Source: Candidatus Methylomirabilota bacterium
Lineage (GTDB): Bacteria > Methylomirabilota > Methylomirabilia > Methylomirabilales > CSP1-5
DNA: 35,399 nt
Assembly (NCBI GenBank): GCA_027293415.1
Contig: JAPUFX010000003.1
Span: 1-35,399 of the forward strand
Reading direction: 5' to 3'
Shown: positions 1 to 35,399 of the stretch, one piece after another
Numbering within the stretch: the first letter of the stretch is position 1
How the letters are laid out: every line of letters begins with the position of its first letter
Program-made: the position numbers and the translations under genes
The notes under the pieces: model-generated
Database searches by the model: none
What the model was told of the DNA's origin: nothing
Seen by the model: the letters and a program-made list of their open reading frames with translations, nothing else

Positions 1-2
1 AG

Positions 3-143
3 GACGGCACCTTCGTAAATGCCTGGCTAGTGGAGAATGGGTACGCGATGGTGATGACGATTCCACCCAACATCAAGCATCAGGATCTGTTTCTGAAATT
101 GCAGCGGGAGGCGAGGGAGGCGAGAAGGGGACTTTGGAGATGA
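3..143 (+). CDS. Staphylococcal-nuclease-like (thermonuclease) protein, C-terminal part only
   Basis: The gene is cut by the left edge of the window, so only the last 46 codons are visible, read in the frame that begins at base 3 and ending at TGA 141-143. The translation contains VENGYAMV and ends with a basic helix REAREARRGLW. This is the usual C-terminus of secreted SNase-family nucleases, which cut DNA and RNA in a Ca-dependent way. The catalytic Arg and Glu residues would lie upstream, outside the window. The stop codon overlaps the ATG of the next gene as ATGA, so the two are probably co-transcribed and translationally coupled. The family call rests on a short C-terminal signature and is moderately secure. 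Confidence 0.6.
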   Translation, partial: DGTFVNAWLVENGYAMVMTIPPNIKHQDLFLKLQREAREARRGLWR

Positions 144-1354
144 GTCTATATGTGTTCCTTCGCAGAGTTCTGGTTTCCTTTTTTTTGCCGTTCCTCCTGC
201 TGACCACGCTTTTGCCTGCCTCTGCCCAGGAGGCATTGTGGGTGGAGCTAAGTGCTAAGGCCTGGACGCTTTATCAACAAGGACGGTATTCAGAAGGGAT
301 CAAGGTAGCTAAAGAGGCATTAAAAGTTGCAGAAAGTGGAGTTGGTCCTAACCATCCCGCTGTGGCGACTTCGCTGAACAATCTGGCGGCGCTTTATAAA
401 GCCCAAGGCAAGTATGCCGGCGCCGAGCCGCTGTACCAGCGGGCCCTGGCGATAGATGAGAAGGCCCTGGGGAAAGATCACCCCGCCGTTGCAAGAGACC
501 TGAACAATCTGGGGGGGCTGTATGATCTCCAAGGCAAGTATGCCGAGGCCGAGCCGCTGTACCAGCGGGCGTTGGCAATAATGGAAAAGGCCCTGGGGCC
601 AGACCATCCCCGGGTGGCGACTGCGCTGGGGAATCTGGCGGAGCTATACCGAGCCCAGGGGAAGTATGCCGAGGCCGAGCCCCTGTACAAGCGGGCGTTG
701 GCGATACATGAAAAGACCCTTGGGAAAGATCGCCCCGACGTTGCAACTGACCTCAACAATCTGGCAAGCCTGTATCAGGCCCAGGGGAAGTATGCCGAGG
801 CCGAGCCCCTGTTCAAGCGGGCATTGGCCATATGGGAAAAAGCGCTAGGCCCAGCCCATCCCCGTGTAGCCCTATCCCTGAACAATCTGGGGGCGCTATA
901 TCGAGCCCAGGGCAAGTATGCCGAGGCCGAGCCGTTGTTCAAGCGTTCCCTGGCCATACGGGAAAAGGCCCTGGGGCCAGACCATCCCGAGGTGGCGGCG
1001 TCGCTGAACAACCTGGCGGGGGTGTATCAAGCCCAGGGTAAGTATGCCGAGGCCGAGTCCCTGTACCAGCAGGCCCTCGTGATAGCGAAAAAGACCTTGG
1101 GGCCAGACCATCCCTATGTGGCGGCGACGCTGACCAACCTGGCGGGAGTGTATCAAGCTCAGGGCAACTATGCCGAGGCCGAGTCCCTGTACCAGCAGGC
1201 CCTCGTGATAGCGAAAAAGACCTTGGGGCCAGACGATCCGAAAGTGGCGACTGTGTTGGAGAAAATGGCACGGTTTTACAAGAAGGCGGGAAAGCAAGAA
1301 GAAGCAGAAAAGTTCGAAGAACAGGCAAAGGCAATTCATGCGAAGAGTCCGTGA
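140..1354 (+). CDS. Exported tetratricopeptide-repeat protein (kinesin-light-chain-like TPRs)
   Basis: About 404 residues. A hydrophobic N-terminal segment (about residues 7-29) ending in PASAQ looks like a signal peptide, so the protein is probably periplasmic. The rest is almost entirely eight tandem 42-residue TPR units of the pattern GPDHPxVAxxLNNLAxLY followed by AQGKYAEAEPLY and RALAIxEKxL. Such repeats form a superhelical protein-binding scaffold; no enzymatic domain is visible and the partner is unknown. The ATG at 140 was chosen because it overlaps the stop of the upstream nuclease gene (ATGA) and has an AG-rich ribosome-binding stretch at 123-130; a TTG at 134 is also in frame. Repeats 6 and 7 share an identical 66-base stretch, so the array has recently expanded or been homogenised. 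Confidence 0.85.
   Translation: MSLYVFLRRVLVSFFLPFLLLTTLLPASAQEALWVELSAKAWTLYQQGRYSEGIKVAKEALKVAESGVGPNHPAVATSLNNLAALYKAQGKYAGAEPLYQRALAIDEKALGKDHPAVARDLNNLGGLYDLQGKYAEAEPLYQRALAIMEKALGPDHPRVATALGNLAELYRAQGKYAEAEPLYKRALAIHEKTLGKDRPDVATDLNNLASLYQAQGKYAEAEPLFKRALAIWEKALGPAHPRVALSLNNLGALYRAQGKYAEAEPLFKRSLAIREKALGPDHPEVAASLNNLAGVYQAQGKYAEAESLYQQALVIAKKTLGPDHPYVAATLTNLAGVYQAQGNYAEAESLYQQALVIAKKTLGPDDPKVATVLEKMARFYKKAGKQEEAEKFEEQAKAIHAKSP
1043..1234 (+). repeat. Near-identical 126-bp tandem units inside the TPR gene
   Basis: Bases 1043-1108 and 1169-1234 are identical (66 bases) and are spaced exactly one TPR unit (126 bp) apart. The other units are clearly diverged at the DNA level, so this pair marks a recent duplication or gene conversion within the coding repeat. 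Confidence 0.85.
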
Positions 1355-1426
1355 CCAGCGTCCGACCTCGCATAGGCTTCAGGAACGGTATAAACCAAAC
1401 CACGACCGAACCCGGGAGATAGCGTG

Positions 1427-1795
1427 ATGATTCCGCACCTCGTGTACAAAAATATTCACCTCATCGGCGTTTTTATGGTCCTCATGGCGTTGGGAGGTCT
1501 TCTCCTTCATCGTATCAATGGAGGCACCCAGCAACACGCATGGAGAAAGCCTGTCGCCATCACGCACGGCGTAGGCATGTTTCTGATTCTGCTTGGGGGG
1601 TTCGGTATGTTGGCTCGCCTCGACATTTTTTTGTCGTGGCCGGGGTGGGTTACCGTCAAGGCGATTATTTGGATCGTCTTGGGAGCTCTCATCGCCGTCA
1701 TTTTTCGCAAACCCACCTTGGCAAAGCCTCTCTGGTGGATCACCATTGTTCTTGGGGGCCTTGCAGCCTATTTGGCCGGGAACAAGCCTTTCTGA
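1427..1795 (+). CDS. Small four-helix integral membrane protein, SirB-like
   Basis: About 122 residues with four predicted hydrophobic segments: near the N-terminus (HLIGVFMVLMALGGLL), near residues 45-62, around 70-88, and at the C-terminus (WWITIVLGGLAAYLAG). Size and topology recall SirB/YchQ-like or other short inner-membrane proteins without a known activity. The ATG at 1427 has GGGAG at 1414-1418 eight bases upstream; a GTG at 1424 is immediately in front of it and cannot be excluded. It lies between the TPR gene and the flavin-reductase-like gene, all on the same strand with short gaps. I can support a membrane protein but no specific function. Confidence 0.65.
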   Translation: MIPHLVYKNIHLIGVFMVLMALGGLLLHRINGGTQQHAWRKPVAITHGVGMFLILLGGFGMLARLDIFLSWPGWVTVKAIIWIVLGALIAVIFRKPTLAKPLWWITIVLGGLAAYLAGNKPF

Positions 1796-1829
1796 TCTTT
1801 CAGAAGCTGACTCTCGCAGGCAGGTGCGC

Positions 1830-2375
1830 ATGGATCAGAGCAGCATTGCGGCGGTGCTCGGCAAGATAGATTTCGAAGTCTTCGTCCTCACGGCGGCGGA
1901 CAGAGACCGGCGCAATGGCCAGATCGTGTGCTGGGTGATGCCCGCGACGATCGTCCCACAGGTCCCTCGCATCATAGTAGGTGTCGGCAGGATGAACTAT
2001 ACCCGTGAGCTCATCGAAGCGAGCCGGAAGTTTGCACTGAATCTGCTCGCGAAGGATCAATGGTCGTGGGTTTCCCACTTCGGCTTCCAGTCAGGGCGGC
2101 AGGTGGACAAGTTCGCCACCGTTCCCTTCGAGCGTGGGATAACGGGTTCCCCCCTCCTCTCCGGGATCGTGGGCTACCTGGAGTGCGAAGTCCGGTCTGT
2201 CCTGGACGGCGGCGCCCACCTCTTTTACCTGGCCGACGTGTTGGAAGGGACGCTCGTAGCCAACCGGGATCCCCTGCGCCTCCATCAGCTGTTTGAGGTG
2301 CTGCCCCCCGAGGATATCGCAACCATGAAACGCCTCCTCGAGCAGGACATCCCCCGAGATCTTTCACTCCTCTGA
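1830..2375 (+). CDS. Flavin-reductase-like, FMN-binding split-barrel protein
   Basis: About 181 residues. The sequence resembles flavin reductase-like domain proteins. An early segment DFEVFVLTAADRDRRNGQIV corresponds to the first strands of the FMN-binding barrel. It is followed by PRIIVGVGRMNYTRELI, where the flavin-binding loop and helix usually lie. A mid-domain stretch around GYLECEV is the family's typical strand before the conserved C-terminal part. Members reduce flavin with NAD(P)H or act as small flavoproteins of unknown substrate. The open frame extends upstream to 1593, but that part overlaps the preceding membrane-protein gene, so the ATG at 1830 (MDQSSIAAVLGKIDFE) is the sensible start. 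The ribosome-binding site is weak. The electron partner cannot be inferred from the context. Confidence 0.75.
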   Translation: MDQSSIAAVLGKIDFEVFVLTAADRDRRNGQIVCWVMPATIVPQVPRIIVGVGRMNYTRELIEASRKFALNLLAKDQWSWVSHFGFQSGRQVDKFATVPFERGITGSPLLSGIVGYLECEVRSVLDGGAHLFYLADVLEGTLVANRDPLRLHQLFEVLPPEDIATMKRLLEQDIPRDLSLL

Positions 2376-2537
2376 AAATACCATCGTTTTCCACCAGGAT
2401 TGGGGGCAGCAGGTCACGGCAAGATGTTACCGCTGGCCCGTCTTTTGCACCCCTCTACTTCTAAAAACTCGCCCGAGGAGGGTTTTCCCACCAACCCGTT
2501 GCACACCTGACTTTTTGTCCTCGGACGGAGGCACCGC

Positions 2538-3302
2538 ATGGCTGAGACGATCCTAGTTGTGGACGACGATCCCGCCGTCCGGGAGGTGTTGGGGGAGGGG
2601 CTTGCCCAACGCGGCTACCGGGTGCTCACGGCACCGGACGGCGTCGAAGGTCTGCGCCTGGCCAGGGTGGAGCACCCAACCCTTGTCATCGCCGACGTGC
2701 TGATGCCTGGTCTCAACGGGTGGGAGTTCTGCCGGCAGGTCCGAGAGGATCCTACCTTGGCCGGAATCCCGTTCCTGTTCTTGAGTTCCGTCAGCGATCC
2801 CTCGGACCGGGCCCACGGCCTGTCGCTTGGCGCCGACGACTATGTGCCCAAGCCCGTCAACCTCCGCGAGCTAGAAATCCGTATCCAGCGTATCCTGCGC
2901 CGGGGGACGCCGGGAATAGATGCCCCCCTCAGCGGCGAGCTGAGTCGCCTCCCCCCGCCGGACCTCCTCCAACTCCTCACCACCCACAAGCAGACCGGTA
3001 TCCTCCGCATCCTCACCCCAGCGGGCCAGGCAGAAGTCACCATCCGCGACGGCAAGGTCCTCGCTGCAACCTTCGGGGATGTCCGCGGACGAGAAGCGCT
3101 ATTCCAACTCGTGGCTCAGGAGGCTGGCCACTTTCGTTTTGACGCGGTGCAGGTGTACGCCCAGGACGAGGTCCAAATGGACGTCCAGGAAATCATCCTT
3201 GCGGCCATTCACCATCGGGACGAGTCGGACCTCCGCTCGCCTACTCCTGCTGGTGAAGACGAGGATCCAACCGATCACCCCTCACCTGATTCTGCTCGGT
3301 AA
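2538..3302 (+). CDS. Response regulator with receiver domain and DUF4388 (PatA-type) domain
   Basis: 254 residues. Residues 1-125 form a CheY-like receiver: acidic pocket D10-D11, phospho-acceptor D53 in VIADVLMPG, the conserved Ser at 83-84 and Lys 105 in DYVPKPVN. Residues about 133-202 match the DUF4388 / PatA N-terminal-like domain (SGELSRLPPPDLLQLL, then TGILRI and FGDVRGREALFQL). This module is common in deltaproteobacterial and related regulators and is not a DNA-binding domain, so output is probably by protein interaction. The C-terminus is a short acidic, Pro-rich tail. The start at 2538 is supported by GGAGG at 2527-2531, six bases upstream. No histidine kinase lies nearby, so it is an orphan regulator here. 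A hairpin terminator follows the stop directly. Confidence 0.9.
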   Translation: MAETILVVDDDPAVREVLGEGLAQRGYRVLTAPDGVEGLRLARVEHPTLVIADVLMPGLNGWEFCRQVREDPTLAGIPFLFLSSVSDPSDRAHGLSLGADDYVPKPVNLRELEIRIQRILRRGTPGIDAPLSGELSRLPPPDLLQLLTTHKQTGILRILTPAGQAEVTIRDGKVLAATFGDVRGREALFQLVAQEAGHFRFDAVQVYAQDEVQMDVQEIILAAIHHRDESDLRSPTPAGEDEDPTDHPSPDSAR

Positions 3303-3330
3303 GGGCCCGGGCGACAACGGGCCTAGTTTT
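3303..3330 (+). terminator. Rho-independent terminator after the response-regulator gene
   Basis: GGCCCG at 3304-3309 pairs with CGGGCC at 3318-3323, with an extra G-U pair outside and an eight-base loop, and is followed by AGTTTT. It begins at the base after the stop codon. It also lies between this gene and the convergent yqgE-like gene. Confidence 0.7.
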
Positions 3331-3393
3331 CTCCACTCCGGGTAATGTCCCGCGCGGATCTTGCGGGGGGTTTCCTTGATGAATCAACCGAGC

Positions 3394-4059
3394 TTAGATG
3401 GTATGCCGCGGGACGCTGACCGGCAATCCCTCGGGCAGTTCGCGGGCCCTGTCGAGGCGGTCGCACGCGGGGGTCTCGAACAGCAGGTCGAGCAAAGCCT
3501 CTGGTTGGGGATAGACCACTTGCCAATGACCGGCGGCAATTTCGCCATGCAGCTGGCCGGGTGCCCAGCTGGAAATCCCCAGACAGGCAACCACTTGCTT
3601 GACCCCTGCCGTCCCAGCAGCCAGATTCTCGAGCAGTTCAGGGGCGCGGGTGATCGCCAGGAAGCCGAGGTCCCAGGAAGGAGCCCACTTCCCCGGGGGG
3701 GCATGAATAATAGACAGGACCCGGTCTCGACCGACGGGACCCCCGTACAGCACTTCCGATTGCGCGTATCGATCGAAGATAGTGCGGTCCTTGAAAGGGG
3801 CGTTCATCCGGGCCATCATGCGGCCCAGGCTCCGATGACCTGGCTTGTTGACGATCAGACCCGTCGACCCCTGTTTCCCTTGTTCGAACAGAAGTACGAC
3901 CGAGTCGCGGAACGGTGGAGTCTTGATCCTGGCGAGTAGCAGTGCCCCTGCAATCGGCGGCTTTTCGGCCGCCCACGCGGCGTATGGGGTGAAGAAGAGG
4001 GAGAGGCTCCCGAGCCCTACGAGAGACAGGAACGTTCTGCGGTCTAAGGCCTGTTCCAT
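3394..4059 (-). CDS. YqgE/AlgH family (UPF0301) protein with a Tat signal peptide
   Basis: 221 residues. From about residue 35 the sequence follows the YqgE/AlgH family: GALLLARIKTPPFRDSVVLL, then GSTGLIVNKPGHRSLG, YGGPVGRDRVLSIIH and PGQLHGEIAAGHWQVV. The biochemical role of this family is not established. What is odd is the N-terminus: DRRTFLSLVGLGSLSLFF followed by AAWAAEKP. This has the twin-arginine, hydrophobic core and A-x-A cleavage pattern of a Tat signal peptide, whereas typical YqgE proteins are short and cytosolic. The ATG at 4059 has an AAGGAG ribosome-binding site nine bases upstream, so the leader is part of the expressed protein. The gene stands alone between convergent and same-strand neighbours, and its upstream region can fold into hairpins. 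Confidence 0.85.
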   Translation of the reverse strand: MEQALDRRTFLSLVGLGSLSLFFTPYAAWAAEKPPIAGALLLARIKTPPFRDSVVLLFEQGKQGSTGLIVNKPGHRSLGRMMARMNAPFKDRTIFDRYAQSEVLYGGPVGRDRVLSIIHAPPGKWAPSWDLGFLAITRAPELLENLAAGTAGVKQVVACLGISSWAPGQLHGEIAAGHWQVVYPQPEALLDLLFETPACDRLDRARELPEGLPVSVPRHTI

Positions 4060-4065
4060 TGGGAA

Positions 4066-4150
4066 GGCTCCTTTTCAGGAAAAGTTTCCCTCGCACTTCA
4101 TCGAGGGAAATGCACCTCGCCCGGATTATTCACGAAGAGGTGAATATCCG
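4066..4150 (-). promoter_or_regulatory. Structured upstream leader of the yqgE-like gene
   Basis: Three inverted repeats lie directly upstream of the yqgE-like ATG. TTTCCCTCG 4085-4093 pairs with CGAGGGAAA 4102-4110 (9 bp). CGGAT-ATTCAC 4122-4133 pairs with GTGAAT-ATCCG 4140-4150 (11 bp, one T bulge). A short CTTTTC/GAAAAG repeat overlaps the AAGGAG ribosome-binding site. If transcribed they would give a folded 5' leader that could limit ribosome access. No known riboswitch consensus is recognised. Confidence 0.4.
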
Positions 4151-4444
4151 CCCTCCGGGCTTCGACTCCGCCCGCGTTTGCCGGGCGTCGCTCAGGGCTA
4201 GCCTCGACCACAAATCTTGCCCGGTTGCCAAGGCGGAGCGAACAGGGACTCCTGCTGCCGAGCGCGCTTTATAGAAACGACACTCCGCGGTGCGTTACTC
4301 CGTCAGTCATTTTGCCCTGGCAAAGGGATAATCGCAACCCCAAAGCCGAGGACCCTCAACAGGCGGAGTGATTTCCAGTACGAAATGAGAGGAAGGCCAG
4401 CAATCGAGATCGCCCGATTACACGATGGCTTGGGCCCCGGGCAC
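4151..4444. other. Intergenic stretch between the yqgE-like gene and the PilZ gene
   Basis: About 290 bases with no credible coding frame on either strand. The promoter of the yqgE-like gene should lie here or in the hairpin region next to it, but I do not see a convincing -35/-10 pair. Confidence 0.3.
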
Positions 4445-5248
4445 TCAGGAAGAAGGCTCGTCTACCGTACGGGAGAGGGATCGGCCGGAGCCCCCAATCG
4501 ATCTGAGGAGGCCCACAACCTTCCGGGAGCGGGGCGGGGGATCAGGGATCGCCTGGGAGATGTGGGGTCTCGAAGGCGACCCAGAGTCGGGGGTCCGGTC
4601 ATTAAGCGTACTCGGAAAGAGATTTATGAACCTTTGCGGGGCGAGAGGCCCCCGGAGGAATTCGATCCCGTGGCGGATCAGCCCAGAGTCGTCACTCGAA
4701 TGCGCTACCCATCGCACCCTGCCGCGAATTCGGTCCGGTTGGGAGGCGTACAGCGTGAGCTCGACTCGGGTCCGAGGGGGAATCCGTTGGGGTAAAAAGA
4801 TCATTGCTCCGCTTCGGCTGATGTTCCCGGTATGGCCCTCCAAGAGAGACGCGGAGGCTCTGCCAACTCGACAAGAAACCGGTAGCTTGATCGGGAACCG
4901 TTGGGTTACCCGCTGTCGCAATGATCCCTTCTGAGGCAAAGCCTTGAGGAGAGACTCGTAATAGGAGGGTGCGAGCTGGAGGAATTCCACGCCATGAAAG
5001 TAAAAGTTTCGTTGGCCGCCCGCGCGTACCCAAACGACAACTGCCTCGGCTTCGACAACTTCCGGCTCTGCGAAAATGACGAGGCCCAACCTCCATCCCA
5101 GATGGAGTGCGCATGGCAGCTTCAGGGAGGCCCCCCGTTCTCCCAGGTCCTCGGTCCACCCAGTTCCTGTTGGGCAAGCCTCTTCCTGGCCCAACTTCAA
5201 ATACGCCACGGGAAATCGAAGGGCATATCGACAAAATCGCTTCCGCAT
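4445..5248 (-). CDS. Tandem PilZ-domain protein (putative c-di-GMP effector)
   Basis: About 267 residues with two PilZ-like domains. Domain 1 (residues about 1-100) begins RKRFCRYALRFPVAY and has EDLGERGASLKL where the D/N-x-S-x-x-G motif should be, the Ser being replaced by Gly. Domain 2 (about 110-200) has RQRVTQRFPIKLPVSC followed by TGNISRSGAMIFL, a good N-x-S-x-x-G motif, then GRVRWV and HGIEFL strands. PilZ domains bind cyclic di-GMP to control motility, surface polysaccharide or proteolysis; here domain 2 is the better ligand-binding candidate. The last 60 or so residues are basic, Ser/Pro-rich and probably disordered. ATG 5248 was chosen over GTG 5254 because GGCGAG lies at a better distance. 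No neighbouring target is evident. Confidence 0.75.
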   Translation of the reverse strand: MRKRFCRYALRFPVAYLKLGQEEACPTGTGWTEDLGERGASLKLPCALHLGWRLGLVIFAEPEVVEAEAVVVWVRAGGQRNFYFHGVEFLQLAPSYYESLLKALPQKGSLRQRVTQRFPIKLPVSCRVGRASASLLEGHTGNISRSGAMIFLPQRIPPRTRVELTLYASQPDRIRGRVRWVAHSSDDSGLIRHGIEFLRGPLAPQRFINLFPSTLNDRTPDSGSPSRPHISQAIPDPPPRSRKVVGLLRSIGGSGRSLSRTVDEPSS

Positions 5249-5456
5249 ATCCACTCGCCAGCTGCAACATCAGTGCCAGCACCTTGCTCTGTCCCCAAAT
5301 ATCCGTGACCGGCTCAGTCCGCAATTTCACCCTGTTACGAACCTGAGGGACGAACACACCGGCACCCTTCCGCGCCTATCACCGCCGACGAATGGCAGGC
5401 GGGTGCAGGAGTCACCCGGATCGCGGAGAGATCAACGATGAAGGAAAGGAATCGGA

Positions 5457-5909
5457 TCATTGTGTGCGGCGGAGCACTTCGATGCGTGTCCGGATCGCGG
5501 AGCCGTCCGCCGCCCCCGAGTCGATTTCAAGATACCGCTCGTACGAGGCGACGGCGTCGGGAAATCTGCCCTGCCGTTCGAAAAGGAGGGCCAGACTTTT
5601 GTGGAGCGTAGGTTCCCCGGGGCTGAGATGGAGCGCAGCCTGATATTCGCGGATCGCTTCCTCGATCTGGCCGATACCTTCATAGTATTGCGCCCGCTCG
5701 CGATGCATTGCGGGGGAGGACCCTGCCACCGAGGGGGTGGCTCTCGGGGCCCCCCAAAGCGAGATGAGAGCGGCGACTAGAACCAAGAGGCACACCCCTC
5801 CAAGAAAGAAATTGATACGCCTGTCAAGCCAAAATCGAGAGAGGGGAATCCGGCGTCGGCGCGGCACAGGCGGCTGGGGCACTTTTGGCATCATCATTGC
5901 TCTGCGCAT
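5457..5909 (-). CDS. Membrane-anchored TPR protein
   Basis: About 150 residues. A basic, Pro-rich N-terminus (PVPRRRRIPLSRFW) is followed by one transmembrane helix (about residues 33-50, FFLGGVCLLVLVAALISLW). After that come two TPR units: HRERAQYYEGIGQIEEAIRE with its partner helix, and PTLHKSLALLFERQGRFPDA with YERYLEIDSG. The predicted topology is a cytoplasmic N-terminus and a periplasmic TPR domain for protein contacts. Translation may start at 5909 or at one of three consecutive ATGs at 5897-5889; the AAGG site is very close to the first ATG. It is divergent from ftsE, and a good promoter lies 25-50 bases upstream. Confidence 0.6.
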   Translation of the reverse strand: MRRAMMMPKVPQPPVPRRRRIPLSRFWLDRRINFFLGGVCLLVLVAALISLWGAPRATPSVAGSSPAMHRERAQYYEGIGQIEEAIREYQAALHLSPGEPTLHKSLALLFERQGRFPDAVASYERYLEIDSGAADGSAIRTRIEVLRRTQ

Positions 5910-5932
5910 CCTTCGGTACGACCCAGACGTTC

Positions 5933-5961
5933 ATGCTAGAGAAGAGTCCAGGGCTTGTCAA
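5933..5961 (-). promoter_or_regulatory. Sigma-70-type promoter of the membrane TPR gene
   Basis: On the minus strand TTGACA (5961-5956) and TAGCAT (5938-5933) are separated by 17 bases, giving 6/6 and 4/6 matches to consensus. It lies 24 bases upstream of the first possible start codon. Confidence 0.6.
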
Positions 5962-6082
5962 TGCTGTCCCGTCTCAGCCATGGGCCGCACGCAGCGGGAG
6001 TAGCGCATGGGAGCGCGGGTCCTTTCACCTCTGATCACCCCTGATAGGGTCGTTGCACAGTCCAGCCCCGAGGAGTTTGGAG

Positions 6083-6111
6083 TTGCAAATTTCCAGGGAA
6101 CGCGCTAGCCT
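6083..6111 (+). promoter_or_regulatory. Candidate promoter of ftsE
   Basis: TTGCAA (6083-6088), a 17-base spacer and TAGCCT (6106-6111) lie about 40 bases upstream of the ftsE ATG. The -35 box is reasonable and the -10 box is weak, but it resembles the TAGCAT boxes of two other promoters in this window. Confidence 0.35.
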
Positions 6112-6150
6112 CCAGCGAGAATAGGGCTGCCGCGAATCCAAGGAGACGTT

Positions 6151-6813
6151 ATGATTCAAATGTTTCAGGTCTCCAAGGTCTATCCAAAACAGGTGGAGGC
6201 CCTTTTGGACATCAACCTTCACATCCAGAAGGGCGAATTCGTCTTCCTCTGCGGCCCGAGCGGTGCCGGAAAAACGACATTGCTCCGCCTCATCCTCCGG
6301 GATGACGTTCCCACCTCCGGCCAGATTCTCGTGAACGGCCGCAATGTCATCCGGATGCGCAAAAATAGGCTCCCCCCATTTCGGCGCACTCTCGGCCTGA
6401 TCTTCCAGGACTTCAAGCTCCTCATGGACCGGACTGTGTATGACAACCTCCGCCTGGTTACCCGCGTCCTCGGGATTCCCGACTCCATCAGCCGGCGCAA
6501 GATCGGCCGCCTCTTGACGCAGATGGGCCTCCTCCAGAAAGCCTACCAGATTCCCTACATGCTCTCCGGCGGGGAACAGCAGCGGGTCGCCATCGCGCGA
6601 GCCCTTTTGAGCGACCCGACGATTCTGCTAGCGGATGAGCCGACCGGCAACCTCGACCCCGACCTGGCCCTGGATATCATGCGCCTCTTGGCCGATGTGA
6701 ATGTCCGGGGAACCACGGTGGTGGTCGCGACCCATAACCCCAGCCTCGTGTCTGAAATGGGCCGGCGCGCCCTCATCCTGAAGCATGGACGCTTGGTGGA
6801 GGAGATCCCTTAA
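6151..6813 (+). CDS. ftsE: Cell division ATP-binding protein FtsE
   Basis: 220 residues, the normal length for FtsE. It is an ABC ATPase with Walker A GPSGAGKTT (35-43), Q-loop Q86 in FQDFKLL, signature LSGGEQQR (138-145), Walker B ILLADE (158-163) with Glu163, D-loop and H-loop His195. TGNLDPDLA after Walker B is typical of FtsE. With FtsX it forms the divisome complex that uses cytoplasmic ATP hydrolysis to activate septal peptidoglycan hydrolases in the periplasm. The ATG at 6151 is preceded by AAGGAGA. The stop is three bases before the ftsX start, and ftsX, the EnvC-like gene and the protease gene follow on the same strand, so this is the head of a division operon. Confidence 0.97.
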   Translation: MIQMFQVSKVYPKQVEALLDINLHIQKGEFVFLCGPSGAGKTTLLRLILRDDVPTSGQILVNGRNVIRMRKNRLPPFRRTLGLIFQDFKLLMDRTVYDNLRLVTRVLGIPDSISRRKIGRLLTQMGLLQKAYQIPYMLSGGEQQRVAIARALLSDPTILLADEPTGNLDPDLALDIMRLLADVNVRGTTVVVATHNPSLVSEMGRRALILKHGRLVEEIP

Positions 6814-6816
6814 CCC

Positions 6817-7719
6817 ATGCTTTGGGAGCGCTTCCAGCACCTCCTGGGCGAAACGTTCATCAACTTCCGGAGGGGGGGCTGGGGAGTTGTAGCCTCGATC
6901 GGGGCCTTCACCGTGGCCTTCCTGGTGACGGGAATCTTCCTGCTCCTTGCCCTGAACCTCAGTATCGTCGTGGCCCAGTGGGCCGAGGACTTCCAGGTCG
7001 TCGTCTTTCTGCACGATGGCAATACGCCAGACCAGCTAACCCTCCTCCGCAAACGACTGGATAAGGAGCTCGCGGTTCGGGAGGTGACCTACGTCTCCAA
7101 ATCCCAGGCCTTGGCCGACTTCCGAATACAGATCCGCGATCAGGGAAGTCTCTTGGAGGGCCTGAAGGATAACCCCCTGCCTGCCTCCTTTCAGTTCCGG
7201 ATCCACAAAAAATACCAGACGGCGGACGCCCTCAGGCAACTTGCCGTATCCCTCAAGCAGATGGAGCGTGTGGAAGATGTCCTGTACGGTCAGGAGTGGA
7301 TTGAGCGTCTCACCGGTATCATTCAGGTGATGAAGATCCTCGGGATCGTGATCGGGGGGGTCCTGGGGGTGACGTCACTCTTTATCGTGGCGAACACAAT
7401 CCGCTTGGCGGTGTATGCGCGGGCCGAGGAAATCGAGATCATGCGCCTCGTCGGGGCGACCCGGGCCTATATCCAGCTTCCCCTCATTCTCGAAGGCAGT
7501 CTCCAAGGCGGGGTGGGAGCCGCCTTGGCCCTGGGCCTTCTCTACGCGCTCTTCCGGGCCACGCTGTGGCAATTGGGGACGTCCGCTCCCACCATCTTTT
7601 CCGAATCTGAAATGGGCCAGTTCCTCGAGGCCGGGTACCAAATGGCCATGGTCGGCACCGGCGCCCTCCTCGGGGGGGTGGGCAGTCTGGTAGCCGTTCG
7701 ACGGTTTCTCAGGGTGTAG
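6817..7719 (+). CDS. ftsX: Cell division protein FtsX (permease-like)
   Basis: 300 residues with FtsX architecture. There is a cytoplasmic N-terminus and TM1 (about 22-45, AFTVAFLVTGIFLLLAL). A periplasmic loop follows (about 46-165), which in this family binds the hydrolase activator. Then come TM2 (ILGIVIGGVLGVTSLFIVANT), the cytoplasmic segment YARAEEIEIMRLVGATRAYI that couples to FtsE, and two C-terminal helices. It transmits ATP-driven motion across the inner membrane. The start is three bases after the ftsE stop and the stop is seven bases before the EnvC-like gene, so the three partners of the complex are made from one mRNA. Confidence 0.95.
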   Translation: MLWERFQHLLGETFINFRRGGWGVVASIGAFTVAFLVTGIFLLLALNLSIVVAQWAEDFQVVVFLHDGNTPDQLTLLRKRLDKELAVREVTYVSKSQALADFRIQIRDQGSLLEGLKDNPLPASFQFRIHKKYQTADALRQLAVSLKQMERVEDVLYGQEWIERLTGIIQVMKILGIVIGGVLGVTSLFIVANTIRLAVYARAEEIEIMRLVGATRAYIQLPLILEGSLQGGVGAALALGLLYALFRATLWQLGTSAPTIFSESEMGQFLEAGYQMAMVGTGALLGGVGSLVAVRRFLRV

Positions 7720-7726
7720 CCAAGAC

Positions 7727-8896
7727 ATGAAACGTATCAGCACCGCAATAGTAATCACTACCCTTGCGCTGGGCGTGCTCACCGGAGGTCTTCAGGCCGA
7801 TGAGCAGGGAACCCTTCGCGAGAAGAAGCAGAAGCTCCAGCAGCTCAAGGGGCAGATCGAGAAGGAACGGAAGAAGGCCAAAGAAACCGCTGCGACGGAG
7901 GCCGCCGTCCAGGTCACGCTGAAAAAGATTGACCGACAGCTTCGGCGGAAAGGGAAGAAGCTCAAGGTGCTGGGGACCCGACTCCGATCCGAGCAGCAGG
8001 CCATTCGCAAGCTGAGCAAAAAAATCACGCGGGCGGAGCGGGAACTCAAGAAGACCGAAGCGCGCTGGGCCGGCCGGGTTCGGGCTCTGTATAAGCAAGG
8101 ACAGTTTGGTTACTTCCGCCTGCTCTTCTCTGCCGAGAGCCTCACCGACATGGCGCGACGGATGAAATACCTCGGTGTCATCACGGCCCAGGACCAGATC
8201 CTCAGCGAACGCTACTCCTCCGAGCTGGCCGCGTTTACCCAGAAGAAGGAGGCACTGCAGTCCCGCCGGGCCGCGCTGGCCAGGGATCGGAACCGCCTCC
8301 GGGCAACGCGGGCGGAGGTCGCCGATGAGAAGTGGCGGAAGCGCATCCTGCTGGCCAGGCTCCAGGAGGAAAAGCAGGGCTACCTCACCGCGATCCGGGA
8401 ATTCGAGGCGGTCTCCACCCGGCTGCAGCAATTCATCAACCAGCTCAGTAAGCAGGAGAAGGCCGCCTCGCCTCCACTCGTAGGCCTATTTGCTGCCCGC
8501 AAGGGCAAGCTACCCTGGCCCACCGACGGAGAGGTCGCCTTCCGCTTTGGCCGGCAGAAGAATCGCAAGCTCAAGATCGTGACCTTCAACAAGGGGATCG
8601 GCATTCGCGCCCCCCTCGGTCGGCAGATCCAAGCGGTCTATGATGGAACGGTCCTCTATGCCGACTGGTTCCGGGGCTATGGCAGGCTGATCATCTTGGA
8701 CCACGGCCATGGCTTCTATTCTCTCTACGCACATGGGTCCGAGCTCCTGGTCCAGGTGGGCGATGGGGTACGGGCCGGCCAGGTCATCGGGCGGGTGGGG
8801 GAGACCGGATCGCTCGAGGGTCCCCAGCTCTACTTTGAACTGCGCCACCGGGGAAACCCGCAGGACCCTCTCGTGTGGCTCTCGCCCCGGCAGTGA
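7727..8896 (+). CDS. envC: EnvC-like murein hydrolase activator (coiled coil plus degenerate LytM/M23 domain)
   Basis: 389 residues. A signal peptide (about 1-24, ending LQADEQ) is followed by a long Lys/Glu/Arg-rich coiled coil (about 26-250). The C-terminal M23/LytM fold (about 275-385) includes VYDGTVLYADWFRGYGRLII and GDGVRAGQVIG. The metal-binding residues of active LytM enzymes are mostly lost. The HxGxD-type motif reads NKGIGIRAP, lacking the first His and the Asp, and the final HxH reads LYFELRHRG with the first His replaced by Tyr. This is the pattern of EnvC: a non-enzymatic activator that contacts FtsX through its coiled coil and switches on amidases. Position directly after ftsX agrees. 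No amidase gene is in the window. Confidence 0.9.
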   Translation: MKRISTAIVITTLALGVLTGGLQADEQGTLREKKQKLQQLKGQIEKERKKAKETAATEAAVQVTLKKIDRQLRRKGKKLKVLGTRLRSEQQAIRKLSKKITRAERELKKTEARWAGRVRALYKQGQFGYFRLLFSAESLTDMARRMKYLGVITAQDQILSERYSSELAAFTQKKEALQSRRAALARDRNRLRATRAEVADEKWRKRILLARLQEEKQGYLTAIREFEAVSTRLQQFINQLSKQEKAASPPLVGLFAARKGKLPWPTDGEVAFRFGRQKNRKLKIVTFNKGIGIRAPLGRQIQAVYDGTVLYADWFRGYGRLIILDHGHGFYSLYAHGSELLVQVGDGVRAGQVIGRVGETGSLEGPQLYFELRHRGNPQDPLVWLSPRQ

Positions 8897-8924
8897 AGTT
8901 TTTCGCGAACCGCCCGCATTGTGG

Positions 8925-8930
8925 TATACT
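8925..8930 (+). promoter_or_regulatory. Extended -10 promoter element before the carboxy-terminal protease gene
   Basis: TGGTATACT (8922-8930) is an extended -10 box (TG-n-TATACT) about 64 bases upstream of the protease ATG. A recognisable -35 box is lacking: TTCGCG lies 17 bases upstream. It could give the protease and tsaD expression independent of ftsE. Confidence 0.45.
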
Positions 8931-8993
8931 CATTGCATTCTCGACGGGGCATCCCAGACAGATAACGAAGTGCATGTACAGGAGGTTTCCACG

Positions 8994-10283
8994 ATGCTTT
9001 CCGGGAAGCTCGCAGGGCGGATACGAGTCATTCTGATCTTCGGACTCTTAACCGTGGTGATCGTGATCAGCGGTGTCCACAAGCGGGTCGTGGCGACGGA
9101 GGAGGCCTACGACACGCTCAAGGTCTTCACCGAGGTCCTCACGCTTGTGCAGAGCAACTACGTCGAGTCTACCGACTCCCAGGACCTGATCTACGGGGCG
9201 ATCCGGGGAATGCTGGACACGCTCGACCCCCACAGCTCCTTCATGACCCCCGACGTCTATAAAGAGATGCAGGTCGAAACGCAAGGAAGCTTCGGCGGGC
9301 TCGGGATCGAGATCACGGTGCGGGACCACCAGCTGACGGTGGTGGCGCCCATCGATGGGACCCCGGCACAGCGGGCCGGGATCTATGCGGGGGATCACAT
9401 TATCCGGATCGACGATGAGCCGACCAAAAAGATGACCTTGATGGAAGCGGTCCGAAAGCTCCGGGGACCCAAGGGGTCCGAGGTGACTATCACGATTCTC
9501 CGAGAGGGCCAGGAGGCCTTTGAGGTACCCATCACCCGCGACATTATCGAAGTCCATAGCGTTCGCACGTCGGATCTTCTCGAAGCCGGGGTCGGCTACA
9601 TTCGGGTGGCCTCGTTTCAGGAACGCACCGCCCGGGACCTAGAGGAGGCGCTCAAGGAGCTGAAGGAGCAAGGGATGCGCGGCCTGATCCTCGACCTGCG
9701 GAACAACCCCGGAGGGCTACTAAATCAGGCAGTCCTGGCGACTGATCTCTTCCTGGAGAAGGGAAAGCTGATCGTCTCGACCGAGGGACGAGTCAAAAAC
9801 CAGAACCTCCGCTTCGTCGACGAACATGAAAATCCCGAGTCGTTCCCGATGGTCGTCCTGGTGAATAAGGGTTCGGCCAGCGCCTCCGAGATTGTGGCTG
9901 GAGCTCTGCAGGACCACCAGCGGGCGATCCTGATAGGAACCACGACCTTTGGTAAGGGTTCAGTCCAAACCGTAATTCCGCTCAACGATGGCTCGGGTCT
10001 CAGGCTGACCACCGCTAAATACTTCACCCCCAAGCAGCGCCTCATCCACGGGGAGGGCCTCACGCCGGATATCATCGTGGAGCCTCCCAAGCCACCGACA
10101 ACTGCCCAGGCCCATATCGACCAGCGGAAGAAGCCCATCGGCGAGCAGGAGGGGGATACCTCCCAACCCCTCGGCCGACGCCCCCCGGACCCCAAAAAGG
10201 ATCTGCAGCTCGGACGGGCGGTAGAGGTCCTGAGGGCTATTCTGATCTACGAGCGGCCCCAGGGGTCGGTGGCCTCCAGCTAA
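8994..10283 (+). CDS. ctpA: Carboxy-terminal processing protease (S41 family, CtpA/Prc type)
   Basis: 429 residues. An N-terminal signal anchor (about 10-28) directs it to the periplasm. Residues about 40-95 are the S41 N-terminal region (YGAIRGMLDTLDPHSSFM). A PDZ domain covers about 97-180 (GSFGGLGIEITVRDHQLTVV, then AGDHIIRIDDE). The protease core follows with GYIRVASFQE and LILDLRNNPGG, the nucleophile Ser296 in NKGSASASEI and the catalytic Lys321 in TTFGKGSVQ. Family members trim protein C-termini and, in Gram-negatives, degrade peptidoglycan hydrolases, which fits the ftsEX-envC context. The ATG at 8994 has a perfect AGGAGG (8980-8985). The open frame runs further upstream but overlaps the EnvC gene. 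The Pro/Lys-rich tail beyond residue 365 is probably disordered. Confidence 0.95.
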   Translation: MLSGKLAGRIRVILIFGLLTVVIVISGVHKRVVATEEAYDTLKVFTEVLTLVQSNYVESTDSQDLIYGAIRGMLDTLDPHSSFMTPDVYKEMQVETQGSFGGLGIEITVRDHQLTVVAPIDGTPAQRAGIYAGDHIIRIDDEPTKKMTLMEAVRKLRGPKGSEVTITILREGQEAFEVPITRDIIEVHSVRTSDLLEAGVGYIRVASFQERTARDLEEALKELKEQGMRGLILDLRNNPGGLLNQAVLATDLFLEKGKLIVSTEGRVKNQNLRFVDEHENPESFPMVVLVNKGSASASEIVAGALQDHQRAILIGTTTFGKGSVQTVIPLNDGSGLRLTTAKYFTPKQRLIHGEGLTPDIIVEPPKPPTTAQAHIDQRKKPIGEQEGDTSQPLGRRPPDPKKDLQLGRAVEVLRAILIYERPQGSVASS

Positions 10284-10300
10284 AGGCGAAACCACACGTT

Positions 10301-10373
10301 GCTGTCAGCTGTCGGCGGTCAGCTTCACGAAGCAGAACGTGATTGCTGATTGTTGACAGCTGATAGCTTTTTG
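10301..10373 (+). terminator. Nested palindrome with T-tract between the protease gene and tsaD
   Basis: GCTGTCAGCTGTC (10301-10313) pairs along all 13 bases with GACAGCTGATAGC (10355-10367), with one G-T pair, followed by TTTTT. Inside it, TCAGC 10319-10323 pairs with GCTGA 10345-10349 and CACG 10326-10329 with CGTG 10338-10341, so the whole element folds into one long arm. It ends seven bases before the tsaD ATG. It may act as a terminator for the protease mRNA or as a mobile palindromic repeat; a related sequence lies on the other side of tsaD. Confidence 0.55.
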
Positions 10374-10379
10374 GGAAAC

Positions 10380-11447
10380 ATGTCTGACCTCATTCTGGGC
10401 ATCGAGACCTCGTGTGACGAAACGGCCGCTGCGGTGGTGGAGGGGAGCGAGAAGATCCGTTCCAACATCGTGGCCTCACAAGTGAAATTGCATGCGCCCT
10501 ACGGGGGAATCGTGCCAGAGTTGGCTTCCCGGCGCCACCTGGAGATGATCGTGCCAGTCATCCAGCTGGCGGTCACGGAGGCCGGGACGGATTTCGCTGA
10601 CCTGACGGGCCTCGCTGTCACGGTCGGTCCCGGCCTCGTGGGTTCTCTCCTCGTCGGGATGTCGTCAGCCAAGGCGCTGGCGTATACCCTGCGCAAGCCC
10701 CTCGTTGGTGTCAATCACATCGAGGGCCATCTTTACGCCGTGTTCCTCGACCATCCGCATCTCGAATGCCCGTATGTCGCCTTGGTGGCTTCGGGGGGCC
10801 ATACGCACTTGTACCACGCGGAGGCGCCGGGGACATGTCGCCTTTTAGGTTGTACCCGAGACGACGCGGCCGGAGAGGCCTTTGACAAGGTCGCCAAGGT
10901 CCTCGGACTTCCCTACCCGGGAGGCCCCCACATCGAACAGGTGGCGCGCGCCGGGGACCCCCGAGCAGTTTCCCTCCCGCGGCCGATCATCGGCCATGGG
11001 TCGTTGGACTTCAGTTTCAGTGGACTCAAGACCGCGGTCATCCAGTATCTGGAGAGGAGAGGCTACAGGACGCCACGGCGACGGGGCGCGACACGGATGG
11101 ATGCTTCCGACCGCGAACCCACCGTTCTCAACCCCCAATTAGTAGCGGACATCGCGGCCAGTTTCCAGCAGGCGGTCGTGGATGTCCTCACGCGCAATGC
11201 GATCAGAGCCGCCAAGCGCGTCGGGAGCTCGCGGATCCTTCTCACCGGCGGGGTGGCCTGCAACCAATCTCTCCGGCAACATCTGGCGCAAAGGGCGAAC
11301 CGTGATGAGATAGAGGTGTTCTGGCCGCGGCGTGAGCTTTGTACCGACAACGCAGCCATGATCGCCGCAGCCGGGTACGCCCGCCTTCGTCGGGGAGAGG
11401 TCGCCTCTCTTGACCTCAATGCCGTCGCCGACCTCCCCCTCTGTTGA
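10380..11447 (+). CDS. tsaD: tRNA N6-threonylcarbamoyladenosine (t6A37) synthesis protein TsaD
   Basis: 355 residues, slightly longer than the usual 335-345. It transfers the threonylcarbamoyl group from threonylcarbamoyl-AMP to A37 of ANN-decoding tRNAs, acting in the cytoplasm with TsaB and TsaE. Visible family features are the N-terminal ASKHA nucleotide-binding start LGIETSCDETAAAVV, PYGGIVPELASRRHLE, the metal-binding His113 and His117 in NHIEGH, LVASGGHTHLY, DDAAGEAFDKVAKVLGL and the C-terminal ELCTDNAAMIAAAG. The extra length comes from a basic insert after SFSGLKTAVIQYL (roughly residues 228-250, RRGYRTPRRRGATRMD). The ATG at 10380 was preferred to the open frame start at 10350, which lies inside the palindrome. 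Only a weak GGGA lies upstream. Confidence 0.96.
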   Translation: MSDLILGIETSCDETAAAVVEGSEKIRSNIVASQVKLHAPYGGIVPELASRRHLEMIVPVIQLAVTEAGTDFADLTGLAVTVGPGLVGSLLVGMSSAKALAYTLRKPLVGVNHIEGHLYAVFLDHPHLECPYVALVASGGHTHLYHAEAPGTCRLLGCTRDDAAGEAFDKVAKVLGLPYPGGPHIEQVARAGDPRAVSLPRPIIGHGSLDFSFSGLKTAVIQYLERRGYRTPRRRGATRMDASDREPTVLNPQLVADIAASFQQAVVDVLTRNAIRAAKRVGSSRILLTGGVACNQSLRQHLAQRANRDEIEVFWPRRELCTDNAAMIAAAGYARLRRGEVASLDLNAVADLPLC

Positions 11448-11458
11448 TTAGCGAAGAA

Positions 11459-11520
11459 GCTGTCCGCTGCAAGCCGTCAGCATTTTCCCAGCCGACCGCT
11501 GACTGCTGATGGCTGACTGC
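11459..11520. repeat. GCTGAC/GTCAGC-rich palindromic element downstream of tsaD
   Basis: AGCCGTCAGC (11472-11481) pairs with GCTGATGGCT (11505-11514), with one G-T pair, and GTCAGC can alternatively pair with GCTGAC 11498-11503. The units resemble the palindrome on the other side of tsaD. It separates the convergent genes tsaD and surA. No T-tract is present, so it is not a classical terminator. Confidence 0.5.
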
Positions 11521-11526
11521 CCTGAA

Positions 11527-12507
11527 TTACTCGTCAAGTCGCACGTCGATGTACGCCTTCTTTTTCAGCTCCTCAAAATACGCATTCATCCGTTTCACCA
11601 GCTTCTGGTTGAAGAGGAGCTGACGAATTTGTTCCCGGACCTGGCCACTCATCGCATCACCCCCCGTGCGCTCCTCGACCTTGATGATATTGAACCCCGC
11701 GTCAGTTGTGATGATGTCGCTGATGCCCCCCGGCTCTAGAGAAAAAGCGGCGGACTCCAGGGCCGGGTGCAGGTCCCCCTTTTGAATCACGCCCAAGTCA
11801 CCCCCGTCCTTGGCTGCTGCGCTGTCAGAATGCTCAGCCGCGATCATGGCAAAATCGGCCCCATCTTGAAGGTGCCCGAGCACCTTTGCCGCACGGGCCC
11901 GAGCCTGCGTGAGATCCTCGGATGAGGGATCTTCCGGGAGACGCATCAGAATATGCCGGATTCGGACGGAGTCAGGCTTCCGGAATTGGTCGGCGTGATC
12001 ATGATAATACTGCGTAATCTCTTCGTCGGACACGATGACGCTCGTCCGCACGTTGCGCACAAGGAGCGCGTCCACAACCAGCTGCTCCCCCACCCTCGTC
12101 TTAAACTCTTCGAGGGTCAGGTTCTGCTGCTTGAGGGCCTCGGCGAACTCGGCATCGCTTATGATGCCGTTCTGCTTTTTGATCTGTTCGATGGCTGCCG
12201 TCACTTGTTCCTGATCCACGACGATGTTTTCCTTCGCCGCCTCCTGCAGCTGCAATTGGCGAAGGATCAAGGCATCAAGAATCTGTCGCTCGGTAATCTG
12301 CAGTTGCCCCGCGGGGTTCTGTTTCCGCAACTCGTCCCGCATGCGCTGGATAAGAGGCTTTCCCTCCTGCTGGAGCTGGCTGAGGGTAATTACCTCGTCG
12401 TTGACTATGGCAACTACCTTATCGATGAGGACACCCTCTCCGGCGACCACCGCCGCTCCCCAGACCAGCAGCGTAAGGCCCAGGATCAGTCGGTGCTGGT
12501 GCATCAT
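11527..12507 (-). CDS. surA: SurA-like periplasmic peptidyl-prolyl isomerase/chaperone
   Basis: 326 residues. A signal peptide (about 1-23, ending VVAGEG) is followed by the SurA N-terminal chaperone domain (VLIDKVVAIVNDEVITLSQL, then ILDALILRQLQLQEA). A single parvulin rotamase domain lies at about residues 184-280: RIRHILMRLP, FAMIAAEHSDS, GGDLGVIQKGDLHPALESAA and SDIITTDAGFNIIKVEER. It probably assists outer-membrane protein folding in the periplasm. E. coli SurA has two parvulin domains; one is common elsewhere. The ATG overlaps the mfd stop (ATGA), so it is the last gene of the long minus-strand operon starting at otsA. Confidence 0.9.
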   Translation of the reverse strand: MMHQHRLILGLTLLVWGAAVVAGEGVLIDKVVAIVNDEVITLSQLQQEGKPLIQRMRDELRKQNPAGQLQITERQILDALILRQLQLQEAAKENIVVDQEQVTAAIEQIKKQNGIISDAEFAEALKQQNLTLEEFKTRVGEQLVVDALLVRNVRTSVIVSDEEITQYYHDHADQFRKPDSVRIRHILMRLPEDPSSEDLTQARARAAKVLGHLQDGADFAMIAAEHSDSAAAKDGGDLGVIQKGDLHPALESAAFSLEPGGISDIITTDAGFNIIKVEERTGGDAMSGQVREQIRQLLFNQKLVKRMNAYFEELKKKAYIDVRLDE

Positions 12508-15500
12508 GACCCTCCCGAACCGCCGAGCGGCTGACCGCAGGGCTCGTGCATTTCTTGGAGCAGGGCTTTGATTCTTGCGATCCGCTCGAGGGTTGAGGTG
12601 CTGTCACAGCTCAGCTCCAAGGTATCCTCCGGCAGATACCGGAGTGCTCCTCCCATCGCCTCAAGAAGGGTCAAGATCCGCTCCGGCGGGACGGTCGGGG
12701 CTGGCCCGAACGCAATCCGGACAATCCCGCGACGGGCGTCGATCTCTCTGATCCGAAGCGACCGGGCCGTCGCCTTCAGATCGAGGACCGTCAAGAGATG
12801 CTCCACTGGCGGGGGAAACGGGCCAAACCGATCTCGGAGTTCGCCGGCTAGCTCCTCGCGCTCTGCCGAGGAGGCGGCGGCCGAGAGCCGTCTGTACAAC
12901 GTGAGGCGGACGGTGGCATCCGAGACGTACTCCTCAGGAATGAATGCCTCGAGCGGGAGACGAAGCACCGGATCGACCACGATTTCGCGGTCCTCCCCCT
13001 TGAGTTCTGCGACCGCCTCTTGGATGAGCTGACAGTACAGATCAAATCCCACTGCGTTGATGTGCCCGTGCTGCTCTACCCCCAAGAGATTTCCCGCCCC
13101 CCGGATCTCCAAATCTCGGGATGCGATCTTGAACCCCGAGCCCAGTTCAGTCAGCTCGGCAAGCACTTGAAGACGCTTCCGGGCACCTTCGGTGAGAGCA
13201 TCCTCGCGCGGGATGAGGAGATAGGCGTGAGCCCGAAACCGATCTCGACCAACCCGACCACGAAGCTGATACAGCTGGGCTAGCCCAAACCGGTCTGCGC
13301 GATTGATAATGATGGTATTGGCCGTCGGGATATCGAGGCCCGACTCGATAATGGCCGTACAGCAGAGGAGTTGGTATCGCCTGGCGTAAAAGTCGCACAT
13401 GACGCGTTCCAGCTCGTTATCCGACATCTGCCCGTGGGCCACGGCGATCTTGACGTGGGGGACCAAGCGATGGAGGAACCGTGCCATGGCCTGGATGCTC
13501 TCGACTCGGTTGTGGACAAAAAAGACCTGGCCCCCTCGGCCGATTTCCTCTTCGATCGCCTGCTGAATCACCGCGGAATCGAAACGGGTCACGTAGGTGC
13601 GAATGCTCAACCGATCCTCAGGAGGGGTCTCGATGGTGGAAACATCCCGGACCCCCAACATCGCCATATGCAGGGTCCGCGGGATGGGGGTGGCCGTCAA
13701 CGTCAGGACATCCACCTCGGTCCGGAGCCTCTTGAGCCGCTCCTTCGCCGCCACGCCAAACCGTTGCTCCTCGTCCACCACGAGGAGTCCCAGATCCCGA
13801 AATCGGACGTCATTCTGCAAGAGCCGATGAGTGCCGATGACAATATCGACGGTCCCGTCCCGCAGCCCGCGGAGGACCTTTTGCTGCTCCCCGCGGGTCC
13901 GGAATCGGGACAGCACCTCCACCACAATGGGAAAGGGGGCGAAGCGGTCCGAGAACGACTGGAAGTGCTGGAGGGCCAATACGGTTGTGGGGACGAGGAC
14001 GGCGACCTGCTTTCCGTCCATGACCGCCTTGAACGCCGCCCGCATGGCTACCTCAGTCTTGCCGTACCCAACATCCCCGCAGACCAGCCGGTCCATGGGT
14101 TGAGGCCGACTCATATCCGCCTTGACCTGCTGGATGGCCGTGATTTGATCGCCTGTCTCCTCAAAGGGAAAGGCCGCCTCAAACTCGCGCTGCCAGGGGG
14201 TATCCGAAGCGAAGGCGTGCCCCTCGGCCACCTGTCGGGCGGCATAGAGCTTCAAGAGCTCCTGCGCCATTTCCCGGATGGAGGCCCGCACCCGCTCCTT
14301 TGCCCGCGCCCACGACGTTGATCCCAACCGATCCAGGAGGGGGCCACTCGTCGTGGCATCGGCACCCACGTAGCGCTGGACGAGGTGGAACTTGTCCACC
14401 GGGACGTAGAGCTTATCGCCCGCTGCATACTCCAGCAGCAGGTAATCTCCCTCCGCCTCGCCCACCGTGAGCTTCTGTAGTCCGTGGAACCGCCCGATGC
14501 CATGGTCCACGTGAACCACAACATCACCAGATTTCAGATCCTCGAACGCAACAAAGGGGCGAGCCTCACGGATTTTTGGGCGTCGGACGGAGACAGCCCT
14601 GCGGGGGCCGAAGATTTCCGCCTCCGTGAGATAGGTCTGTTTCAGCGGCGCAAAATGAAAGCCGGCGGTGAGTCCCCCCTCCAGGATGTGGATGCTTCCG
14701 GGGAGGGCAGGCCCGTCGTTCACACTGGCACCCAGGTCGTGCTCGCGCAGCACCTCGCCCAGGCGCTGCGCCTGCGCCGCCCCCCTGGCCACAAGGGTAA
14801 TGGCGTGCCCCTCTCGACGCCACAATCCGAGGTCACGCACCAAGGGGGTGAAGCGCCCCTGGTACGTAGCGATCGGTCGGGTCTCAAAAACGAAAGGTGC
14901 GGCTTCCTGTCCTGGTGCCGGTGCAAACGGCAAAAGGTCGATCCTGGATCGGTACGCCAGCCCCTGTCGGATCTCCTTCCACTGAAGGTGTGTCGCCCCG
15001 AGCGGGGGAAGTCCTTCACCCTGATGCCGCTCGTACTGCTCCTCCAGGAGTTCCTCCGCCGTCTCGCTTTTGGCCGTCACCTGGTCCGGGTCGTCCCAGA
15101 CGAGAATCGTTTCCCGACTGAGGTATTCCCACAGGGGGACCGTCCGTCGATAGAAGTAGGGAAGATAGCGCTCGAGGCCGGGCCCGAACTTTCCCACCTC
15201 GACCGCGCCTTGAAGCAGAGGAGATCCCTTTCCCTTTGAGCGTTGCCGCGCTAACTCCCGGGATTCCGGGCGCAGGAGAATCTCCGAGAGCGGAAGGATA
15301 ACCACTCCCCCCTGGCCTGGGGACGTAAGCGAACGTTGCGTCCCCAGATCAAAGGTCCGGATCGAATCGATCTCATCTCCGAAAAACTCGATACGAACCG
15401 GATGGGGCAGGTGGGGAAGGCCAATGTCCAAAATCCCCCCGCGGCGGCTGTATTCCCCTGCTTGCTCCACCTGGGGGACCGCCCGATAGCCACCGAGGTC

Positions 15501-15968
15501 GAGAATTTCTGCGACCTGCTCGGGAGGCACGATCCGCTGGGGGTAGAGGTGCATGGTGGCCGCATCCAGCTCCTCGGGCGGGAGGAGTCGACGAAAGAGG
15601 GCGTGGGCTGGCAGCACCAGGGCTGACAGCTCCTCGTCCCGAAGTTCACGGAGACGCTTCATCCGCTCCGCGCGCACCTCAAGCGGCGGCGAGATCGGCT
15701 GAAAGGGGGGACCTTCCGGCTCCGGAAAGAGTTCCACGCGGTCTCGGTCAAGGAAGAAGCGGAGATCTGCCGTCAGTTCCTCTGCCTCTCTGAGGGTCGC
15801 CGTCACCACCACCAGTGGCCGTTTGAGCGCCCTGGCAATTTCCCCCAGCACCAGCGCCCGCGCACCCCCCCAGAGGCCGAACAGCCGGAGCCCTCCGCCG
15901 TCCGAAAGGTCCGGCAGCCGTTCGTGAAGGTTGAGGGCCTGAAGGTCTGCAAATCGTCCGGCGATCAT
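12504..15968 (-). CDS. mfd: Transcription-repair coupling factor Mfd
   Basis: 1154 residues, matching the family length of about 1150. Order of domains: UvrB-like N-terminal region (about 1-340, including [15 protein letters not shown] and [14 protein letters not shown]); RNA-polymerase-interacting domain near residues 485-545 ([18 protein letters not shown]); superfamily-2 translocase with Walker [13 protein letters not shown] near 629, DEEQRFGV near 730, [10 protein letters not shown] and the QLRGRVGR motif; C-terminal TRCF domain. It displaces stalled RNA polymerase and recruits UvrA to lesions. The ATG at 15968 overlaps the upstream gene's stop (ATGA) and has GGAGG at a good distance. The open frame's further 42 codons fall inside that upstream gene and were discarded. 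Confidence 0.98.
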
Positions 15969-16456
15969 CCGTTTCCTCCCCGGATGCGTCGGAGGAGTTG
16001 ACTGCTCGATGCCCCCTCGACGTACGACAGGGTACAGACCCGCCCCCCGCGACTCTCTACGATCTGCCGCCCGACGACTTGATCCGCCGGCCAATCACCC
16101 CCTTTGACCAGCACGTCTGGCTCGAGCGCCCGGATGACTTTCTCGGGATCCAGCTCCTCAAAAACGAGGACGTAATCGACCGCGGCCAAGGCGGTGACCA
16201 GTTCGGCCCGTTCCTCGTCAGACATCACCGGCCGGCCCGGCCCCTTCAGGGCACGGACTGAGGCGTCACTGTTGATGGCAACGATGAGGACATCTCCCAA
16301 GGTCTTGGCTTGATCCAGGTACCGAACGTGACCTCGATGGAGCAGGTCGAAACACCCATTGGTGAAGACCACCTGCTTTCCGTGTCGGCGGAGGCCCTGC
16401 GTAATGCTTGCCAGCTCCTCCAGCGTCTTGAGTTTTTCCGCATAGCCTGGCGGCAT
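15965..16456 (-). CDS. rfaE2: D-glycero-beta-D-manno-heptose 1-phosphate adenylyltransferase (HldE C-terminal type)
   Basis: 163 residues, a stand-alone version of the adenylyltransferase half of HldE. The nucleotidyltransferase signature VVFTNGCFDLLHRGHVRYL includes the HxGH motif (His40-Arg-Gly-His43), and SYVEGASSSQLLRRI near the end contains the family's S-S-S-x-L/I-I-like C-terminal element. It makes ADP-heptose for the LPS inner core, which supports an outer membrane with heptose-containing LPS. Neither the sugar kinase, the phosphatase nor the epimerase of the pathway is in the window. It overlaps mfd by four bases and follows the deoxyhypusine-synthase-like gene after 13 bases. The start at 16456 has only a weak ribosome-binding site. 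Confidence 0.93.
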   Translation of the reverse strand: MPPGYAEKLKTLEELASITQGLRRHGKQVVFTNGCFDLLHRGHVRYLDQAKTLGDVLIVAINSDASVRALKGPGRPVMSDEERAELVTALAAVDYVLVFEELDPEKVIRALEPDVLVKGGDWPADQVVGRQIVESRGGRVCTLSYVEGASSSQLLRRIRGGNG

Positions 16457-16469
16457 CTCGTGCCCCGAC

Positions 16470-17429
16470 TTACTCCCCCTCTTCCCACTGCTCGATCACG
16501 GCCGCTGCCAAGAGCGGGAACAGGATTTCGTGATGTCCGATTAGGGCGTATCCTTGGCCGCCTCCCGCCACGGGGCGGCGGACGACGTTCTGGGTCGGGC
16601 GGTAATGTTGCAGAAAGTCCATGTTCACGGTGGTGAAGTCAGTCACGGCATGCCCCACGTTCCGGGCCACCGCTATCGCTTTCATAAAGACCTCGGGAAG
16701 GAGGACCGCGGAGCCCACATTGAGATAGACCCCACCACCCCCGAGCTCTGCCACCACCGCCGTCAATAGCCGAAAGTCGAGATGGCTCGCCTCGCCAATG
16801 GCTGCTCCGTCGCACGAGGGGTGCATGTGAATGACATCGGTCCCGACCGCCACGTGGACAGTCACCGGCAGGTGGAGACGAACCGCAGCGGCACAGAGGC
16901 TCAAGTGCAGATACGGGGGGCTCAGGACTCGAAGTTTTTCCCCCACGGCCTGTCCGAACCCCCAACCTTTGGCGATTCCCTCCCGGACCGCATCGTTGAG
17001 GATTCTTCCGGTTTCCTCGGCCATCCCGAACTCTCCGGTTCCCAGGACGGCTTCCACTTCCTCGGAGGTAAAGCCGGCGTACGCAAGTTCGAAGTCGTGG
17101 ATCGGGCCGGCCCCGTTCATGGCGATGGCGTTCACGATCCCGCGTTCCATCAGATCGATCACCACCGGCGAGAGCCCGACCTTGATGACGTGGGCCCCCA
17201 GCCCCAAGATCACTGGCTTTCCGGCCCGGCGGGCGGTAACCATGGCGGCCACCACGGCGCGGAAATCCCGGGCCCCCAAGATATCGGGGAGGGTAGCGAG
17301 GAAGTCCCGAAGGACCCCTCCTTTTTGCCAGACCCGTGCCAGGGCCGTGACGGAAACCTTGCTCGGCCGGTCGCGGAGGGGGGTGGTCTTTATCTTGTCA
17401 AGGTCAATAGGTTCCCACGGCTTTTCCAT
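16470..17429 (-). CDS. Deoxyhypusine-synthase-like family protein
   Basis: About 319 residues. Rossmann-type features recall the deoxyhypusine synthase superfamily: LGLGAHVIKVGLSPVVIDLM, IVNAIAMNGAGPIHDFELAY and GTGEFGMAEETGRILNDA. Further on are HVAVGTDVIHMHPSCDGAA and GGGGVYLNVGSAVLLPEVF. Classical enzymes transfer aminobutyl from spermidine to eIF5A, with a Lys in an S-W-G-K motif near the C-terminus. I see no such motif here, and bacteria lack eIF5A, so the substrate is unknown. Bacterial relatives have been linked to polyamine or homospermidine chemistry, but that is not shown here. ATG 17429 has GGAG six bases upstream and avoids overlap with otsB; an upstream in-frame start exists at 17513. 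It lies within the ots-mfd-surA operon. Confidence 0.65.
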   Translation of the reverse strand: MEKPWEPIDLDKIKTTPLRDRPSKVSVTALARVWQKGGVLRDFLATLPDILGARDFRAVVAAMVTARRAGKPVILGLGAHVIKVGLSPVVIDLMERGIVNAIAMNGAGPIHDFELAYAGFTSEEVEAVLGTGEFGMAEETGRILNDAVREGIAKGWGFGQAVGEKLRVLSPPYLHLSLCAAAVRLHLPVTVHVAVGTDVIHMHPSCDGAAIGEASHLDFRLLTAVVAELGGGGVYLNVGSAVLLPEVFMKAIAVARNVGHAVTDFTTVNMDFLQHYRPTQNVVRRPVAGGGQGYALIGHHEILFPLLAAAVIEQWEEGE

Positions 17430-17479
17430 CTTGTTCTCCACCAGTCGATCTTCCCTCGATTCCCCTGTTCTATTGCTCC

Positions 17480-18292
17480 TCAGGCGACCATCGCGGTTCT
17501 GAGGTGCCTGCATCGTTTTAGAAACTCCTTGACCTCTTCCTGGTCCCGAAGGTAATACGAGGCGGCACTGCTTGGCTTTCGGCCTCCCACGAAGACCGCC
17601 AAGTCGTTCGCTCGCAGGGCGGCAAAGGCGGCCTCGTCGGTCTCATCGTCCCCCAGATAGCAGAGCAAGATCTTGCGAGGCGACCGGCTTCGTTCGATCT
17701 CTCTCCGGATGAGCTTGACGGCATTCCCCTTATCCCACTGTACCGCGGGGCGCACTTCCAAGACCATCTTTCCCCGGGTGACACGAATCTCTCCCCGCTT
17801 CAGATACGGGCTTACCGTCTGCATGAAGATGTCTTGGACGGTGGAATGTCGGGCCCGGGGGACTCGCCGATAGTGGAAGCTGAGGCTTAAGGTCTTATCC
17901 TCGACGAGGACTCCGAAAATCCCCGCAAGTCGCTTCCGGAGCTCTCTGGCGATTCGGACGAGCACCGGGCGCGTCGCCGCCGCCCCCGGGTGAAGAAAAC
18001 GAAGGTTTGGCCCTTGCAGCTCCAGGCCATGGTTCCCCGCGTAGTAGAGTCCCCGGATCCCGATGCGCCTCCGCAGATCCCGCAGTCCACGACCGCTGAT
18101 GATCCCAATGGCCACCTGGCTGTCCTGACTGAGGGCCTGCAACATCTTCCGGTGAGATGGGGAGAGGCGGGGAATCCCCGGGCGGCTCGCGATGGGGCTG
18201 AGGGTCCCATCAAAATCGAACAAGAGGGCAATCTGTTCCGCCTGCCGGATCCGCGCGGCACAGCGGTTCCAGGTGCGGAAGAGATGGATCAT
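17480..18292 (-). CDS. otsB: Trehalose-6-phosphate phosphatase
   Basis: 270 residues, HAD superfamily with the trehalose-phosphatase cap. Motif I is LLFDFDGTLSP with nucleophile Asp26 and acid/base Asp28; motif II lies in IGIISGRGLRDLRR; GLYYAGNHGLELQGP is characteristic of the family. Then come LSLSFHYRRVP, LEVRPAVQWDKGNAVKLI and the metal-binding motif YLGDDETDEAAF. It removes phosphate from trehalose-6-phosphate to give trehalose, a compatible solute and stress protectant, in the cytoplasm. The ATG at 18292 overlaps the otsA stop by four bases. The open frame's extra 30 N-terminal codons lie inside otsA and were rejected. The C-terminus ends 50 bases before the next gene. Confidence 0.93.
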   Translation of the reverse strand: MIHLFRTWNRCAARIRQAEQIALLFDFDGTLSPIASRPGIPRLSPSHRKMLQALSQDSQVAIGIISGRGLRDLRRRIGIRGLYYAGNHGLELQGPNLRFLHPGAAATRPVLVRIARELRKRLAGIFGVLVEDKTLSLSFHYRRVPRARHSTVQDIFMQTVSPYLKRGEIRVTRGKMVLEVRPAVQWDKGNAVKLIRREIERSRSPRKILLCYLGDDETDEAAFAALRANDLAVFVGGRKPSSAASYYLRDQEEVKEFLKRCRHLRTAMVA

Positions 18293-19770
18293 AACCGCCC
18301 GCGACGGATCCGCCTGACTTCCTTGAGCATATCCAGGGCCCACCGGTAGATATCGTGATCCTGAATCTGCTCCTGGAGCCACCGGCAGCGCCTGCCCCGC
18401 TCTTCCTGAGGCATCTCAAGCGCCTGCCGGATGGCCTCGGCAGACCCCTCGATGTCATATGGGTTAATCGACGGCGCCTCAGCGAGTTCGCGGGCCGCGC
18501 CGGTAAACCGACTGAGGATCAGAACGCCTGGCTTCTCCCCCTGTTGCGCAGCGATAAATTCCTTGCTCACCAAATTCATGCCATCATGCAGGGCCGTCAC
18601 GAGGCAGACATCCGCCATCGCAAGATAGGCGAGAACCCTCGGGTAACTAACCTGTTGGTCCAAGAGGATCACCGGCTGCCACGTCTCCGTCCCGTACTTC
18701 CAGTTGATCTCTTCGACTCGCTGGGCGATGTCCCCCCGGAGTTCCTTGTACGCGGGGATGTGGATCCGGCTGGGGGCCCCAATCCCCAGGTAAACGAACC
18801 GCCCCACGTAGTGTGGATACCGCTCGAGGAACCGATCGATGGCATGGAGCCGCTCCACGATGCCTTTCGTGTAGTCAATTCGGTCCACTCCAACCGCCAG
18901 GAACTCCGGTCGCCCTCCCAGCAGGCGATCAATCCGGCGCGTCTCTTCTTCGACTTCGGGCGATTCGAGGTCCTGAACGATACGATGATAATCGATGCTA
19001 ATGGGGAAGGGTTTGACAACGGTCATACGCCCCCGGTACTGAACCGCCGATTGCTCGGCAATAATCTTGGCCTCTAGCTCATTGGCCACCGTGGCCAGGA
19101 AGTTATCGCAGTGGTAGCGGATCTGAAATCCGAGCAGGTCAGCCCCCAGCATCCCCTCCAGCAGCTCTCGTCTCCAGGGACAGATCCGAAAGACCTCGGG
19201 GGTCGGCCAGGGCGTGTGCCAGAAATGCGCCACGCTCAGATCCGGTCGCGCCTGCTTCAGGAACCGCGGTAAGAGCGCGAGATGAAAATCTTGGCTCCAG
19301 ATCAAGGCGCGCCCTTGTCCGGCTTCCTTCAGGGCGGCATCGCTCATGACCTGATTCACCGCCTGATAATGCTGCCAGTCTGAGGCGCGAAAGATCGGCC
19401 GGACGAAGGCGGTATGGCAGAGGGGCCAGAGGACCTCGTTGCCGAAGCCATGGTAGTACCCCTCTTCCTGCTCCTTGCTCAGAAAAACCCGCCGGAGGGT
19501 GTACTGAGGATCCTCTGGCGGGACCCGCACCCGGCCCTCGGCATCCACGACAATCCGGTCCGCCGGAGTCTGCCCGGAGGCCACCCAGCTCCCTTTGGCT
19601 ACGCGGAGCACCGGATCAAGCGCCACTACGAGCCCACCGGCAGGCCGTCGCCAGATGACACGATCCCCGTCGTAGATATGCATATACGGCTGACGGTTGG
19701 AGACGACCACCACTCGGGTGGCCCTCATCTTGGTCTTTACAAAATCCTGTAATGCTGCACGATGAATCAT
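18289..19770 (-). CDS. otsA: Trehalose-6-phosphate synthase (GT20 glycosyltransferase)
   Basis: 493 residues. It joins glucose from a nucleotide sugar (usually UDP-glucose) to glucose-6-phosphate. Family signatures are VVVVSNRQPYMH and RRPAGGLVVALDP at the N-terminus, IWSQDFHLALLPRFL, the acceptor-site region HFWHTPWPTPEVFRICPWR, VGVDRIDYTKGIVERL, ALHDGMNLVSKEFIAAQ, and LSRFTGAARELAEA followed by INPYDIE. The HTPWP and QDFHL variants differ from the common HIPFP and HDYQL, so a related GT20 product such as glucosylglycerol phosphate is a minor alternative; the otsB partner favours trehalose. The ATG at 19770 has a GGGGGGAG site that can be hidden in a hairpin. An ATG at 19728 is the other possible start. 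Confidence 0.92.
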   Translation of the reverse strand: MIHRAALQDFVKTKMRATRVVVVSNRQPYMHIYDGDRVIWRRPAGGLVVALDPVLRVAKGSWVASGQTPADRIVVDAEGRVRVPPEDPQYTLRRVFLSKEQEEGYYHGFGNEVLWPLCHTAFVRPIFRASDWQHYQAVNQVMSDAALKEAGQGRALIWSQDFHLALLPRFLKQARPDLSVAHFWHTPWPTPEVFRICPWRRELLEGMLGADLLGFQIRYHCDNFLATVANELEAKIIAEQSAVQYRGRMTVVKPFPISIDYHRIVQDLESPEVEEETRRIDRLLGGRPEFLAVGVDRIDYTKGIVERLHAIDRFLERYPHYVGRFVYLGIGAPSRIHIPAYKELRGDIAQRVEEINWKYGTETWQPVILLDQQVSYPRVLAYLAMADVCLVTALHDGMNLVSKEFIAAQQGEKPGVLILSRFTGAARELAEAPSINPYDIEGSAEAIRQALEMPQEERGRRCRWLQEQIQDHDIYRWALDMLKEVRRIRRGRL

Positions 19771-19774
19771 CTCA

Positions 19775-19796
19775 CTCCCCCCTCAAAAAGGGGGGC
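19775..19796 (-). promoter_or_regulatory. Hairpin covering the otsA ribosome-binding site
   Basis: CCCCCC (19777-19782) and GGGGGG (19790-19795) are separated by TCAAAAA. On the minus strand the G-run complementary to 19777-19782, together with the following AG, is the Shine-Dalgarno sequence of otsA, five bases from the ATG. Folding would hide it. Confidence 0.5.
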
Positions 19797-19955
19797 CTCC
19801 TCTGGGCAACCTCCTGCGACCCAACGCACTCCCCGGGTCGACAGGGGCGCCTGCGTCAGTCCCCTGCAACAAGGCTGCCACGGCTGGAAGGAGAAAGGCG
19901 GGAACTCGGTGGATCGCCAGATTTGTTGACCCTTGTATTTGTATGTACTTGTATC

Positions 19956-19984
19956 AAAAAAACCCGAGAGGGTCAACCCTCGGG
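19956..19984 (-). terminator. Strong Rho-independent terminator
   Basis: On the minus strand CCCGAGGG pairs with CCTCTCGGG-type bases (8 bp, one G-T pair) around a six-base loop, followed by seven T. It lies four bases past the stop of the AsmA-like remnant and ends the lapA transcript before otsA. Confidence 0.85.
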
Positions 19985-19987
19985 GGC

Positions 19988-20266
19988 TCAGTTTTCGCGA
20001 CGCCTGGATGATTTGGCCGGGAACAATCCCGCAGGCAGTTCTAACACGCGTTGGAAGATGCCAAAGACCCCGCGACCGAGGGACTCCTGGGGCACCATTC
20101 TGACCTGGGGCGTCTTCAGGGGTCCTTCGACCTTCATTGAGACCACCAAGGCACTCCCCTCCTCGCCAAAGAGGAGATGGCCGAGGAGGGGAACCTTATG
20201 AAGCTTGAGACCACGGATTACTTTATCCGATGGAGTCCGTGGAGATGCGACGCACCCGGCTCCCTT
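19988..20266 (-). pseudogene. AsmA/YhdP-like protein, C-terminal remnant without a start codon
   Basis: This open frame of 93 codons begins directly after the LapA stop codon (20267-20269), in the same frame, and ends at TGA 19988-19990. It reads SDKVIRGLKLHKVPLLGHLL, then FGEEGSALVVSMKVEGPLK and TPQVRMVPQESLGRGVFGIF. The pattern of a hydrophobic GHLLFG segment, a strand ending VxGPLxxPxVxxxP and a final helix is the usual C-terminus of AsmA-like/DUF3971 proteins. Full-length members are several hundred residues or more and span the periplasm, moving lipids to the outer membrane. No ATG, GTG or TTG occurs in frame before the middle of the fragment, so it looks like the tail of a gene whose front was deleted and replaced by lapA. 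Confidence 0.6.
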
Positions 20267-20560
20267 TCATTCCTTTTCGTGGGGCTCGTCCCACTCTTCC
20301 GACCCGCCAAATTGCCTGGCCAGACGCTCGAGTCTCGCCTCGGTCTCCTTGAGCCGCCGCCTCGCCTTCAGCGTCTGGGGAAGGCTGACAAGGGTGGCCA
20401 ACAGGGCTCCCAATCCCACAGAGATCAAGATCACCACGACCACCGAGCTCTGGAAGGTCCACACGAGGAAATGAACCGTGACCTCCTCGGCATTCTGGAC
20501 CGCAAAGATCGCGACAACGGTGGCCAGCAGTAAAGCCATGATCAAGTAAAATTGCTTCAT
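20267..20560 (-). CDS. LapA-domain (DUF1049) small membrane protein
   Basis: 97 residues with two transmembrane helices (about 4-21, FYLIMALLLATVVAIFAVQN, and about 38-58, SSVVVVILISVGLGALLATL). A charged C-terminal coiled coil follows (KARRRLKETEARLERLARQF) and an acidic tail. The FAVQNAEEVTVHFL stretch between the helices is the LapA/DUF1049 signature. E. coli LapA works with LapB in LPS assembly control; whether this one does is unknown. The ATG at 20560 is preferred to 20602 because it begins at the first helix and sits correctly downstream of a promoter at 20642-20614. The stop is immediately followed by the AsmA-like remnant. Confidence 0.8.
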   Translation of the reverse strand: MKQFYLIMALLLATVVAIFAVQNAEEVTVHFLVWTFQSSVVVVILISVGLGALLATLVSLPQTLKARRRLKETEARLERLARQFGGSEEWDEPHEKE

Positions 20561-20613
20561 GGCGGGATCATAGCGAGGGTTCCGGTGCAAGAAGAATTCC
20601 AAAAACCATCGCC

Positions 20614-20642
20614 ATGCTATCGGAAAGGAAAAGGAGGGTCAA
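20614..20642 (-). promoter_or_regulatory. Candidate promoter of the lapA-like gene
   Basis: Minus-strand TTGACC (20642-20637), a 17-base spacer and TAGCAT (20619-20614) match consensus 5/6 and 4/6. It lies between dppC and the LapA ATG, so lapA need not depend on the dpp transcript. Confidence 0.55.
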
Positions 20643-20688
20643 GGCAGCCACACCCGCATACCGCGGCGGCACGGTACGCACTGATTGC

Positions 20689-21600
20689 TCAGGACGTGCG
20701 AAGCTTGGGGTCGAGCACGTCTCGGAGGGAGTCACCAAAGAGATTGAAGCCGAAGACAGCGGCACTGATGGCGAGGCCGGGAAAGATGCCCATCCAGGGT
20801 GCCCGTTCCGCAAACTCCACGGCGGCTCCCTTGAGCATCAGGCCCCAGGCCGGGGTAGGCTCGGTCACCCCGAGGCCCAGGAAGCTCAGAGATGCCTCCA
20901 AAAGGATGGCCTGACCCAGGAAGGCGGTCAGCATGATCAAATAGGGAGCCACGACGTTTGGCAGCATGTGGCGGAACATGATCCGCATGTGGCTGAACCC
21001 CATGGCTCGGGCCGCGTCCACATACGGGGTCTCTCGGATGGCCAACGCGCTCGAGCGCACCACCCGCGCACACCGCGGCACCATGGGGACCGCGATGGCG
21101 ATGATCACGTTTTCCACCCCGGTGCCCAGCGCCGCCACCACCGCGAGGGCCAAGACGATGAGGGGAAAAGAAAGCAGAACATCCATGACTCGCTGGATCA
21201 CGAGGTCGCTCTTGCCGCCGAAGTAGGCGCTCATCACCCCCATGATCGCCCCCACCGTCGCCCCGAAAATGGAGGCCGAGAACCCCACCAGCAATGCTGT
21301 CCGGGAACCATAAATAATCCGGCTCAAAATATCCCGACCATAGATGTCCGTCCCCAACCAGAATTTCGCTCCCGGCGCCTGCATCATGAGGTGATAGCGG
21401 GTTGTTAGCGGATCATAGGGGGCGAGGTAATCGGCCCCGATGGCCACCAGGACCATAACGACAACGACGGCCGCGCCGCAGGTCCCGAGCGGCTTTTGTC
21501 GGGTGAATCGGACGACTGCCTGAAGCCACATGGGCAACCCGGTCGGAACCCGCCGCCCCACCGCTGCCGCTGTCTCAACCCGGGTCTGGTTCGCTTCCAC
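20689..21600 (-). CDS. dppC: Dipeptide/oligopeptide ABC transporter permease, DppC type
   Basis: 303 residues. A cytoplasmic N-terminus precedes TM1 (about 40-60). The OppC N-terminal motif HLMMQAPGAKFWLGTDIYGR, then DILSRIIYGSRTALLVG, marks the DppC/OppC branch. The EAA loop that contacts an ATPase is YVDAARAMGFSHMRIMFRHM followed by LPN. Further helices follow, with ASLSFLGLGVTEPTPAWG and FNLFGDSLRDVLDPKLR near the end, all characteristic of the family. It forms the transmembrane pore with DppB. The start is GTG 21600 with a GGAAGGA site; it is 12 bases after the dppB stop. No ATP-binding subunit follows, the next genes being the lapA-like gene and otsA. Confidence 0.93.
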   Translation of the reverse strand: MEANQTRVETAAAVGRRVPTGLPMWLQAVVRFTRQKPLGTCGAAVVVVMVLVAIGADYLAPYDPLTTRYHLMMQAPGAKFWLGTDIYGRDILSRIIYGSRTALLVGFSASIFGATVGAIMGVMSAYFGGKSDLVIQRVMDVLLSFPLIVLALAVVAALGTGVENVIIAIAVPMVPRCARVVRSSALAIRETPYVDAARAMGFSHMRIMFRHMLPNVVAPYLIMLTAFLGQAILLEASLSFLGLGVTEPTPAWGLMLKGAAVEFAERAPWMGIFPGLAISAAVFGFNLFGDSLRDVLDPKLRTS

Positions 21601-21612
21601 TTTCCTTCCCCG

Positions 21613-22566
21613 CTACCGATACCGAATCCGAGGATCCAGCCAGCCGTACAGGATGTCTATGACAAAGTTCACCAGGACAAACGTCACGGCGACCAGCAGG
21701 ACCAACGTCTGGGTCATGGTGTAATCCCGCTGGGCGATGGACTGCACTAACAGCTTCCCGAGTCCGTTCAGATTGAAGACCTGCTCCGTGACCACGAGCC
21801 CCCCGATTAAGAAGGCAAACTCGAGCCCGATTACCGTGATCACCGGCAGCAGGGCGTTTTTCATCGCGTGGCGGGTGATGACCACCTTCTCCCATAACCC
21901 CTTGGCACGGGCCGTTCGGACGTAGTCCTCCCGTAACACTTCCAACATCGAGGATCGCATCATGCGCGTGGAGACGGCGGAATACCGGTACCCGACGGCC
22001 ACGGCAGGCCAGACGATCTGCGAGAGATTCGCCCACGGATCGACCCAGATCGGCGTGTAAACCATCGGCGGGACCCACTGAAAGTAGATCAGCAGGAAGA
22101 GGATGATGAGAATCCCCAGCCAGAAAGAGGGCATGGATAATCCGGCAATGCTGAAGACCCGGACGGCGTAATCCACCCAGGTGTCCTGCTTCAGGGCCGC
22201 AAGCGTCCCCAACGGAATCGCAATGAGGATCGCCACCACGGTCGCCAGAATAGCGACCTCGAGGCTGAGCTCGAGCCGGATGCCGATCTCGTGGGAGATG
22301 GGGCGGCCCGTCCACATGGACGTTCCGAAATCCAGCCGCACAATCCCCCATATCCAGTTCACAAACTGCTGCCAGAGGGGCTTATCGAGGCCCAGCCGCG
22401 CCCGCTCCGTGGCCAGGACCTCTTCCGTGACGAAACCCCCTTCGCTGGTGAGTCTCAGCTCGACGACGTCACCTGGAATCACCCGCATGAGGAGGAAGAT
22501 GAAGACCGCGACCCCGAGAAGGGTCGGGATCATCAAGAGGAACCGCTTGATGATATATCGTTGCAT
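21613..22566 (-). CDS. dppB: Dipeptide/oligopeptide ABC transporter permease, DppB type
   Basis: 317 residues with about six transmembrane helices. Family features are the N-terminal IIKRFLLMIPTLLGVAVFIF, followed by LMRVIPGDVV. Further ones are GIVRLDFGTSMWTGRPISHE, the EAA-type loop REDYVRTARAKGLWEKVVIT with RHAMKNALLPVIT, and the C-terminal LVNFVIDILYGWLDPRIRY. It pairs with DppC to carry peptides (or nickel or similar ligands) across the inner membrane. It starts at ATG 22566 and is separated from the binding-protein gene by a strong intercistronic hairpin, which probably keeps permease levels below those of the binding protein. Confidence 0.93.
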   Translation of the reverse strand: MQRYIIKRFLLMIPTLLGVAVFIFLLMRVIPGDVVELRLTSEGGFVTEEVLATERARLGLDKPLWQQFVNWIWGIVRLDFGTSMWTGRPISHEIGIRLELSLEVAILATVVAILIAIPLGTLAALKQDTWVDYAVRVFSIAGLSMPSFWLGILIILFLLIYFQWVPPMVYTPIWVDPWANLSQIVWPAVAVGYRYSAVSTRMMRSSMLEVLREDYVRTARAKGLWEKVVITRHAMKNALLPVITVIGLEFAFLIGGLVVTEQVFNLNGLGKLLVQSIAQRDYTMTQTLVLLVAVTFVLVNFVIDILYGWLDPRIRYR

Positions 22567-22571
22567 TGCCT

Positions 22572-22626
22572 CTCAAAAAGAAGGTGGCCCGCCGCCTTCC
22601 CCTGCGCGGCGGGCCACCGTTTTGAG
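22572..22626 (-). terminator. Intercistronic hairpin between the binding-protein gene and dppB
   Basis: GGTGGCCCGCCGC (22583-22595) pairs perfectly with GCGGCGGGCCACC (22606-22618) around a ten-base loop. CTCAAAA 22572-22578 can also pair with TTTTGAG 22620-22626. On the minus strand it is followed by TTCTTTTTGAG. It would terminate part of the transcription and protect the upstream mRNA from decay. Confidence 0.75.
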
Positions 22627-22661
22627 GAGCGCCGAGCGCTCAATCCCCCTCACGAGGGCTA

Positions 22662-24284
22662 CTACTTATCGGCCAGCCAGACGTCCCGCAAGTCCTGATT
22701 GAGGTAGTGGCTGGGGAGCTGGTTCCAGCCTCGTACCTTGGCCCAGTGGGGATTGATCTTGAACCACCAGAGGGTGGGAAACGTGTAGACCTTCTCGCTG
22801 AGCACTCGCTTCTCAAACTGGCGGATCAGCTTCATCCGCTCTTTCTTGCTCCTGGCGCGGCTCTGCTTTTCGTACAGCTTGTCCAAGACCGGATCCTCGT
22901 AGCGCGAGTAGTTGGCACCGCTTGTCCCCATGGAGAGGAACTTGGAGAGCTGAAGATCCGGCTCGTCCATAAAGCCGCACTCCCAGTCCATGATGGTCTG
23001 GAAGTTTCCCTTTTTCCGATCACCGAAGAACGGACCCTTTTCCAAGACCTTGAGCGAGACGTTGAGCCCGATCTTTCGCCACTGGTCGACGAGCCAGATT
23101 CCCATATGCTCATACGGCATCGGCAGGTCGCGATTCTTGAAGGTGAAAGAAAACCCCTCGGGAACTCCGGCCTCCTTGAGGAGGCGGCGGGCCTCCTTCC
23201 GGGCAGCCTTGATGTCCTTGCCGTAGCCGACGAGCCCCGTCAGCTCTGCCTCGGTCGCGGCAAATTCGGAGCCGGGGCGCATGATGCCTCCCACCGGCTT
23301 GATGATGGCGATCCTGGACAGGTACCGTGAAGCCTCCCAGCGGTCCAGGGCTAACGTCAGGGCCTTCCGGACCCGCACATCATTGAAAGGCTTCTTTTCG
23401 TTGTTAATGGCGACCGAGAGATAGCAGAGCCATGGGCCCTCCTGGACCCGGATCTTGTCTCCTAAGGCCCGGACCAGGTCGTCACGGCTCGAGGGAGGGA
23501 ACCCCCGGAACTCGATGAGGGCGCGCCCGCCCCGGACCGCGGCCACCCTGGCCGAGCTCGACTTAATGAAGATGGCCCTGTATCCGTCGAGGTAGGGCCG
23601 ACCCTTCACGAAGTAGTCCTCGTTCCTCTTGCCGATCCAGTGAGACCCTGGGACAAACTCCGCAAACTTGAAGGGGCCGGTCCCATTGATGTTCTTCTCA
23701 TACCAATGCGGATCCTTCGCGAGGATGTCCGCCTTGTAGATGAAGTTCCAAGGGGAGGCGAGATTCGCCAAGAAGGAGGGGGCTGCCCACTTCAGGCGAA
23801 ACACGACCGTCCGGGCGTCCGGCGCCTTCACCGACTCTACCACGAGATAGGCCCCCTTGCGGGCGCTCGATACGCCCGGGGGTGGGGAGATGATCTTGTC
23901 GTACGTGGCCTTGACGTCGCGGGCCGTGAGGAGGGATCCGTCGTGAAACTTGATCCCTTTCCGGATCTTGAAGGTGTATGTCTTCCCATCTTTGGAAATC
24001 TTCCAGCTTTCTGCCACGTCCCCGACGATCTTTGGGTAGTTCATCTGGTCGAACTTCAACAGCAGGCTGTAGTGAGGGGCCACCGGGTGAATCAGCGCAA
24101 AGGTGGTCTCCCGATGCCCATCAAAGGAGGGGGGGTCTTTCGGCACGGCAAAGTCCAGGCTCCCCCCATACCGGGGCTGCTCTGCTGCCATGGCCGCAGG
24201 AGCCATGACCAAGGCCAGCACAAACATGGCTGCGGATACGGCAGCGATACACCGGGTTCGGCGAGTAAAGGTTCTCCTCTTCAT
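22662..24284 (-). CDS. dppA: Extracellular solute-binding protein, family 5 (peptide type)
   Basis: 540 residues. A signal peptide of about 33 residues ends APAAMAAEQP. The mature protein follows the SBP_bac_5 pattern: RYGGSLDFAVPKDPPSFDGH, VGDVAESWKISKDGKTYTFK, IRKGIKFHDGSLLTARDVKA, INGTGPFKFAEFVPGSHW, FNDVRVRKALTLALDRWEAS and LLKEAGVPEGFSF. Lobe I, lobe II and the return to lobe I are all present, so it is full length. It captures a peptide or other ligand in the periplasm and delivers it to DppB-DppC. No N-terminal lipobox Cys is present. The ATG at 24284 has a perfect AAGGAGGTGA site. A sigma-70-type promoter lies about 115 bases upstream, and the gene leads the three-gene dpp unit. Confidence 0.93.
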   Translation of the reverse strand: MKRRTFTRRTRCIAAVSAAMFVLALVMAPAAMAAEQPRYGGSLDFAVPKDPPSFDGHRETTFALIHPVAPHYSLLLKFDQMNYPKIVGDVAESWKISKDGKTYTFKIRKGIKFHDGSLLTARDVKATYDKIISPPPGVSSARKGAYLVVESVKAPDARTVVFRLKWAAPSFLANLASPWNFIYKADILAKDPHWYEKNINGTGPFKFAEFVPGSHWIGKRNEDYFVKGRPYLDGYRAIFIKSSSARVAAVRGGRALIEFRGFPPSSRDDLVRALGDKIRVQEGPWLCYLSVAINNEKKPFNDVRVRKALTLALDRWEASRYLSRIAIIKPVGGIMRPGSEFAATEAELTGLVGYGKDIKAARKEARRLLKEAGVPEGFSFTFKNRDLPMPYEHMGIWLVDQWRKIGLNVSLKVLEKGPFFGDRKKGNFQTIMDWECGFMDEPDLQLSKFLSMGTSGANYSRYEDPVLDKLYEKQSRARSKKERMKLIRQFEKRVLSEKVYTFPTLWWFKINPHWAKVRGWNQLPSHYLNQDLRDVWLADK

Positions 24285-24395
24285 GCTTCACCTCCTTGCC
24301 AAGAGTTCCCTTCTGATATGAAATGAAAATGCTGATCCGGGGTGTCGACTGCCCCGGGCTCTCGCGCAGAGGACCCTGGTGGGGCGGGGGAGTAG

Positions 24396-24423
24396 CCTAT
24401 ACAGGATCCCCCATACCTGTCAA
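24396..24423 (-). promoter_or_regulatory. Promoter of the dppA-dppB-dppC unit
   Basis: Minus-strand TTGACA (24423-24418, 6/6), a 16-base spacer and TATAGG (24401-24396, 4/6). The -35 region is part of the 13-base sequence CTTGACAGGTATG, which recurs exactly in the phasin promoter. Confidence 0.65.
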
Positions 24424-24569
24424 GATGAAACCCTCGACCTCTGTTTTTACAGAGCATTAGGAGGCAATGGACCGAAACTTCAAGAAGGAAGAGCGGCGCG
24501 CTCTTACGGTCTGAGAGGCCTGCGGGACGGATGACCGCCGGACAGAGGAAGGCATGAAGAGGGAGTGTT
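24424..24569. other. Intergenic stretch between the dppA promoter and the phasin terminator
   Basis: About 145 bases with no credible gene. There is a run GGAAGAGCGGCGCGCTCTTACG with a small GAGC/GCTC inverted repeat near 24490-24507, but no clear function. Confidence 0.3.
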
Positions 24570-24605
24570 TAAAAGAGAAAGGCCCCGTCAATTGACGGGG
24601 CCTTT
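24570..24605 (-). terminator. Terminator of the phasin-like gene, a perfect 28-bp palindrome
   Basis: Bases 24578-24605 are a perfect palindrome (AAAGGCCCCGTCAA and its complement), followed on the minus strand by CTCTTTTA. It begins 17 bases after the phasin stop. Confidence 0.85.
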
Positions 24606-24622
24606 GGCAAAGCAGGCTGGCC

Positions 24623-25090
24623 TTAGTTCTTGAGGCCGTAAAGGGCGAGGATCTTTTCGGTATACTTCGTCAGGCTCTCCCGGGTCTCCTTGCCGGCCTT
24701 CTCCAGAAGATTTTGAAGGTTCCCGGTGAACCGGGTCAGGGCCTCCAGCTGGGCATCCCCGAGGTTCGTGAACTTTTCTCCCTCCCCCCAGTAGAGGCTC
24801 ACCACTTTTTGGGGAAAAGCCATCGGATCCTTCGGAAATTCCTGAGCCACAGCCCACTGACGGTTCAAGACGTCCCTGGCCTCTTCAGACGCGCGCCGGA
24901 TCGTTCCCTGGACCTCGTCCAGATACTGAACGCCTTCCCGCGCGATGGCGGCGTTGGCATCGACCGTCCGGCCCGAGACGTCCCGCTGGACCTCGCCAGC
25001 CAGGGATAAGGCCCCCAGCGCTTTATCAACTGTCTCGGTCCACGCCTCATTCGCCTTGGTGCTGATCTCTGTGAAATCGGGCTGATTCAT
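24623..25090 (-). CDS. Phasin-like protein (PHA granule-associated type)
   Basis: 155 residues, hydrophilic and almost wholly helical, with amphipathic heptad-like stretches: TKANEAWTETVDKALGALSL, AREGVQYLDEVQGTIRRASE and GDAQLEALTRFTGNLQNLLE. Composition, length and the F-x-x-x-x-x-L-A-L-like helical pattern fit phasin-family proteins that coat polyhydroxyalkanoate granules, but no PHA synthase is in the window, so a generic phasin-like stress or membrane-surface protein is possible. The ATG at 25090 has GGAGG seven to eight bases upstream. A near-consensus promoter and a perfect terminator make it a single-gene, probably highly expressed, unit. Confidence 0.65.
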   Translation of the reverse strand: MNQPDFTEISTKANEAWTETVDKALGALSLAGEVQRDVSGRTVDANAAIAREGVQYLDEVQGTIRRASEEARDVLNRQWAVAQEFPKDPMAFPQKVVSLYWGEGEKFTNLGDAQLEALTRFTGNLQNLLEKAGKETRESLTKYTEKILALYGLKN

Positions 25091-25163
25091 AACATCCCTC
25101 CTTACCTTACGTTATCAGTGTTTACCCATAATCTCTTCTTGGCCAACCCAAGAGGATCAGGAC

Positions 25164-25205
25164 GTTCTGTTAGGGAATATAACACCCTGCGTCATACCTG
25201 TCAAG
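25164..25205 (-). promoter_or_regulatory. Near-consensus promoter of the phasin-like gene
   Basis: Minus-strand TTGACA, a 17-base spacer (GGTATGACGCAGGGTGT) and TATATT give 6/6 and 5/6 matches, with an A-rich tract directly upstream of the -35 box that could act as an UP element. This is the best promoter in the window. Confidence 0.85.
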
Positions 25206-25218
25206 TATTTTTTGCGTT

Positions 25219-25237
25219 GCATTATAAAAAATAATGC
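25219..25237. other. AT-rich hairpin upstream of the phasin promoter
   Basis: GCATTAT (25219-25225) and ATAATGC (25231-25237) form a perfect 7-bp inverted repeat around AAAAA. It could be a weak terminator of the mrp operon or an operator for the phasin promoter; the sequence does not decide. Confidence 0.4.
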
Positions 25238-25348
25238 TGTGAGCCAATTAATTGATTTTAAAGCATTTTGCTGGATGTATGGATGCGAGAGACACCTTGG
25301 GGAGGACAAGACAGGTCTCGGATGAGAGAGGCGTATTGGGAAGGTGCG

Positions 25349-25717
25349 TCACCGAGCGCGGGAGTCCTGCTCGGCCGCGTAGGCGGATGGCTCCACAGCT
25401 TCCCTCAGGTCATCCGCGACCATCCGATCGGCGGCCAGCGGAACCCGACCCCGATAGGCGGCCCGAGCGATCATATGAGCCCCGACGGGCGCGGTGAGCA
25501 GCAGAAAACACAAAGCCAGCAACGCCTTGAGGCCGATGGGAGAGTTTCCGTACTTGACCGTGGCGGCGAGAAAAATACTACAAGCCCCAAGCGTGGTGGT
25601 TTTCGTGGTGGCATGCATCCGGCACAGCACATCGGGAAACCGGATGAGACCAATGGAGCCGGCCGCCAGAAAGAAAGTCCCGATCAGAATCAGGATCCCC
25701 GCAACGACGTCAACCAA
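25349..25717 (-). CDS. mrpG: Mrp-type Na+/H+ antiporter subunit G
   Basis: 122 residues with three transmembrane helices. The family signature IRFPDVLCRMHATTKTTTLG follows TM1 (ILILIGTFFLAAGSIGLI), and TM2-TM3 (LKALLALCFLLLTAPVGAHM) include the usual TAPVGAHMIARAAY. It is a small accessory subunit of the MrpA-G proton antiporter in the inner membrane. The start appears to be TTG 25717, overlapping the mrpF end by eight bases, with GGGGGAT upstream; no ATG or GTG is available at the right place. The C-terminal 30 residues are hydrophilic. Confidence 0.92.
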   Translation of the reverse strand: MVDVVAGILILIGTFFLAAGSIGLIRFPDVLCRMHATTKTTTLGACSIFLAATVKYGNSPIGLKALLALCFLLLTAPVGAHMIARAAYRGRVPLAADRMVADDLREAVEPSAYAAEQDSRAR

Positions 25718-25976
25718 CGATATCCCCCTTTTTGATGTACTTCGCTATAGCCATAGTTCCCACAAATCCCAGGATCGCCAGGACCAGGACGACATCGATG
25801 AGTTCGACCAAGCCATCCCGAATGACCAGCAGCACGACGACGACGGCCAGGTTTGTAGAGAAGGCATCAAAGGCAACCACCCGATCAGGGACCGAGGGGC
25901 CTATCACAATGCGGTAGAGACACAGAAGAGTCGAGCAGGCCGCCACCAGGAGTGCTCCGTTCACGAGAAGTGTCAT
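25710..25976 (-). CDS. mrpF: Mrp-type Na+/H+ antiporter subunit F
   Basis: 88 residues, three transmembrane helices. Motifs YRIVIGPSVPDRVVAFDAFS and VELIDVVLVLAILGFVGTMA are typical of MrpF/MnhF/PhaF. The ATG at 25976 shares its A with the TGA of mrpE (TGATG), so translation is coupled. A longer open frame in this register reaches back to 26453 but lies inside mrpE and was discarded. Confidence 0.93.
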   Translation of the reverse strand: MTLLVNGALLVAACSTLLCLYRIVIGPSVPDRVVAFDAFSTNLAVVVVLLVIRDGLVELIDVVLVLAILGFVGTMAIAKYIKKGDIVG

Positions 25977-26470
25977 CAGTCTGCTACCTCCACTGTGTAA
26001 TCTTCCAGACCCCGCCGGATCCCCTCCCGCACCTCCTCCGGGTGGGCAATGTCCAGCGTATGGATGTAGAGGGTCCGTCCATCCGGAGCGACATCCATCG
26101 TGAGGGTCCCGGGCGTGAGCGTAATGCTGTTGGCCAACAGCGTGGTCCCGAGAGGGCTCCGGTGACGGGTCGCAAAGGCAATAATCCCCGGACGGATCGG
26201 CATCTTGGGATGGAGCGCCATATAGACCACCTGCAGATTCGCCTTGAGCAGCTCGTACAGGAAGTGCGCGAGGTAGCGGAGGAAGGCCGGGATCTTCCGG
26301 AACAGACGGAGTGGAGACGGACTCCACGGAAAGAACGGGCGAAACAGCACGAGGGTGAGTGTCCCCATCAGCAATCCCATGAGGAAGTTGGCCAAGGTTA
26401 TCGCCCCGCTCAGAAAGCACCACACCACGGCGAGCACGAGGGTGAGCATCCAAAGTTTGCGCTCTTTCAT
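25976..26470 (-). CDS. mrpE: Mrp-type Na+/H+ antiporter subunit E
   Basis: 164 residues. Two N-terminal transmembrane helices (about 8-25 and 28-45) are followed by a cytosolic domain with the family motifs LLKANLQVVYMALHP, LANSITLTPGTLTMDVAPDG and LYIHTLDIAHPEEV. MrpE is needed for assembly and activity of the antiporter complex. It overlaps mrpD by four bases (ATGA) and mrpF by one base. Confidence 0.94.
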   Translation of the reverse strand: MKERKLWMLTLVLAVVWCFLSGAITLANFLMGLLMGTLTLVLFRPFFPWSPSPLRLFRKIPAFLRYLAHFLYELLKANLQVVYMALHPKMPIRPGIIAFATRHRSPLGTTLLANSITLTPGTLTMDVAPDGRTLYIHTLDIAHPEEVREGIRRGLEDYTVEVAD

Positions 26471-27978
26471 TGCGGCTCCACAGTGGAGGCTGTCACAGGC
26501 GGCACCTCCCGAAAAACGGCCGTGACGTAGGCCTCCGGCTGCCTCAGTTGAGCTTCCACGGCTCGCAGAAAATCGACCAGGGGGTTGAGAAATATTGTGC
26601 CGACCAGGATGACCCCGGCCAAGACAAGTCCCGATCCTTTCATGAGCCGAGGGGCCGGGTGGAGAGCGCGTCCGCTGCCTTCACGCCAAAAGATCTGTTG
26701 CCAGGCAGCAAAGAGATACCAGAGGGTCACGATGGCCAAGCCTGCCGCCAACGCCGCGAGGAATCCGTGCCCCGACTCGAGTGCGGCCTGGATGAGAAGA
26801 AACTTGGCGAAAAAGCCGAGGAGGGGGGGGACTCCGGCAATGCCCATAGTCCCGATCAGAAAAGCACCTGCCGTCCAGGGCATCTGCCGGGCAAGTCCCC
26901 CCATGCCTCCCATCTCCCTCGTCCCCGTCGCCTCAATGACAACCCCTGCCGTGAGGAAGAGCATCGCCTTGGACAGGGCGTGATTCACGATAAAGAGGAG
27001 TGTACTCAGGAGGGCGAGGGGGGTTCCGATCCCGAGGCCCAAGATGATGTAACCCATCTGGCTCACGCTCGAATACGCCAGGAGGCGCTTGACGTCCGAC
27101 TGGGCGAGGGCTCCACAAGCCCCCACCACCATAGTGACCGCCGCAAGGGCCAAAATCCACTCCTGCGCGTCGGGCCGGAGGGGGACAAAGATCACACTGG
27201 AAACTCGGAGAATACTGTATGCGCCCACCTTGATCAGGACGCCGGAAAGCATGGCACTGATCGGGGTCGGGGCACTCGAGTGGGCGTCAGGCAGCCAGAA
27301 GTAAAACGGAAACATTGATGCCTTTACCCCGAAGACCGCGATGAAGAGGAGGAAGATGGTGGGGAGGGGGCCCGGCTCCTGAAGCCCCCCGATCTTGAGA
27401 CTGAGATCGGCCATGTTCAAGGTTCCCATGACGCCGTACAGCCCGCCCACCGCCAATAAAAACACCGCAGAGGCAATGAGGTTGATGGTGGCGTATTTGA
27501 GCGAGGCCTCGAGCTGATAGTCCTCACCACCAAAGGCCACCAGGGCGTAGGAGGAGATCAAGAGAATTTCGAAGAAGACAAACAGGTTGAAGATGTCCCC
27601 GGTGAGGAAGGCACCATAGATGCCCATCATGAGCAGATGGAAGAGAGGATGGTACGCGAGCCGCTGCCCCTCTTCGTCAACGTATCCCACGGAGTAGCAG
27701 AGGGCGACCAGAGCCACACCGCTCGACAGGAGGACCATCCCGCTGCTTAAGAGATCCGCCACCAGGATGATGCCGAAGGGGGGAGACCAGCTGCCCATGA
27801 CGTGGACCACGGTTCCCCAGCTCCAGACGGTCCTGAGGAGGAGGAGGGCGCTGGCGAATGTGGCCCCCCCTCCGACCAGGCTCGCCAGGATCTTTCCGCG
27901 AAGGGACCGTCCGAGAAAGATCGTAACGATGGCGGTCGCCAAGGGAATCAAAACGGGGAGGACCACCAGCATTTTCAT
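26467..27978 (-). CDS. mrpD: Mrp-type Na+/H+ antiporter subunit D
   Basis: 503 residues, about 14 transmembrane helices, related to complex I NuoM/NuoN. Key residues for proton translocation are visible: Glu137 in FVFFEILLISSYAL and Lys219 in FGVKASMFPFYFWLPDAHSS. DVKRLLAYSSVSQMGYIILG is the conserved helix with the broken segment. It is one of the two proton-pumping-like subunits of the Mrp complex. The ATG at 27978 overlaps the mrpC stop (ATGA). Confidence 0.96.
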   Translation of the reverse strand: MKMLVVLPVLIPLATAIVTIFLGRSLRGKILASLVGGGATFASALLLLRTVWSWGTVVHVMGSWSPPFGIILVADLLSSGMVLLSSGVALVALCYSVGYVDEEGQRLAYHPLFHLLMMGIYGAFLTGDIFNLFVFFEILLISSYALVAFGGEDYQLEASLKYATINLIASAVFLLAVGGLYGVMGTLNMADLSLKIGGLQEPGPLPTIFLLFIAVFGVKASMFPFYFWLPDAHSSAPTPISAMLSGVLIKVGAYSILRVSSVIFVPLRPDAQEWILALAAVTMVVGACGALAQSDVKRLLAYSSVSQMGYIILGLGIGTPLALLSTLLFIVNHALSKAMLFLTAGVVIEATGTREMGGMGGLARQMPWTAGAFLIGTMGIAGVPPLLGFFAKFLLIQAALESGHGFLAALAAGLAIVTLWYLFAAWQQIFWREGSGRALHPAPRLMKGSGLVLAGVILVGTIFLNPLVDFLRAVEAQLRQPEAYVTAVFREVPPVTASTVEPQ

Positions 27979-28310
27979 CCTCGAAGTCTCCGGATTTGAT
28001 CCATGTCAACGGTTCCCGTCCGCTGATAGAGACGGTACAGGAGGACCACCATAAAGGCGGTCACCCCGAAGCTGATCACGATGGCGGTGAGGACCAGCGC
28101 CTGCGGTAACGGATCGACGTACAACCCGCCGCCAGGCCCGATGATGGGCGGACGATTTCCGGCAAAGCCCCCAGAAGTAACGAGCAAGAGATTTGCCGCG
28201 TGAGAGATGAGGGAGAGACCAATGATGACCTTCAGCGCATTGCGACGGAGGACGAGGAACGCCCCGGTCCCGAAGAGGACCCCAATAGTAATGGCAAGTA
28301 AGGTCGTCAC
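27975..28310 (-). CDS. mrpC: Mrp-type Na+/H+ antiporter subunit C
   Basis: 111 residues, three transmembrane helices, homologous to complex I NuoK. The motifs LRRNALKVIIGLSLISHAAN and VDPLPQALVLTAIVISFGVT are diagnostic. The start is GTG 28310, overlapping the mrpB stop as GTGA. It is an essential membrane subunit of the antiporter. Confidence 0.95.
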   Translation of the reverse strand: MTTLLAITIGVLFGTGAFLVLRRNALKVIIGLSLISHAANLLLVTSGGFAGNRPPIIGPGGGLYVDPLPQALVLTAIVISFGVTAFMVVLLYRLYQRTGTVDMDQIRRLRG

Positions 28311-28735
28311 GCCGTCTCCCTTCCCAGCAGCGATATGACGGTCAAGGTGACCCCGACTACGATGAAGTACACCCCTACATCAAAGACGAAGGCCGAAACA
28401 ACCTCGACTTCCCCGAAGATGGGGAGATGCAGGTGCAGGATGCCGCTCTTGAGAAATCCCCATCCCAAAAAAAGGCTGCCCAGGCCGGTGCCGAGCGCGA
28501 GGGTCAGCCCGAGGGCCACCAGGCCGAGATAGCTGGACGGGGTAACGCGTTGCACTTCCCGCATCCCAAACACGATGTACTGTAACACCAGGGCCGCCGC
28601 GGTCATGAGGCCGGCGATGAACCCTCCCCCCGGATTATTGTGGCCCGCCAAGAGGAGATACAGCGAAAAGAGGAAGATGACGGGAAAGGACCACTGGGTG
28701 ATCGTCTCGGCAATGACCGTCGTTGGCCGCGTCAT
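28307..28735 (-). CDS. mrpB: Mrp-type Na+/H+ antiporter subunit B
   Basis: 142 residues, four transmembrane helices, with the family sequence LAGHNNPGGGFIAGLMTAAA and VFDVGVYFIVVGVTLTVISL. Here MrpB is a separate protein and not fused to MrpA. The ATG at 28735 overlaps the mrpA stop (ATGA). Confidence 0.95.
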   Translation of the reverse strand: MTRPTTVIAETITQWSFPVIFLFSLYLLLAGHNNPGGGFIAGLMTAAALVLQYIVFGMREVQRVTPSSYLGLVALGLTLALGTGLGSLFLGWGFLKSGILHLHLPIFGEVEVVSAFVFDVGVYFIVVGVTLTVISLLGRETA

Positions 28736-31035
28736 CGCGTATCCTTTCTGCTGAGCAGGGTGAAGACACCCAGAAGAGCGATGGCCAAGACCGTAACCTC
28801 CCCCAGGGTGTCGTATCCGCGGAAGTCGATGAGGATCACATTGACCACGTTTCTGCCGCCTCCCCCAGGGACACTTTCACGGAGAAAGAACTCTGCGATC
28901 GAAGGGAAATACCCTTGGCCGGCGGTGGCCAAAACGACCGCCGTCACCGCGCCACCCACCACGGTGGCCAAAAGTCCGTCCCGCAGCAGGCGACCGCGAG
29001 AGGCCTGTTCCGGAATAAACGGAGGAAGACGATAGATCACCAACAGAAAAAGGACGAGGGAGGCGGTCTCGATGAGGATCTGGGTGAGAGCGAGGTCCGG
29101 GGCGTACAGGAGGATGAAGAGAATCCCCACAAGAAATCCCACCCCTCCGAGCAGAATTACCGCGGGGAGTGGTCGAGGAGCGAAGACCACTGCAATGCTG
29201 GCCACGACCGTCAGGATGAGCAGGATCCCCTCGTAGGAGAGGACCGATCGCGCCTCTACAGGGATGAGGGAGACCCGATTCCAAATGAAGGTGGAGAGGA
29301 CGACCAGGCTCAGAAAGGAGAGAATCCAGAGCAGGTATTGTCTGAGAAAGCCCGATTGGAGCCAGAGCGAAACGTCCCTCCCCGACCGCGACAGGACCTG
29401 GAGACTGCCTTTGTAGGTGCTCTCCAGGCTGAGCCGGGAAAAAACATCTCCCTGCCACCGCTGGATCCCCAACCATGCGGGATAGAGGATGAGGCCGGCC
29501 GCAATGGTGATGACACTCATCAGCAGGGGTGCTCCGAAGCCGTGCCAGAGGGCTAAGTCGACGTGTACGTTTTGCCTGAGAATGCCAGAAGCCATAGGCT
29601 CGAGGAGGAAGTGATCCGCGGGAGCCGGCCAAAGCCCGAGGAAGGGATTGAGCGCGGCCAGAATGAACGGCGACCACCGCATCCCCAGCGGAGCCTCGTG
29701 GGGATGTTTGGGGGGATGCCCGGGCTCCCCGAAGAAGACCCCATAGACGAGCCGCAACGAATACGCAAACGTGAAGGCCGATCCTGCCACCGCGAGGACA
29801 GGCAACAGGACCCGCTCCGCACCGCCGGTCACGTCCAGCGTGGCCGCATAAAAGAGCTCCTTGCTCACAAAGCCCCCAAAGGGCGGCAAGCCAGCCATGG
29901 CGGCCGCCGAGACCAGGGTAAAAACCGCTGTCCAGGGCATCGCCCGCCACAGGCCTCCCAACTGGCTCAACCGTCTCGTCCCGGTTTCATGTTCCACCAT
30001 TCCCACGCACAGGAACAAGGCTGCCTTAAAGGCCGCGTGGTTCATGAGGTGGAAGGACCCCGCCACCACCCCCTGGCGGGTCCCCAGGCCGTACAGCGCC
30101 ATAATCAGCCCCAGCTGGCTCACCGTGGAGTACGCCAGCATGGCCTTCAAATCGTCCTGGGCTAACGCCAAGAATCCCCCGACACACAGGGTAAGGATGC
30201 CGACCCCTCCGACCAGGTACAGCCATGCCTCGGTCCCCGAAAGGGCCGGATGCAGGCGCGCCACGAGGTACAGACCGGCCTTGACCATCGTCGCGGAGTG
30301 CAGATACGCACTCACCGGCGTCGGGGCTTCCATGGCGTTGGGGAGCCAGATATGAAAGGGGGTCTGGGCCGACTTGGTCATGCATCCGAGGAACACCAGA
30401 CCGAGGATGGGCAGATAGAGGGGGCTGGCGCGGATGATGTCGCCTTGGCTCAGGACCGACTGTATGTCCCAGGATCCGGTGACCTGATGCAAGAGGATGA
30501 ACCCGATGAGCATGGCCATCCCGCCGCCCGCGGTGATCAGGAGGGCCTGGGTCGCTCCGTAGCGTGAGGCCTCTCGGTGGTCCCAGAACCCAATGAGGAA
30601 GAATGAAGAGAGGCTGGTCAGCTCCCAGAAGACAAACAGGGCAATCAGGTTGTCAGTCAGGACCACCCCCAACATGGAGCCCATGAAGAGCAGCATGTAG
30701 GTGAAGAACTTCCCGTGCTCCTCGCGCGGGTCCAGGTAAAAGCGGCCGTAGGCCATGATGAGACACCCGGCGAAGGAGATGAGGAGGGCAAAGAAGAGGC
30801 TCAGCCCGTCCACCATCAGCGTGAGGTTGGCGTCGAGAAGGGGGACCCAGCGAAGCGTGTATGTGAGGGTCGTTCCGTGGAGTACGTCGGGGAGCAGAGA
30901 GAGCAGCGCCAGGGTATTTCCTAAGGCGACCCCAGCGGCCCACCACCCGGTCCGCGTTCCCAAGACCCGCGCAACAAGAGGGGTCAGGGCCGCGGCGAAA
31001 AATGGGCAAAGGAGGACGACCAGCAGCAGAATCAC
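28732..31035 (-). CDS. mrpA: Mrp-type Na+/H+ antiporter subunit A
   Basis: 767 residues, the largest subunit, about 20 helices. The NuoL-like N-terminal two thirds contains Glu138 in FVFWELTSLSSFFLIGFWDH, Lys221 in CMTKSAQTPFHIWLPNAMEA and Lys252 in ATMVKAGLYLVARLHP. DDLKAMLAYSTVSQLGLIMA is the broken-helix region. The C-terminal part carries the MbhD/MbhE-like segments (LALTQILIETASLVLFLLVI and FRGYDTLGEVTVLAIALLGV). The complex exchanges cytoplasmic Na+ for external H+ and supports growth at high pH or salt. The start is GTG 31035 with GGAGG five bases upstream; a 33-codon open frame ends on it (GTGA). It heads a complete mrpABCDEFG operon. Confidence 0.97.
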   Translation of the reverse strand: MILLLVVLLCPFFAAALTPLVARVLGTRTGWWAAGVALGNTLALLSLLPDVLHGTTLTYTLRWVPLLDANLTLMVDGLSLFFALLISFAGCLIMAYGRFYLDPREEHGKFFTYMLLFMGSMLGVVLTDNLIALFVFWELTSLSSFFLIGFWDHREASRYGATQALLITAGGGMAMLIGFILLHQVTGSWDIQSVLSQGDIIRASPLYLPILGLVFLGCMTKSAQTPFHIWLPNAMEAPTPVSAYLHSATMVKAGLYLVARLHPALSGTEAWLYLVGGVGILTLCVGGFLALAQDDLKAMLAYSTVSQLGLIMALYGLGTRQGVVAGSFHLMNHAAFKAALFLCVGMVEHETGTRRLSQLGGLWRAMPWTAVFTLVSAAAMAGLPPFGGFVSKELFYAATLDVTGGAERVLLPVLAVAGSAFTFAYSLRLVYGVFFGEPGHPPKHPHEAPLGMRWSPFILAALNPFLGLWPAPADHFLLEPMASGILRQNVHVDLALWHGFGAPLLMSVITIAAGLILYPAWLGIQRWQGDVFSRLSLESTYKGSLQVLSRSGRDVSLWLQSGFLRQYLLWILSFLSLVVLSTFIWNRVSLIPVEARSVLSYEGILLILTVVASIAVVFAPRPLPAVILLGGVGFLVGILFILLYAPDLALTQILIETASLVLFLLVIYRLPPFIPEQASRGRLLRDGLLATVVGGAVTAVVLATAGQGYFPSIAEFFLRESVPGGGGRNVVNVILIDFRGYDTLGEVTVLAIALLGVFTLLSRKDTR

Positions 31036-31133
31036 CAGGTCCTCCGGGGTGTAAGGTCCACGTCGATGTGTACCAACCCCTCGAACCGGGTCGGCAGACG
31101 ACGAATATCGAGAGGCGTGTGGGATACCCGCAT
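31032..31133 (-). CDS. Possible 33-residue leader peptide coupled to mrpA
   Basis: An open frame starting at ATG 31133 ends with TGA 31034-31032 that overlaps the mrpA GTG as GTGA. The peptide (MRVSHTPLDIRRLPTRF and so on, ending PRRTW) is basic and matches nothing I know. There is no strong ribosome-binding site at its own ATG. It may be a chance frame; the coupling geometry, which matches the other mrp junctions, is the only argument for it. Confidence 0.25.
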   Translation of the reverse strand: MRVSHTPLDIRRLPTRFEGLVHIDVDLTPRRTW

Positions 31134-31179
31134 GCCGCTACGTCATCCGTGTCTCGTGTGATCTAGGAATTTCGCCCCA

Positions 31180-31208
31180 AGGATATAGAGCGCGAGGTTC
31201 TGAGCCAA
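31180..31208 (-). promoter_or_regulatory. Weak candidate promoter of the mrp operon
   Basis: Minus-strand TTGGCT (31208-31203), a 17-base spacer and TATCCT (31185-31180). The -10 box is fair and the -35 box poor. The rest of the 246-base gap between doxX and mrpA holds no other recognised feature, apart from the short frame just before mrpA. Confidence 0.35.
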
Positions 31209-31281
31209 AACGGGAGGGACCATACCATAACCCAGATAGGGCGGCAAGGAGCTTTTCTCTCCAGTCGGGCCGGTCGGGTGA

Positions 31282-31713
31282 TCAGCGTTTTGGGCGGTCG
31301 AGACCGAGCGGCCCACTTCCAAGGAAGAGGATCGCGACTGAAGCCATGAGGAGGACGAGGCCGTATTCGTACCCGCCGGCGATCGCCTTGCCCGCCGCGG
31401 CGTCCACGATGATGCCTTGCAGGAAAAAACCCTGCCCCAGGTGGACGAAGAAGACCGCACCCCCCATAATCACCACATGGACTAACGCGCCGATACGAGT
31501 GTAATACCCCAGGACGAGCGATGCCCCACCCAGGAAGTGGCCCAGGATCACAAACCAGGCCGTGACCGTCGGGAGCGGAATGCCCATGGAGGCATTAAAG
31601 CCGGCCACACCGGCAGGGGTAAGTTCAAAGCCGGCGGAATAGCCGTGCATCACGAAGACCACTCCCAGAGTGACCCGCAGCACTGTGATCCCGTACTCGC
31701 GCCCACGCCGCAT
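31282..31713 (-). CDS. DoxX family membrane protein
   Basis: 143 residues with four transmembrane helices. The DoxX pattern is clear: YGITVLRVTLGVVFVMHGYS, then FNASMGIPLPTVTAWFVILG, GASLVLGYYTRIGALVHVVI and GGYEYGLVLLMASVAILFLG followed by GPLGLD. DoxX proteins are small quinone- or thiosulfate-related membrane proteins; many have no proven role. The ATG at 31713 has AGGAGGAG just upstream. It lies upstream of mrpA on the same strand, but the 246-base gap argues for separate or only partly shared transcription. Confidence 0.88.
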   Translation of the reverse strand: MRRGREYGITVLRVTLGVVFVMHGYSAGFELTPAGVAGFNASMGIPLPTVTAWFVILGHFLGGASLVLGYYTRIGALVHVVIMGGAVFFVHLGQGFFLQGIIVDAAAGKAIAGGYEYGLVLLMASVAILFLGSGPLGLDRPKR

Positions 31714-31783
31714 CGCCTACTCCTCCTGTGCGATTGACCTCCTCGGGCGTTGAGCTGTCCCACCTCTTGCTTGGGCCTTCCGT

Positions 31784-31812
31784 AATAGACCGAAGAACGC
31801 CTAATTTGTCAA
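31784..31812 (-). promoter_or_regulatory. Promoter of the doxX-like gene
   Basis: Minus-strand TTGACA (31812-31807, 6/6), a 17-base spacer and TCTATT (31789-31784, 4/6), about 70 bases upstream of the ATG. Confidence 0.6.
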
Positions 31813-31845
31813 CGAATTTCCCGCCATTGCCCTCCTATATCCCCC

Positions 31846-31863
31846 GGCTGAATCGCCGAGGAC
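31846..31863 (+). repeat. 18-bp repeat, copy 1 (left side of the AT-richer region)
   Basis: GGCTGAATCGCCGAGGAC recurs in the same orientation at 33692-33709 with one mismatch (C to T). The two copies bracket about 1.8 kb of AT-richer sequence. Confidence 0.5.
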
Positions 31864-32009
31864 GCGGACGTCACCTGCTTCGTAGCTCTTCCGAGACCCC
31901 AACTACGCAGACCCAAGAAGACCTATCCCGGCAAAAAAACCGCAAATAGCCCCTGGCACAAGCTTTGCACCGCCTTCTCGAAGTCGTCGACCATATGGGG
32001 GGCAAGAAA

Positions 32010-32387
32010 ATGGAGTTTGTCACCTTAAAAGAAGCCATCAATCAGGTTGAGCGGATTCTTGTCATGAAGCATAAAGCCACAGAGGATATTGAACGGGCCC
32101 AAAAGTATATACAATCGGCGCGAGAGTTTTTAGTGTTTGACCGAAAAGGATTGGCAGGCCCGCCTGTGATTTGCCGGGACACATTACATGTGCACGATGA
32201 TCGTACAATCTCGTGCATGGAGTTGAGAAAGGTGCTGCGCGCTTCAATTGCCGAACCTGACGGATCCAGCCAGAAGCTTGCGAGTGGCTTGAGTTATGAT
32301 GATCAGGTGATTTTTTGCGAAAGCTGTCAGAAAAAATGCGCCGAGACATTGGCGCGCCTTGAGGAGGAATTGAAACGTTTAATGTAG
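32010..32387 (+). CDS. Uncharacterised Cys-rich small protein
   Basis: About 125 residues, no family recognised. It begins with a helical region (FVTLKEAINQVERILVMKHK) and has two groups of potential metal ligands: Cys55, His60, His62 and Cys69 in the middle, then Cys103, Cys106 and Cys110 in IFCESCQKKCAE. The C-terminal helix is charged (LARLEEELKRLM). The spacing suggests a zinc- or iron-binding module but matches no motif I can name. ATG 32010 was chosen because GGGGGG lies seven bases upstream; an ATG at 31995 and a TTG at 31965 are also in frame. Codon use is visibly more AT-rich than in neighbouring genes, which suggests a different origin. It has no obvious operon partner. Confidence 0.55.
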   Translation: MEFVTLKEAINQVERILVMKHKATEDIERAQKYIQSAREFLVFDRKGLAGPPVICRDTLHVHDDRTISCMELRKVLRASIAEPDGSSQKLASGLSYDDQVIFCESCQKKCAETLARLEEELKRLM

Positions 32388-32778
32388 AGAAATCACCCCG
32401 CACCATTGCAGGCTTTTATTTGTTCCTTCGCCGTTGTTTTTAAAAAAACCTTCCCTATTGCCGCATTGTCTCACCCAAGAAGCCGCGTCCCCAAGTAAAC
32501 CAAGCCAAAACTACATGCCGGACACGACAAGCATGCTGGAGTGGGCCACCGGATCAGTACCCTTTCCTCTCCGCTTCGACTGAAGCCGTTCAGCCCTCCC
32601 TGAGCACCTCAATCCTTTCTCGGCACGCCGTGATCCGTTCGTCCCACCTCCTCCCGCCGACGCTGGTGCGGGAATTGCACTTCTCTATCCCCAGGGGCAA
32701 GCCGGGGCGTGCAATAGGCACAACGGGAATACGTAACGTTTCGGTTTGCCACACACCCGGTGGGGGGAAAGCAGAGAA
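32388..32778. other. Non-coding stretch with a degenerate 70-bp repeat
   Basis: About 390 bases without a credible gene. Around 32450-32520 the minus strand resembles the minus strand around 33725-33800: both contain CATG, then TGGTTT, then CGGCTTCT and GGTGA in the same order and spacing, with most intervening bases changed. This looks like two decayed copies of one sequence. Confidence 0.4.
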
Positions 32779-33591
32779 TTGGCTCATCGTCGAAATCTTG
32801 ACAGGAATACAAAGCCCCGGATCACACTGGGAAGGTTGCTCTTCGTCTGTATCACCTTTCTCTGTTTGAGCGGAACCGCGGTATCCCAGGATTGGCCTCT
32901 TGGGACGTTCTACTATGAGATTACTCGCAACAACAACCAAACAGGAATACAGAAGATTATATCGACCCGACAGGGCGAAGATGTCGTCGTGGAAACCGAG
33001 GAATGGTTGGATGATACCGGTTACTGCCGTGCCTCGAATCGAAGAGAGGTGTGGCGCAACGGCACGCTGGTCGCGTTCGAATCTTTTACTGCAGGCTGGT
33101 GTTCCATTTTCGTGCGTATGGTGCGACCGAGTGTGTGTCCATGGGATGAATTCGGAGATCCGATCACGGTCTCGGTATTTCGGAAAGATAAGGGACTCTT
33201 CAAAAAATTCGGATCAGAGAAGAGTCAGCAAATTTCCGGAGAGGCCATCCCAACAAATTTCTTGAACCCTGCATTTAGAGGGTCGGACCATATCGTTCAG
33301 GCCATGAGTCCAATTACTGGCGAACTTGAATCAATGACCATCTCCAATAAGGGAGTGGAGACTGTATCTGTCGGAAATAAGTCCGAAACGGCGGAACGGT
33401 ACGTTGTACAAGATCAAGATGGTCAAGATCGTGAGCTCTGGTACGACTCGCGGGGGGTATGGATCAAGATGTTTCTTCACGGCGACGCTGTGACATTCGC
33501 AGCTGCCAGCCCCGCAAAGATGGAATCTGAGTTGCCGTCGTTCGTCAGAAGATCGGATTGTCTAAGCAAATTACCGAATCATACGAATTGA
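32779..33591 (+). CDS. Secreted protein, DUF6134-like
   Basis: About 270 residues. A basic N-terminus (HRRNLDRNTKPR) and hydrophobic core (LLFVCITFLCLSGTAVSQDW) form a probable signal peptide. The mature part is beta-rich. It starts with LGTFYYEITRNNNQTGIQKI, the arrangement seen in DUF6134-type proteins (a strand, a short turn containing the conserved Gly, another strand). EVWRNGTLVAFESFTAGW and a C-terminal strand pattern GELESMTISNKGVETVSVG follow. Function unknown. No ATG lies in frame near the signal peptide; TTG 32779, with a purine-rich GGGGGGAAAGCAGAG upstream, is my best start, and TTG 32836 is the other. The gene is AT-richer than the flanking operons and stands alone. Confidence 0.5.
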   Translation: MAHRRNLDRNTKPRITLGRLLFVCITFLCLSGTAVSQDWPLGTFYYEITRNNNQTGIQKIISTRQGEDVVVETEEWLDDTGYCRASNRREVWRNGTLVAFESFTAGWCSIFVRMVRPSVCPWDEFGDPITVSVFRKDKGLFKKFGSEKSQQISGEAIPTNFLNPAFRGSDHIVQAMSPITGELESMTISNKGVETVSVGNKSETAERYVVQDQDGQDRELWYDSRGVWIKMFLHGDAVTFAAASPAKMESELPSFVRRSDCLSKLPNHTN

Positions 33592-33691
33592 CCGCATCCT
33601 CGACCCCCCTCCTATCCCGACCTCACCGAACTGAATCCCGCGAAGATGATGGCGATCATTACAATTAGCAATGTCTGACCCCAACAATCGT

Positions 33692-33709
33692 GGCTGAATC
33701 GCTGAGGAC
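33692..33709 (+). repeat. 18-bp repeat, copy 2 (right side of the AT-richer region)
   Basis: GGCTGAATCGCTGAGGAC, 17 of 18 bases identical to the copy at 31846-31863 and in the same orientation. Confidence 0.5.
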
Positions 33710-33713
33710 CCAA

Positions 33714-33740
33714 AAGTCTACTCATTAAGTAGACTTCTCT
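33714..33740 (+). terminator. Weak hairpin terminator candidate
   Basis: AAGTCTACT (33714-33722) pairs perfectly with AGTAGACTT (33728-33736) around a five-base loop, followed by CTCTTTT. It may end the transcript of the DUF6134-like gene; it lies within the broken nuclease region and could equally be a repeat element. Confidence 0.45.
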
Positions 33741-33959
33741 TTTCCCGCGCCGTTCACCATAGAAGCCGTGTGTTCGAGCAAACCAGGTCATGACTGCATG
33801 CTTGCCACCACACGAATGGACCTGCAAGGTGTCGCCGTCGATGACGCGGACGACTTGGACTACGGCTGAGTCACCCTGGGGTGCGACAGGAACAGGAACA
33901 AGGGCAAGGGGGACTACCACTCATGGCTATCCCCCTTGTAGATATGAAAAAACTTCATA

Positions 33960-33986
33960 TTGACAGGTAGTGTCCCGTAATATAGC
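33960..33986 (+). promoter_or_regulatory. Candidate promoter of the aminotransferase gene
   Basis: TTGACA (33960-33965), a 15-base spacer and TATAGC (33981-33986). The spacer is shorter than ideal. The sequence starts TTGACAGGTA, the same ten bases as in the dppA and phasin promoters. Confidence 0.4.
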
Positions 33987-34090
33987 TTTTCAGTTCCTGG
34001 GGTGTCCCTGCGTGCTGTCGCGTGAGTAATCCCAACCCTCCCAGCCGGCCGATGGCGCCGGCGAAACGCCAGGCTGATCGGAGGATTTGC

Positions 34091-35209
34091 GTGTCTCTGC
34101 CCCGTGAATTGATCCCCACGCCGCGCTTCCTGATGGGTCCCGGCCCCAGCGACGTCCACCCGCGCGTCCTGCGCGCCATGGCAACCCCGCTGATCGGCCA
34201 CCTGGACCCGCAGTTTCTGGTGATCATGGACGAGGTCAAGAGGATGCTCCAGGCCACTTTTCAGACGGCAAACGAAATGACCCTTGCCGTTTCGGCCACA
34301 GGCAGCGCTGGAATGGAAACGTGCTTCGTCAATCTGCTGGAGCCCGGGGACGAAGCGCTGGTGTGCGTGAACGGCGTGTTTGGCAACCGCATGGCCGATA
34401 TCGTGGGGCGCTGCGGTGCCAAGCTGCACCGCGTAGACGCGCCGTGGGGGTCCCCCATCGATCCGCAACAGGTTGAAGATGCCCTGCGAGAGTGCAAACC
34501 CAAGCTCGTCGCCCTCGTCCACGCAGAGACATCCACGGGCGTGCTGCAACCGCTGACGGACATCAGCCGGATCATACATGAGGCTGGCGCGCTCCTGCTC
34601 GTCGACGCGGTCACTTCGCTCGGTGGGACAGACGTGCGCGTGGACGACTGGGGCATTGACGCCGCGTTCAGCGGCACCCAGAAATGCCTCAGTGCGCCGC
34701 CCGGACTGTCACCGGTTTCGTTTAGTCCACGCGCCGTGGCAGCGATGGATGCGCGCAAAACGAAGGTCCAGAGCTGGTACCTGGACATGAGAATGGTGCG
34801 CAACTACTGGGGCGAGCAGCGCACGTACCATCACACGGCCCCCATCAGCTTGATGTACGCGCTGCACGAGGCCCTGCGAATCATATTGACAGAGGGACTG
34901 GAAGCGCGCTTCGCGCGGCACCGGCGGAATCACGAACTGCTGCGCGACGGCCTGGAAGAATTGGGTTTCACGTTCGTGGTCGAGCCGCCTTATCGGCTGC
35001 CCATGCTGAACACCGTCTGGATTCCTGAGAGCCTGGCAGACGCCCCCACGCGCCGGCGTCTCCTGGACGAGTACAACATTGAAATCGGCGCGGGGCTTGG
35101 CGAATTCGCCGGCAAGGTCTGGCGTATCGGCCTGATGGGGTGTAGCAGCACCGAGAATCACGTCCACATGCTGCTTTCGGCCCTGAAGCGGATCATGCGG
35201 CCCACCTAG
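34091..35209 (+). CDS. Class V aminotransferase, alanine-glyoxylate / serine-pyruvate type
   Basis: 372 residues. The N-terminus [20 protein letters not shown], then [20 protein letters not shown], is the signature of the alanine-glyoxylate aminotransferase group. [20 protein letters not shown] binds the PLP phosphate, Asp172 in [12 protein letters not shown] contacts the pyridine N and Lys198 in [15 protein letters not shown] forms the Schiff base. The C-terminus has [20 protein letters not shown] with GCSS. It would move an amino group between alanine or serine and glyoxylate or pyruvate, possibly in photorespiration-like or serine-cycle metabolism; the substrate is not fixed by sequence. 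GTG 34091 with GGAGG six bases upstream is preferred to GTG 34022 and ATG 34052. Codon use is GCG/CGC-heavy compared with the island before it. Confidence 0.88.
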
Positions 35210-35243
35210 TGCCTCTCCAACTAAATCTCCCTAAGCACAGCAA

Positions 35244-35398
35244 GCTTCCGCGAGGGGCACTGAGGGGTTGTAGGGGAGAGACTCCCCTATGCTTGGGGGG
35301 TGCTCAGCGAGGCTAAAGGCGAGCGCCGAAGGGGGGCCTGCCCCCCTAGCGGAAGTGACGCACCAAGGGGGGATTGTTAGCGGGAAATAGTTGGTGCG
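35244..35398. repeat. Cluster of GC-rich palindromes at the right edge
   Basis: Four inverted repeats in 155 bases. An outer CTTCCGC 35245-35251 pairs with GCGGAAG 35349-35355. TAGGGGAG 35271-35278 pairs with CTCCCCTA 35282-35289. GGGGGGC 35331-35337 can pair with GCCCCCC 35340-35346. CGCACCAA 35359-35366 pairs with TTGGTGCG 35391-35398. No coding frame is credible. The arrangement resembles the multi-hairpin repetitive extragenic elements of many GC-rich bacteria; the first hairpins may also stop transcription of the aminotransferase gene. Confidence 0.6.
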
Positions 35399-35399
35399 G

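Follow-up and report, generated by a model that had tools for sequence, protein, structure and literature searches.

A GSU2086-family gene in a heptose gene neighbourhood of a Candidatus Methylomirabilota genome, a candidate nickel-pincer nucleotide-dependent replacement for the ADP-heptose 6-epimerase HldD

What might a protein that resembles deoxyhypusine synthase (DHS), and lacks the S-W-G-K motif of that enzyme, do among trehalose and envelope genes of a bacterium? The question is raised by an open reading frame in a 35,399-nt stretch of Candidatus Methylomirabilota (NC10) DNA, here called the window. The first-pass annotation had located this gene between otsA-otsB and heptose, mfd and surA genes; profile searches confirmed these neighbours, all on one strand, in a run otsA-otsB-X-hldC-mfd-surA, with X being the gene under study and with ATGA-type overlaps or gaps of 50 nt or less between the genes (Table 1). 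The run probably starts past a terminator-like hairpin upstream of otsA, and a hairpin scan of the window overall gave no more hits than shuffled sequences. The gmhA-like gene of the same genome was a weak match (108 bits vs a cut-off of 209). Genes for a peptide/nickel-type ABC transporter (permeases and a solute-binding protein) were found upstream of otsA at 20689-24284 (-), where the best permease model was the 'nickel' Opp2B, with a score under its cut-off, and an MrpD-like Na+/H+ antiporter subunit was encoded at 26467-27978 (-).

Table 1. Features of the six-gene run and its upstream boundary in the window
Feature	Position	Strand	Basis
surA-like peptidylprolyl isomerase	11527..12507	(-)	Matches to PF00639, PF09312, PF13624
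mfd, transcription-repair coupling factor	12504..15968	(-)	TIGR00580, 1069 bits; start overlaps hldC stop (ATGA)
hldC (rfaE domain II)	15965..16456	(-)	TIGR02199, 194.5 bits (cut-off 181.5); start 13 nt past GSU2086 stop
GSU2086-family gene (319 aa), putative HldD replacement as ADP-heptose 6-epimerase	16470..17429	(-)	NF052581, DHS fold, start codon
otsB, trehalose-phosphatase	17480..18292	(-)	TIGR00685, 161 bits; start inferred at ATG 18292
otsA-like trehalose-6-phosphate synthase (GT20)	18289..19770	(-)	PF00982, 428 bits
Terminator-like hairpin upstream of otsA	19963..19984	(-)	8-bp stem, then T7

The longest open frame at the locus spans 16470-17513 (-) and would encode 347 aa from a start at 17513. 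The start at 17429, giving a product of 319 aa ATGGAAAAGCCG, was judged to be the right one because a GGAG box lies upstream of it and because, in a 99%-identical gene of a Candidatus Methylomirabilis MAG (L001), an in-frame TAG falls inside the 28 extra codons of the longer frame. The ORF is a genuine gene.

The protein matched the NCBIfam model NF052581, "GSU2086 family protein", a family without a stated function, at 427 bits (cut-off 250) over positions 1-301 of 301, vs 13.5 bits for the Pfam DHS model PF01916, below its gathering cut-off of 27. By profile scores, it is a member of the GSU2086 family and neither a DHS nor a homospermidine synthase. No match to it was obtained with the TIGR02197 (HldD) profile, with the LarA family models of Pfam and NCBIfam, or by a phmmer search of the single sequence against the PDB, and no true DHS was found in the window's own genome. 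Relatives were found in NC10, Desulfobacterota, Nitrospirota, Acidobacteriota, Poribacteria and Firmicutes.

An AlphaFold model of the protein had a pLDDT of 92.6, and in a Foldseek comparison with the PDB all 50 of the matches listed were DHS, with E about 1e-9 and TM about 0.6; the modelled protein has a DHS-like fold. A W-[GAS]-K motif was sought in the C-terminal 90 residues of 133 family ORFs and found in none (0/133), their C-terminal region carrying R-P-x-x-N-V-V-x-R-P instead. The earlier description of a DHS-like ORF without S-W-G-K was therefore correct, and the DHS-type catalytic Lys motif that a homospermidine synthase requires is absent from the window protein. The window protein resembles DHS and homospermidine synthase in overall fold but differs from them in this motif, in the sub-cut-off PF01916 score and in gene context. 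Alignment of 55 relatives from many phyla showed 34 invariant columns, a degree of conservation beyond chance; invariant residues of the family include H80, K83, H111, D112, E114, T121, S122, E123, D198, H201, D218, N237, E246, K250, D271, Y276, R277 and R285. This high level of conservation among charged residues implies that the protein is a working enzyme and not an inactivated DHS. The missing S-W-G-K is less puzzling because the protein belongs to neither of these two enzyme types and has invariant Lys (K83, K250) and His (H80, H111, H201) residues of its own.

Gene neighbourhoods tie the family to ADP-heptose synthesis. Of 117 distinct GSU2086 loci, 95 had gmhA or hldE/hldC in the same orientation no more than 1.5 kb away, and gmhA was the commonest neighbour (81/117). 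The order gmhA-GSU2086-hldE-gmhB, observed in two Desulfobacterota genomes (G360 and G395), comprises four of the five steps to ADP-L,D-heptose, all but that of the 6-epimerase HldD, for which no match at E≤1e-50 was found in either genome. The order in Firmicutes was GSU2086-hldE-heptosyltransferase-like. Acidobacterial loci, and some others, have no heptose gene next to GSU2086. At the acidobacterial loci L039-L044, L054, L055 and L063, it was flanked by uvrA on one side and by a CPBP protease gene and/or mtnA (methylthioribose-1-phosphate isomerase) on the other. Open frames of about 520 aa in some genomes suggested a GmhA-GSU2086 fusion; this was rejected, as gmhA lies in another, overlapping frame.

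Distribution of GSU2086 was then compared with that of HldD, scored with TIGR02197 at its cut-off of 274.6 bits. In a survey of 60 genomes of the window's own phylum, GSU2086 was present in 6, none of which had HldD over the cut-off (best scores 119-142 bits), and hldC was near GSU2086 in all 6, within about 0.5 kb in five and at about 2 kb in the sixth (G012). Within the window's order, to which these 6 belong, HldD was found in 13 genomes and GSU2086 in none of these 13; within its genus, 2 genomes had GSU2086, 3 had HldD and 1, which is incomplete, had neither. The HldD-bearing G015 of the same genus has otsA-otsB-hldC-mfd-surA, lacking only GSU2086. A short-chain dehydrogenase of the window's genome (C146, 119 bits to HldD) was rejected as HldD, since it scored best against GalE and under every cut-off shown. 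In own-phylum genomes of family f6 (G001 and others), which carry neither HldD nor GSU2086, the rfaE-domain-II genes nearly all scored just under the TIGR02199 cut-off.

Across many phyla, HldD exceeded the cut-off in 0 of 50 GSU2086 genomes, chosen by sequence patterns and not at random. Among 296 Desulfobacterota genomes, 12 had both genes, 166 GSU2086 only, 58 HldD only and 60 neither (odds ratio 0.075, p=6e-17, a p value that ignores phylogeny), and the exclusion was also seen among the HldC-positive genomes (p=2e-18). A tree built from the HldC proteins of 92 genomes showed 12 changes in the state of GSU2086; HldD was opposite to GSU2086 in 3-4 of 4 supported independent pairs and never changed the same way, which agrees with exclusion, these pairs being too few for significance. 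HldC-like and GmhB-like proteins were present in 169/178 (95%) and 166/178 (93%) of the GSU2086 genomes of Desulfobacterota. Exclusion of HldD with retention of HldC and GmhB is the pattern of a non-orthologous HldD replacement. About 51 Desulfobacterota with an HldC homologue carry neither gene, so either some bacteria do without 6-epimerisation or there is a third way to achieve it; in these genomes, D,D-heptose may be used as such, or another epimerase may be encoded.

Our preferred reading, which we consider probable, is that GSU2086 is an isofunctional, non-homologous replacement for HldD, carrying out 6-epimerisation of ADP-heptose for the LPS inner core, with the nickel-pincer nucleotide (NPN) as its probable cofactor. 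HldD, which has an SDR fold, and GSU2086 would share the proposed reaction and the partner enzymes and are mutually exclusive in distribution; they differ in fold and sequence. We infer a reaction in which GSU2086 would invert C-6 of D-glycero-D-manno-heptose, most simply with ADP-D,D-heptose as substrate and ADP-L,D-heptose as product. The C6-OH would be oxidised to a 6-ketone intermediate, and a bound cofactor would carry the hydride until its return to the opposite face, making the reaction redox-neutral. DHS chemistry is likewise a redox-neutral borrowing of hydride, on NAD, and a DHS fold therefore suits an epimerase. The hydride carrier would probably be NPN produced by LarB, LarE and LarC, perhaps tethered by the invariant K83 or K250, with the invariant H80, H111 or H201 near the nickel.

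LarB, LarE and LarC synthesise NPN, which enzymes retain through a Lys as tether and a His as nickel ligand (PMC11796402). Outside the GSU2086 family, the nearest profile matches were the TIGR00300 proteins Sll1336/Alr4995 and 3c2q, ahead of DHS (1.6e-4 vs 0.13). TIGR00300, which corresponds to the C-terminal part of ArgZ/AgrE, is named in NCBIfam 'ornithine cyclodeaminase, nickel-pincer nucleotide-dependent' and has a G-x-x-[VI]-[VI]-x-x-G plus H-D-x-E-x-x-x-x-G-(x)-T-S block in common with GSU2086; significant homology is confined to about 70 residues. The two families likely use the same cofactor. GSU2086 differs from the TIGR00300 ornithine cyclodeaminase in having no N-terminal LOR/SDH-type part and is expected to act on a different substrate. 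A weak hit on contig C191 of the window's genome, considered as a second GSU2086 copy, proved to be the TIGR00300 ornithine cyclodeaminase of that genome (L071:4436-5656 (-)), matching NF052581 at 8.6e-7 over 70 residues. Presence of this protein suggests that the window's NC10 genome makes NPN. The LarA lactate racemase family, whose homologues include a gluconate epimerase, differs from GSU2086 in that it gave no sequence match and acts on a 2-hydroxy acid, vs the sugar nucleotide proposed for GSU2086.

Since NPN is made by LarB, LarE and LarC, the presence of LarC was tested against that of GSU2086. In Desulfobacterota, LarC was found in 169/178 (95%) GSU2086 genomes vs 37/58 (64%) HldD-only genomes (p=5e-8 for GSU2086-only vs HldD-only), a rate in GSU2086 genomes equal to those of HldC and GmhB; the 9 of 178 without a LarC match are in line with genome incompleteness. 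LarC in these genomes can also serve LarA or ornithine cyclodeaminase. E. coli gave no LarC hit. In a tree-controlled test of LarC against GSU2086, about half of the pairs showed no difference, and the supported pairs were too few (3-4). Neither larB nor larC was beside GSU2086 at any of the 117 loci, and the two were adjacent to each other in 4 of 5 related genomes examined.

An independent data set agrees with this: Table 1 of a Tn-seq study of electrode growth in Geobacter sulfurreducens, a list of 39 genes, includes gmhA (-3.7), GSU2086 (-3.2) and hldE (-3.1) together with the PurE-like GSU0140 (-2.2), the adjacent hypothetical gene GSU0141 (-2.3), the adenosine-nucleotide alpha-hydrolase GSU0536 (-2.6) and the nickel transporter NikMN (-2.0) (PMC5585712). 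In the part of that paper covered here, no link is drawn between the LPS genes and the Lar-like or nickel genes (PMC5585712). The literature library searched yielded no paper on an ornithine cyclodeaminase that depends on NPN, nor any on the LPS core of Geobacter. From their product names, we take GSU0140 to be of LarB type, LarB being PurE-like, and GSU0536 to be of LarE type, as a member of the LarE superfamily; GSU0141 may be LarC, judged by its position beside GSU0140 and the larB-larC adjacency in related genomes.

The whole of the heptose evidence would apply equally if GSU2086 replaced HldD with NAD(P) as its cofactor, bound as in DHS. HldD itself uses NADP and the best structural matches of the model are NAD-bound DHS enzymes, but the closer profile match to TIGR00300 proteins than to DHS, the LarC enrichment and the Tn-seq phenotype shared with LarB/LarE-like and nickel uptake genes (PMC5585712) argue for NPN, and we regard NAD(P) as unlikely. 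GSU2086 might also act at another heptose step, either 6-epimerising heptose-7-phosphate or heptose-bisphosphate or turning ADP-D,D-heptose into some other sugar, the exclusion then reflecting which heptose is used. That gmhA, the commonest neighbour, encodes an early step and that both genes are present in 12 Desulfobacterota genomes would fit such an activity; replacement of HldD is nevertheless the simplest account of the exclusion and of the gmhA-GSU2086-hldE-gmhB cluster, and a different step seems improbable to a similar degree. Linkage to gmhA and hldE/hldC would also be expected of a substitute for the heptose-bisphosphate phosphatase GmhB, an option largely refuted and now very improbable, as GmhB-like proteins are commoner, not rarer, with GSU2086 (odds ratio 4.1) and gmhB is in the same cluster as GSU2086 in G360 and G395. 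The role in polyamine metabolism that the first-pass annotation had considered, as a relative of DHS or homospermidine synthase, is just as hard to sustain despite the DHS fold and the weak PF01916 match, given the separate NCBIfam family, the Lys motif lacking in every member scanned, no polyamine genes among the profiled neighbours, and a gene context, phyletic pattern and Tn-seq phenotype that follow the heptose (LPS) genes (PMC5585712). The envelope role mentioned as another option in that annotation is likely.

Taken as an NPN-dependent replacement for HldD, GSU2086 would fill the missing last step to ADP-L,D-heptose in the majority of sampled Desulfobacterota and in the Nitrospirota, Acidobacteriota, NC10 and some Firmicutes that bear it, and a family so far lacking a function would acquire one. 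It would account for nickel uptake and LarB/LarE-like genes sharing the phenotype of LPS genes during electrode growth of Geobacter, and LPS assembly in Geobacter, as in many other bacteria, would depend on nickel. A published genome analysis found larB/C/E but no larA in about 15% of genomes (PMC11796402). We lean, with slightly less confidence than for the preferred reading above, towards the GSU2086 family being an NPN-dependent ADP-heptose 6-epimerase that has the fold of DHS and not that of LarA, takes a sugar nucleotide as substrate, is unrelated to HldD and is an NPN user in part of these genomes. NPN would then gain a new job, and the family would be a candidate for the non-LarA enzymes that use it.
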